Source: Candidatus Bathycorpusculum sp. (GTDB lineage: Archaea > Thermoproteota > Bathyarchaeia > Bathyarchaeales > Bathycorpusculaceae). Taken from it: 44,751 bases of DNA. The notes under the pieces were generated by a model. That model did no database searches. It was not told the origin of the DNA and saw only the letters and a program-made list of their open reading frames with translations. Positions within the stretch are counted from its first letter, which is position 1. Each line of letters opens with the position of its first letter. The stretch spans positions 1 to 44,751 of the forward strand of contig WRJX01000095.1 in assembly GCA_009778385.1 (NCBI GenBank). Reading direction: 5' to 3'. Positions 1 through 44,751 of the stretch are shown here, one piece after another. A program made the position numbers and the translations under genes.

Positions 1-687
1 AACATTTTCTTTAATTAGTTCAGTGAACTCTGTTGTGACAAAGGTTCCTTTCCAAGAATCCAAAAATCGTTTATCAGCAACATCAGAGATAATTAAGGGC
101 AAGTTTTTGTCTATTACTTCAGGATAAGCTAACATTTTCTTCGCTTGGATCCTAAGATTTTCCGGTATACCTCGCTTCCACACTAAAGTGGCAATATCCC
201 GCACATCACTTGGTCGCGCAGACATCAGTTTAAGAAGTAAATAATCGGTATAATCCGGAACATACACCTCAAAAACCTCCCCAGCAATAGCCATCTCTAT
301 TTTTGAAATTTTACTCAAAAATTCATCAGAAACAAAAAACACTTGTTCATCAGACCTGCCCCGCACCTGACCCTCCATAAAATCAATAGAAATCTTTGCA
401 CCACCCACAGAAAGCTCCTTTACACACCGCATAAAACCATAAGACTCACGCTTCTCACAAGTATCCACACACATCAACCCAGACAACAAATTTTGTAACC
501 TATCCAGATTCCAACTTTCTCCATTTCTTTGGAGAACAAAGTCACAATCCCGTGTATACCTCGAAAAAGTAGTAAACGCCCTAAGAGCATAACCCCCAAT
601 CAAAACCAATTGCGGATCCTCAAACCCTCCCGTCTGATCTGACAAGCATCTAATTATCCGACCAATTTCTACTTCTCGTAAATTCAT
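1..687 (-). CDS. AbiEii-like nucleotidyltransferase toxin, 3' part cut by window edge
   Basis: An open frame of 229 codons begins with ATG at 687 and runs off the left edge, so the C-terminus is missing. Near residue 28 it reads LIGGYALRAF, and a little later TRDCDFVL. A glycine-rich GG-x-A turn followed by D-x-D is the active-site pattern of the DUF1814/AbiEii nucleotidyltransferase family. In type IV toxin-antitoxin and abortive-infection systems these proteins transfer nucleotides to RNA, in known cases to tRNA. It starts 13 bases after the stop of the winged-helix gene at 701-1420, the usual antitoxin-then-toxin order. The family call rests on motifs and pairing; the RNA substrate is unknown. 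Confidence 0.75.
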   Translation of the reverse strand, partial: MNLREVEIGRIIRCLSDQTGGFEDPQLVLIGGYALRAFTTFSRYTRDCDFVLQRNGESWNLDRLQNLLSGLMCVDTCEKRESYGFMRCVKELSVGGAKISIDFMEGQVRGRSDEQVFFVSDEFLSKISKIEMAIAGEVFEVYVPDYTDYLLLKLMSARPSDVRDIATLVWKRGIPENLRIQAKKMLAYPEVIDKNLPLIISDVADKRFLDSWKGTFVTTEFTELIKENV

Positions 688-700
688 CAACTCAGTATGT

Positions 701-1420
701 TTAACCAAATTCAACAACCCGCTCTACTGCTTCATCAACTTCTCGTCGCACAAAATCATCCCGCACCTGCGTCTCTCGACATGGAAACTTGACACCACTA
801 CCTAACTCTTCAAACTGACAAAAACCATACTCTAAAACCTGCTTAGCCCGAACATTAGTTTTTGAGATACGTTTCCAATAAGCATTCTGATACAATCTAT
901 CCCAATCAATCTTGTCTCTATGCTCATACAAAGTGGCAAACGCATCCACAAAAGCCCACCTCTGCAAACACCCAACCACATTATCCTCAATAGTTTCCAC
1001 AAGCAAATTTCCAACCTTACGGTATTTGACTTTTGATGAATCTTTTAAGTACTCAAGTTCAATCTGCCAGCCTCTTTTTTTGGCGAACTCTTGCAAAGCG
1101 CTCCCATAAGATCTATCTTTGACCATTAACGTATAGATATCTCTGTGGACAAAATCGTTATTCCAAAAAGAAGCCGCTGTCTGAGCTGAGATAACTTTAA
1201 AGTTCTGATCTTTTTCCAAAAAATCCCAAACATCTACTACAATTTCATCTGTTGGAACCCAATACCAACCCCAAGTAATTCGCTCTATCAAATTTTGTTT
1301 GGATAATTTGTTCAAATACTCTTTGGCTTTTGGCTCAATACTTTTTATAGCCTTAACCCTAATCAAACTCCCGCAATAGGGTTGTAATTTCCCAAGGAAA
1401 TCAGCCAAGTAATTAACCAT
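701..1420 (-). CDS. AbiEi-like winged-helix antitoxin/transcriptional regulator
   Basis: A 239-residue protein. The N-terminal ~60 residues look like a winged helix (AKEYLNKLSKQNLIERI, then a wing around WGWYWVP). A larger domain with ISAQTAASFW near residue 80 follows, like AbiEi-type type IV antitoxins that repress their own operon. I chose ATG at 1420 over the in-frame GTG at 1429 because AGGTGA lies six bases before the ATG. Its stop is 13 bases from the start of the nucleotidyltransferase, so the two are co-transcribed. An 11-base palindrome just upstream (1441-1451) could be its operator. Family membership is by fold impression and context. Confidence 0.65.
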   Translation of the reverse strand: MVNYLADFLGKLQPYCGSLIRVKAIKSIEPKAKEYLNKLSKQNLIERITWGWYWVPTDEIVVDVWDFLEKDQNFKVISAQTAASFWNNDFVHRDIYTLMVKDRSYGSALQEFAKKRGWQIELEYLKDSSKVKYRKVGNLLVETIEDNVVGCLQRWAFVDAFATLYEHRDKIDWDRLYQNAYWKRISKTNVRAKQVLEYGFCQFEELGSGVKFPCRETQVRDDFVRREVDEAVERVVEFG

Positions 1421-1440
1421 TTCATTCACCTTTTACTACT

Positions 1441-1451
1441 GTTTGGCAAAC
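1441..1451. promoter_or_regulatory. Palindrome GTTTGGCAAAC upstream of the antitoxin
   Basis: A five-base inverted repeat around a single base, about 20 bases before the antitoxin start codon, where an autoregulatory operator would sit. The same palindrome occurs at 5647-5657 upstream of the tail-fibre-like gene. Function is inferred from position only. Confidence 0.3.
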
Positions 1452-1741
1452 TACTTAAAGATACACATTAGGAAACTAAAAATTGGAGACGTTAACCAAC
1501 ATCACAATTGGGAACATTTAAGGTTGTGTTGTATTGACGATTTTACAGATTCCTGATGCTTAACGTATAAACATAGTGTATTTGTTGCTATGTTTGTAGA
1601 AAATTATCTAAGCAAAAAATGCACCTTCAACTCACCCATTAAAAAACAAACAACAACAAAACAACTACAGAAAAAAACAGTTCAACCACCATCGTAAACA
1701 TTTAATATTATCCCCACTCATAGTCTAAAAAGGTGAAATAT

Positions 1742-1879
1742 ATGTTACCAAAACCAACTCCTGCGCTTAACAAAAAACAATGGGAAGCTCTCCAAAAAGA
1801 AATTGAGCGCGAAGCAACAGATGCCGACGAAGAAAGATACAAACGAGCCACAGAAGCTTTTAAAGACTACCCCCTTTAA
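1742..1879 (+). CDS. Small hypothetical protein, 45 aa
   Basis: ATG at 1742 is preceded by AAGGTGA with good spacing, and AT-rich promoter-like sequence (TTTAATATTAT) lies about 40 bases upstream. The product is a short charged helix: proline-rich start (MLPKPTPALNKK), then a Lys/Glu/Arg-rich segment ending FKDYPL. No family is recognised. It sits alone between the AbiE pair and a dead transposase and could be an orphan small antitoxin-like protein, but nothing in the sequence proves that. The good ribosome binding site and codon-like composition support it being real. Confidence 0.5.
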   Translation: MLPKPTPALNKKQWEALQKEIEREATDADEERYKRATEAFKDYPL

Positions 1880-2228
1880 TTGAATAACTTCATGACCTCT
1901 ACGTCGTCAGAGTTTGACCTCAAAAAGGTCGCATTTCTAAAAATTTTAGGCAAACCCACTCTTACAACCAAATTTAAGTGTAATGAAAAGAAAAATAACC
2001 AGTACATACAGGAACAAGCGTAGAATTTTCAGAATCAACAACGCGACATTACGCACCTGTTTAATTTTGAATCTGACTTGATAGGATTTACAACCTTATA
2101 CATGGATCATGTAAATAAAAAGAAAATGCAATCAGAAAAACGCCTGCAAAAGAACATTAGCAGTTATCCAGCTTTACTCATCGGACAATTAGGCGTCTCG
2201 ACTAAATATCTACGCAGGTGGTCTATCA
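1880..2228. other. Intergenic stretch before the IS relic
   Basis: No convincing gene. A short hairpin, GACCT-caaaa-AGGTC, follows the small ORF at about 1916-1930. The last 60 bases may be the decayed 5' end of the IS1-family transposase, but no intact zinc-finger start can be read. Confidence 0.4.
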
Positions 2229-2749
2229 ATGAATGCCATTGGACGTATGCTAAAAGTTGAACCCTCCACCATTCTGTATTGGGTGAGGAACTTTGCTCTT
2301 AAAACATACCAAAAATCCACCCCGCAAGGTGAAGTTATTATTGAACTTGATGAAATGTGACACTTTTTACACTCAAAAAAAACAAGGCCTATGTCTGGAA
2401 GGCATACTGTCGAACTACCGGCGGGCTCGTGGATTGGGAATGCAAAAACCGAAACGTCCAATCGCTAAAGAAAATGCTTGGCCAGCTCGGCAGTTAGAGA
2501 AAGGTTTTCTTTGCGGATAATTGGGCGGCGTATGCTGAATTGATTCCGCCAAAGCTATTGGTTCAAACTAAAGCACAAACACATGGTGTTGAGCGGAATA
2601 ATTTCCAGTAACATCATTGGTTTGGTCGTTTTCGACGTAAAACCTGCATAGTTTCATGCTGTAAACAAATGGCCGATGTTACTATGCCGCTATTTGCCCG
2701 TTTCCGAGTGAATGGAACACCAAACATGATTGCATCATTCCTTAATTAA
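2229..2749 (+). pseudogene. IS1-family transposase relic
   Basis: The translation gives the IS1 pattern in order. A helix-turn-helix (SMNAIGRMLKVEPST, ILYWVRNFA) is followed by LDEM at the first catalytic Asp, then AYCRTTGGLVDWE, then FADNWAAYAELIPP around the second Asp. The end has HTHGVERNN around the catalytic Glu and RRKTCIVSCCKQM. It is dead three times over: the Trp after LDEM is a TGA at 2358, and TAG at 2495 and TAA at 2609 also interrupt it. A frame change in the A8 run at 2375-2382 separates the parts. The last codons reach 2749 and overlap the stop of the neighbouring surface-protein gene. No terminal inverted repeats were identified. Confidence 0.85.
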
Positions 2750-3556
2750 CACTCTCCTTCTTGTATAGATAAGCGCAATAATCAACACCGGCAACGTAGT
2801 GCATAGAATAATCACCAAACTAAACTCAAGCAAACTAAACCCAGCTATTGCTGTCTCTGTTTGTGAATCAGTTTGATCTGATACATGGGTTGGAGTTGGA
2901 GTTGGATTAGTTTGGTTGGGGGCTTCATTGTTGTATGCCGGTATAGTCAGAGTTTTTGTACCACTCCAACCACTTCGCTCAGCCGCAAGGAGAACGTCAT
3001 AAGTAATAGGACTATAAACGTGCTTAATACCAACAGCCATTGCTTCTACTTGGAAATCCATCTTGGCACCAGCAGGAACATCTATCCCAGATATTCGCCC
3101 ATCACCTCTCATTCCCTCACCTATGTAGCGGGGCAGTTCGCCATTTGGAAAAGATAGGATTGTATATTCAGAACCTGGTTGCGCGGGAAATCCACCCTTT
3201 AAACCACAATCGATTTCTGAGCGAAGAAATATTTCTTGCCAGGCATCATCTGAGGTTCCATAGTGTCCTTTGTATCTAACATTATAACATAAATCAGATG
3301 AGCCGCGGGGATTTTTGATTACAATTTCGATCGTTCGGTTTACCAGGTGATAGCCTGGTATTGTTATGGTTTCTCCTGTGTAGGTATCCACATACTGAGT
3401 GTCTGGTATGTCGTAGGGGTATTCATTGTATCGCACAGTAAAATCTGGAACAGACGGCTTAGAAGTAGCCTCCACCTCATCCATACAGATGATACTAGCA
3501 AAAAACAAGCCACTAACTAATAGTGTAAACAGAAATACGCTAAATAATTTTTTCAT
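2735..3556 (-). CDS. Secreted, C-terminally anchored surface protein
   Basis: A 273-residue protein with an N-terminal signal sequence (MKKLFSVFLFTLLVSGLFF), then a mature start SKPSVPDFTVRYNEYPYDIP. A Thr/Pro/Gln linker (NQTNPTPTPTHVSDQTD) precedes a C-terminal hydrophobic helix and a basic tail YTRRRVLIKE. This layout puts the body outside the cell, anchored by the last helix. The TPSVPDFTV opening recurs, as far as I remember, in large paralogous families in Bathyarchaeia and some methanogens; their function is unknown. ATG at 3556 is preferred over GTG at 3568 because GGTGGTTGG directly precedes it. The gene's end overlaps the dead transposase by 15 bases. Confidence 0.7.
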   Translation of the reverse strand: MKKLFSVFLFTLLVSGLFFASIICMDEVEATSKPSVPDFTVRYNEYPYDIPDTQYVDTYTGETITIPGYHLVNRTIEIVIKNPRGSSDLCYNVRYKGHYGTSDDAWQEIFLRSEIDCGLKGGFPAQPGSEYTILSFPNGELPRYIGEGMRGDGRISGIDVPAGAKMDFQVEAMAVGIKHVYSPITYDVLLAAERSGWSGTKTLTIPAYNNEAPNQTNPTPTPTHVSDQTDSQTETAIAGFSLLEFSLVIILCTTLPVLIIALIYTRRRVLIKE

Positions 3557-3824
3557 TCCAACCACCACACTTTATGTATATGTTCTTGCAGAAGTATTTA
3601 TTTTACGGTAGCGCCATAGACAAACGTAACGGTTAGCAGTTAGTTTCAAAGATTTGTTTAATTTTTGATCAAACATGTCTATCACAACACGCCATTAGGA
3701 GTAATCTGATTTAATGCTAAGGGTACGAACAAAGTGTTCAACAACTAGACACCCAAAAATAAAACAAAAGAAGAGTTAAAAAGGGGAAAGATAAGCAGAG
3801 ACCTGCTTGTTTTGTTTGGTTAAA

Positions 3825-5465
3825 TTATTTCTTTTTTTCAAGTTGTTTTTCTAAGGCTTCAACGCGTTGTACGAGGGCTTTTATGCATCCTAGCATGAAA
3901 CCTGCAGTTTTTGTCATATCAACACTATCGGTATGCTCTGGATCGTCGGGTTTGAGGTGGGGCAGAGATTCGAAATCAATTACTTCTCTGTCGCCTGCCT
4001 GTTTGGTTTTGTAATTCTTAGCAAGGCTCAGATCATCTACTGAATCAAAGGCTATAAAGGAGGTGTTTTTTGCAAAGTAATAAGCGCAATCGATGTAATT
4101 CCAGAATTTTGATGTTGATCCGAGTGCTTTGCCGTTTACCCATGACGAGCCGTTCCAAGTTGGGGATACATCAGGATTAACACTACCAGTCGCCGTAAAA
4201 GTCACAGCAGTAATACCGGTTGCAGTTAAATTCGATGCAGTAATATTGCCGTGAGCCGTCAAATTTTGCAGATCTAAATGGGCTGGATCATTAACGCCAT
4301 TTGTGTTTGCTTTCCGTAAGTATAGGGTGTCATATGCAGATCCATAATATGCCGCGTTTGCATGTGATAAGATTATTTTTGGAACATCATACCTGTCGTT
4401 CCGTCCATGTCCTAGCCAGAGTTCACCTTGATTGGAACTTACAAAACCACCACAAGAAATGTCTTTCTTAACTATTAAACCCACATCAGTCGCTAAAAGA
4501 GGATCCTTACCCTCAACACCGGCATCAACAATTATCTCCATTAAATTGAGTGTTTTCGCTGAATCCACGGTATCAATAAATGTTATTCGACTATCGGGCA
4601 GAGGTTTTGGATAGGGCAGTGGATAAGGTGCCCAGTTTGCACCGTCAAACCGCCACAGACAATCAATGAGCTGCTGTCTGGTAAGGATTGGCTGGACACA
4701 GGGCAAAATTGTCTGGTCTTTGAGTGTTGTGGTTCCATCAACAGTCAGGCTACCTGTTACATGCAGATCGGGTCCCCCTCCGCCTCCTCCGGTGCCACCT
4801 TTGAGAGTGACTATGCAACCGGCATATGCTGAATAGGTGGCCCCGCTGGCACCCGTAGCACCTGTGTATGCGGCTCCAGTTGCGGAAACTATTCGATCCA
4901 AATAAGCCAAAGCTACCGTCAAACCACCCACGTAACCTGAGCCATCGTGCAACGTGAAGCTGTTTGTTGGTGAGGTGATACCTGCTCCACTAGTTGGGTT
5001 GATTACGTTAATTATTCCACCTATCCATAGCTCATCTGCTTGGCTTGTGGTGGGGGTGGTTCCAGTTGTCAGAGTAGTTGTATAGGCTCCAATGCTCGAT
5101 GCCATTGTGTCAAGTATGTTGGAGGTGGTTAGGCCGCTGTATTCAGCAACATTGGCAATAACGGGGTCTGCGTTTGCGGAGAGGGTAATGGTTAGGGTTG
5201 GTGAAACTGTGCCTGCGACAATTCCCGTCCAAATTTCAACTCTTCGCCCATAGAGAGCAGAGTCACTACTGTAGTTTTGGCGTGTCCATGTGACACCGCC
5301 GCTGGCTTGTGCTATGGAGCTTACTGATGGGGGCGTACTTGCAAAGGTGCCAATTACAGCCACCAAAACATTGCCGTTGGCAGGAGCATTGTTTAGCGTT
5401 ACGTTTAGTGTGCTACTGTTGGCGGCGTAATTTCGTTTGGGGGTTTGGACTCTGGTAATTGCCAT
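3825..5465 (-). CDS. Tail-fibre-like structural protein (lone viral or particle-derived gene)
   Basis: A 546-residue protein. ATG at 5465 is set by a perfect AGGAGG at 5475-5480. The first ~225 residues are a beta-rich Ser/Thr/Gly/Ala domain (opening TRVQTPKRNYAANSS, with NGNVLVAVIG and VIANVAEYSGL), of a kind common in phage and bacterial appendage proteins. A glycine linker (KGGTGGGGGG) leads to DLHVTGSLTVDGTTTL, a fibre-like segment. The middle reads ELWLGHGRNDR. The end has SKFWNYIDCAYYFAKN and a C-terminal coiled coil (ALVQRVEALEKQLEKKK), as in trimeric tail fibres. No signal peptide or membrane helix is present, so Sec export is unlikely. No capsid, portal or tail-tube gene is nearby. 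It may be a provirus remnant or a solitary adhesin. Confidence 0.6.
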   Translation of the reverse strand: MAITRVQTPKRNYAANSSTLNVTLNNAPANGNVLVAVIGTFASTPPSVSSIAQASGGVTWTRQNYSSDSALYGRRVEIWTGIVAGTVSPTLTITLSANADPVIANVAEYSGLTTSNILDTMASSIGAYTTTLTTGTTPTTSQADELWIGGIINVINPTSGAGITSPTNSFTLHDGSGYVGGLTVALAYLDRIVSATGAAYTGATGASGATYSAYAGCIVTLKGGTGGGGGGPDLHVTGSLTVDGTTTLKDQTILPCVQPILTRQQLIDCLWRFDGANWAPYPLPYPKPLPDSRITFIDTVDSAKTLNLMEIIVDAGVEGKDPLLATDVGLIVKKDISCGGFVSSNQGELWLGHGRNDRYDVPKIILSHANAAYYGSAYDTLYLRKANTNGVNDPAHLDLQNLTAHGNITASNLTATGITAVTFTATGSVNPDVSPTWNGSSWVNGKALGSTSKFWNYIDCAYYFAKNTSFIAFDSVDDLSLAKNYKTKQAGDREVIDFESLPHLKPDDPEHTDSVDMTKTAGFMLGCIKALVQRVEALEKQLEKKK

Positions 5466-5971
5466 TAATATGTGCCTCCTATGGTTTGGATTTGGAACAG
5501 ATATGTGGGCAGAGCTGAAGTTGATTTCCATTTAAATAAAGAGGAAACTCTATGTTTTGTTTTTTTGTTGTTTTGAGTTTCATTCATTTTTGTCACCTTG
5601 TGACTGGGATCTTGGAATTTGACCACTTTTATGGGTTGATCGGTTGGTTTGCCAAACGTTAGGAGGAGAGTTTTTTTCTAAGTTTGGCTAAAAAGTTGTT
5701 ATTTTTTCTTGGTCTTTGTCGGCTTGGGTGTTCAAGTGCAAGTTCGTCAATATGTCGCTTGACAAGAAAATAGGCTCTATACAGCAACCCCAAACGGTTC
5801 ACTTCACACCCACTTATACAACACATCAATACATCAATATTAATAAACTATACGCCATTGTTAACAGTTAATGACACCGACACTATTGCTTGAATATGAT
5901 TTCATAACCAAACGTGTCACAAACAATGTCTAAAGCTGACCCTCGACAATCACGCGTGACGCAGCACCTAA
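5466..5971. other. Gene-free region upstream of the tail-fibre-like gene
   Basis: Holds the promoter region of the tail-fibre-like gene and a second copy of the GTTTGSCAAAC palindrome at 5647-5657. I see no gene in it. Confidence 0.4.
5647..5657. promoter_or_regulatory. Palindrome GTTTGCCAAAC, second copy
   Basis: Identical, as its own reverse complement, to the palindrome at 1441-1451. It lies about 180 bases upstream of the tail-fibre-like start. A shared regulator is possible, but chance has not been excluded. Confidence 0.2.
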
Positions 5972-6106
5972 TGCCGGCGGGAATATAGGTGAGAGGGGGC
6001 AGGACAGGATTATGCACAAGCCGCAAAATGGTTCACCAAAACCGCAGAACAAGAAAAACAAAAACTCATGTTCCTAGACATAACAAAAAGAAAACATCAA
6101 CAATAA
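5972..6106 (+). pseudogene. Sel1-repeat gene fragment
   Basis: One frame reads EYR, a stop at 5990, then EGAGQDYAQAAKWFTKTAEQ. This is close to the Sel1 repeat consensus (Y..G.GV.QDYAKAAEWYRKAAEQG). A short tail EKQKLMFLDITKRKHQQ follows and then TAA at 6104. There is no start codon and only about one repeat remains, so this is the 3' shred of a destroyed Sel1-repeat gene. Sel1 proteins are helical scaffolds for protein interactions. A single Sel1-like repeat also occurs in the HD-ATPase at 42075-44474. Confidence 0.6.
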
Positions 6107-6327
6107 AACATGCCCCAATAATCGCCAAACAACAACCAAAAAACGGATAACAAACATAGCGAAAAACAGCATAAAACATATCAAAAATTAGCAAAAAAAT
6201 GTAAATTGTGTTCGACCCTCTAAACGACCCCGTCAAGCTATCCCGTAGCACCAACTCCAGATAAACATTTGAGTTAGTCAAGGTTTGTTTACGAAAACGT
6301 TTTAAACTTGCTTTATCCCAGTTCATT

Positions 6328-7575
6328 ATGATGAAGATGAAAAAAGCATCAGTTTTAGTCCTGGTAAGTCTAATAGTATGCCTTTCAGTTTTTGCGTTAT
6401 CCACATCTGCCTATGTAGAGCAAACTGTAGGTGTCAAAGAAGGTGACTGGATGGAATATGACATTACTGTAACGGGCACAGGCAGCATGCCACCGACCCA
6501 TGATGTACGGTGGATGCGAATGGAGGTTTTGTCGGTTGATAGAGAGGCGTTTCCTGTAAATGTCACCGTTAGATATGCCAACGGAACAGTGGGCAGCGCA
6601 ATCTGGAAATTTAACTTTACTGAAGGAAATACCGAGGGATGGGTCATTATTCCAGCCAATCTTAGTCCTGGTGACACGTTTTTTGACTATTCTAAACCTG
6701 ACAATGTAACTATTCAGCGTGAAGAGCAAAAAACAGTGTTAGGTGCAACTCGAGCCGTAACGTATGGAAACGATTCAATAAGGCAAATCAAAGAATGGGA
6801 TAAAGCCACCGGTTTCTTCATTGGCTCTGTAGAGGTTGCCAAAAACCATACAAACGTAGATGGCTGGTACACCGATAACGTAACAGTTACCATCAAGGCT
6901 ACTGCCACTAACATATGGAACAGGCAGATTCTTGGTTTAGATCAATCAGTTTTTGCTTTGGTTATCTCGGGTTTAGTGCTTGTAATTGTGATCTCGGTTT
7001 CAACTCTGATTATTTGGCAAAGGGAGAAACTGACAAACCTTAGTTTACGCTACCCTCTACTGGCAAAAAGAGCAATTCCAGCCATCATAATTGTGGGAGT
7101 CGTGGTATTCACTGCTACAATCATACCTTCGATTTGGATGAACATGGGTTTAAGTGATGCAGAAGTCAACATTATTATGCAAAGTTTGTGGTTGAGCCTA
7201 GTTTTGGTAAGCGTGGGTTTTAGAAAAACTGGCAAATATTTTGCACATGGGCTTTTGATGACTGCTGTAGTTATCGCCACTTTGATTGGTTTTTCTTCGG
7301 TAATCATGATGTGGTCGCCCTCAGATAGCAGTTCAATGGGAGTCTACTTCAGTTCACCCTTCAAAATCGCAGAATTTGTTGCACACGGTGTGCTCTCGAT
7401 TCCAGCTCTCGCATTAGGTGTTTGGTTTATTGCACTTTGGCGTCCCAATTCAGCTACTTTTCCAGCCAGAAGCAGACAAATAGTGAAACTACTGGTGATT
7501 CTGTGGGTACTGTCCTATTTAGCGGGCGTCTTGGGATACATTGTGGACTACACAACTTTACTTGGAGTATACTAA
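6328..7575 (+). CDS. Membrane protein with secreted N-terminal domain and C-terminal DUF420-like helices
   Basis: A 415-residue protein. A signal peptide (VLVLVSLIVCLSVFALSTSA) is followed by an exported domain of ~170 residues beginning VKEGDWMEYDITVTG, rich in N-x-S/T sites. About six membrane helices follow. The last four contain KYFAHGLLMTAV and FVAHGVLSIPAL, and then VKLLVILWVLSYLAGVLGY. Paired helices with conserved His and this closing helix resemble the DUF420 family, whose function is unknown. Three in-frame ATGs lie within four codons, so the exact start is uncertain and there is no clear Shine-Dalgarno. Confidence 0.65.
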   Translation: MMKMKKASVLVLVSLIVCLSVFALSTSAYVEQTVGVKEGDWMEYDITVTGTGSMPPTHDVRWMRMEVLSVDREAFPVNVTVRYANGTVGSAIWKFNFTEGNTEGWVIIPANLSPGDTFFDYSKPDNVTIQREEQKTVLGATRAVTYGNDSIRQIKEWDKATGFFIGSVEVAKNHTNVDGWYTDNVTVTIKATATNIWNRQILGLDQSVFALVISGLVLVIVISVSTLIIWQREKLTNLSLRYPLLAKRAIPAIIIVGVVVFTATIIPSIWMNMGLSDAEVNIIMQSLWLSLVLVSVGFRKTGKYFAHGLLMTAVVIATLIGFSSVIMMWSPSDSSSMGVYFSSPFKIAEFVAHGVLSIPALALGVWFIALWRPNSATFPARSRQIVKLLVILWVLSYLAGVLGYIVDYTTLLGVY

Positions 7576-7664
7576 GTAAACATGAGGGCAACAAAGCACT
7601 AAAAATGTGTTTAAAAACTTCGTAAAACTCTGCATAAAACTGGGGTCTCTACAGTCAATAACTA

Positions 7665-7829
7665 ATCGTCATAGACGAAAGTAAATTCAAAGCCGGCAAC
7701 GTCAGAGACCACAACTTTACTAAAACCAAACTATCTGGTCACACGGCCCACATCGACAAAAAAATTGATGAAATCAACCAAAAATGGATAAACTGTAAAT
7801 TTCCATATTATCAGACTATTTCCAAATAA
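7665..7829 (+). pseudogene. IS1182-like transposase fragment
   Basis: The frame reads IVIDESKFKAGNVRDHNFTK and then TKLSGHTAHIDKKIDEINQK. This matches the conserved stretch around the first catalytic Asp of IS1182-type DDE transposases (DGSKFKA.NSR..N.T...L...I..I). About 50 codons survive between unrelated flanks, with no start codon and a stop at 7827. It is an internal shred and a trace of an old insertion. Confidence 0.6.
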
Positions 7830-7848
7830 GTCTTTTTAGAACATGCAC

Positions 7849-8772
7849 TCATGAATCAAGTTTTATAACAAAATCCTCGATATCTTCAATGTATCTCAAA
7901 TTCAAGACAGCTCTTGTGTTTTGTTTGGTAACGTAATTTTTAAGCATCCAAAAAACGTGTTCCCGTACTTCTTGGGATGAACCGCGATTTTCATACGTGC
8001 GATATAGTTCGATGAAGCGTAGAATTTGTTTTTTTATTTCGGCGTTAACGATTTGTGCTTTTTCAGGGTCAAAAATCCAAGGACAATGCATCGCACCCCT
8101 GCCAATCATGACAAAGTCGCAACCAGTTCTGCTTAAAAGATCAAAACCTTGCAGGTAGTTTGTAACATCACCGTTAGCCATAATGGGTATAGTAAGTTTT
8201 TCCTTAACCTGTTTCATTATAGTCCAGTTAACTTTTTTTGCAAGCTTTTGTTGAGCAGTCCTTCCGTGAATGCAAATTGCTGCCGCTCCAGCATTTTCCA
8301 AACTTTTAGCAACATTAACAGCGATTATTTTTTGAGCATCTATACCTATACGCATTTTTACTGTGACGGGTTTAGATGTTGCTTGAACCATTTTTCTTAC
8401 AATTTTTTCCAGCAAAGAAGGATTAGATAGAAGAAAAGCACCGTATCCTTGCGCTAAAATTTCTTTTTCGCTACAACCAACGTTAAAATCGATAAGGTCA
8501 GCAAATTCTTCAACCAGTTTTATGCTTTTTAGGATAGATTCTTCATTGTCACCAATTAACTGTACACTTACAGGTCTTTCATGCTCAGTTATGTTAAGAA
8601 GGTCTTTGACTTCACGCCTACTTTTATTTTTGACAAGCGCCGCATCAAACATTTGGGTGTAGACCAAACCTGCTTTGTTTTCTTTACATAGCATTCGAAA
8701 AGCAGTACAATTGACTGCCGCCATTGGGGCAAGAACAAATTGACTTGAAATGTCGATGTTTCCTATTTTCAT
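7849..8772 (-). CDS. dus: tRNA-dihydrouridine synthase
   Basis: A 307-residue FMN-dependent TIM-barrel enzyme that reduces uridine to dihydrouridine in the D-loop of tRNA. The N-terminus reads FVLAPMAAVNCTAFRML (the flavin-binding start). DFNVGCSEKEI near residue 96 carries the catalytic Cys100, with Ser in place of the usual Pro after it. VKMRIG and CIHGRTAQQ, and then IPIMANGDV and MIGRGAMHCPWIF, complete the family signature. The C-terminal helical RNA-binding part is present and the length is normal. It stands alone; ATG at 8772 follows AATTAAAG. Confidence 0.93.
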   Translation of the reverse strand: MKIGNIDISSQFVLAPMAAVNCTAFRMLCKENKAGLVYTQMFDAALVKNKSRREVKDLLNITEHERPVSVQLIGDNEESILKSIKLVEEFADLIDFNVGCSEKEILAQGYGAFLLSNPSLLEKIVRKMVQATSKPVTVKMRIGIDAQKIIAVNVAKSLENAGAAAICIHGRTAQQKLAKKVNWTIMKQVKEKLTIPIMANGDVTNYLQGFDLLSRTGCDFVMIGRGAMHCPWIFDPEKAQIVNAEIKKQILRFIELYRTYENRGSSQEVREHVFWMLKNYVTKQNTRAVLNLRYIEDIEDFVIKLDS

Positions 8773-9528
8773 CTTTAATTCTTCTTCCTATTGGCGCGTT
8801 CTGCTTGGCAGGTTTCAATAACCAAACCGTTTGTAGATAGTCAACTACAATTTCTTAGTTATTGTTTAAATGCACATTTTTAATCTTATGTTTAAAAAAC
8901 TAGCTAAATCAAAGGATACCAACCAAAAATGTGACAACTTTTAAACAGCTTAACCAAAAGGCAATCTGGGCTTAATTAGCTAAAAATCCAGAAGAAAACT
9001 ACAACAGGATACTTTGGAACTTTAGAAATATGCAGACAACTCTATTAAAGAGTAAAAAATGATAAAACTATGTAGTAACGGTTTTAGAAATTTTAGTATT
9101 CGTAAAATGACTTTACGGAAAAACATGTTGACAATTATCAGATTAGCCCTACAAAAAAGAGGATTTCTGATATTACGGTACTATGCTACCACTAAAAGCC
9201 ATCATGAGTTGTGACTGCATGGTACCTATAACAAGTGCTTCTATAGGAAACATAGGGTGTTCAAAATGGGTTTATTTGCAGGTTTAAGTGAATGACAGTG
9301 CAAGATTTGCTGTTTCAAGACATATCTAAAGCGTGTTATCGGTTTATTGCTAAATTCTAAGAGGATGTTGTGTTGATTGAATTTATTTTCAAAAGGATGT
9401 CACTCTAGTGTTATTAACTCGCTTAGCAGCATCTGAAAATGAACGTTGTGACTAACTTTGTGTAGTCCTTAGTCAACAAATGTGATTTTGTCTATTCACT
9501 TTGAATCAAGAGAAAGGGAATAGTATAA
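8773..9528. other. Long gene-free region between dus and htrA
   Basis: About 750 bases, AT-rich, with stops in all frames. The left end must hold the dus promoter and the right end the htrA promoter. A short translatable stretch near 8980 (NPEENYNRILWNF) has no start and no recognisable relative. I see no RNA gene or clear repeat. Confidence 0.4.
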
Positions 9529-10455
9529 ATGAATACAATGGTAAACCCACTTGAGGTTTTAAAAACAATCTCTGATGCAACCAGTATGCTGATAAATAAA
9601 ACAGCTAAAGCGGTTGTCAGCGTTAGAGCACAAATGTCTAGAGGCACAGGCGTTGTTGTTTCAAAAGACGGCTATATTGTAACTTGTAACCATGTTTTGT
9701 CTGGATGTAGCAGTGTAAAGGTTGGTCAGGGCGAAAAAAGTTTTATCGCTAAAATCGTCGGCACAGATCCGTACAGTGATATTGCGCTTCTCAAAGCAGA
9801 TGGTGAATGGACACCAATTGAGATGGGTGATTCAGAAAAACTCAGTGTAGGTCAATATGTCTTTGCATTGGCTAATCCATTTAATCGGCAGCAACCTACT
9901 GCGACCACTGGAATTGTAACCAATACAAACAGTACCATTCGTGGCTGGCGTGCAACACAACTAGAAAACGTCATAGCCACTGACGCGCAGCTTAATCCGG
10001 GTTTCAGTGGAGGACCACTCATTGATGTTGACGGCAAAGTCATCGGTATAAACACTGCATATGTTTGGCAAAGAGGTATAGCAATTCCAATTAACAAGGT
10101 CAAAACCATCGCGGACCGCCTAATAACGGGTAAAACACAACAACGCGCATATCTTGGAATAATCGCCAACACAGTAACTATCCCAGCAGAAATCGCCGAG
10201 CAAGCAGGATTAGAGCAGGAAACAGGCGTTATGATATTTAACGTTGAAACAGACTCACCAGCCCGTAAAGCCGGATTAACCATGGGTGACGTGCTTATAA
10301 AATTCAACGGCAAACCAGTCACTGATTTCTACGACTTGCCACGATTACTATCAGAAGATGTAATTGACAAAGAAGTTAATCTAACCATTATACGCCGAGA
10401 AAAACTCCTCAAAGGAACAATCACCCCAACAACACATAGAGGCAGAGAGGATTGA
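9529..10455 (+). CDS. HtrA/DegP-type serine protease with PDZ domain, cytosolic
   Basis: A 308-residue trypsin-like protease. The catalytic triad is visible as His55 in TCNHVL, Asp84 in YSDIALLK and Ser160 in NPGFSGGPL. One PDZ domain (residues ~205-300, with YLGI and SPARKAGLTMGDVLIKFNG) binds peptide ends. There is no signal peptide or membrane helix, so unlike bacterial DegP it should act inside the cell, presumably on misfolded proteins. AAGGGAA precedes ATG 9529; an ATG three codons later is a weaker alternative. It appears monocistronic. Confidence 0.93.
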   Translation: MNTMVNPLEVLKTISDATSMLINKTAKAVVSVRAQMSRGTGVVVSKDGYIVTCNHVLSGCSSVKVGQGEKSFIAKIVGTDPYSDIALLKADGEWTPIEMGDSEKLSVGQYVFALANPFNRQQPTATTGIVTNTNSTIRGWRATQLENVIATDAQLNPGFSGGPLIDVDGKVIGINTAYVWQRGIAIPINKVKTIADRLITGKTQQRAYLGIIANTVTIPAEIAEQAGLEQETGVMIFNVETDSPARKAGLTMGDVLIKFNGKPVTDFYDLPRLLSEDVIDKEVNLTIIRREKLLKGTITPTTHRGRED

Positions 10456-10698
10456 GCAGAACATTAGAACTTGAACCACCAGAACACCTACCAGCACCAC
10501 CACTACGACGAAGCCCAACTGTAACAATACAGCTTTTTAACAGCCTACCAGTAAATGGTCATAGCAACAGACCATCACTACGGCTTTTCATCAGAAACGA
10601 CTGGAACTAAACCATCCAGTTCACATTTTTTCTAACCTTAAACAGCACAACTTAATTAATGGCATAAAGTAAAAGGTAAAAAGATAAAAAAATAACTG

Positions 10699-11721
10699 TT
10701 AAGCTGTTTTTACTGCTTCAACCGTTCGTTTTAAAACCAAAGCAGCCGCGTCTTGGCTGGGCCAACTGCCTAACCCACAATCGGGGCCTGTAAAGGTCAA
10801 GAGTTCACCGTATTTTTCTTTAGCATAAAGGTAACGTTTACGAATAATTTCAACTGGTTCAACAAGTTGCTCATCAGTTGGTTTTTCAAAGCCTTTATCA
10901 TAAACTTCAGCCCAAATCGCATCAATATCCGTGCGAGCAACACCTACGCGGATCTGCTTGTCTGCCTCTTCAAGCATACTTTTTGATACATCATTAATGT
11001 TTCTTGGAGATGCAGCGTACTCAAAAGACAACACATCTATCCCCTTTACGTTAAGCAGATTACGAATTCCACTGGTAAAGTGCAAGTGTATCTGCCGTGT
11101 TGGACCATGAAAATTATAGGCTTTCTGTAACGTTTCTATGACTAGTTCTGGCGTAGCAGTCAAGTTTGTATGACCAAAACTGGGTTCATCAATCGAAATT
11201 ACCCGTGTTTCAATATATTTATTGTTTAGGATGGCGTTTTTGGCAAAACGATTTATTGTTTCTGCAAATCCATCTAACACGTCGGGGTAAGCTACAGCAC
11301 CAACCTCATGCAGGTACTGCTCAAGAGGGCCAAAAATGCAGACACGTAACAGGATTTTTTTGCCAAATTCTTCAGTTAATTCTTTAGCATACTGATTAAG
11401 TACATAGACTTCAGGCAACACTGCCGTATCGGACTCTACAACAAACGATCCATTCACCATCGCTTCATGGACAGCATCCCCGATTTGTCTTAAACCGTCA
11501 AACTGCTGTGGAAAATTGACAACATCTAAACCACACGCCAATTTTTTCCGAAAGGAATCCACAACCACTTGACAAAAATTTTTCTGTATAAATTCGTCAA
11601 TGGTGGGGTCTTGTTTGTTTATGATAGCTTCTCTGGTCTTCAGGTAAGCTTGCGCGAATGTTTCCCTGCTAATGCCTTTAGGTAATGGAAAACTACCAAT
11701 ATCATCAATTAAGGGATGCAT
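10699..11721 (-). CDS. Core-type cobalamin-independent methionine synthase (MetE C-terminal domain family)
   Basis: A 340-residue barrel corresponding to the C-terminal half of MetE only, as usual in archaea. Visible motifs are DDIGSFPLP at the start, VISIDEPSFG, RQIHLHFTSG, SFEYAASPRN and TFTGPDCGLGSWPS near the end. The last Cys and the Glu of SFEYA are expected zinc ligands. By eye, the usual His-x-Cys pair reads His-Leu-His here. Characterised core MetE enzymes take methyl groups from methyl-corrinoid proteins rather than folates, which fits the corrinoid salvage locus downstream, but that donor is inferred. ATG 11721 gives the family N-terminus; an upstream GTG at 11769 would add 16 unlikely residues. 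Confidence 0.82.
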   Translation of the reverse strand: MHPLIDDIGSFPLPKGISRETFAQAYLKTREAIINKQDPTIDEFIQKNFCQVVVDSFRKKLACGLDVVNFPQQFDGLRQIGDAVHEAMVNGSFVVESDTAVLPEVYVLNQYAKELTEEFGKKILLRVCIFGPLEQYLHEVGAVAYPDVLDGFAETINRFAKNAILNNKYIETRVISIDEPSFGHTNLTATPELVIETLQKAYNFHGPTRQIHLHFTSGIRNLLNVKGIDVLSFEYAASPRNINDVSKSMLEEADKQIRVGVARTDIDAIWAEVYDKGFEKPTDEQLVEPVEIIRKRYLYAKEKYGELLTFTGPDCGLGSWPSQDAAALVLKRTVEAVKTA

Positions 11722-11856
11722 AAATGAAAAAATGTCTGGATTTCTATTAAAGGTAATGCAACAACCCACAAGAGCAAAAATATAACTTGCCCAGCGGCAG
11801 AGAACCTAACATTTATATCATCAACAATAAGCAGCTATCTGTGAAGTGAACATAAA

Positions 11857-12024
11857 ATGAAAGAATGGATTAACATACAGGTTGGACATCATAGTAACGT
11901 AGGTCCAACAATTATGAATTATGAGCAACAGGGTTGGCATCTTTTCTCTTACACCACCGCAGGCATGGGTGGCGCTTGGAATTACACCGTAAACCATTAT
12001 CTGCTTTTTTTCAAGGGCGAGTAA
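11857..12024 (+). CDS. Small DUF4177-like protein, 55 aa
   Basis: ATG 11857 opens a 55-codon frame beginning MKEWINIQVG. It continues MNYEQQGWHLFSYTT and ends in a hydrophobic strand HYLLFFKGE. A Trp/Val strand, then L/Y-x(2)-Q/E-G-W-x-L, then a terminal strand ending FK is the DUF4177 pattern; function unknown. It lies divergently from the methionine synthase. The composition looks coding. The opposite strand is also open but its product has no family features. Confidence 0.55.
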   Translation: MKEWINIQVGHHSNVGPTIMNYEQQGWHLFSYTTAGMGGAWNYTVNHYLLFFKGE

Positions 12025-12320
12025 ATCCAACCCAATTTTTAGCTTAAAAACATCAATAGAATCTGCCTCACAGGTTTCTACTGTCTATTTAATGTAAAAT
12101 ATCCACAAATGGATTGGTAAACTTGTAGAACCATTTTGATACTAGTTTACAAATAGCAATGTCAGTATCATTTTTTCTGAAATAACACTATCGCCAGACG
12201 GTTTATTGCAATAGCTACATTTCAAGGGTTGCTATCGCTAATGAGGTACTCTTTAATGCTAACTTAATTTTTCAGTAATAGTAGAGCCATGATCGGCTAG
12301 CAAATATTCAGTTTTGGAGA

Positions 12321-13013
12321 TTATGCAGGTGGTAAGTAGTTTGAGTTGTTGCCAAAGTATGCGGTTGTATGCTTTGCAGCCTTAGATGACTGATAGAGTT
12401 TACTAATGTTGTTCATTAACTGGTAAGCAGCTTTCAAGGCTAAGTTTAGATTGTTGTTTGTTATGAATTTAGCTTCAATGTTTAAAGCTGTACCTTGTAT
12501 GTCTGCAGCAATTTGAATTCCACCATCATCAGTTACCCACTTGAGAATTACACCTCTGCTATTTTCTGACATGCCAAACCAACGCAGTAAACCAAACCAG
12601 CGGCCTTTCAAGTCATCTATGACCTGCTGGGTCATCAAGTCTGAAGGTAAAAATGTTTGCAAAAGCGTTGAAGTATGTTCTTCTTTGGATACACTATTGA
12701 GTTTAAGTTTAGTGATTTTAGGTGTTACAATGTAGCCTTTAGAGCTTTTTTTGATTATACCCTCATCTTCAAGACGTAAAAGAATACGTGATAAAGTTTC
12801 AGGGTGTATACCACATCGTCGCTTCAAACCATCAAAAGTAAACAATACCAAATCTTCTTTTTCAATGAGCGAAAGTACATCAGTATCCCGTTCATTGAAA
12901 GAATAAACTGTATGCAGAAATTGCCAATCAACATTTGAGATTGGTATCATATAATTATTTAGTTGGTCGTTATGAGACTTTTGAATGTTTCCCAATGAAT
13001 CTACATTTATCAT
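12321..13013 (-). CDS. Winged-helix transcriptional regulator, unassigned
   Basis: A 230-residue protein. Residues ~55-97 form a clear winged helix: LFTFDGLKRRCGIHPETLSR is the helix-turn-helix, followed by ILLRLEDEGIIKKSSKGYIV as recognition helix end and wing. The C-terminal ~120 residues contain LKGRWFGLLRWFG and LNIEAKFITNNNLNLALKAA and match no domain I recognise; they may bind a ligand or dimerise. It lies on the same strand downstream of phoU after a 378-base gap, so a link to phosphate control is possible but unproven. Confidence 0.7.
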   Translation of the reverse strand: MINVDSLGNIQKSHNDQLNNYMIPISNVDWQFLHTVYSFNERDTDVLSLIEKEDLVLFTFDGLKRRCGIHPETLSRILLRLEDEGIIKKSSKGYIVTPKITKLKLNSVSKEEHTSTLLQTFLPSDLMTQQVIDDLKGRWFGLLRWFGMSENSRGVILKWVTDDGGIQIAADIQGTALNIEAKFITNNNLNLALKAAYQLMNNISKLYQSSKAAKHTTAYFGNNSNYLPPA

Positions 13014-13391
13014 GTTTTAAATTCAAGATTACGACAGGTGAGAATGAAAAAAATTGGCACTTTTACGGCAAATAATCAGTCTGAACAGTAGCGTTAAAGA
13101 ACCAAAATCTGACCAAATAAACATTAGTTAACATACAATGTCTAACGGTAGAACCCTTATAGTCAATTTTTTGAGAAACAACAGGGTAATTATTACTTCG
13201 CTTACAATGAAATATCGATAAGACAAAAGACAAAAATTTGAAGCCCTATTTACCATAATCAAAAGATCAAAGACAGCAAGTTGGCGATACTGAAAAAACA
13301 GTGAATCGTTAAACTGTCATATTAGTTTTGAAAAAATCCAGAAAATGGAATCAGTTATTTGAGATCCATTTTTAGCCAAACTAAAAAGAAA
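13014..13391. other. Intergenic region between phoU and the regulator
   Basis: AT-rich DNA with no open frame of note. It carries the promoter of the regulator gene (read leftwards) and the 3' end of the pst operon transcript. No hairpin or repeat stands out. Confidence 0.4.
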
Positions 13392-14036
13392 CTATCGTAG
13401 TCTGGTTTTTTCACCAGTTACGATGTAAAGGATTGATTCACAAACATACACTGCGTGGTCAGCTATACGCTCAAGATATCGCGTCATTAGTGCACTAGAA
13501 ATTACGCATTTGTTGCTGATTTGCTCTTCATCAAGTAACTTTTTCAGATGGCTTAGATACATTTGGTCTACTTCCCGTTCCGTTTCTGATATAGTTCTAG
13601 CTAAGTCAATATCATGTTTACGTAGGGCGTCAATACTGATTTTTACCATTCGAAGAACCTTTTCACTCATTTCTTCAATGAATAATCTTATGTCCGAGCT
13701 ACATTCTTTTACTCCGTTTAGTCGGTCGTTGATATATGAAATGTCAAGGGCATATCGACCATAACGTGCAAAATCATAGCCAATTTTCATGTAGGATTTG
13801 ATGGCACGCAAATCTGAAGCGACTGGTTGGAAGCGAGTAATAAGTTCGAATGCGCGATCTTCAACTTTGTCAGCCATAAGCATAAGCCGGTCAGACATGT
13901 CTCGGACTTGATCTTGAACGGTTAAACCGTCAATATATGCTTTGATTGAAATGGAAAGAGTTTGATAGGTTAATTCACCCATTTTAATTAGCAATACTGA
14001 TTGGTCTTCTAATACTATATCAATAAGTCTGTTCAA
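13392..14036 (-). CDS. phoU: PhoU phosphate-uptake regulator
   Basis: A 214-residue all-helical protein with two PhoU repeats (DQVRDMSDRLMLMADKVEDR, and later EVDQMYLSHLKKL with TRYLERIADHAVYVCESILY). The E-R-x-A-D-H-A motif is typical. In bacteria PhoU restrains the Pst transporter and the phosphate sensor kinase; here it ends the pst operon, 20 bases after pstB. A second PhoU with a DNA-binding domain lies divergently at the other end, which suggests separate jobs: transporter control here and transcription control there. Confidence 0.92.
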   Translation of the reverse strand: MNRLIDIVLEDQSVLLIKMGELTYQTLSISIKAYIDGLTVQDQVRDMSDRLMLMADKVEDRAFELITRFQPVASDLRAIKSYMKIGYDFARYGRYALDISYINDRLNGVKECSSDIRLFIEEMSEKVLRMVKISIDALRKHDIDLARTISETEREVDQMYLSHLKKLLDEEQISNKCVISSALMTRYLERIADHAVYVCESILYIVTGEKTRLR

Positions 14037-14056
14037 TTTCTTTTCGCTCCTCTTTT

Positions 14057-14881
14057 TTAACCGAATTCTCCTGTGATGTATTTCTCTGTTAATTTATTCT
14101 TGGGATTTTCAAAAATTTGTCTTGTTTCACCAACCTCTATAAGTTCACCCAAATACATAAAGGCAGTATAATCAGAAACACGTGACGCCTGTTGCATGTT
14201 ATGAGTAACTATAACAACTGCGTAATCCTGTTTGAGCTCTGTCACCAGCTTCTCAATTTTTGCTGTAGCAATAGGGTCAAGAGCTGAACATGGTTCATCC
14301 ATCAATATCACTTCAGGTTGCAAAGCTATTGCACGTGCAATACAAAGTCGTTGTTGTTGACCACCGGAGATGCTAGTACCAGGTTTTTTAAGATCCTCTT
14401 TAACTTCCTCCCAAAGTGTAGCTCGCTCAAGACTATGTCTTACAATTTCATCAAGGTTTTTATCCTTCTTTACACCAGTTAATTTTAAGCCAGCAGCAAC
14501 ATTATCGTAAATACTCATTGTTGGAAACGGATTTGGTTTCTGGAAAACCATGCCGACACGTCTTCTGATTTGCACTGGATCAATTTGACGACTGTAAATA
14601 TTCTCGCCGTCTAGCAGTATTTGACCAGCCATTTTAGCGTTGGGTACTAGTTCGTGCATACGGTTGAAACATCGTAAAAATGTGGATTTGCCGCACCCTG
14701 ATGGTCCAATTATGGCAGTTACAGTATTGGGTTTCACAGTTAAGTTCACTGATTTTAGAACTTGTTTTTGACCAAACCAGACGTCAACGTTGATTGCTTG
14801 CATTTTGGCTGCAGCATCTATTATGGGTGGATACTGGTTTGGTATTGTCTTGGAAATGTTTTGTTCTTGTGTTGTCATCAT
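14057..14881 (-). CDS. pstB: Phosphate ABC transporter ATP-binding protein PstB
   Basis: A 274-residue ATPase that powers phosphate import through PstC/PstA. Walker A is GPSGCGKST (residues 59-67), the signature is [16 protein letters not shown], Walker B is [13 protein letters not shown], and the switch His is in [10 protein letters not shown]. The family trait [17 protein letters not shown] is present. Its start overlaps the pstA stop by four bases (ATGA), so translation is coupled. Confidence 0.96.
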
Positions 14882-15705
14882 GTTTTCATTCTACTCCTGC
14901 TGGCTAATCTGACAGCAACGTTAATTATTAACACCATTAAGATTAGAATCAAAGCAGCACCCCAAGCTTTAGCCTGTAAGTCAGGATAAGGCTGAAGTGA
15001 GTCTCGCCATATTTCCAAGGGCAACGCTGCCATTGGTTGGTTAAACCCTTGGAAAAAGTAACGGCTCCCAAGAATCGTCATGATCAGTGGTGCTGTTTCG
15101 CCAGCGATTCTGGCTACAGCTAAAAGTACACCTGTTACAAGACCGTTTTTAGCTGCTGGAAGTACCACACTTAGGGTTGTGCGCCAGTTATGTGCACCTA
15201 ACGCTAGTGAGGCTTCGCGTAGGTTATTTGGCACAAGTTTTAGGGATTCTTCGGTTGTTCTTGTGACTATAGGTATTAGGATGAAGGCTAACGCAATAGC
15301 ACCTGCAATTGCTGAGAAAGCCCCAAGTGCAAGAACTATTATGCCGTATGCCGTAATGCCGACTATAATTGAGGGGAACTGTGTTAGGATGTTATTGATT
15401 GTCCGTAAGCTTTGGGCATATCGGTTGTTTCCAAACTCGGAAAGATACACACCTGATAAAACACCAATAGGGATACCAATGATGCTTGTCAGCCCAATTA
15501 GTATTAGCGTTCCTTGTATGGCTTGACCTATACCACCTTTAGCAGCAGGTGCGGTGAGGAAGTTTAGGCTTAATTGTGGTGCACCTCGGATAACAACTTC
15601 AAACAGTATGCTAACTAACGGTATTACAGCAACTACAACGCAGAGAGCACATATAATAAAGAAGAGTCGGTTTTTGAATTTTCGAAAACCATAACGGTTC
15701 ATCAT
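14878..15705 (-). CDS. pstA: Phosphate ABC transporter permease PstA
   Basis: A 275-residue inner-membrane permease with six predicted helices. The cytoplasmic coupling loop reads [20 protein letters not shown], the EAA-type contact with Pst[25 protein letters not shown] is one of the helices. It overlaps pstB (downstream) and pstC (upstream) by four bases each. Confidence 0.95.
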
Positions 15706-16694
15706 TCAACTGCACCTCCTTTGACTTTGAACACACGTGTCATAACCAAGTGTGCTCCAACGTTAATCAACAAACTTATAAACAGTAAAGTTAAGCCCGC
15801 ACCAATGTAGGCCGAACTTGCAAGAGAACCTCTTGGGGCTTCCATAAAACCGTTAGCAATTAAAGATGCCAAGGTTTGACTGGAGCTAAATAATGAGGTG
15901 GGCATTGCTGCTGGGCCTATGGCGTTACCAATAAGCATTGTAACTGCCATTGTTTCACCAACCGCTCGACCTAAACCAAGAATTATTGCCCCAAAGATAC
16001 CTGACCGTCCATAACTTAGAACCCAGTGTTGAATTACTTCCCACTTTGTTGCGCCAATGCTGTATGCTCCTTCACGAATAGAATTAGGTACTGCACTTAG
16101 TACTTCTTTTGAAATTGAAGCAATTGTAGGAATAATCATAATTGCCAGAATAGCCCCAGCTGTAAAAATGTTTAAGCCTTTAAGTGAACTACTAAAGAAA
16201 GGAATCCATCCAAGATATGTTGATACAGGGGTTTCTATGTAGTTTAACATCCAAAAACGGAAAACAAAGAGGCCCCAAAGTCCATAAATTACACTTGGAA
16301 CAGCTGCAAGCAACTCTACAAGGTAACTTATAGGTAGACGTAATGAACGGGGCGCCATTTCTACTAGAAAAATAGCTATGCCAAGACTTAATGGTACTCC
16401 AATTAACAACGCTATTCCTGAAGTTGCAAGAGTACCTAAAACATATGGCAATATACTAAAAGCTTCTTTACCTGCAATAGGATTCCATTGTTGCCCAAAA
16501 AAGAAACTTAGACCAAACTCTCGCAGAACAGGTACTGAACCTTCTGCTAAAGTATAACCTATTATAAGTAGAATTACTAATGCTGAAGCCGCAACTACTG
16601 CGGCAAGAATTTTAAAGATATTATCTCCTGTTAGTTTGAATTTTTTTGTTTTTGAAAAAAGTTGTTGGGTGTTGGACAGTCTCACTTCTTCCAC
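15702..16694 (-). CDS. pstC: Phosphate ABC transporter permease PstC
   Basis: A 330-residue permease with about six helices and an N-terminal cytosolic extension. The family segments LLAAVPSVIYGLWGLFVF and KEVLSAVPNSIREGAYSIGA (coupling loop) are clear, as is LGRAVGETMAVTMLIGN. It begins two bases after the pstS stop, and its 3' end overlaps pstA by four bases. It forms the membrane channel with PstA. Confidence 0.95.
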   Translation of the reverse strand: MEEVRLSNTQQLFSKTKKFKLTGDNIFKILAAVVAASALVILLIIGYTLAEGSVPVLREFGLSFFFGQQWNPIAGKEAFSILPYVLGTLATSGIALLIGVPLSLGIAIFLVEMAPRSLRLPISYLVELLAAVPSVIYGLWGLFVFRFWMLNYIETPVSTYLGWIPFFSSSLKGLNIFTAGAILAIMIIPTIASISKEVLSAVPNSIREGAYSIGATKWEVIQHWVLSYGRSGIFGAIILGLGRAVGETMAVTMLIGNAIGPAAMPTSLFSSSQTLASLIANGFMEAPRGSLASSAYIGAGLTLLFISLLINVGAHLVMTRVFKVKGGAVE

Positions 16695-16696
16695 CC

Positions 16697-17800
16697 TTAC
16701 GATGTTGGAAGTGTTTGCCCATCGAAGGTTATTGACTGAATAGTCGCTGCGTTAAGTGCCACAACATTAGACGGTAGTGGTGCATATTCTAAACTGTTAG
16801 CTAACTTTTGCCCGTCATGTATCATATACCAGAGGAACTGAACCAGTTCAGTTGCACGTTCCTTTGTCATTCCAGGAATAACGGTCAGCTCTTTGTAGAC
16901 CATGATGTAACTAAAGCCGACAATTGGGTACGCATCTGCATTGTTTGCATTAAGCAAGTTAACATTTGACCAGTCTGCATTTCCTGCGGGTAGACCTGAT
17001 GAAGCTACCACTTGTGCTGCTGCGGTTGTAGAACCAAGTGTTGGCATAACATAATTTCCTAAGGGATTCTTAATTGCTGCAACTGTCATATCAGTCTGTA
17101 AGGCGTATGCAAGTTCAACGTAACCGACTGAGTTTGCGGTGCTGCTAACAGTTGAAGCTACACCAGTATTGCCCTGTGAACCGACAGCATTAGCATCAGG
17201 CCAAGCTACTGATTTGCCTGAACCAATGTTGTTCTTCCATGATGAGCTTACCGCACTTAGATAGCTAGTGAAGATGAATGAAGTTCCTGAACTGTCACTA
17301 CGATGAACAGTGTTTATTGTCGCTGCTGGCAAGGTAACGCCGGGATTTAGACTTGTGATAGCAGGGTCATTCCACATGGTTATTTTACCTTCAAAAATGT
17401 CTGCTACAACTTGACCAGTTAATTTAAGTCCAGAAGAAACTCCTCCAATGTTATAAGCTACTGTTATTGCACCGATAGTTTCTGGAATGTGAAGTGTGTT
17501 TGGTGCCTTTTGTGCTTCAGATGCTGATAATGGTGCGTCAGAGGCTGCAAAGTCAACTGTTTTGTCTGTTAGTGCTGTGATTCCTGCACCACTGCCGCTT
17601 GGTTGATAGTTTATTTGCAGGTTAGGTTTAACGGTACTTTGATATTCAGTTATCATTCTGTCAAGAAATGGATAGGGAAAACTTGCGCCTGCACCGTTTA
17701 GTATAACTGTTTCTGTTGCGTTTGAGTAAGTATATGCTACAACTGCGCATACAAGTATGGCTATGGCAATTATTGCGACTATAGTATATTTAGTGTTCAT
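16697..17800 (-). CDS. pstS: Phosphate-binding protein PstS
   Basis: A 367-residue exported binding protein, first gene of the operon. A hydrophobic signal/anchor (YTIVAIIAIAILVCAVVAY) is followed by the phosphate-binding loops: NGAGASFPYPFLDRMI, YQPSGSGAGITAL, DFAASDAPLS and TVHRSDSSGTSFIF. These Ser/Gly/Arg/Asp residues clamp phosphate in the family. No lipobox cysteine is evident, so the N-terminal helix probably anchors it. AGGAG seven bases before ATG 17800 gives strong initiation. Confidence 0.95.
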   Translation of the reverse strand: MNTKYTIVAIIAIAILVCAVVAYTYSNATETVILNGAGASFPYPFLDRMITEYQSTVKPNLQINYQPSGSGAGITALTDKTVDFAASDAPLSASEAQKAPNTLHIPETIGAITVAYNIGGVSSGLKLTGQVVADIFEGKITMWNDPAITSLNPGVTLPAATINTVHRSDSSGTSFIFTSYLSAVSSSWKNNIGSGKSVAWPDANAVGSQGNTGVASTVSSTANSVGYVELAYALQTDMTVAAIKNPLGNYVMPTLGSTTAAAQVVASSGLPAGNADWSNVNLLNANNADAYPIVGFSYIMVYKELTVIPGMTKERATELVQFLWYMIHDGQKLANSLEYAPLPSNVVALNAATIQSITFDGQTLPTS

Positions 17801-17935
17801 GTTTTAACTCCTTTGTTTATGGTTTTACTAAAACAAGCTCAATAAGTTATATAGTAAATCTCCATAAAATTAATAGAATATATAGATATAGCTAATATAA
17901 TAACAAAACACAAAGAAGTAGCGTGGAATCAAGAA
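17801..17935. promoter_or_regulatory. Divergent pst/phoU2 promoter region
   Basis: This 135-base gap separates pstS (leftwards) from the DNA-binding PhoU (rightwards). For pstS, a TATA-like GTTATATAGT (17846-17855, read on the minus strand) sits about 45 bases before the start codon, with AGGAG near the start. For the rightward gene, GAATATATAG near 17877-17886 is a TATA candidate about 50 bases before its TTG. Overlapping promoters in one short gap make it the natural place for phosphate-responsive control by the divergent regulator. Confidence 0.6.
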
Positions 17936-18988
17936 TTGACAAATAAAACGGTTGAAAAACTAAACGAAGAGCAAAGAAAACTTCAAGTTACAGGTGGGTC
18001 CACGTTTATTTTATCACTTCCAAAAGATTGGGCAACCAGAAATGAACTAAAACGCGGCAGTGCCATGGTCCTGCGAGAAGAAGAAGACGGCACACTCTCT
18101 GTATCACCAACAAAATTTGAGAAAAAGGAAAAAAAAGACGAAGCATACATCAAAACAAACCCCAATGATGATCCTGACGCCATCATGCGAACAGCAATCT
18201 CGGCATACTTAAATGGCTACAACGTTATGCACATTCGTGCTCAAGGTCAAAAAGTTTTAAGTTTAAAGACACGCAATCATTTGAAAAATTTTGCTAGAAA
18301 TTATCTTGTTGGAACAGAAATCGTAATCGATACTCCAAACGAGTTAACACTTCAAGTGTTACTTAACTATCCAGAGTTAACTGTACATAACGCGCTCAGT
18401 CGCATGTCAATTATTGCATCATCCATGCAAAAAGAAGCCTTAACTGCACTAAAAAGCATAGAGTATCAAAGCGCCAAAGCAGTAATAGAAACAGACCGCG
18501 AAGTGAACAGGTTTGGACTCTACATTGTAAGACTACTAAAACTGGCCGTTTCAAACCCAAGAGTCGTAAAAGACATCGGCTTAGACAGCCAAAAAGAATG
18601 CATTGGCTACCGGCTTATCGCAAAAGCAGTTGAACGCACTGCCGATCATGCCACAAAAATGGCTGAAAACACCCTATTGCTAAAAGAACCCGTAAATACC
18701 AATCTTTTAGAAAAAATAAACCAATTAAGCGTTTTAGCTAACACAATGTTTGAAAATTCCATAGAAGCCTTGTTTAAACATGACTTTAACTTAGCAGAAA
18801 GTGTAATTGAAAAACTTTATCAAGCGCATAAATTCGAAAAAGAAGCTATTCTTCTAACGCACGGTATTAAACCTGAAGAAATTGTTAACATCAGGTTGCT
18901 TATTGAAAGTGTACGTCGTATAGCAGAGTACGCCAGTGATATTTCGGAAGTAGTTTTAAACATGACAGTTGAATCTGTTCTCGGTTAA
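17936..18988 (+). CDS. PhoU-family regulator with N-terminal AbrB/SpoVT-like DNA-binding domain
   Basis: A 350-residue protein. Residues ~15-60 form a swapped-hairpin fold (LQVTGGSTFILSLPKDWA, then LKRGSAMVLREEEDGTLSVS), as in AbrB/MazE/SpoVT domains that bind DNA. After a Lys/Glu linker come two PhoU helical repeats, containing YRLIAKAVERTADHATKMAE and LLIESVRRIAEYASDISEVV. This architecture is known in archaea beside pst genes. It is likely a transcription regulator of the divergent pst operon, but no direct evidence is in the sequence. TTG 17936 is the only reasonable start, with GTGGA about ten bases upstream. Confidence 0.82.
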   Translation: MTNKTVEKLNEEQRKLQVTGGSTFILSLPKDWATRNELKRGSAMVLREEEDGTLSVSPTKFEKKEKKDEAYIKTNPNDDPDAIMRTAISAYLNGYNVMHIRAQGQKVLSLKTRNHLKNFARNYLVGTEIVIDTPNELTLQVLLNYPELTVHNALSRMSIIASSMQKEALTALKSIEYQSAKAVIETDREVNRFGLYIVRLLKLAVSNPRVVKDIGLDSQKECIGYRLIAKAVERTADHATKMAENTLLLKEPVNTNLLEKINQLSVLANTMFENSIEALFKHDFNLAESVIEKLYQAHKFEKEAILLTHGIKPEEIVNIRLLIESVRRIAEYASDISEVVLNMTVESVLG

Positions 18989-19011
18989 ACATCCAGCTTT
19001 AGTTTCAAAAA

Positions 19012-19052
19012 TGATTTCTTCAGAAATCACTAAACTACCAAAAATATGGTAG
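19012..19052 (+). terminator. Tandem hairpins after the DNA-binding PhoU gene
   Basis: Two perfect hairpins lie back to back, 24 bases past the stop codon. TGATTTC-ttca-GAAATCA (19012-19029) has a four-base loop. CTACCA-aaaata-TGGTAG (19035-19052) follows. They precede the glycosyltransferase gene. No long T tract follows, so this is not a standard archaeal terminator; an RNA-stability or processing element is equally possible. Confidence 0.4.
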
Positions 19053-19133
19053 CTAATCAATCTTAGCAGACAACGATAGTTAAATATGCGTGCAGATAAA
19101 TCAGTAAGACGAGAGAGGCAAGTGGAGCAAAAA

Positions 19134-20714
19134 ATGCAGCAGCACTGGAGACGCCTCAGAAGCATGCTGAATAAGTGGCGTATGCTACTATTGGTTTTCT
19201 TAGTCATTTATGTGAGTTTTTTGTTGCTTAACTTGGATTCGATAGCGGTTCAATGGGATGAAGCCAGTCATCTAAACGGCGGTTTTCTGCTTCTGCACGG
19301 TCAACTGTCCAGTTACATGTCAACAGTGTTTTATCCTCCCTTAAATGACTTAATTACCGCAGGATACTTTGCCATCGCTGGACCCAGTGTCTTTGTGGCA
19401 CGGTTAGTCTCTGTAACATTTGCTGCGCTGAGCGTGTTGGCTGTCTTTGAATTCACTCGCCACAGCTATAGTGCCCCAACTGCATTTATTTCAGCTATTC
19501 TAATAGGCACTATGCCTGGCTTAATTTGGCTTGGGCGATTAGCAATGGTAGATAGCATCCTTGTTTTCTTTTACTCAGTAACGTTGATGTTGTTCTTTAT
19601 CTGGTTACAGAAGCATGAAAATAAGTATCTTCTTTTAAGTGGAGTTATGCTTGGTTTGGGTTTTCTCGCTAAATATCCCATAGTGGCCGTGGCAATCATA
19701 ATGTTGGTAAGCATCTTTTTCTTTGGTAAAAGCGACTTGAAAAAGAGGCTTTTAAAATTTCCTTTTTTGATTTTGACGGCAGTACTGATAGCACTTCCTT
19801 GGCTGGTTCTTCTCTATCAAACCTATTCCACCGATATGCTAAATCAATGGTTTTATGTGATGGATATCCGTTTCCCTCAGAGTCTCAATGTTCCCATTCC
19901 CATCTACTACCTGATTGCTATGGTTTGGCCTTATGGTACTGTCCATCCTGTCTCTTTTGTCGTGTACGGTTTGGGCTTGACAGGGTTGGGTTTGCTAGCT
20001 TGGAGAAGACGACCGGAAGACAAGTTTCTGCTAACTTGGTTCTTTGCTACCTATGTTTTCTTTACTTTAATCGGACAGGTGCAGTGGAGATACATTGCGC
20101 CTATTTTTCCTGTATTAGCCATTTCTGCGGGTAGTTTAGTTACTTTTCTTTTTGACAAAACACGGAATGCTTGGAAAAATCCACAGTCCAGCCTCAAACG
20201 TAGTCACCTTGCCAAATTTGCTGCCGCCGGCTTGATTGCCCTCACGGTTTTTGGAGTTGCCTATAGCTATATTGATACATACAATTGGGTGAAAACGAGC
20301 AATGCTTGGGACCCACCGGTGAAGCAGACTACAGATTACGTGGCAACAAAGCTGAATGGTAATGAATCCGTGGTGGTGCTGTGTCCTGTAAATGTGGTCA
20401 ATGGCGATATTATCAGATTCTACCTTTACAGCGCTAATCCAAACCAGCAGCCGCTCATCTGGCAGTATCCCAATACTGATATGGACACCCACTATGCCAG
20501 CTTTAACACAGATGAACTAATTGACCTCTGCAGGGTAAACAGCGCAAAGTACCTGCTTCTCTATGAGTACGGCGAAACTTACCCCTACTACAACACAGCC
20601 CTAACGATGAGTGAAGTAAACAGATTGCTAATGAATACTCAAAACTTTACACTGCAAACAAGTTTAGGCAACTATCCACAGAAAATTTTTGTGTACACTT
20701 TTTCCACAGATTAG
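19134..20714 (+). CDS. GT39-like membrane glycosyltransferase (dolichyl-phosphate-sugar type)
   Basis: A ~526-residue protein with about ten membrane helices. The first exported loop carries AVQWDEASHLNGG, the acidic D-E catalytic motif of the GT-C fold (PMT/ArnT type). VFYPPLNDL lies nearby in the same loop. A soluble C-terminal part (~420 onward) holds VVVLCPVNVV and the end of the protein. It likely moves a sugar from a polyprenyl phosphate to protein or lipid on the outer face. ATG 19134 is chosen because GTGGAG lies six bases before it; ATG 19086 would add 16 basic residues and lacks such a site. Confidence 0.8.
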   Translation: MQQHWRRLRSMLNKWRMLLLVFLVIYVSFLLLNLDSIAVQWDEASHLNGGFLLLHGQLSSYMSTVFYPPLNDLITAGYFAIAGPSVFVARLVSVTFAALSVLAVFEFTRHSYSAPTAFISAILIGTMPGLIWLGRLAMVDSILVFFYSVTLMLFFIWLQKHENKYLLLSGVMLGLGFLAKYPIVAVAIIMLVSIFFFGKSDLKKRLLKFPFLILTAVLIALPWLVLLYQTYSTDMLNQWFYVMDIRFPQSLNVPIPIYYLIAMVWPYGTVHPVSFVVYGLGLTGLGLLAWRRRPEDKFLLTWFFATYVFFTLIGQVQWRYIAPIFPVLAISAGSLVTFLFDKTRNAWKNPQSSLKRSHLAKFAAAGLIALTVFGVAYSYIDTYNWVKTSNAWDPPVKQTTDYVATKLNGNESVVVLCPVNVVNGDIIRFYLYSANPNQQPLIWQYPNTDMDTHYASFNTDELIDLCRVNSAKYLLLYEYGETYPYYNTALTMSEVNRLLMNTQNFTLQTSLGNYPQKIFVYTFSTD

Positions 20715-21060
20715 CTTAAAACTCAGCGCCTTCAACAGGAGATAATTATATTCCATGTAGTTTTGCCTTTATCGGTAAATTAAAAAATATGATGGCCTCG
20801 CTTGTGGAACCCATCATCCAGTTTTCATCTACCAAATCCCACTGAACCCAAAAACACAGTCAAAAAGCGCCTGTTGGCTGTTAAAAAAAGAGAGGATGAC
20901 AAGAACTAATAAAACAAAGTTGCTACTGTATAAAGATAGGACATTTTAGAGAGTAACAAAAATGTGTTTGCACTTTATGGGATGGCCCCCTATAAGATAG
21001 ACGTTTTCAAACTAAACATAGCACAAAAAGGTATTTGGTAAATTTGATAGAGAAAAAGCA
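20715..21060. other. Convergent intergenic region
   Basis: Lies between the 3' ends of the glycosyltransferase and the purE-like gene. No gene, repeat or strong hairpin seen. Confidence 0.4.
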
Positions 21061-21540
21061 TTATTTTAGCTTCTTGATGGATTCGTTGGCTCGCTCCAAC
21101 TCTTGTTTTTTGCCGTCCTGATATGTCCTAACATTGTAAAGCAGTTCGGCATTGTCGAGTGCTAAAATTTTTGCTACGGCAATTGCGGCCCCTTCAGGTT
21201 CGATGGTTACGACTGAACCGATGCCACTAGGTACACGTAGTGAAGAGTATATGTCTGTGCCTCCGAATTTTTCGCTGTATGGTGGAATGGCAACCACAGG
21301 TTTTGCGGTGTTGACGTCGATGAAGGCACTTAATGCATTGGAGCGTCCTGCAACGGTAACGTAAATAACTTTTTCATTTTCGAATTCTTTGAGAATTTCC
21401 AGTACGGCTATCGGGGTTTTGTGTGCGGACGCTACACGAAATTCGTAAATTACACCAAGGAGTTTGAGATATTTGGCGATTTCGCGAGAAAATTCCAAGT
21501 CGCGCTCAGATCCCATTATTATTACGGCTTTGCCTGCCAT
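21061..21540 (-). CDS. purE: PurE-family N5-CAIR mutase / AIR carboxylase-like protein
   Basis: A 159-residue enzyme of the de novo purine pathway that shapes the carboxylated imidazole nucleotide. IIMGSERDLEFSREI at the start corresponds to the MGS(x)SD phosphate-binding loop, and YEFRVASAHKTP carries the catalytic His. Where class I PurE has GGAAHLPG it reads TVAGRSNALSAFID. This variant is closer to class II-like and archaeal PurE forms, so N5-CAIR mutase versus direct AIR carboxylase activity is open. No purK or other pur gene is nearby. Confidence 0.8.
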   Translation of the reverse strand: MAGKAVIIMGSERDLEFSREIAKYLKLLGVIYEFRVASAHKTPIAVLEILKEFENEKVIYVTVAGRSNALSAFIDVNTAKPVVAIPPYSEKFGGTDIYSSLRVPSGIGSVVTIEPEGAAIAVAKILALDNAELLYNVRTYQDGKKQELERANESIKKLK

Positions 21541-21762
21541 GTTTGCTCACTGTAGAGTGCTACTGTGAAGCAACTAATTAACATAACCCATTGGAGTATT
21601 CCATTAATCACACATTTTTATGTCTCCGAGTTGAATTGCGTAATTCTCATGACAGCAACAAAGTAGATACAGGCATAAATGTTTAGGCAAAAAGGAGTTA
21701 TTATTTCAGAAACATTTTTTAAACTAACAATAGAGACACGTTCGAATAAGAGACAGCTGCTT

Positions 21763-22419
21763 ATGCATGAAAACAAGTTCAATCCCAAATGCATCTTCTT
21801 AGACTTGGATGGAACAATAGTTGATCCACGTCAAGCATATTTTGAAGCGGCACAAATAGGTTTTCGAGCAATAGGGCAAGAATTACCAGAAATGAAGTCT
21901 ATACTTGAAATTCCCAAGCGTATGGAGCAAGGCTTAGGTTTTAGTGATTTGGTTTGTGGTGATTTAAACAAGTTTACAACTGTTTACCTTCAATCATATC
22001 ACGTGTTTACTGAGGGAAAAACAAGGCTTTTGCCTAACGTTCCAAAAGCAATTGAAATTCTTTCGCAGAAGGCCAAACTTGCGTTAATAACGATGCGTCA
22101 TGTTCCAAATCAGGCAGTTGTTAAAGAGTTAGATCATTTTGGCATAGGTAAATATTTTTCAAGTGTAATGACAGCTTTTGACACAACAAAGCCTAAACCG
22201 TCACCTGAAGCCATATTCAAATGTATTCAAAACTTTAACGTTGAAATCTGCGATTGTTTAATGGCAGGTGATTCGGTAAATGACATTAAAGCAGGTAAAG
22301 CTGCAGGGGTAAAAACAGTGGGTTTGCTTTCAGGTTTGTACTATCATGAGGAACTTGTTAAAGAAGAACCAGATATGATTTTGTCGGATCTTACGAAACT
22401 TCCTGACGTTATATACTAG
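21763..22419 (+). CDS. HAD-superfamily phosphatase, phosphoglycolate-phosphatase-like
   Basis: A ~218-residue hydrolase. Motif I is FLDLDGTIVDP, with the nucleophile Asp and acid/base Asp two apart. Motif II is the Thr in LALITMRH, motif III the Lys in TKPKPSPEAIF, and motif IV GDSVNDIKAGKAAG. A helical cap sits between motifs I and II, as in the Gph/PGMB subgroup. The substrate is not readable from sequence. ATG 21763 puts motif I at the usual distance from the N-terminus; an in-frame ATG at 21679 would add 28 residues without family resemblance. Confidence 0.8.
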   Translation: MHENKFNPKCIFLDLDGTIVDPRQAYFEAAQIGFRAIGQELPEMKSILEIPKRMEQGLGFSDLVCGDLNKFTTVYLQSYHVFTEGKTRLLPNVPKAIEILSQKAKLALITMRHVPNQAVVKELDHFGIGKYFSSVMTAFDTTKPKPSPEAIFKCIQNFNVEICDCLMAGDSVNDIKAGKAAGVKTVGLLSGLYYHEELVKEEPDMILSDLTKLPDVIY

Positions 22420-22543
22420 TTTTTTTGGTATTTCATGCTTTAATATATTACGTAAATTCGCCTAACCCAGTTATATGACGGCTCCCAAAGGTTAATTAAA
22501 GCTTTAAACTAACAGAATTGAAGGGCTTAGAAGGGGAATCAGT

Positions 22544-23149
22544 ATGAATTTTGTAGAGGTAATGGTAGGGGAGAAATTAAAGGATATAGACCCAACCTTA
22601 GATGTCATGGGCTCTGATCGCAAAGTTTTACAAGTAGCATGTCAAGACTTCACGAATTATCTCAAATTTCACTGGAACCTAATCGGGAAAGAAACAAATA
22701 AATATGAACTTGTCGAGAAACTTGAAAAACAATTCCATAAAAACCCAGCTGAACTTGAAATATTTCTAACAATTTGGACTACTATGTGGCTCAAAAAATG
22801 GAAAGAACGTATCAAACTGTTAATCGGCGATCAAAATCAAAACAAATTAAAAGTTTCTAAAACATTAAGCGATGCTGAACCATACTGGAAAAAGATTGAT
22901 CGTAAACAAGAATTAACCGAAGTTGTCGTTGGCACATTGCTCAAGAATGGGGAAATCTGTGGCACCGAAATATTAGCGGAAAATCTGCTGAAATGGGAAC
23001 TGGGAGAAAAACATACACAAAACCTTAACGACAAAGAGCGCATTTTTAGCATTGTAAATAACGCATTACGTAAAGCTCGCGAGGTATCCAGAAGCAAGGG
23101 CCCGTTAATCTTTGTGAAAATTGACAAAGGCTATTATAGTTCAGAATGA
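22544..23149 (+). CDS. Hypothetical protein, 201 aa
   Basis: I do not recognise this protein. AGGGGA precedes ATG 22544 at good spacing. It is charged, soluble and mainly helical. The segment LEIFLTIWTTMWLKKWKERI is Trp-rich. The last ~80 residues (LTEVVVGTLLKNGEICGTEI onwards, then IVNNALRKAREVSRSKGPLI) could form a winged-helix-like or restriction-associated fold, ending GYYSSE. It sits alone between the HAD gene and the L37e operon with no operon partner. Confidence 0.6.
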   Translation: MNFVEVMVGEKLKDIDPTLDVMGSDRKVLQVACQDFTNYLKFHWNLIGKETNKYELVEKLEKQFHKNPAELEIFLTIWTTMWLKKWKERIKLLIGDQNQNKLKVSKTLSDAEPYWKKIDRKQELTEVVVGTLLKNGEICGTEILAENLLKWELGEKHTQNLNDKERIFSIVNNALRKAREVSRSKGPLIFVKIDKGYYSSE

Positions 23150-23427
23150 GCCAGTTCCATTTTATTTGTTTTTTAAACATCCAAGCTATTTTATGTTCAC
23201 TTACGTTTAAAAAATGATAACTGCAATTAAGTAGTCTCAGCGTAAATAGGCAACAATTTTGTGTTGCTATTTTATGGGATTTGCTGGTTTTTTTAAGAAA
23301 CTTGTTTGTGTCAAGTTCTAATTATGTTCCAAAGTTGATGGACGGTAAATATGAATAAACACTTACCAAATATAATAAAACAGCTAAAAGTATATTTTAA
23401 AAATTAAAAATATAGAAATGGATGGCT

Positions 23428-23616
23428 TTAGACGACTCTTGCGCGTTGCAGAGTCTTTCTTTGCCAATTATAGTGACGAATGGTTGTGGTTGCACCGTAA
23501 CCACACGCACCACAACGTTTCTTACGTACATGGTAAGCTCTTCTACCACAGCGTCTACATTTTATGTGGACAACACGACCAGCGCGTTTGCCCATTGATG
23601 GCGTTCCTTTTCCCAT
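23428..23616 (-). CDS. rpl37e: 50S ribosomal protein L37e
   Basis: A 62-residue basic zinc-ribbon protein of the large subunit. It reads MGKGTPSMGKRAGRVVHIKC, then C-x2-C (CRRCG) and a second C-x2-C (CGACGYG), with ATTTIRHYNWQRK near the end. Length and motifs are standard for archaeal L37e. It starts five bases after the LSm stop, an archaeal gene order seen widely. Confidence 0.97.
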   Translation of the reverse strand: MGKGTPSMGKRAGRVVHIKCRRCGRRAYHVRKKRCGACGYGATTTIRHYNWQRKTLQRARVV

Positions 23617-23621
23617 TTAAA

Positions 23622-23849
23622 TCACCGTGGTGGAGGCGAAATAAGGACTACGTTATCTCCGCGGACAATTATTAGGCCTAGTTTTTGTTGATTTTCTACA
23701 ACAGTAGTGTCTTCTGTTTCTTCTAGAACCAAGTTTAAGTGTTGATCGAAACCCTTCAGTCTTCCTCTTAGGCTTTTTCCACCTTTTAATCGTACAAGTA
23801 CGATTTTGCTGAGGTTCTGTTCAAGGATTTCAGTTGTCATTTCGCTCAT
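23622..23849 (-). CDS. Archaeal Sm-like protein (LSm/SmAP)
   Basis: A 75-residue Sm fold that forms RNA-binding heptamers. Sm1 reads KIVLVRLKGGKSLRGRLKGF followed by DQHLNLVLEETED; Sm2 is LGLIIVRGDNVVLISPP, with the R-G-D/N residues that contact uridines. GAGG lies about seven bases before ATG 23849. It is the first gene of the LSm–L37e pair, linking RNA metabolism with the ribosome. Confidence 0.96.
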   Translation of the reverse strand: MSEMTTEILEQNLSKIVLVRLKGGKSLRGRLKGFDQHLNLVLEETEDTTVVENQQKLGLIIVRGDNVVLISPPPR

Positions 23850-24232
23850 ATGGAATCCTCAAGTATCTTTATCTCTCCTATATTTTAACTCTCACAATTT
23901 AAACCTATCTCATTTACTCTTTGAAAGATAGCCACTCTTTTCTATACATTTGATGATGTACATAAAGTACGAGTGATTTTATTGTCCACAGGTTAAATGT
24001 TTTTTGGAGTTATAGAGGTAGTAAAAGTATCGTAATGTTATTGAATGGGAATTGGAGAGAACTAAGTGACAGCTGAGTGAGATAAAAACGCTTGACTACC
24101 CATTTTAATGCTTAACTTAACCCATAGAATTGGGTAACGTCGTTTTTACCAAAGTTAGATTTGTAAGTATGTACAGTAAAGGCTTTAACTGGATTTAGGT
24201 AATGTAACTCAAGTTTTGTGAGAATAATTTGA
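23850..24232. other. Intergenic region with divergent promoters
   Basis: Contains the LSm promoter (leftwards) and that of the DedA-like gene (rightwards). No gene or clear repeat seen. Confidence 0.4.
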
Positions 24233-24916
24233 TTGGCGCATACTTCTTATAAATGTCGCATATACCTTGTCTTTAGGAGGAATGGTGAAAAACCGAAGTT
24301 GCTAGCAATAATTGAGTGTGTAGTCGTTTTCATAGTGTCTTTTGGGTTTAATCTTATACCATTTGCTGGCCCTTCAAATATGATTATTGCCTCAACTGCG
24401 GCAGTTGGCTTGGGTAGTACTGACTTTGCTTCATTTTTGGTCATTGGCGTTATTGTCGCGTTAGGTGCGACTCTAGCAAAAGGTATCCATTATGGAACTA
24501 CTTTTTTTATAAGTAGTCATTTAAATGAGAAAAGACGTGCAAAACTTGATTCTGATGCGATAAAAATAAAAAAATGGGCTTTTTTGTTACTTTATTTCGC
24601 TGCTGCAACGCCCATTCCAGATGAGCCAATTGTTATTACGCTTGGTTTAATGAAGTATAGTGTTACAAAGTTTTTCACGGCCTACTTTTTAGGAAAGCTA
24701 TCTATTGGTGTGATGGGGGCGTTTTTAGGTAACAAAGTTAGCAACACCTTTTCAGATTGGATTAGTCCAGAAATGATGGTGGTTATGTCGATAGCTTTAA
24801 CCGTAGTCATAACGGTAATCTTGTTTAAAGTTGATTTAGGTAAACTTGCAAGGCGTCTCATGAGAAAAAAGCCAACTCAAAATGATGATAAAGAAATTTT
24901 GGAAAAAATTAATTAA
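24233..24916 (+). CDS. DedA/VTT-like small membrane protein, 5' end uncertain
   Basis: About 200 residues of clear protein with 4-5 membrane helices. FNLIPFAGPSN near the start, GATLAKGIHYG, and the re-entrant-loop-like AAATPIPDEPIVITLGL resemble DedA/VTT (SNARE-associated) proteins, linked to lipid or undecaprenyl-phosphate transport. The true start is unclear. The open frame begins at TTG 24233, but AGGAGG at 24275-24280 points to ATG 24282 or GTG 24285, which are out of frame by one base. One extra A in the A5 run at 24288-24292 would give MVKKPKLLAIIE and join the frames. Confidence 0.7.
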   Translation: MAHTSYKCRIYLVFRRNGEKPKLLAIIECVVVFIVSFGFNLIPFAGPSNMIIASTAAVGLGSTDFASFLVIGVIVALGATLAKGIHYGTTFFISSHLNEKRRAKLDSDAIKIKKWAFLLLYFAAATPIPDEPIVITLGLMKYSVTKFFTAYFLGKLSIGVMGAFLGNKVSNTFSDWISPEMMVVMSIALTVVITVILFKVDLGKLARRLMRKKPTQNDDKEILEKIN

Positions 24917-24952
24917 TCAATCAATAATCTTTACGATATGGTAGGTTGATTT

Positions 24953-25456
24953 ATGTCATTAAAACAAAGACGATATTCCTTAAAATCTAAAGAAGCAAAA
25001 CAAAGTTTAAGTGAAGCCTCAAAACGGTTCAAAATGGATTTGGACACTTTGTTTGGTAATAAAGCAAATATTGAAGTAGTTGAATCTGAAGTTGGTCAAA
25101 TCTACATAGCCAATACAAGACCGGTAATGTTTAAAGCAGAAGAGGTTTTTTTGCCACTTTTATGCTTCACAGAATTCATAGAAACTGCTCCAAAAATAAC
25201 TGTGGACATGGGTGCAATACCCTTTGTGTGTAAAGGGGCAAATGTTATGGCTCCGGGAATTCGACGAGTTGAAGGCGAGTTTTCTAAAGGGGATTTGGTA
25301 GTTGTTGTTGACGAAAAACATGGGAAAGCGTTAGCTTTAGGTGAGAGCATGTTTGATGCTGTGGTATTTAGGGAAATAAAAAGTGGTCCAGTGATTAAGA
25401 CTCTACATTATGTCAGCGATAAATACTGGAACATTGCCAAACTGCTATCGGAGTAG
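24953..25456 (+). CDS. PUA-domain RNA-binding protein, MCT-1-like
   Basis: A 167-residue protein. The first ~75 residues are the pre-PUA domain (LSEASKRFKMDLDTLFG; QIYIANTRPVMFKAEEVFLP). The PUA domain follows with VDMGAIPFVCKGANVMAPGI, then EFSKGDLVVVVDEKHGKALA. This is the archaeal counterpart of MCT-1/Tma20, which in eukaryotes works in translation reinitiation and ribosome recycling with a DENR-like partner. GGTAGGTTG precedes ATG. It starts 36 bases after the DedA-like gene and may share its transcript. Confidence 0.88.
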   Translation: MSLKQRRYSLKSKEAKQSLSEASKRFKMDLDTLFGNKANIEVVESEVGQIYIANTRPVMFKAEEVFLPLLCFTEFIETAPKITVDMGAIPFVCKGANVMAPGIRRVEGEFSKGDLVVVVDEKHGKALALGESMFDAVVFREIKSGPVIKTLHYVSDKYWNIAKLLSE

Positions 25457-25458
25457 TC

Positions 25459-26280
25459 TCATTGTTTGGAGAGTATTTCTTCTCTTTGGAATATTTTTAC
25501 GCTTAGATAGTATATTGCAACATCAACAGCGGCGAATATACCGATTAACGCTACCAACATCAGAGGGCCAAGGAAGAGCATTCCAAGCATTTGTGCAATC
25601 ATTAAACCTATTACAGGCACTAGCAGCACGACGCTAATCTGTTGTGCTTCTTTAAAGCCTTTAACTTTTGATGATACCATGACAGTTAGACCTATGCTGC
25701 AAAGTGCAATTATGGGAGTTACGCCAAACATCATTATGAGCCAAGTTACGTTTGGAAGCAGAAGCAGTCCGCCAAACATGCCAAAGGTCATTATATCAAC
25801 TATTGTCATGTAGATACCATAGGCTACAAATGTTACTGCCATTGCGGGGATGAAACTGACTAAAATTTTGCCAAGCAATAATTCGCTATCGCTAATAGGT
25901 GTAGCCAAGAGGGCCTCGATTGTTTTTCGTTCTCTTTCACCGGCGAAACTATCTGAACCAATTACACTTGAAGCCATCACTGGAATTATGAGAAAGAATG
26001 GTGTAAAGAAGTAAACCAGCAGGATATATACTGTTGACAGGTTAGGCGACAGGTTGGCAAGCATGTTTTGAACATCCAAAGGCAAGTTTGGAATTAATGC
26101 ATCAAAGTCTTGATTGCCAGCCACATCAGTTGTTGGCATGTTTCCAATGCTTCCAATGATTAAGGGAAATGCTACAGAGATAATTATGGGTACAATAATT
26201 ATGGGCATTAGAACTTGCCAGTTTCGTTTTATTTCAAGCCAATCTTTTTTGAAGACTAACCATGCGTTATGGAAGTTCAT
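25459..26280 (-). CDS. ABC-2 type exporter permease
   Basis: A 273-residue membrane protein with six helices. The start FKKDWLEIKRNWQVLMPIII is typical of NatB/ABC-2 permeases. IGSDSFAGERERKTIEALLA is the conserved amphipathic coupling segment of the family, followed by TPISDSELLLGKILVSFIPA. It overlaps the ATPase gene upstream by four bases, so the two form one exporter. Cargo (drug, lipid, sodium or peptide) cannot be read. Confidence 0.88.
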   Translation of the reverse strand: MNFHNAWLVFKKDWLEIKRNWQVLMPIIIVPIIISVAFPLIIGSIGNMPTTDVAGNQDFDALIPNLPLDVQNMLANLSPNLSTVYILLVYFFTPFFLIIPVMASSVIGSDSFAGERERKTIEALLATPISDSELLLGKILVSFIPAMAVTFVAYGIYMTIVDIMTFGMFGGLLLLPNVTWLIMMFGVTPIIALCSIGLTVMVSSKVKGFKEAQQISVVLLVPVIGLMIAQMLGMLFLGPLMLVALIGIFAAVDVAIYYLSVKIFQREEILSKQ

Positions 26281-27215
26281 TGCTTTTCTTCTCCTTTTAT
26301 TAGTTTAAGGTAAGCTTCTTCAAGTGAAGCACGGAAAGTGTTTACTCCAAGAATTTGTCCGTCAGCTTCAACGATGGTTTTTACAATTTCAGGTGTAACT
26401 GCACGGATATCTTCAACACTGACCAATAGGGAGGCTTCTTGAGGTTTTGTATTTACCTCTTTGACTTTGTTATTAGCTTTTAGGGCTTGCAGTATTTTGC
26501 TTGTTATCTGTGTTAAATCTATTTGGATAATTGGATTAGAGATTCTTTCTCGTAGCTCGTCGGGCTTGCCAATGAGGAGACAGCGTCCTTTATTCATCAT
26601 AAGTACGCGATTGCAAAGTTTCTCTGCGTCTTCAAGATGATGAGTGCTTAATAGAATTGTGCATTTTTCACGGTTGCTTAACTGTGCCATAAGGTCACGG
26701 ATTTCTTTTGCAGATTCTGGATCTAAACCAGCTGTGGGTTCATCTAAAAATAGTACAGGTGGCTTATGTACAGTGGCTCGGATTATTGCCAGTTTCTGTT
26801 TCATACCCTTACTAAACGTTCCTGCCTTGTCGTTTCTGCGGTCCCACAGATTAAAGAATTCTAGCAGTTCTTGGATTCTTTTATGTCGTTCTGTGGAGTC
26901 TGCTATGCCGTATGCTTGTGCGAAGAAGTTCATGTTTTCATATGCGGTTAGGCGTTCGTATAGGCTGGGGTTTTCGGTGAGTATGCCTACTGATTGGCGG
27001 ACTTTTATAGGGTTTTCTTGTATGTTGTATCCTGCAACGGTGGCTGTTCCGTGGGTTGGTGAAATGAGGCATGCAAGCATACGGATGGTTGTGGTTTTTC
27101 CAGCTCCGTTTGGACCTAAGAACCCGAATACTTCGCCTCTGTCTATTTTGAATGTAACGTTATCTACTGCCGTTAGGTTACCGTATTTGCGGGTTAGGTT
27201 TTCTGTTTCAATCAT
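26277..27215 (-). CDS. ABC exporter ATP-binding protein (NatA/CcmA-like)
   Basis: A 312-residue ATPase. Walker A is GPNGAGKTTT, the signature is GTFSKGMKQKLAII, Walker B is VLFLDEPTAGLDPES, and the switch His is in STHHLEDAEKLC. A ~90-residue C-terminal extension (after LRERISNPIIQIDL) with strand-helix pattern ends ASLEEAYLKLIKGEEKQ, the tail of DrrA/NatA-type exporters. The ATG of the permease overlaps its stop by four bases. Confidence 0.92.
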   Translation of the reverse strand: MIETENLTRKYGNLTAVDNVTFKIDRGEVFGFLGPNGAGKTTTIRMLACLISPTHGTATVAGYNIQENPIKVRQSVGILTENPSLYERLTAYENMNFFAQAYGIADSTERHKRIQELLEFFNLWDRRNDKAGTFSKGMKQKLAIIRATVHKPPVLFLDEPTAGLDPESAKEIRDLMAQLSNREKCTILLSTHHLEDAEKLCNRVLMMNKGRCLLIGKPDELRERISNPIIQIDLTQITSKILQALKANNKVKEVNTKPQEASLLVSVEDIRAVTPEIVKTIVEADGQILGVNTFRASLEEAYLKLIKGEEKQ

Positions 27216-27556
27216 GCTTTTTTGTGCCCCACTGTTCTTTTTTTAATATAGCGATAATAGCTATTTTAAGTTGAGCAAGTTGTTTTGTTTTATAAGACCG
27301 ATGGAATTATTTATGCAATTGTTTGATTAACGGTATGAAAACCAAAAAACAAAAAGTTGGACCACTAAAGAAAAAGATTAAAACAAAACAATTAAGGGGT
27401 ACTTGCTAAGTTATGTTTTGGGTTTAGTTTAACCAGTAAGAAGGTTTTTAGCTGTTCAGAAGTGCGCTATTTGTATAAGCTATTGCATTTGGGCTCGATA
27501 AGTTTTTATTAGCGTTTGAAACTTACTTGCCCGTATATCTAAAGGATGATTCAAGA
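27216..27556. other. Intergenic region before the FKBP gene
   Basis: Divergent promoter space between the ABC ATPase and the FKBP gene. A 24-codon lysine-rich open frame from about 27335 (MKTKKQKVGPLKKK) has no Shine-Dalgarno and is not called. Nothing else stands out. Confidence 0.4.
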
Positions 27557-28354
27557 ATGACCTTTCAAAAGGGAGACTTCATACTAATTAATTATACTGG
27601 AAAAGTCAAGGAAACAAATGAAGTTTTTGACACAACATATGAAGAAGTATCAAAAAAAGAACGCCTTCATAAAGAAGGAGAAACATACGAGCCTAAACTT
27701 GTTGTTATAGGCGAAGGCTGGGTTCTAAAATCTTTAGACGATGCGCTCTTAGACATGGAATCTGAAAAAGAAGCAATAGTGGAAATTTCAGCAGACAAAG
27801 GATTCGGTCAAAGAGATCCAGAAAAAATTAAACGTGTACCTTTACGTCAATTATTAGCAAAGGAAATAAACCCAATCATTGGAGCACGCATTGAATACCA
27901 AGGTAAAATGGCGGTCGTTCGCTCCATAGGTGCAGGAAGAGTCTTACTTGACTTCAACCCACCCTTAGCGGGAAGAACACTTATTTACGAAGTTGTAACC
28001 CAAAAGAAACTTGACAGTAATGAAGAAAAAATTCTTGCACTTGTACACAGACGTGTTCCAGTAGTTGAGCAAGAAAAATTCAAAATCACAATTCAAAACA
28101 ATGACCTAACAATTGACATGCCAGAAGACACCTTCTATGTTGAAGGTATACAAATCGCAAAACGCGGTATCGCAATGGATATCCAAAAATACTTACCAGA
28201 TCTCGCACAGACACAATTCATTGAAACCTTCAAAGCAGAGCCAAAACCAACAGTCACATATACCCCAACTCAAACACCAGAACCTGAACCTGCACCAGAA
28301 AGTCCAACCGAACCAACACCAGAAGCAGCTCCAGCAGAAGAAACAAAAGCCTAA
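27557..28354 (+). CDS. Long FKBP-type peptidyl-prolyl isomerase with insert-in-flap domain
   Basis: A 265-residue protein folding catalyst. The FKBP core opens FQKGDFILINYTGKVKETNE, with VIGEGWVLKSLDDALLDM and VEISADKGFGQRDPEKIKRV, the junction to the IF chaperone domain. RTLIYEVVTQKK closes the core. A further domain (ALVHRRVPVVEQEKFKI; ITIQNNDLTIDMPE) is typical of the long archaeal FKBP class. The C-terminus is a Pro/Glu/Thr-rich disordered tail from ~225. ATG 27557 with AAAGGATG upstream is preferred to the TTG at 27527. No signal peptide, so it is cytosolic. Confidence 0.93.
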   Translation: MTFQKGDFILINYTGKVKETNEVFDTTYEEVSKKERLHKEGETYEPKLVVIGEGWVLKSLDDALLDMESEKEAIVEISADKGFGQRDPEKIKRVPLRQLLAKEINPIIGARIEYQGKMAVVRSIGAGRVLLDFNPPLAGRTLIYEVVTQKKLDSNEEKILALVHRRVPVVEQEKFKITIQNNDLTIDMPEDTFYVEGIQIAKRGIAMDIQKYLPDLAQTQFIETFKAEPKPTVTYTPTQTPEPEPAPESPTEPTPEAAPAEETKA

Positions 28355-28540
28355 ACGCTAGATAAGCGTTTTAACATTTTTCTTTTTTAATCCATATCAG
28401 TAACTTTCAACTCTTTTAGGCTTCCTTTTAGCGGTTTGTAGTGAAAGAAAAGATTAAATCAGCCAATCCACTCTAGAATTATTACTAAATTTTTCTGTAA
28501 ATCAATAAGAACCCAAACAAGTTGAGATGAAGAGAGCAAA

Positions 28541-28930
28541 ATGGATCATACAATTGTTCATTTTGAGATTCCAGCAGTGGATGTTGAAAAGCTAAGGCAG
28601 TTTTATGAACAGGTTTTTGGATGGAAAATCATAGAGTACCCTGGACCAAATGATTACTGGATAATTCAAACCGTGCCCACTGATGAAAAAGGTATGCTAC
28701 AACACCCAGGTGTAAACGGTGGCATGTACAAAAAACCTCAACCAGACATTAAACCCATCAACTATTACTCTGTGGAATCAATCACTGATTTTTTAGCAAA
28801 AATTGAGAACCTCGGCGGAAAAGTAATTTCTCCTAAACAAGAAGTACCCGATGTTGGATGGGTGGCAGCTGCCACAGATCCAGAAGGCAATCAATTTGCA
28901 CTTATTGAACCATTTCAAAAAAAGGTTTAA
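28541..28930 (+). CDS. VOC-family protein (glyoxalase/bleomycin-resistance fold)
   Basis: A 129-residue protein. HTIVHFEIPAVDVEKLRQFY followed by FGWKI is the standard opening of one paired beta-alpha-beta-beta-beta module. VAAATDPEGNQFALIEP is its closing strand, with the metal-ligand Glu. Two modules per chain make the metal site. The specific reaction is unknown. Its stop overlaps the convergent egsA gene by four bases. Confidence 0.85.
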   Translation: MDHTIVHFEIPAVDVEKLRQFYEQVFGWKIIEYPGPNDYWIIQTVPTDEKGMLQHPGVNGGMYKKPQPDIKPINYYSVESITDFLAKIENLGGKVISPKQEVPDVGWVAAATDPEGNQFALIEPFQKKV

Positions 28931-29964
28931 TCAATAACTTTTGTTGCTTTAGCAACTGTTTGGCATGCCTCATAGTTAGGCAATAGTTTATGCAGAATAG
29001 TGTAACGTTCAGGACGTATAGTTGAAGCTAATTCTAAAGCTTTGACCACATCTTCATCTTTTACGCCTAACTCTTTAGCAGTTGTAGGAGCCCCAATCTG
29101 TTTAAGTGCATCTCTGATCCGCTGCCAGTCTGTTCCGTGAAGAAAAGCAGTCAAAATTGAACCAATACCCACCTGTTCTCCATGCATGGCATGACTGGAA
29201 CTAACCACATCTAAAGCATGACTAAACAAGTGCTCAGAACCACTACAAGGTCTACTGCTTCCAGCAATACTCATAGCTACACCACAACTAATCAATGCTT
29301 CAAGTAGAACACGCAAGCCACCAACGTTTCCAGGTTGAATTAAAGAAGCATTTTCAGCAATCAACTTTGCACTCATCAAAGCTAAACTTGAAGCATATTC
29401 ACCATAATACTCGTTTTTTTCTATGTTAGCAAGTTCCCAGTCTTTTACAGCAGTAAACTTTGCAATTACGTCGCCACAACCGCTTATAACTGAACGCCAT
29501 GGGGCTAATGAAATTATGTCTGTATCAGCAATTATTGCAAGAGGTGCCTGAGCCATTATTGAGTAGGGTTTATCTGCGCCCTTAATGGAGGCTAAAGGAC
29601 TAGCGAGTCCATCATGAGAAACTGTTGTGGGAATGCTGATAAATGGAATGTTTTGTCTGTTACTACTAGCTTTAGTGGCATCAATTATTGTTCCACCACC
29701 AACACCAAAAAGGACCTGGGGTTTAATGTTTATGACCTGTTCCTCGATTAAGGCTATGTCTTTCATGGTTATTGTTTCAACAAGCAACGCATATGGGCTC
29801 ATTCCTGCCTGTTCAAGGAAATTATAGACTTGTTTACCTGCTACCTCATAGCTTTTTGTGCCAGAAATAATTAAAGCGGCATCTTTGAGGTTTAATCGTC
29901 GTGTAACTTCGATAACTCTGTTTAAGACACCATTTCCAACAATTACTTCACGTGGAAGTTGCAT
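28927..29964 (-). CDS. egsA: sn-Glycerol-1-phosphate dehydrogenase
   Basis: A 345-residue enzyme that reduces dihydroxyacetone phosphate to sn-glycerol-1-phosphate, the backbone of archaeal lipids. LFGVGGGTIIDATKASS binds NAD(P). Zinc and substrate residues lie in IPTTVSHDGLASPLASIKG, SGSEHLFSHALD and MHGEQVGIGS. The length fits EgsA. ATG 29964 gives the family start MQLPREVIVGNGVL; a TTG at 29985 is possible. This gene is diagnostic for Archaea (bacterial AraM aside). Confidence 0.93.
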   Translation of the reverse strand: MQLPREVIVGNGVLNRVIEVTRRLNLKDAALIISGTKSYEVAGKQVYNFLEQAGMSPYALLVETITMKDIALIEEQVINIKPQVLFGVGGGTIIDATKASSNRQNIPFISIPTTVSHDGLASPLASIKGADKPYSIMAQAPLAIIADTDIISLAPWRSVISGCGDVIAKFTAVKDWELANIEKNEYYGEYASSLALMSAKLIAENASLIQPGNVGGLRVLLEALISCGVAMSIAGSSRPCSGSEHLFSHALDVVSSSHAMHGEQVGIGSILTAFLHGTDWQRIRDALKQIGAPTTAKELGVKDEDVVKALELASTIRPERYTILHKLLPNYEACQTVAKATKVID

Positions 29965-30302
29965 GTAATGATAAGGTAATGTCAAGACTGTTCACATTAT
30001 GTTTTGAGGCAGTATAAAATCGGGTTTTTGGTGTTTAAACTTTTTTGATTTAAAAACATAATCAGACGTATGTATTTAGCTCCATGTACAGTTTATGAAC
30101 ATTATTTCAATAATACTGCGATAATATTGCATTTTGCTTATAAACTCTCTCAATTAGTTAAATATGTTGGTAAGGGCAAGCATATTAAAGTCTAATTACG
30201 GGTTACCATAATATTTAATTAGGCTGTCAGAAAGATATCATGATGCTACTTCCTACGTGATAATATATACCATAAATCAATTTTAGGGAGAAGGTAAAAT
30301 AC
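29965..30302. promoter_or_regulatory. Divergent egsA/psmB promoter region
   Basis: This region separates egsA (leftwards) and the proteasome gene (rightwards). For psmB, AT-rich TATA candidates are AATATTTAATT near 30210 and ATAATATATACC near 30262. TAGGGAGAAGG before ATG 30303 is the ribosome binding site. No operator can be assigned. Confidence 0.4.
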
Positions 30303-30953
30303 ATGTCATCACAAAATAATGTTGCTAACGAGTTAGTCCTTAAAGGAACAACAACAATAGGTGTCGTTTGCACAGATGGAGTAATTCTCGCATCAGACAC
30401 CAGAGTTACCATGGGGTATTATATCGCCCATAAATTCGGAAAAAAAGTTTACAAAGTTGATGATCATTTAGGGATGACTATTGCAGGAACAGTTGCCGAT
30501 GCACAAAAGGTAGTTGATATATTAACAGCAAATGCAAAACTCTATAAAATAAACATGAATCGTCCAATGCCAGTTGTTTCTGCAGCCCGTCTAGTTGCAA
30601 ACATTTTGTTTAACAACCGATATATTCCTCTGTCAACTCAAGTTCTAGTTGGTGGCATTGATGAAACTGGACCTCACGTTTTCAATTTAGACCCTTACGG
30701 CAGTTTAATGGAAGAAAAATCTGTTTCAACAGGTTCAGGTTCGCCGGTGGCTTACGGCATACTGGAAGATAAGTATCGTGAAGGGTTAACGATCAAAGAA
30801 ATGTTACCTACAATTGCAAAAGCAGTTAATGCTGCCATGAAACGTGATGTTGCAAGCGGCAACAGTTACAACATTACCATAATTGATGCTAACGGCTACA
30901 AGGAGCTTACAGAACAAGAGAAGCGTGAGCTTCTTTCAAACATGGGAAGTTAA
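30303..30953 (+). CDS. psmB: Proteasome beta subunit
   Basis: A 216-residue precursor of the 20S core protease. A 15-residue propeptide ends in Gly just before Thr16 (LVLKG/TTTIGVV), the N-terminal nucleophile after self-cleavage. In mature numbering, Asp17 (ASDTR) and Lys33 (HKFGKK) of the catalytic set are present, as is the conserved STGSGSPVAYG loop. AGGGAGAAGG precedes ATG. It is followed four bases later by aCPSF1, an association of protein and RNA turnover genes known in archaea. Confidence 0.96.
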   Translation: MSSQNNVANELVLKGTTTIGVVCTDGVILASDTRVTMGYYIAHKFGKKVYKVDDHLGMTIAGTVADAQKVVDILTANAKLYKINMNRPMPVVSAARLVANILFNNRYIPLSTQVLVGGIDETGPHVFNLDPYGSLMEEKSVSTGSGSPVAYGILEDKYREGLTIKEMLPTIAKAVNAAMKRDVASGNSYNITIIDANGYKELTEQEKRELLSNMGS

Positions 30954-30957
30954 AAAG

Positions 30958-32883
30958 TTGGCGAGAACACAAGACAAAGACAAAGATAAGATAGAGATAA
31001 CTCATTATATTTTACAGCATGTTCCAAGAGAAGCAGAAGTTACTCGAATTGAATATGAGGGGCCAATGCTCTCAGTTTATACAAAAAAACCAGAAATGCT
31101 GGTTGATCAAAGTAGTGTGATTGCTGAAATAGTTGGTGTTATTCGCAAAAGAATTGTTGTCAGGCCAGATCCTTCAGTGCGATTACCTGAAGCAGAAGCA
31201 GAAAAAATCACACGAGAATTAATAGCGCCAGAAGCAGAAATCACCGATATTAATTTTGACCCAAGCCTAGGTGAAATAATTATTGAAACCAAAAAACCAG
31301 GCTTAGTCATAGGTAGAAACGGTGCAGTATTACAAGAAATTATAAAGAAAACAAAATGGCGTCCACACGTTTTACGGAGTCCGCCTATCAAATCAAAAAT
31401 TGTCACACACATGCGTCACTATTTGCATTCAGAAAGTAAAGAGCGAGAGAGAATTCTGCGTACTGTTGGTGAACGCATTTTCCGACCAAAAACCTATGAT
31501 GTGGGTGATATCCGCATAACTGTCTTAGGTGGTGCGCAAGAAGTCGGACGTTCAGCGTTTTTGGTTAAAACTCGTGAAAGTAGTGTTCTTTTGGATTGCG
31601 GCATTAATCCAGGCTCTAATAGGCCTTTTGAGTCTTTTCCAAGGTTTGATTCACCAGAATTTCAAATCGACAACCTCGATGCAGTAGTTATTAGCCATGC
31701 ACATCTTGATCACTGTGGTCTTGTGCCATTTCTTTACAAGTATGGTTATGATGGACCATTATACTGTTCAGCACCAACCTCGAATTTGATGACTATGCTG
31801 CAGATGGACTATTTGGATGTTGCCAGCAAACAGGGTGTTACACCCTTCTATGATCAAAAAGATGTACGTGAATGTGTCCTTCACACTATTCCATTGCGTT
31901 TTGGTGTTGTCACAGACATTGCACCAGACATCCGCTTAACATTACACAATTCAGGTCACATCTTAGGCGCTTCAATGCTTCACTTACACATTGGCGAAGG
32001 CTTACACAACATTGTTTATACGGGCGATTATAAATTCGGTAGAACTATGCTTTTAGAAGCTGCAACAACAGAGTTTCCACGTATAGAAACAGTCATCACT
32101 GAATCTACTTACGGTGGCGCTGAAGATTTCATGCCCTCACGAGTGGAAGCAGAAGAACATTTAACAAAAATAATCAACCAGACACTTGAACGCAAAGGCA
32201 AAGTCCTAATCCCAGTTCCCGCCGTGGGCAGAGCACAAGAACTCATGCTAATCATTGACGGTTATATGAAAAGAGGCATGATGAAAGAGGCACCTGTTTT
32301 CATTGAAGGCATGATTAGCGAAGCAACAGCCATCCACACCGCTTACCCTGAATATCTAGGTAGAGAAGTACGCCACAGTATTCTGCACCAAGAGGTTAAC
32401 CCATTCCAATCTGACTACTTCACAATAGTGGAGCACCCAAGTGTGCGTCAAAGCATCATTGAAGGAGAACCATGCATTGTCCTTGCAACATCAGGTATGC
32501 TAGAAGGTGGACCAGTAATTGAGTACTTCAAAAACTGGGCAAACGATGAACGTAACACAATCATCTTTGTGAGCTACCAAATTGAAGGAACCATGGGCAG
32601 ACGTGTTCAAAAAGGTGTTAATGAAGTTACAATGATGGATAACGAAGGCAGAATGGCTGCACTACAAGTAAAGATGCAGACAGAAACAATCAACGGTTTT
32701 TCAGGTCACTCAGACAGACGACAACTAGTAAACTACTTAACGCATCTAAAGCCAAAACCAGAGCGCATCTTTATCGTTCATGGCGAAAAACAGAAGACAA
32801 TGAGTTTTGCAAACTTCCTTGCAAACAAAGCAAACATTAACGCTATAGTTCCAGGTGTACTGGAAACATTTAGGCTGCTGTAG
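30958..32883 (+). CDS. aCPSF1: KH-domain/beta-CASP metallo-beta-lactamase ribonuclease
   Basis: A 641-residue archaeal ribonuclease and termination factor. The N-terminal ~150 residues hold KH-like RNA-binding modules (IIIETKKPGLVIGRNGAVLQ). The metallo-beta-lactamase domain begins ITVLGGAQEVGRSAF and has SHAHLDHCGLVPF (zinc motif), HNSGHILGASMLH and YTGDYKFGRTML. The beta-CASP part includes TESTYGGAED and ends with GFSGHSDRRQL and FIVHGEKQKT. The family cuts RNA 3' ends and ends transcription at U-rich sites. TTG 30958, four bases after the psmB stop, gives the usual length. Its 3' end overlaps convergent sepF by 14 bases. Confidence 0.94.
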   Translation: MARTQDKDKDKIEITHYILQHVPREAEVTRIEYEGPMLSVYTKKPEMLVDQSSVIAEIVGVIRKRIVVRPDPSVRLPEAEAEKITRELIAPEAEITDINFDPSLGEIIIETKKPGLVIGRNGAVLQEIIKKTKWRPHVLRSPPIKSKIVTHMRHYLHSESKERERILRTVGERIFRPKTYDVGDIRITVLGGAQEVGRSAFLVKTRESSVLLDCGINPGSNRPFESFPRFDSPEFQIDNLDAVVISHAHLDHCGLVPFLYKYGYDGPLYCSAPTSNLMTMLQMDYLDVASKQGVTPFYDQKDVRECVLHTIPLRFGVVTDIAPDIRLTLHNSGHILGASMLHLHIGEGLHNIVYTGDYKFGRTMLLEAATTEFPRIETVITESTYGGAEDFMPSRVEAEEHLTKIINQTLERKGKVLIPVPAVGRAQELMLIIDGYMKRGMMKEAPVFIEGMISEATAIHTAYPEYLGREVRHSILHQEVNPFQSDYFTIVEHPSVRQSIIEGEPCIVLATSGMLEGGPVIEYFKNWANDERNTIIFVSYQIEGTMGRRVQKGVNEVTMMDNEGRMAALQVKMQTETINGFSGHSDRRQLVNYLTHLKPKPERIFIVHGEKQKTMSFANFLANKANINAIVPGVLETFRLL

Positions 32884-33409
32884 TAGGCAGCGACTCATTT
32901 TCTACTGGCGCTTTTTCACGCCAAATTCTAATATTTTTTGGGCAAATAACAACGCGCTCTTCACCCAAACGGGCAATATCTCCACCTATAGACTCAGTGA
33001 AAGCATAAAGCTCATTTACCGCGCTTTTTACGGATTCAATGCTTTTGCTTGCAAGAGGGGTAATACGCAAAATCAAAATGTTACCGTTTTGGACTTCAAT
33101 TTTTATGTCCTCTATATCCGATGGATCACGAAGTGGCATAGCCTTAAGATATGTTTTGCATACAACTGCCGGAACTGGAATGTCAGGTTCAGATGACTCA
33201 ACAACAACTGCTGGCTCAAACGATACAGGCTCAACCGTAGGTTGGTTTTCTGATAGTACAAGTTTAGGCTCTTCAGGCGCGTTTTCTTCAACTAAAGCAT
33301 CTTGGGCTACTTCTTCTGTTTGTTCCTGTTTGGATTCCTGAATATTTTCAGCTGTTTGCTCTGGTGGATTTTGCTTTTTTTGTTTGCGGAATAGTCCAAA
33401 GGCTGGCAT
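32870..33409 (-). CDS. sepF: SepF-like cell-division protein
   Basis: A 179-residue protein. The short N-terminus MPAFGLFRKQKKQ can form the membrane-binding amphipathic helix. An acidic Gln/Glu/Pro linker of ~75 residues follows. The SepF core starts near KTYLKAMPLRDPSDIEDIKI, with QNGNILILRITPLASKSIES and a YAFTESIGGDIARLGEERVV segment. In archaea SepF anchors FtsZ to the membrane. ATG 33409 is chosen because GGGGACGAAATC precedes it and it gives the family start. The stop overlaps the end of aCPSF1, transcribed the other way. Confidence 0.85.
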   Translation of the reverse strand: MPAFGLFRKQKKQNPPEQTAENIQESKQEQTEEVAQDALVEENAPEEPKLVLSENQPTVEPVSFEPAVVVESSEPDIPVPAVVCKTYLKAMPLRDPSDIEDIKIEVQNGNILILRITPLASKSIESVKSAVNELYAFTESIGGDIARLGEERVVICPKNIRIWREKAPVENESLPTTAA

Positions 33410-33824
33410 GATTTCGTCCCCTTCAAACAGTATAAGTTGCAACAGTTAAGCGTTTCTTAATTCAAGACTGAAAAAACTACCACTAACATGTATTGGGATG
33501 AACAATTACTATAAAAACACAAGCTCCAAAGGCTTGTATCAACCATTTTTTCATTTAAGCCGTCCAAGTTTATTAAAATGCGTGTGTTGATAACGCCAAA
33601 CGTTGTTTTTTGAGCTAATTATATTTTAGCTGTTGTTGCCATAAGGTTTTTGTAACTACTAAAGGGTTTTACTTTATTTTTTCTTGTTCCACTCTGGAGT
33701 ATAGCCCACAGTGTTCTGAAGCACTTATTAAAAAATAGTTTTTGAACATCTCGAACGGGTTATTAGAATAATATTTTTAATGCTCTAAACCAATATTACT
33801 ATTGTAGGTTTTTGAGGAGAAAAA
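33410..33824. other. Intergenic region between sepF and the phosphoribosyltransferase
   Basis: Divergent promoter space with no gene. A small hairpin ACAAGC-N7-GCTTGT sits near 33519-33537, followed by a run of T. Its role is unclear as no gene on the plus strand ends nearby. Confidence 0.4.
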
Positions 33825-34472
33825 ATGCCAATTTTTTTGAATCGAATTGACGCAGGACGACAATTAGCTGATGCCCTAAAAACACAGTCTTTTGTGGATG
33901 GCTTGATTTTAGCTATTCCACGTGGTGGAGTGGTAATTGGCTTTGAGGTTGCTGAAACATTAGAATTGCCTTTGGATATTATTATTCCAAGAAAAATTGG
34001 ATCACCAGAAAATCCAGAGTTGGCCATAGGAGCCATGACTGAGGATGGAACAGCCATTTTGGATGAAAACTTGATATCCTACCTGAACGTGTCCAAGGAT
34101 TACATTTATCATGAAAGTGAAAAACAGAAACAGGAAATTCAACGTCGGATGCAGGTATACCGTCAAAATGAACCATACCCAGATCTAGAAGGCAGAGATG
34201 TAATTGTTGTTGATGATGGAATAGCTACAGGGTCTACTATGAAGGCAGCGTTGGTTTCGGTTAAAAATAGGGGTGCAAAATCAGTGATTGCGGCTATTCC
34301 AGTTGGACCAACAACAACTATTGAAGAGTTAAAGCAACAGGCGGATCGCGTGTTCTGTTTGTATATGCCTGAGGTTTTCTATGCTATAGGAGAGTTTTAT
34401 GATGATTTTACCCAGACCAGTGATGTTGAAGTTATTGATTTGCTAAGGAAAAATAGGCAACACATGTCTTGA
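33825..34472 (+). CDS. Phosphoribosyltransferase-fold protein
   Basis: A 215-residue PRTase of the type I fold. The PRPP-binding loop reads DVIVVDDGIATGSTMKAAL, with two Asp followed by the Thr/Gly turn. The N-terminal hood region (LILAIPRGGVVIGFEVAETL) and PRKIGSPENPELAIGAMTED resemble the broad group of uncharacterised PRTases sometimes fused to hydrolases. The base substrate is not recognisable, and it may act on phosphorylated metabolites or be regulatory. GAGGAG lies six bases before ATG. Confidence 0.85.
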   Translation: MPIFLNRIDAGRQLADALKTQSFVDGLILAIPRGGVVIGFEVAETLELPLDIIIPRKIGSPENPELAIGAMTEDGTAILDENLISYLNVSKDYIYHESEKQKQEIQRRMQVYRQNEPYPDLEGRDVIVVDDGIATGSTMKAALVSVKNRGAKSVIAAIPVGPTTTIEELKQQADRVFCLYMPEVFYAIGEFYDDFTQTSDVEVIDLLRKNRQHMS

Positions 34473-34555
34473 AAACTATGTAGGAGTGAGATGAATATTT
34501 AAGTTTTCAGTCAAAATTTTTGTTGTCCCTTTAGAGTAAATTGGTTGTCAAATGG

Positions 34556-35803
34556 TTATTTTTTGAGTATTGATAAGAGTTCTGTTTGGTTTTTAACAAG
34601 TATGGCACCGTGTTCTTTGAGTTGTTGCATTAGACTGGTTGCTTTTCCGTGTGTGAAATCTCGTTCTTCTAGAGGGTTTTCGTCTATGACGTATGTGGGG
34701 ATGCCACGTTTGGTTGCGTCTATTGCGGCTTCCAAGTTTTTGATATTACCTAAGCCAAAAGGGACAGCTGTTAGGATAACTATGTTTGCGTTTTTGATCA
34801 TTGCAAGGTTAGCTTCATGTGCTTTGTTGGTTATTGCTGAGAATGGTGGGTCGGATACAGAGAGTATTTTTAGTAGGGTGCAGGTTTCAAAGTCAGAGTC
34901 TGCGGTGTTTAAAACTCCAGCTGAAATGTTGTAGCCTTCGTCGCGGAATGTTTTAAGTATGGGTGTTCCGGTTCCTGCGCCGCAGATTATATGTATGGAG
35001 CAGTTTTTTTCTTCAGATGGTTTTTTGGGTGAGAGTGGGATGATGTAGGGTGAGTTTGTTACTATGTTTTTGTGGACTATTGAGTCAACGCCGAAGACGT
35101 TTTGGATGTTTTCTGTGGTCATGACTTTTTCGACTGGACCGAGTGCAAATATTGTACCGGCTTTGAGTAGTAGAATTGTGTCACAGTATCGGCTGGCCAT
35201 ATTTAGGTCGTGTATGACGGCGAGTACGGCTAAGTTGTTTTTGGTGCAGAGGTTTTTGACTAGATCCATGAGTTCTATTTGGTTGATTATGTCAAGGTGG
35301 CTCATTGGTTCGTCGAGGAGGAGGATTTTTGGTTCTTGTGCTATAGCGCGTGCAATGATTACTCGTTGTGCCTCGCCGCCGCTTAGCTCATTGATTGGCC
35401 TGTTTGCAAGGTTCCATGTGTTGGTTAGTTCCATTGCTTTTTTGGCTATGTCTATGTCTTTGGTGTTTTCCATTTGAAAGTCGCCCAAATGGGGGTTGCG
35501 TCCCATTAAGACGACATCCATTGCTGAGAAGTTAAAGCCGACGTTGTTGTATTGTGGTACTACGGCCATTTTTTGGGCTACTTGTTTAGGTTTTAGTGTA
35601 TAGATGTCTTCTTTATCAATTAAGATGGAGCCAGCATGTGGTTTTAGTACTCTGCTTATGCTTTTTAGAAGGGTTGTTTTTCCAGAGCCGTTTGGGCCTA
35701 ATATGCCTATGAAGCATCCGGGTTTGACTTCTAGATTGATGTTAGATAGGATTTTTGTAGAGCCATAGCGGCATTCTATACCGTTTATGTTTAATGTGAC
35801 CAT
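34556..35803 (-). CDS. btuD: Corrinoid ABC transporter ATPase BtuD with extra C-terminal domain
   Basis: A 415-residue protein. Residues 1-~245 are a FecE/BtuD-type ATPase: Walker A GPNGSGKTT (36-44), signature NELSGGEAQRVIIARA, Walker B LLLDEPMSHLDI, and switch His in AVIHDLNMAS. The last ~150 residues add a Rossmann-like domain opening SIHIICGAGTGTPILKTF, with AGVLNTADSDFETC, VVILTAVPFGLGN-like strands and VIDENPLEERDFTHGKATSL. Related fusions occur, to my memory, with corrinoid transporters; the domain's function is unknown. GAAGGA precedes ATG. It starts seven bases after btuC. Confidence 0.85.
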   Translation of the reverse strand: MVTLNINGIECRYGSTKILSNINLEVKPGCFIGILGPNGSGKTTLLKSISRVLKPHAGSILIDKEDIYTLKPKQVAQKMAVVPQYNNVGFNFSAMDVVLMGRNPHLGDFQMENTKDIDIAKKAMELTNTWNLANRPINELSGGEAQRVIIARAIAQEPKILLLDEPMSHLDIINQIELMDLVKNLCTKNNLAVLAVIHDLNMASRYCDTILLLKAGTIFALGPVEKVMTTENIQNVFGVDSIVHKNIVTNSPYIIPLSPKKPSEEKNCSIHIICGAGTGTPILKTFRDEGYNISAGVLNTADSDFETCTLLKILSVSDPPFSAITNKAHEANLAMIKNANIVILTAVPFGLGNIKNLEAAIDATKRGIPTYVIDENPLEERDFTHGKATSLMQQLKEHGAILVKNQTELLSILKK

Positions 35804-35810
35804 TTTCCTT

Positions 35811-36914
35811 CTACATCCTGTATTTTTGTTTACTTCTGCGGAGAAGGAATACTAGAAATGGCCCGCCGGCGAGGGCGGTTATTATTCCTACAGGTATTTC
35901 TGTTGGGCCACCGATTGACCTTGCAAGATTATCGCATAAAATTAGGTAGATAGAGCCTACAATAGCGGATGCAGGTATGAGTAATCGGTGGTCTGGACCG
36001 ACGAGGAGTCTTGTTATATGTGGAATCATTAGTCCTACAAAACCGATCAGACCGCTGATAGAGACTGCTGCAGCTGTCATGATAGAGCCAAGTACTAACA
36101 AGATTTTTTTTGTTCGTTCAGTGTTTACGCCTAAGTGTTGTGCTGTGTCTTCACCAAGAGAAATCATGTTTAAATCGCGAGCATAAATGTAAGTTAGTAT
36201 GATACTTACTAGTATAAACGGCAGCACTGACCACCAGTTAGTCCAACCGACATTTGTTATGCTGCCGATTTGCCAGTTAACTAGCAGGTTAAGTTTGTGG
36301 TCTGTTGTCATAAATTGCATAGCTTGAAATATTGCTGCCAGAAAAATGCTTACGGCTATACCTGTAAGTAGCAGTGACATTTCTGGAACTCTGGTACCTA
36401 GTCTTGAAATATTGTATACAAAAAAGATTGTTACAAGAGCAGATAAGAAGGCTGCTATAGGTACTATGGGAAAGCCTAAGAAGCTTATTCCAGCGCCCCA
36501 GAGTATAGCGACGCCAGCACCTACTGAGGCTCCAGCGGATACACCTAAAACATAGGGATCAGCCATGGGGTTCTTAAAGACCCCTTGAAAGAGTGTGCCC
36601 GAGGCTGAGAGGGCTGCACCAATAATTAAGGCAGAGAGTATGCGAGGTAAGCGGACATCAAGAATTATCGTTTGATTAGCTAGTTGCTCACGTGAGAAAG
36701 AGGCTGTGTCAATAAAGTTGTTTACCCCAGGTATTCGGGTACCAAAATACGTTAAAATATCTGAATAGGATATGAATGCGTAACCGATGTTTAGAGAAAC
36801 AATTACTGTGATAACAAGAGCGGCTATGAGTCCAACTATGACTATTTTCCAGCGTTTTGCACGTTTGCTATAGGTGCTTTCTGTCTGGTTCAGGTTGTTG
36901 GTTGTGTCGCTCAA
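35811..36914 (-). CDS. btuC: Corrinoid ABC transporter permease BtuC (FecCD family)
   Basis: A 367-residue permease with about ten helices. Family marks are LDVRLPRILSALIIGAALSA and GTLFQGVFKNPMADPYVLGV in the first third, and ISGLIGFVGLMIPHITRLLV with GPDHRLLIPAS near the coupling loop. A ~30-residue charged N-terminus precedes the first helix. TTG 36914 is the start, 18 bases after the btuF stop, so translation is coupled. BtuC, iron-siderophore and heme permeases share this family; the CbiZ neighbour is the argument for corrinoids. Confidence 0.85.
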   Translation of the reverse strand: MSDTTNNLNQTESTYSKRAKRWKIVIVGLIAALVITVIVSLNIGYAFISYSDILTYFGTRIPGVNNFIDTASFSREQLANQTIILDVRLPRILSALIIGAALSASGTLFQGVFKNPMADPYVLGVSAGASVGAGVAILWGAGISFLGFPIVPIAAFLSALVTIFFVYNISRLGTRVPEMSLLLTGIAVSIFLAAIFQAMQFMTTDHKLNLLVNWQIGSITNVGWTNWWSVLPFILVSIILTYIYARDLNMISLGEDTAQHLGVNTERTKKILLVLGSIMTAAAVSISGLIGFVGLMIPHITRLLVGPDHRLLIPASAIVGSIYLILCDNLARSIGGPTEIPVGIITALAGGPFLVFLLRRSKQKYRM

Positions 36915-36932
36915 TGTTTATCACATGAAAGG

Positions 36933-37901
36933 TTAGGATTTTGATGGGAAAAGGTCGGGGTATAGACAGGTTGCGATAACTTGAACTTGGTCTGCAACTC
37001 TTATCCCAGGTTGATTAAACAAGTCTGAATCAAGGATATAGATGCGGTCGTTTGTAACTGCGTTAATTGTGTTCCAACCAGGTCTGGCTTTAACTTTGTC
37101 AACACTCCCATAAGATGGTGCTCCGCCCATGTCTGTTGGCAGCAGTATAATGTCAGGGTTATCTGTTATGATAACCTCCGAGCTGGTTGTCGGGTATTCC
37201 TCGGTTACGTTACTAAATAGATTGATTCCGCCTGCCGTGTTAATGACGTCATTTAGCCATGTACTGGAACCGACGGTCATTAAACCTGCATTAGAACTCC
37301 AAATTTCACAGTACACAGTTGGTTTCACTGCGATATTAGCAGCGTTTATTGTAGCTGTTACATGGTTAATTTGGTTAGTTAACTTGTTTACTAATGTGTT
37401 AGCATTATCTTCTGCACCTGTTGCTTTCCCGATTAGTTTTATGGTTTGGTAGATGTCATTAATGCTTTTTGGGCCTACAACTATAACGTTTAATCCGAGG
37501 TTTCTCATGTTTGGAATCATTGCGTCATTAATGTCTGTTGTAAATATGATATCAGGTTGTAGTAAAAGAACAACTTCCAAATTTGGTGTTGAAAATCCAC
37601 CAACGCTAGTCATGTTACCAGCGGCAAACCATGCCGAGAAGTCATAAGGTGAATTATCATAATCTGTTAAACCAACTACCTTATCACCTACACCAATCTC
37701 AAAGAGAATAGGAGTAACACTTGGCGCAATGGAAATTATACGTGTAGGAATAGTTTTTAATGTTGTTTGATAGCCTTGGCTATCTGTTATAGTTATGCCC
37801 TCTTGTGATTGCTGAAAATTTTGATGTGAATAGATAAAAATCGCGGATATGATAATGATTGTAATTAGGGTGAGGGATATTGCGATTTTGGTTTTTTCCA
37901 A
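36933..37901 (-). CDS. btuF: Corrinoid-binding protein BtuF-like
   Basis: A 322-residue extracellular binding protein. The N-terminal helix IAISLTLITIIIISAIFIYS acts as signal or anchor. The two-lobed type III fold starts at ITITDSQGYQTTLKTIPTRI, with RIISIAPSVTPILFEIGVGD and VVGLTDYDNSPYDF. The second lobe has NDRIYILDSDLFNQPGIRVA. This is the BtuF/FhuD class. TTG 37901 is set by AGGAG nine bases upstream. It is the first gene of the transporter operon. Confidence 0.85.
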   Translation of the reverse strand: MEKTKIAISLTLITIIIISAIFIYSHQNFQQSQEGITITDSQGYQTTLKTIPTRIISIAPSVTPILFEIGVGDKVVGLTDYDNSPYDFSAWFAAGNMTSVGGFSTPNLEVVLLLQPDIIFTTDINDAMIPNMRNLGLNVIVVGPKSINDIYQTIKLIGKATGAEDNANTLVNKLTNQINHVTATINAANIAVKPTVYCEIWSSNAGLMTVGSSTWLNDVINTAGGINLFSNVTEEYPTTSSEVIITDNPDIILLPTDMGGAPSYGSVDKVKARPGWNTINAVTNDRIYILDSDLFNQPGIRVADQVQVIATCLYPDLFPSKS

Positions 37902-38221
37902 TTGTTTTTTCTCCTGCTCTACTTTTGCTTTTTACTAGCTGGCTGCCTTTATTGGATCACACTTATTAACCAAGTTAAATAAGGTTGAATTTATGTAGCA
38001 GTAAACGTTTTTGGTGGTTGCCTTTTAAGATTTTCTGTAGCCTTGTATGATTTAAAGCTTTGTCGAAGTAATATCTCGTCAGAAAATATTCAACTTGAGT
38101 TGAACCCATAAATACAACTTTTTTCAATAAAAACGGAGCCAATTCAGCAGGCTTTTAGGCAACACTTCAATAGGGCGGTTGATAAATGTTTTTTTATAGT
38201 TCAAGGTATGTAGGTAAGTAG
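37902..38221. promoter_or_regulatory. Divergent btuF/cbiZ control region
   Basis: A 320-base gap between the transporter operon and cbiZ. It contains the AGGAG for btuF at its left end and GTAGGTAAG before cbiZ at its right end. I could not find the conserved B12-box sequence of cobalamin riboswitches. Shared control of both directions is likely but not readable. Confidence 0.45.
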
Positions 38222-38986
38222 ATGAAAAGCAGGTTGACAGTGTTTAGAGAAAGAAAAATACCGCTTGAATTAAACGATTTGGAAACAAAAATTGCATATC
38301 ACACGTATGAAGACATTGAAACTAACACTTTGCTTGTTGCTTTTTCAGAAAAAAGAAGAGTGCTCTCAACTGTAGACGGATACAGAAAAGTCAACTACGT
38401 AGGCAATAGTTATATTCCGCCAGAAATTGAAAAACTCGTGATGACTATAAAAGATTACAAAAGGTATGAAAAACAATTACCTCTAACTTTAGGAATCAAG
38501 CCAAGCCAAATTACATTTATGAGCACTGGAGTAGATATGGATAAAATTGCAGTATGCCAAAAAACCTACAAAGACCTAAAGGTTTACTGCATAGCAACCT
38601 GTGGAGCTAAAGACAACGCTTTACGCATGGGTGTAGACTCTGGCGATTGGGTAGAAACTAAGGCAGGTTTTGAGTTATCAACAGGCACCATAAACATACT
38701 GCTTCTCACAAATGCAGTTTTAACTACAGGAGCAATGGCTAGGTCAATAATGACTGCCACTGAAGCAAAAACGGCCACACTTCAAGACCTTAACTATATG
38801 AGCACAGCCTCACCACAAATTCAAGCCACAGGAACTGGAACAGACACCATGATTATCGTTTCAGGTACTAACCAACAAAACACGATACATTATACTGGAG
38901 GTCACACAAAAATGGGTGAATTAATAGCTAAAGCAACAAAAACGGCTGTAACACAGGGGCTAAAGAATTTTGACAGAGAAAATTAG
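38222..38986 (+). CDS. cbiZ: Adenosylcobinamide amidohydrolase CbiZ
   Basis: A 254-residue enzyme that cuts the amide bond of adenosyl-pseudocobinamides and similar corrinoids, giving adenosylcobyric acid so a cell can rebuild imported corrinoids. Visible family stretches are IKPSQITFMSTGVDMDKIAV, IATCGAKDNALRMGVDSGDW and ATGTGTDTMIIVSG with HYTGGHTKMGELIA near the C-terminus. It is divergent from BtuFCD, a common CbiZ context in archaea. GTAGGTAAG precedes ATG 38222. The rest of the salvage pathway is not in the window. Confidence 0.93.
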   Translation: MKSRLTVFRERKIPLELNDLETKIAYHTYEDIETNTLLVAFSEKRRVLSTVDGYRKVNYVGNSYIPPEIEKLVMTIKDYKRYEKQLPLTLGIKPSQITFMSTGVDMDKIAVCQKTYKDLKVYCIATCGAKDNALRMGVDSGDWVETKAGFELSTGTINILLLTNAVLTTGAMARSIMTATEAKTATLQDLNYMSTASPQIQATGTGTDTMIIVSGTNQQNTIHYTGGHTKMGELIAKATKTAVTQGLKNFDREN

Positions 38987-39001
38987 CGAAAAGGAGCGAG
39001 T

Positions 39002-39055
39002 GTTTATGGCAATATCGCCATAAACGGTGAGGTTCGAATCCCACCCCCTGCACCA
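39002..39055 (+). other. tRNA 3'-end fragment with adjoining perfect hairpin, probable attachment site remnant
   Basis: From 39027 the sequence reads GTG-A-GG-TTCGAAT-CCCAC, a T-arm with one inserted A (39030); without it all five stem pairs form. An acceptor strand CCCCTGC (39045-39051), discriminator A and encoded CCA follow. No 5' half (GCAGGGG acceptor, D-arm, anticodon arm) is found upstream, so this is not a working gene. Directly before it GTTTATGGC-aatatc-GCCATAAAC (39002-39025) is a nine-base-pair perfect hairpin. The integrase relic starts 100 bases on, so an old integration target or attachment remnant is the natural reading. Confidence 0.65.
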
Positions 39056-39155
39056 ACAAGATGTGTCTGGTTCTCTTCCTCAAATTTCGGCTCAAAAAAC
39101 CCAAAAAACAAAACCAAAATCTCCGCCTTTAAAAATCCCCGAACACATAAGGGAC

Positions 39156-40374
39156 ATGTCAACAAACAAACCAATACACGACTACGCCCAGCGCATAAAA
39201 CGAAACCGACACAACATACAACAACTCCCAAACGGACAACTAGGACTACAGTTTTTAGATCACCTAAACGCTTTGGGGCTGTCACTTGGTCGCGTGTCCA
39301 AATGTGCCGCACCTGCCCGTATTACTGCGCATAATAGATGGCGCAGACATTAAAGCCATGACAAAAACCGACATAGAACACATAGCCGCCCAAATAAACA
39401 GTAGACCCAACAAAGAATCCACCAAAGCAGACAACAAACTCCTCTTACGCAAAGTAGTTCAATACGCCAAACAAGGCAGTTGCGCCAAAAGCACCCCAAT
39501 ACCACCCGAAGTAAGCTGGATAAGCTTAACAGTAAAAGAAAAAAACCCCAAAGTCACACCAGAAAACTTGCTTACCCAAGAAGAAATAACTGCCATCCTA
39601 AAAGCAGTCACAAACAAACGCGACCGAGCCATCATATATGTACTCTTTGAAGCCGCCCTACGCCCAAGCGAGTTACTAACTATGAGTGTTGGCAGTGTAC
39701 TTTTCAAAGACCAATACTGCTTAATCGCCGCCAACGGTAAAACAGGCATAAAACGCATGCCCATAGTCACCTCAAGCAAACCCCTACTCCAATGGTTAGA
39801 AGAACATCCCTATAGAGATGACCCCCAAGCGCCGCTCTGGTGCTCCTTAGCAGTCAACCACACAGGCGAACGCTTAAGCTATACTCACTTCTGCAAAATA
39901 ATAAAAAACCTAGCCCAAAAGGCAGGAGTAAAACGAAACGTCTGGCCATATCTATACCGTCATACATCTTTGACTGCTATGGCTAAAGTGTTTACCGAGA
40001 GCAGACTTGAACAGTTTGCAGGCTGGACATATGGAAGCAAAATGACAAGACGTTATGTGCATTTTTCCGCAAGGGACTTAGAGGACGCAATGCTAGAACT
40101 ACATGGACTAAAGATACCTTCAAAGGCTGAAGGATTAGCTAAACTGGTTGAGTGCCCCCGATGTAGTAGTAAAAATCCTTTTGGAGACACAAGATGCACA
40201 ATCTGCGGCATGATACTAGACAAAGAGACTGCCCTAAGATTTGAAGACACCCAAAACCAAAAAGAAACAAAACTACAAGAGAAAAATTTGGAACTACAAA
40301 AACGCCTAGAAAAATTGGAAGGTGTTATTTCAACTCTTCTACCCGCCTCCCCTTCACCGGCTTCTCCGTATTAG
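39156..40374 (+). pseudogene. Tyrosine integrase with C-terminal zinc ribbon, frameshifted
   Basis: The N-terminal SAM-like part starts MSTNKPIHDYAQRIKRNRHN and runs to GLSLGRVSK. It then leaves frame near 39301, where two bases seem lost; expected reading continues HLPVLLRIIDGADIKAMTK in the next frame. The catalytic domain has Arg in AALRPSELLTMS, Lys in ANGKTGIKRMP, YRHTSLTAMA (Tyr where the usual HxxR has His) and the nucleophile Tyr in TRRYVHFS. A zinc ribbon (CPRC, then CTIC) and a coiled coil end the protein. The open frame upstream of ATG 39156 extends back through the tRNA fragment. Typical of archaeal provirus or plasmid integrases. Confidence 0.8.
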
Positions 40375-40477
40375 CGCAAAAGGTAAGTTGTTCTTTAGCG
40401 AGTTTTTTTATCTCGCTTATTTCTCTTAGAATTTCTTCTAACATCACTCTATCTACTTTTACATATTCTGCAGTCAT
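40325..40477 (-). CDS. Small helical protein, 50 aa, antisense to the integrase end
   Basis: ATG at 40477 opens 50 codons: MTAEYVKVDRVMLEEILREI, SEIKKLAKEQL and a basic tail ending GRRVEELK. A heptad-like helix suggests a small oligomeric or DNA-binding element protein. It overlaps the last 50 bases of the integrase on the opposite strand. No good Shine-Dalgarno is visible, so it may be chance. It is listed because the helix pattern and charge look real. Confidence 0.35.
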   Translation of the reverse strand: MTAEYVKVDRVMLEEILREISEIKKLAKEQLTFCANTEKPVKGRRVEELK

Positions 40478-40520
40478 TGTTTTTACCAAAGGATAGGTTT
40501 GTCTAGCTTTTTAAAGCGGT

Positions 40521-40577
40521 AGCCAAGGTTTGGGCTAAACGACACAGTCACTGTGTCGTTTTGAACCAACCCTGGCT
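40521..40577. repeat. Folded element copy 1 (57 bases)
   Basis: Outer arm AGCCA/TGGCT closes the element. Inside, AAACGACACAGT (40537-40548) pairs perfectly with ACTGTGTCGTTT (40550-40561) around one base. A GGCT at 40533-40536 can also pair with the 5' AGCC, so two folds compete. It is homologous along its length to the element at 40753-40812, and paired positions change together between copies. It could act as a structured RNA, a cruciform origin or a recombination site. Confidence 0.7.
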
Positions 40578-40626
40578 CCTTCCAAATATTGAACGCATAA
40601 ACAGTAGTTCATCTAACCGTAACTTA

Positions 40627-40653
40627 CACCTAACCGCAAGATGTCGTTAGGTG
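40627..40653. repeat. Inverted repeat CACCTAAC-N11-GTTAGGTG
   Basis: An eight-base perfect inverted repeat midway between the two folded elements. Its arms match the integron-type core pattern RYYYAAC/GTTRRRY, but 27 bases is too short for an attC site and no IntI gene is present. A shorter GGGC-aataat-GCCC lies at 40671-40684. Confidence 0.5.
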
Positions 40654-40752
40654 ATTTGTGACATAGTTTAGGGCAATAATGCCCCAAAGGAGCACGTTTT
40701 AACCAAACCACGTCGCACATGCCCATTGCACACAGTCCCTAGTTTACCGTAA

Positions 40753-40812
40753 AGCCCTAGTTTTAGGCTAAAACGAGACAGCCAGTGTCTTGTTTTGACA
40801 AAAATCAGGGCT
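40753..40812. repeat. Folded element copy 2 (60 bases)
   Basis: Outer arm AGCCCT/AGGGCT closes it. The inner stem pairs AAAACGAGACA (40770-40780) with TGTCTTGTTTT (40786-40796), including one G-T wobble. The competing GGCT lies at 40766-40769. Same order and orientation as copy 1, 232 bases away. Differences preserve pairing: C543-G555 in copy 1 becomes G777-C789 here (last three digits of positions), and the outer A-T pair becomes C-G. Confidence 0.7.
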
Positions 40813-41159
40813 CATTATCTACCCTGTTGGTGTGGTTTTTCTGTGAATGCGCAGGATTTGTTTGAAGGCTATAGTTTGTTTTTGGCGGGTTTGTTTATGT
40901 GGGGGCGAAAAAAAGCGGCGAGTGGTTGCGCTGGTTGTTGGGGTGTGAGGTTTATTGGCAGGCAGGCTTTGTGGAGGTTTTGCTTAATGTTTGTTGTGTG
41001 TGAATGTAAAATGGGAACGCTCAAAAACAGTTTATTTTGATAAAATATCTGCGAATAAACCCAAATAAGCAATAAACAAGACTTATTTACGAGCCATATG
41101 GTTAAAGAAGCTTGAAATGAGCAAATGAAAAAAGAGGAAATTCTGGAAAAAGTTTGGAA

Positions 41160-41490
41160 CCCACCAAAAACAACCCCATTAACCAAAATACCGTGGGAAC
41201 ACACCCCCAAACAACAAACGCACCAACATTTATGCCTATAAAAAGTCAAAAAACATACAAAATACACGATAAAACGGGAAAAACCCAAAAAACATGGTAA
41301 ACCACCAAAAACAACCCCATTAACCAAAAAACGCGTAAAAAACCAACCAAACAACAAACAAAACCACTTTTACACCCCTACAATACACAGTTTTACAAAA
41401 TTTAGGGTAAAAAAACCGTTAAAAACAACCCCATTAACCATAATCTAATGGGAAAACACAACCAAACAGAAAACAAAACCCAAAACACGC
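41160..41490. repeat. Three degenerate ~65-base direct repeats, iteron-like
   Basis: The 20-base core AAAAACAACCCCATTAACCA occurs exactly at 41166, 41307 and 41421. Each is followed by a looser copy of a tail containing CCAAACA(A/G)(A/C)AAAC about 45 bases later, so each unit is ~65 bases. Starts are 141 and 114 bases apart. A-rich strand bias and direct orientation recall iterons at plasmid or viral origins. They are too far apart for a CRISPR array. No replication initiator gene is seen nearby. Confidence 0.65.
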
Positions 41491-41540
41491 ATCATCTAAT
41501 TAAAAAGGCACAAAATAAGCCCAATTAAAATACAAAAAAA

Positions 41541-41623
41541 GTAAGCACACTTACTCGCCCCCATCATATATACATTAAAATTATGTATTTTTTGTTTCCC
41601 AAATCATCTGTAAGTCCGCTTAC
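41541..41623. promoter_or_regulatory. Two GTAAG-N4-CTTAC palindromes flanking a TATA-like stretch
   Basis: GTAAG-caca-CTTAC lies at 41541-41554 and GTAAG-tccg-CTTAC at 41610-41623, with equal arms and equal spacer length. Between them is CATCATATATACATTAAAA, a good TATA candidate near 41565-41580. Paired operators astride a promoter are typical of tight repression. The gene served would be the HD-ATPase (leader ~450 bases) or an unseen short transcript. Confidence 0.5.
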
Positions 41624-42074
41624 TTCCCGTTTGCACTGCCTTTGCTTTGCCTCCCCTCAGCATTCATAAAGATTGGCATAATTTCAGACTGCATAAAAAA
41701 AATATTTGCATATAGATTTATGGATGCTTCCGATTTTAAGGAAAGAAATTTGTTCCAGTTAGAAGAATCTCACTTTCAGAAATTTGAACTGCTCATAACG
41801 CTCCGAATCCATATAACACACAAGCATCACCGTAAGCATATTCTTCAATCCCTTGGGATCAATGCCTCCAATACCCCCTTAACAACTCTTGGAAACCTCA
41901 ACCATTAAACGCTCCAGATTATTTGTATAAGGTATATCCGTCTCCTCCAAGCCAATTTTTTAATGATAAAGTATAATAAAATATGTAAAAATAGGTGCAT
42001 AATATACACCATAATCAACAAAAAAGGATTTTATAGTTGAACAGCCTAACTTTAGCGGTTAAAAGGCTGATGAA

Positions 42075-44474
42075 ATGATTAAGAGCATCAAAGAGTGCGC
42101 CTTATACAAGGAGAGACTTGATACGGATAGACAGGCTATTCTAAATAGTTGTGAATCTTTCCTTAACACTCTTTGGGATGGGGATAGAATAATTCCATAT
42201 TATACAGATCACGGGCTTATGCACTCGTTAAGGGTTATTGAAAATATTGAAAAAATGCTAAGATTAGATGTAAATGTAAAGAGCGATATTCTTAGTGATG
42301 ATGAGATATTTTTGTTATTGTTAGCCGCTCTACTTCATGACATTGGTATGCAATGTAACTTGAGTTCACATAAAGAAGTTAAAGAAAAAGCAACAACTAT
42401 GGGTGCTTTATTTGAGAGCAAATTCGGCGATAAACTTGATGATGATAATAAAGAAGAAATACGTAAGTATCACCATATTATTACATCCGCTTGGTTGCTT
42501 GATGTCTCAAAGTCGCCCGATAGGGTTACAAATGTACCTCTAAGAGATGCTTTAAGGGATTTAAAGAGAAGTTTACGGTCAGATTTACGAATAATTTGTG
42601 AGTATCATTCAAAGAAAAACATTGATGAGTGTGACGAGTTTTCTAAGATTGATGGCAGAATTAGGCTTCGTTTTTTGGCGACACTTTTACGCTTGGGTGA
42701 TGAACTTGATATAAGTGAAGACCGAGTGGATATAAAAAGGGTAAAGATGTTCCCTTATCCTGAAAAGAATAGTTTTTATTGGTATCTGCATAGTCAAACA
42801 AAAGTTAAAATCATCAACAACAAAATATCCCTGAAACTAATGCTTAGCGAGAATGATGTTGGTAATTACAAGCATGAATTTGTTAAATATATAAAACAAG
42901 ACTTCTATGAAAAAAATTCAGGTATCATCGAACTGTTACAGGGTAAATACAGTTTACCTATTTTTCTCGATGTAGCAGAAAATTGTGTTGTAGAAGGCGA
43001 CTATGAAGATCTGCGTGACGAAGTTATATCTATTCTTGTAGATTATGTTAATAAAAGCATGGCTCAAGAACAGGGTGTAGACCGGCAACGTGATGTTAAG
43101 CAAATTTCTTTTGACTACACAAATTCGCTCACAATGTTGGCAGAGCAAGGTGACGCTAACACACAATACCGTTTAGGTCGTTGTTATAATGGCGAAAATG
43201 ATGAACAGGCTATATGTGTTTTCAAGGATATTAATGGGCAAAAAGTAATTTTTGATGAAAATTTGCTAAGTAAACACCTGCTATTTATAGGCGGAATCGG
43301 CACAGGCAAAACAAACGCGATTTATCAGGTTATAGAGCAATTTCAAGCTAATTTATCAGAAAATGACGTTATGGTTATTTTTGACGCGAAAGGCGATTAT
43401 TACAAAGAATTCTACCGTCATGGACTTGACATTGTTATTAGCAACGACGATAAAAGTGTCGGGATTGATGGAAAAAAGGACTATTGGAACATTTTTAATG
43501 AAATTGAACGCGACAACCACATGGAAGAAAATATTATTGAAGTTTCCAAAACACTGTTCAATGAAAAAAGAGTTAAATCACAACAGCCATTTTTTTCGCT
43601 TGCAGCAAAAGACTTGTTCAGCGCAGTATTGTTCCATTGTTGCCGCGATAAAGATAGTGAACGTTTCTATAACTCCGACCTTCGGCAATTTTTGGAATCG
43701 GCGAATGTTGAAATTATATTGAAAATGATTAATCTACACGGCGACCTAAAGGCAATGAAAAATTACGTCGAGGACGGCACTTCAAATATAGCCTTGGGCG
43801 TATTAGCCGAATTACAAGAATTGATAAGAGAAATTTTTGTCGGTAACTTCAAGCAAAAAGGTACCTTATCGATAAGAAAACTTGTTCGAGAAAAGAAAGG
43901 GCGAATAATCTTTATCGAGTACGATATAGGCACAGGGAAGACGCTTACCCCCATTTATAGCCTTTTGTTTGATCTTGCTATAAAAGAGGCGTTATGCCGC
44001 ACAAAAAACGAGGGAAATGTGTATTTTATTGCCGATGAGTTCAAGCTGTTACCACATCTGCAACATATTGACAACGCCGTTAATTTTGGGCGCAGTCTTG
44101 GCGTAAAGTTTTTGATTGGTGTGCAGAACATTGAGCAGGTTTATGAGGTGTACAGCGGCAGTAAAAACGGAAGTGAACGCGCAAGGAACTTACTGTCGAG
44201 CTTTTCAACTTCTATTTGTTTTAGAGTAAACGACAAGAAGTCACGCGAATATATTCAGAGCTTGCACGGAAAGAACAGAAAATTGGAAACTTTTATGTCA
44301 TCCATACCAAACAGGGGTATTGAAGAGAAAATTCGTGAGGCGTATGTTGTAGAAGATTGGGACATCTCACGGCTGAACATAGGACAGGCAATTATCGGAC
44401 TACCGAACAACGCGCCCTTTTTGTTTACGTTCAAAGAATATAAATCCAAAAAGCAAAACCCATTGATTTCATAA
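42075..44474 (+). CDS. HD phosphohydrolase domain fused to Sel1-like repeat and VirD4/TraG-like ATPase
   Basis: A 799-residue cytosolic protein with no membrane helix. Residues ~40-215 form an HD domain: YTDHGLMHSLRVIENI (His46, His50), LLAALLHDIGMQ (His88-Asp89), KYHHIITSA (His133), CEYHSKKN (His178) and LLRLGDELDIS (Asp209). This resembles HD domains recruited to prokaryotic conflict systems. After a helical part comes one Sel1-like repeat, LTMLAEQGDANTQYRLGRCY (352-371). The ATPase follows: Walker A FIGGIGTGKTN (404-414), Walker B VYFIADEFKLLP, Gln684 in IGVQNIEQV, and RVNDKKSREYIQSLHG as in TraD/VirD4. A nuclease or nucleotidase activity driven or gated by a DNA- or RNA-translocating ATPase is inference. 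A leader hairpin masks the start region. Confidence 0.75.
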   Translation: MIKSIKECALYKERLDTDRQAILNSCESFLNTLWDGDRIIPYYTDHGLMHSLRVIENIEKMLRLDVNVKSDILSDDEIFLLLLAALLHDIGMQCNLSSHKEVKEKATTMGALFESKFGDKLDDDNKEEIRKYHHIITSAWLLDVSKSPDRVTNVPLRDALRDLKRSLRSDLRIICEYHSKKNIDECDEFSKIDGRIRLRFLATLLRLGDELDISEDRVDIKRVKMFPYPEKNSFYWYLHSQTKVKIINNKISLKLMLSENDVGNYKHEFVKYIKQDFYEKNSGIIELLQGKYSLPIFLDVAENCVVEGDYEDLRDEVISILVDYVNKSMAQEQGVDRQRDVKQISFDYTNSLTMLAEQGDANTQYRLGRCYNGENDEQAICVFKDINGQKVIFDENLLSKHLLFIGGIGTGKTNAIYQVIEQFQANLSENDVMVIFDAKGDYYKEFYRHGLDIVISNDDKSVGIDGKKDYWNIFNEIERDNHMEENIIEVSKTLFNEKRVKSQQPFFSLAAKDLFSAVLFHCCRDKDSERFYNSDLRQFLESANVEIILKMINLHGDLKAMKNYVEDGTSNIALGVLAELQELIREIFVGNFKQKGTLSIRKLVREKKGRIIFIEYDIGTGKTLTPIYSLLFDLAIKEALCRTKNEGNVYFIADEFKLLPHLQHIDNAVNFGRSLGVKFLIGVQNIEQVYEVYSGSKNGSERARNLLSSFSTSICFRVNDKKSREYIQSLHGKNRKLETFMSSIPNRGIEEKIREAYVVEDWDISRLNIGQAIIGLPNNAPFLFTFKEYKSKKQNPLIS

Positions 44475-44751
44475 ACCTGACTTTTTGATTGTGTTTATAC
44501 ATGTTTTTTACAGTTACTGTTGTATCTGAAATAACAATCATTAATTGTTGTTTGCACTTCTGTGAGTGCTCAAAACTTATTAGGAATAAATGTATCTATT
44601 CTTTAGTGTCTAATATGAAGTCTCAAAGTCTAAGCCAAGATTTTGAGGAAAGGCTCCAGACGCAAACAGGTCAATCCCACTTTCAGAACTACCTATGGAT
44701 GATGACTGATTTGCATATTGTGCTGTTGTAACTGGTTTTATTTGGCAGTCC
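44475..44751. other. Right-edge DNA after the HD-ATPase
   Basis: A frame with ATG near 44616 reads MKSQSLSQDFEERLQTQTGQ and stops at ~44731 after HIVLL. It matches nothing I know and lacks a convincing ribosome binding site. A partner gene of the HD-ATPase, if any, would lie beyond the window. Confidence 0.35.

Follow-up and report, generated by a model that had tools for sequence, protein, structure and literature searches.

Behind the gene for a XerA-like integrase, the window (the whole stretch of 44,751 nt analysed herein, being one contig of a 2.18-Mb genome in 105 contigs) carries a row of three related two-tier palindromes, designated A, M and B, and the same motif of about 60 bp is located, in larger integrated elements, directly 3' of the gene for a protein of about 200 aa, designated p200, with which its sequence co-varies. 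On balance, we lean to the view that the window contains a decayed hitchhiking element, of which the palindromes mimic the sites of p200-carrying helper elements and which was served by these helpers in trans. From sequence comparison we infer that p200 binds the site, that copies of the site are recognized in trans, and that the small element benefits therefrom.

In this proposed mechanism, A, M and B would be three variants of one double-stranded DNA site, owned by a family of larger elements that are integrated at tRNA genes in Bathyarchaeia and in several cases carry genes of conjugation type. The site would be bound by a p200 dimer, with the N-terminal domains on the inner arms and the C-terminal domains on the outer arms; the larger element would use the p200-site complex in transfer or maintenance; and small elements carrying copies of the site would be transferred or maintained in trans by such helpers. 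How archaeal conjugative elements mark DNA for movement is an open question, for which we offer a concrete site, a candidate partner protein for which the arms contacted by each domain are predicted, and small elements seemingly collecting several versions of the site. The question thereby becomes testable in vitro although the hosts, members of the termite-gut genus Candidatus Bathycorpusculum, are known here only from metagenome-assembled genomes.

Table 1. Location of the features of the small element within the window.
Feature	Position	Strand	Evidence or remark
tRNA 3' end comprising T arm and CCA-terminated acceptor, remnant of the left attachment site	39031..39055	+	
XerA-like tyrosine recombinase gene, C-terminal CxxC...CxxC motif	39027..40374	+	Pfam Phage_integrase, E 7.5e-17
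ORF of 54 aa, running convergently to the integrase gene and overlapping its 3' end	40325..40489	-	
Element A, two-tier palindrome with outer and inner arms	40521..40577	+	57 nt; 68.9 bits, model R2
Element M, two-tier palindrome between A and B, window copy decayed	40658..40716	+	49.5 bits, model R2
Element B, two-tier palindrome	40753..40812	+	60 nt; 58.0 bits, model R2
Non-coding stretch following the array and conserved in related small elements	40813..41640	.	self-alignment and matches
Cargo gene, HD-CE domain fused to TrwB/TraD-like ATPase (799 aa)	42075..44474	+	
Element right end	44598..44680	+	homology with L032 and L040 at their right ends breaks off in a truncated ATCCCAC

Symmetry and covariation of the palindromes

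The first-pass annotation had described A and B as two homologous folded elements with compensatory base changes, and both were confirmed, with none of 200 shuffled sequences folding as well as RNA in either case (z -5.4 for A and -4.6 for B). All the pairs it had named are present in the window (last three digits of positions: C543-G555 versus G777-C789, A525-T573 versus C757-G808, and G541-C557 versus the wobble G775-T791), and homology, folding potential and covariation extend to dozens of copies. M, of like architecture and absent from the first-pass annotation, folds weakly in the window (z -1.15; 21 of 200 shuffles as good), and counterparts of M with better pairing are found in L033, L038, L040, L041 and L043. 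The alternative pairing of the 5' AGCC with a middle GGCT indeed exists in A and B of the window but is not conserved elsewhere, the middle stretch being GCGT, GACT, GACA, GGGC or GGGG in other array elements. The A-M-B block occurs three times in its own genome, each time behind an integrase gene, with 91% and 82% identity on the two other contigs.

A search of archaeal genomes with a covariation model, which had been suggested as a check on the two copies, was carried out with a model from the aligned copies (R2, superseding model R1 of weak structure with 12 pairs) on 67 sources; L047, L048, L051, L064 and L070, which duplicate L040, L038, L039, L043 and L129, respectively, were left out. 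Among 44 aligned elements, standard pairs occupied 85.9% of 1036 cells, compared with 68.6% after shuffling, and changes on both sides of a pair were found in 175 cells, compared with 65.8 after shuffling; neither value was reached in 500 shuffles, which are not to be read as probabilities since the 44 elements are related. When the registers were slid, pairing fell to 50.2% of cells or less.

The gap between inner and outer arms is equal on the 5' and 3' sides in 22 of 23 ICE-type sites and in 38 of 52 others, as counted for the sites with an outer-arm score of at least 5 in a search that left unequal gaps unpenalised. The arms are thus dyad-symmetric about one centre, as expected of a site bound by a symmetric dimer.

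Covariation including a wobble had been taken by the first-pass annotation to favour a structured RNA, and an early count of G.T against A.C mismatches, 42:6 over five array loci (L047, L048, L064, L070 and g9), backed that reading, as do the strong covariation itself and the sense orientation of the elements behind the integrase gene and, on the best model strand, behind p200 in 18 of 22 ICE sites. For the whole set, from which L057 (same place as L115) and L067 (a partial hit) were dropped, the mismatches were 79:45 in array sites but 20:20 in ICE sites, and the ratio per locus correlates with the G+T content of the flanking sequence (Spearman 0.57, p 0.0017, 28 loci), so that the wobble argument fails; the preference for G.U over A.C that marks the strand-specific pairing of a structured non-coding RNA is not what the ICE sites display. 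Covariation by itself does not prove RNA either, because a duplex site for a symmetric dimer yields covariation without any folded strand. Together with the symmetric internal gaps and the lack of any Rfam family at gathering score in the window, these counts make a structured RNA very unlikely. Symmetry, mismatches and the co-variation with p200 described below favour a double-stranded DNA site for a p200 dimer. The other possibility raised at the outset, a DNA cruciform used by a recombinase or replication protein, came nearer as regards DNA, but the likely partner is not a recombinase, the motif tracking p200; the site may nevertheless act as a cruciform or as a folded transferred strand.

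p200 and the adjacent site in ICE-like elements

Outside the arrays, the motif immediately follows the p200 gene, normally in one copy, except for the lone sites in L118, L120 and L128. The p200 gene is the last of an operon that also includes genes for a TFB-like zinc-ribbon protein and for ParB_N, and this operon is convergent with two genes for small membrane proteins, one matching T4SS_pilin. A dyad score of at least 14 was obtained behind 18 of 24 p200 genes but behind only 1 of 120 other ORF ends of the same loci. As to the p200 loci of low dyad score, the site is located 3 kb away in L042, a decayed match of 17 bits is found in L156, the sequence folds with z -4.7 in L158, and model matches of 49.9, 35.4 and 22.6 bits are present in L117, L127 and L055, respectively. 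Three p200 loci from outside the genus carry a site in the same place with quite different stem sequences (L157, 31.2 bits and z -8.6; L158, as above; L159, z -3.3).

Some variations of this arrangement were noted. Three tandem, near-identical sites stand behind p200 at L122:2637-2831 with a spacing of about 68 bp, a leucine-rich-repeat gene lies between the site and p200 at L042:9634-12227, and a gene for a mad2-like protein (PADLOC E 8.4e-21) is inserted beside the ICE site at L113:6501-7277. The lone sites L118:5873-5931 and L120:5100-5159 are poorly paired and occupy one and the same locus in two genomes, where they are flanked by chromosomal genes in convergent orientation, with neither p200 nor integrase on the stretches read.

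The p200 elements are called ICE-like herein because of the VirB4-like, prepilin peptidase and pilin-like genes of several of them, and are regarded as putatively conjugative. Those p200 elements that were read further carry genes for a VirB4-like ATPase, prepilin peptidase, TBP and ArdA, and integrases related to that of the window are present in L055, L057 and L112; in the stretches of L157 and L159 that were read, cargo was present and T4SS genes were not found. No relaxase was detected by Pfam among the ICE proteins scanned. A virus origin of the larger elements was considered because of the small membrane proteins, and was rejected since the genes for a VirB4-like ATPase, prepilin peptidase and ArdA are suggestive of conjugation; the PHROGs families matched below E 0.001 on these elements were only integrase, ParB-like and unknown-function families, a match to a methyltransferase family falling on the same ParB stretch. 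An ICE-like element of the window's own genome appears to carry a gene for TATA-binding protein (L130:6494-7093) besides the TFB-like gene.

In the structure model of p200, of modest confidence (pLDDT 67), a long helix connects two winged-helix-like parts, and p200 is hence predicted to be a tandem winged-helix protein; Foldseek gave no match to the model below E 0.001, and only weak matches of MarR/PadR type. The model of the ParB_N protein matches the structures of ParB, Noc and KorB (Foldseek E about 1e-8).

The distance between sites correlates with the distance between p200 proteins with r 0.61 over 20 elements, a value reached in none of 5000 permutations, compared with 0.47 for the TFB-like protein, 0.44 for ParB, 0.34 for m150 and 0.08 for m146. 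Partial correlations were determined for the 12 of these 20 elements with all five proteins intact, L114, L124, L125 and L126 being dropped for fragmentary proteins and others because one of the five was missing: the correlation with p200 given ParB was 0.39 (14 of 2000 permutations), while that with ParB given p200 was -0.14. The p200 correlation persists given ParB, m150 or m146 and less clearly so (129 of 2000) when the TFB-like protein is given; no other protein retains a clear correlation with the site once p200 is given. When the two tiers were treated separately for 19 of the 20 elements, the inner arms followed the N-terminal domain of p200 (partial correlation 0.445, 0 of 3000 permutations) and the outer arms its C-terminal domain (0.278, 20 of 3000). 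Taken jointly, the contrast of inner arms with N-terminal and outer arms with C-terminal domain was reached by 39 of 3000 permutations, by 30 and 41 of 3000 with two other domain borders, and by 105 and 6 of 3000 after dropping three or four elements; all these permutation tests remove relatedness only partly.

The site, located where the p200 operon ends towards the convergent genes, could also be a transcription terminator between them, and runs of at least five T indeed follow 32% of the 22 ICE sites in the sense direction, compared with a background of 11.5%. Such runs are found at none of the 22 on the other strand, and at only 6% (sense) and 4% (antisense) of the 53 array sites; moreover, a terminator would not need to match the type of p200, and we hardly expect this explanation to hold.

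A partition centromere or replication origin, bound by p200 and ParB in the manner of AspA-ParB of pNOB8, with the small elements segregated or replicated by the ICE machinery, is a possible explanation that we take seriously. The p200 gene follows the ParB_N gene and p200 is a predicted winged-helix protein, and for pNOB8 PMC5120986 describes a winged-helix protein, AspA, that binds a 23-bp palindrome and ParB. The likeness thus comprises an archaeal mobile element, a winged-helix protein beside ParB (on our side with a weakly supported fold for p200) and a palindromic site by the gene for that protein. The pNOB8 site, according to the same source, is 23 bp in length and upstream of aspA, whereas the present site is about 60 bp in length, two-tiered and downstream of p200, and the p200 operon differs also in its TFB-like gene and in that no ParA was recognized among the ICE proteins scanned, some of which had no Pfam match. 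In addition, a partition site alone poorly explains the several site types within small elements. Since AspA-ParB of pNOB8 is the nearest analogue of the p200/ParB pair, transfer is not claimed as the role of the complex in the reading that we prefer, the site of a p200 dimer used in transfer or maintenance.

Small integrated elements carrying the arrays

The arrays, 11 loci in 8 genomes, belong to a family of small integrated elements with the common order of integrase gene, row of palindromic elements, conserved non-coding stretch and cargo. The array stands behind an integrase gene in the window, L031, L032, L038, L040, L043 and L129; in L039 one palindromic element follows the integrase gene and the contig then ends, and the arrays of L033, L034 and L041 are on contigs without integrase. 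Up to 9 elements are present per array in the relatives, the spacers between elements measure from about 30 nt to a few hundred and contain no cassette genes, and several integrase-only loci have no such array.

The homology of the window with L031 and L032 begins at about the tRNA 3' end and is about 2 kb in length. An intact tRNA gene precedes the integrase gene in L032, L038, L043 and L129, and the tRNA 3' end only in the window, L031 and L040; ARAGORN detected no whole tRNA gene in the window, of which the tRNA 3' end is that of the intact tRNA-Leu of L032. In L032 an 18-bp repeat of the tRNA-Leu 3' end closes the element 7.3 kb downstream, and in L040 a 15-bp repeat of the tRNA end closes it 8.0 kb downstream; no intact right attachment repeat of at least 13 nt was found in the window. 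Compared with the C92 copy, the window integrase gene has a deletion of 2 bp near 39309 and is thereby split into two frames, 39027-39353 and 39286-40374; the C92 copy matches NCBIfam XerA_Arch with E 4.5e-18, below the cut-off of that model. With this deletion, the weak M and no intact right repeat, the window copy of the small element is decayed. Relatives of the window integrase on named contigs are mostly from Candidatus Bathycorpusculum, the rest from Nitrososphaerota, Bathyarchaeota and, in one case, Nezhaarchaeota, and none was found among viral contigs.

As in integrative mobilizable elements, the family has its own integrase and attachment sites (the attachment not intact in the window) and no conjugation apparatus of its own. 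Neither p200 nor ParB nor a T4SS operon is present between the ends of the window element, and the single TrwB-like ATPase of the window, fused to an HD domain, is read as cargo and not as a conjugation apparatus. This 799-aa protein matches Pfam HD-CE (E 6.7e-30), TrwB_AAD_bind (E 2.7e-42) and PADLOC mad8 (E 6.8e-17), and might be a defence-like protein. The cargo in L032 includes an OLD/GajA-like protein, its long ORFs between the ends being the integrase, a 717-aa unknown protein and the OLD-like protein, while L040 carries a KilA-N protein and a 1218-aa protein. The conserved stretch behind the array of the window matches L031, L032, L040/L047, L038/L048 and L057.

An A+C-rich, iteron-like unit of 54 to 88 bp is present in three copies in the non-coding stretch of the window (41147-41232, 41288-41372 and 41413-41480). 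A TATA-like sequence on the minus strand, TTTAAAAA, lies between the 54-aa ORF and element A, abutting A, and a reading similar to this ORF occurs behind the integrase gene in L043 and near the lone site in L128.

The row of palindromes next to a tyrosine recombinase gene, each with two paired boxes, an unpaired middle and a short loop, might suggest recombination sites of the adjacent integrase, comparable to the attC sites of integrons, a likeness that we take the two-tier palindrome to have. The integron integrase model TIGR02249, however, gives scores of 16.6 and 20.6 bits against a cut-off of 265, no cassettes are flanked by the sites, attachment takes place at tRNA ends, and the ICE site is kilobases away from the ICE integrase gene, so that this explanation has next to no chance of being correct. 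In integrons, including archaeal ones, a tyrosine recombinase likewise precedes a series of varied palindromes able to fold, as described in PMC9668308; by comparison with that description, the present elements contain neither an integron-type integrase nor cassettes separated by attC, and differ from integrons in the attachment at tRNA ends.

Site types in arrays and the proposed mimicry of helper sites

The p200 gene is present in 13 of 32 genomes of the genus and in 16 of 256 in the class. Sites were identified in 14 of the 32 genomes, including all 13 with p200, by a model that was trained on copies from these same genomes, and the 8 genus genomes with arrays are all among the 13 with p200 (p 1.2e-4). 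Shared ancestry or habitat may be behind this co-occurrence.

The ICE sites were divided by eye into groups a to i for comparison with the array sites. Mean identity is 0.62 within an array and 0.61 between array and ICE sites. For 26 of 53 array sites there is an ICE site with an identity that equals or exceeds the 95th percentile among ICE-ICE pairs, and 14 of 22 ICE sites have another ICE site that matches as well. By array, four ICE groups are matched in L033, three each in L041 and L043, two each in L040 and L129, one each in the window (through element A), L031, L032, L038 and L039, and none in L034. Examples of matching array and ICE sites are L041:2478 with L126 (0.92), L043:9878 with L114 (0.88), L129:7153 with L124 (0.87) and window A with L036 (0.83). 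Since several related arrays resemble the sites of different p200 lineages, more than one helper could recognize such an element.

When all 22 ICE sites were compared, the nearest neighbour of 36 of 52 array sites was an ICE site and not an array-mate, but with equal numbers drawn the ICE set won in only 35.9% of draws. That every array site is nearer to an ICE site than to those beside it in the array can therefore not be maintained, while the finding that arrays span several types is kept; array-mates being somewhat closer at equalised numbers, duplication within arrays also played a part.

The nearest working analogue of such arrays is provided by staphylococcal plasmids, as presented in PMC8136818. 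Helpers of the pWBG749 family with different specificities carry different subtypes of one cis site, the specificity being set by SmpO, a helper-coded DNA-binding protein of the ribbon-helix-helix type, and non-conjugative plasmids carry oriT mimics, some of them 2 or 3 and mostly of different subtypes. In agreement with mimicry of this type, the site subtypes in the present elements follow a putative helper-coded specificity protein, here as a statistical co-variation. The staphylococcal system is bacterial and relaxase-based with 2 or 3 mimics in some plasmids, while the present one has a two-tier palindrome, two predicted winged helices, no relaxase recognized, and up to 9 sites per array.

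The several different site types in one array could also be those of a decoy titrating the p200 of incoming or resident ICEs and thereby blocking competitors; a symmetric protein site would serve well as a sponge, and the small elements carry defence-like cargo. Against one ICE site, however, 3 to 9 sites would be few for a sponge, and we judge this explanation unlikely.

For archaea, two publications (PMC9905601, PMC11389934) state that no relaxase homologue has been recognized and that hitchhikers of conjugation might exist but are unidentified. In the titles and abstract openings of the open-licence PubMed Central literature, we found no report of such site arrays in Bathyarchaeia, and none of such a site or hitchhiker in archaea was found in the literature searched. 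As a tentative suggestion, of which we are rather doubtful ourselves, the palindrome could be an origin-of-transfer-type site of archaeal ICEs with p200 as its recognizer, and the window could then belong to the first archaeal family of conjugation hitchhikers collecting the sites of several helpers.

Outside the genus, an independent case of such a match is provided by an integrase element of another Bathyarchaeota genome (L067) and a p200 element (L159), which share the outer arms GGCACCCCCC/GGGGGGT.

Follow-up and report, generated by a model that had tools for sequence, protein, structure and literature searches.

The window, that is, the whole stretch of DNA that was analysed, is the entire contig C95 (44,751 bases) of a draft genome of 2.18 Mb in 105 contigs. 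Close to its right end there is a gene (42075-44474; this and all the features given below are on the forward strand) which encodes a protein of 799 amino acids as a single, uninterrupted open reading frame starting with ATG. The product consists of an N-terminal HD-CE phosphohydrolase module (residues 1 to about 325, 42075-43049) and a C-terminal soluble TrwB-like ATPase (residues 341-799, 43095-44471). They are connected by a linker (residues 326-340, 43050-43094) without homology to either HD-CE or the ATPase family. The earlier note had seen here a stand-alone or edge-truncated system. The gene itself is complete and stops 277 bases short of the contig end; on the left, the only visible side of its neighbourhood, it stands alone with an integrase gene nearby.

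That upstream gene encodes a tyrosine integrase (39286-40374; PF00589, E = 7.5e-17). Just before it lies a 72-nt sequence resembling the 3' end of a tRNA (GGTTCGAATCCC...CACCA, 38985-39056), which is 83% identical over the 72 nt to a copy on contig C88 and is probably the remnant of an attachment site. No complete tRNA was called at 38985-39056 or at the C88 copy, and a complete tRNA at this position was rejected. The second copy (locus L178, 20000-28414) is found near the end of C88, with dUTPase-, deaminase- and transposase-like reading frames not far off, and the region is possibly another integrated element. Downstream of the integrase and upstream of the fusion gene, three imperfect direct repeats of about 54 nt with a AAAAACAACCCCATTAACCA core occupy non-coding DNA (41127-41474). 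No defence genes are visible adjoining the fusion gene, whose right flank lies beyond the contig end, and no relaxase or type IV secretion system (T4SS) genes were seen to its left among the 25 commonest families in the window.

Regarding the N-terminal half, the match to HD-CE (PF24391, residues 41-239) reached E = 6.7e-30 and 105.1 bits, versus a curated cut-off of 27. When 13 diverse HD-CE sequences were aligned, T44, H46, H50, H88, D89, R130, H133, H178, D209, D212 and R217 were invariant. These comprise the HD-site residues H46xxxH50 (42210-42224), the HD motif H88-D89 (42336-42341) and the metal-site residues H133 (42471-42473), H178 (42606-42608) and D209 (42699-42701). The lack of conservation among homologues that the earlier note had considered is thus the opposite of what was found, and the full set of metal-binding residues it listed stands with the exception of H134, which varies among the 13 sequences.

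The two modules were aligned and folded separately; in a mixed MAFFT alignment the HD rows were misaligned. Structure prediction and fold search, as had been suggested, recovered an HD fold and a TrwB-type ATPase fold. The AlphaFold model of HD-CE was of moderate quality (pLDDT 69.5, pTM 0.76) and showed similarity to the HD domains of Ppx/GppA, with a weaker resemblance to class I phosphodiesterases and SAMHD1; the sequence profile also matched PDEB1. The substrates of Ppx/GppA and of class I cyclic-nucleotide phosphodiesterases are nucleotides or polyphosphate, not nucleic acid. With Ppx/GppA and these phosphodiesterases as the nearest solved folds, the cleavage of nucleic acid first proposed for this domain amounts to a guess.

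In the C-terminal half, residues 393-734 matched the Pfam family TrwB_AAD_bind (E = 2.7e-42). The Walker A motif GGIGTGKT (residues 406-413, 43290-43313) and the Walker B motif VYFIADE (residues 649-655, 44019-44039) are both present, and G406, G409, G411 and K412 of the former and D654 and E655 of the latter are invariant in 34 sequences. The same is true of R673 in NFGRSLG (44091-44093), a candidate arginine finger, and of Q684 (44124-44126), a putative sensor-type glutamine. The AlphaFold model was good (pLDDT 88.2), and its best match in the PDB was TrwB (Foldseek E = 8e-21, TM about 0.6-0.7), followed by Cag-beta, HerA and SIR2/HerA defence complexes. This agrees with the original description of a complete P-loop ATPase of the coupling-protein type. 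It was equally right about the absence of a membrane anchor from the 799-residue protein, in which the sole hydrophobic peak (residues 78-96) belongs to the helix that carries the HD motif.

The joint between the halves is clean. The window protein has VKQISFDYTNSL at residue 341 (VKQIS...), and stand-alone ATPases of the same family begin with (M/V)K.I.VF(D/E)GN.L in an N-terminal alignment. Since the N-terminus of the stand-alone family is kept at this point, nothing of the ATPase half is missing, and the joint, at about residue 341, falls at the start codon of its homologues. A separate internal start of the ATPase was rejected because the codon there is GTT, which is not a start. Just downstream, residues 355-375 (LAEQGDANTQYRLGRCYNGEN, 43137-43199) look Sel1-like by eye and are longer than the matching stretch of the stand-alone ATPases. 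They had been counted as a single Sel1-type repeat, which the Pfam model does not support: Sel1 (PF08238) gave no match in the whole protein (Pfam, E<=1), in the fragment (E<=10) or at this place in a genome-wide model scan. AlphaFold assigned very low confidence to residues 335-365.

GC3 is 0.30 in the HD half versus 0.40 in the ATPase half. This shift at the joint, together with the short distance from the gene end to the contig end and the single instance of the fusion (see below), would fit a chimeric assembly or a recent, non-functional fusion confined to a single metagenome-assembled genome. Such an origin seems quite improbable, considering that the joint is in frame, that HD-CE and the N-terminus of the ATPase are whole, that every catalytic residue is intact and that both halves lie inside the contig's own codon range.

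To place the ATPase, a collection of genomes from 84,980 species was scanned with two exact peptide patterns and the best 80 loci were kept, a procedure that rare divergent fusions could escape. The relatives at these 80 loci are stand-alone soluble proteins with a median of 441 residues, which share up to 62-63% identity with residues ~379-790 of the fusion and are hosted mostly by Lachnospiraceae and other Clostridia. Stand-alone ATPases were also found in records titled Cloacimonadota, Verrucomicrobia, Micrococcales, Bacillus-type genera and Dyadobacter. They carry no membrane anchors, and a VirD4-like ATPase without an anchor is not the oddity it was taken for, since the closest relatives form a whole soluble family. 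The idea that the ATPase half is a truncated coupling protein was rejected on the identity of up to 63% along the whole protein and on the N-terminus that it shares with this family of about 440 residues. The ATPase of the archaeal fusion is a fused member of this soluble family and was probably acquired horizontally.

Unlike the fusion, the stand-alone proteins (e.g. L017, L018 and L020) are without HD-CE, and their genes are set among those for zinc-ribbon membrane proteins, YARHG, PP2C, vWA and ThiF/JAB proteins and a putative zincin metallopeptidase, a set that is not characteristic of defence loci. This family (L017-L084, e.g. L018:7932-9227) could be tied to no clear named system. Several of these neighbours (PP2C, vWA, ThiF/JAB and zinc-ribbon membrane proteins) are of a signalling type. 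They would fit, as would the fold similarity of HD-CE to Ppx/GppA and class I phosphodiesterases, an enzyme of signalling or nucleotide homeostasis with no role in defence, in which the ATPase would relay a cellular signal and the substrate hydrolysed by HD-CE would be an alarmone, a cyclic nucleotide or polyphosphate. We regard this as unlikely, given the patchy distribution, the integrase next to the fusion gene and the occurrence of HD-CE in transposon- and virus-like contexts.

The relation to the T4SS coupling proteins TrwB, VirD4 and TraD has also been considered. The fusion shares with them the nucleotide-binding domain with an inserted all-alpha domain, and TrwB is the best match by both fold and sequence. 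Hence, in a mobile-element context, the protein could be an ATPase that serves an integrated element in coupling or transfer and has an accessory HD domain. The differences from the coupling proteins make this very unlikely: the fusion lacks an anchor, carries HD-CE at its N-terminus and has no relaxase or T4SS gene in view on its left side among the 25 commonest families. Such genes are also uncommon beside the homologues; when 136 neighbours of homologous ATPases were scanned, none of the 25 commonest Pfam matches was a relaxase or T4SS family, so that the homologues do not as a rule sit in relaxase operons, a finding that the earlier note would have taken as refuting its reading had all of them done so. 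A coupling-like protein of Haloarcula (L009) which adjoins an annotated relaxase is membrane-anchored and just 31% identical. Moreover, the fusion scored far under the NCBIfam cut-offs for TraD_Ftype (92 bits versus 521) and the VirD4-like CD1115 family (65 versus 250). A conjugation operon was rejected on the missing anchor and on the absence of a relaxase from the 25 commonest families, both in the visible window and beside the homologues.

HD-CE proteins (PF24391) elsewhere have the same metal site as the fusion and are likewise coupled to a large second part, an NTPase or repeats; some of them occur in mobile contexts. This is in line with the original view of the HD domain as a conflict-type module. 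Their partners differ from that of the fusion, being AAA-like (L002, L206), HSP90-type ATPases (L003, L131, L209) or TPR (L010) and never a TrwB-like ATPase; HD-CE is also found alone. The nearest HD-CE, with 39% identity over residues 15-321, comes from a genome of the order Oscillospirales and belongs to a P-loop, AAA-like protein of 1,182 residues which adjoins three serine recombinases. In a related archaeon, an HD-CE/HSP90-type protein (L003:1369-3192) matches the PADLOC model RT_UG24 across its HD-CE part, which suggests that the defence reverse transcriptase RT_UG24 carries an HD-CE-like domain. An HD-CE/HSP90-type ATPase fusion of 980 residues (L209:4827-7769) lies on an IMG/VR viral contig and adjoins a replication-initiator-like gene.

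The fusion of HD-CE with a TrwB-like ATPase was found once across everything searched. It was absent from some 1,400 sampled genomes: 257 of the same class, 398 from across the phylum and, for the two orders to which a pair of clostridial genomes belong, 392 and 394. No HD-CE was present on the best 80 loci of the ATPase scan. Plasmids, phages and viral contigs did not yield it either. A phage origin was rejected: the ATPase was unmatched in phage records and viral contigs, and only the HD-CE/HSP90 protein was found in viral contigs. No description of HD-CE, or of an HD domain with VirD4, was found in the open literature, mostly without subscription papers, and neither PADLOC nor NCBIfam holds a named family of this architecture. 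Both halves belong to known families; their combination had no precedent in the material searched, the open literature included, in accordance with the initial impression that it had not been described.

Among known defence systems, the HerA-effector complexes (SIR2-HerA and others) resemble the fusion in that a motor ATPase of the HerA/VirD4 group is paired with a hydrolase effector. In these complexes, however, the two are encoded by separate genes, the motor is HerA and not of the TrwB type, and the effector is SIR2 or a nuclease and not HD-CE. The fusion scored 22 bits against the HerA family model NF042943, below its cut-off of 800, and the PADLOC HerA matches covered its P-loop region only. 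The PADLOC model mad8 (the MADS ATPase Mad8) gave 59.9 bits over residues 390-781, also a partial match. With only partial matches in PADLOC, the protein was not assigned to a known defence system.

This analogy, the mobile setting and the fact that the NTPase or sensor part paired with HD-CE is exchangeable lead to the reading that we lean towards, tentatively and with a confidence somewhat short of even: the gene would be the cargo of an integrative element and encode a cytoplasmic, ATPase-gated HD effector, probably used in conflicts between mobile elements or against viruses. The TrwB-like ATPase would probably assemble into a hexameric ring, as TrwB and HerA do, and could bind or move DNA, or possibly protein, using ATP. 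HD-CE would act as a metal-dependent phosphohydrolase whose activity may be gated by the ring. Its most likely use would be against competing mobile DNA, the ring recognising invading nucleic acid and HD-CE then hydrolysing a nucleotide or nucleotide-like substrate. A more specific claim, that this is a new archaeal defence effector borne by a mobile element, with HD-CE under the direct control, within one chain, of a TrwB-type ring ATPase derived from soluble bacterial proteins, is possible and more doubtful. Several points speak against an effector. The fusion is a singleton, no defence genes are in view beside it, the stand-alone ATPase family is not as a rule found in defence loci, the HD-CE model is of moderate quality, and a nucleotide, an alarmone or polyphosphate could each be what the HD domain hydrolyses.

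The fusion adds a DNA-motor-type ATPase to the AAA-like, HSP90-type and TPR partners of HD-CE, and the general logic of one HD effector with an exchangeable NTPase or sensor thereby becomes testable. Should it act in defence, one gene would make up the whole system. Furthermore, it draws attention to the soluble TrwB-like ATPases without anchors, a family that is widespread in gut bacteria and apparently little described. Among the neighbours of these stand-alone ATPases, the MADS models mad2, mad3 and mad8 had one match each.
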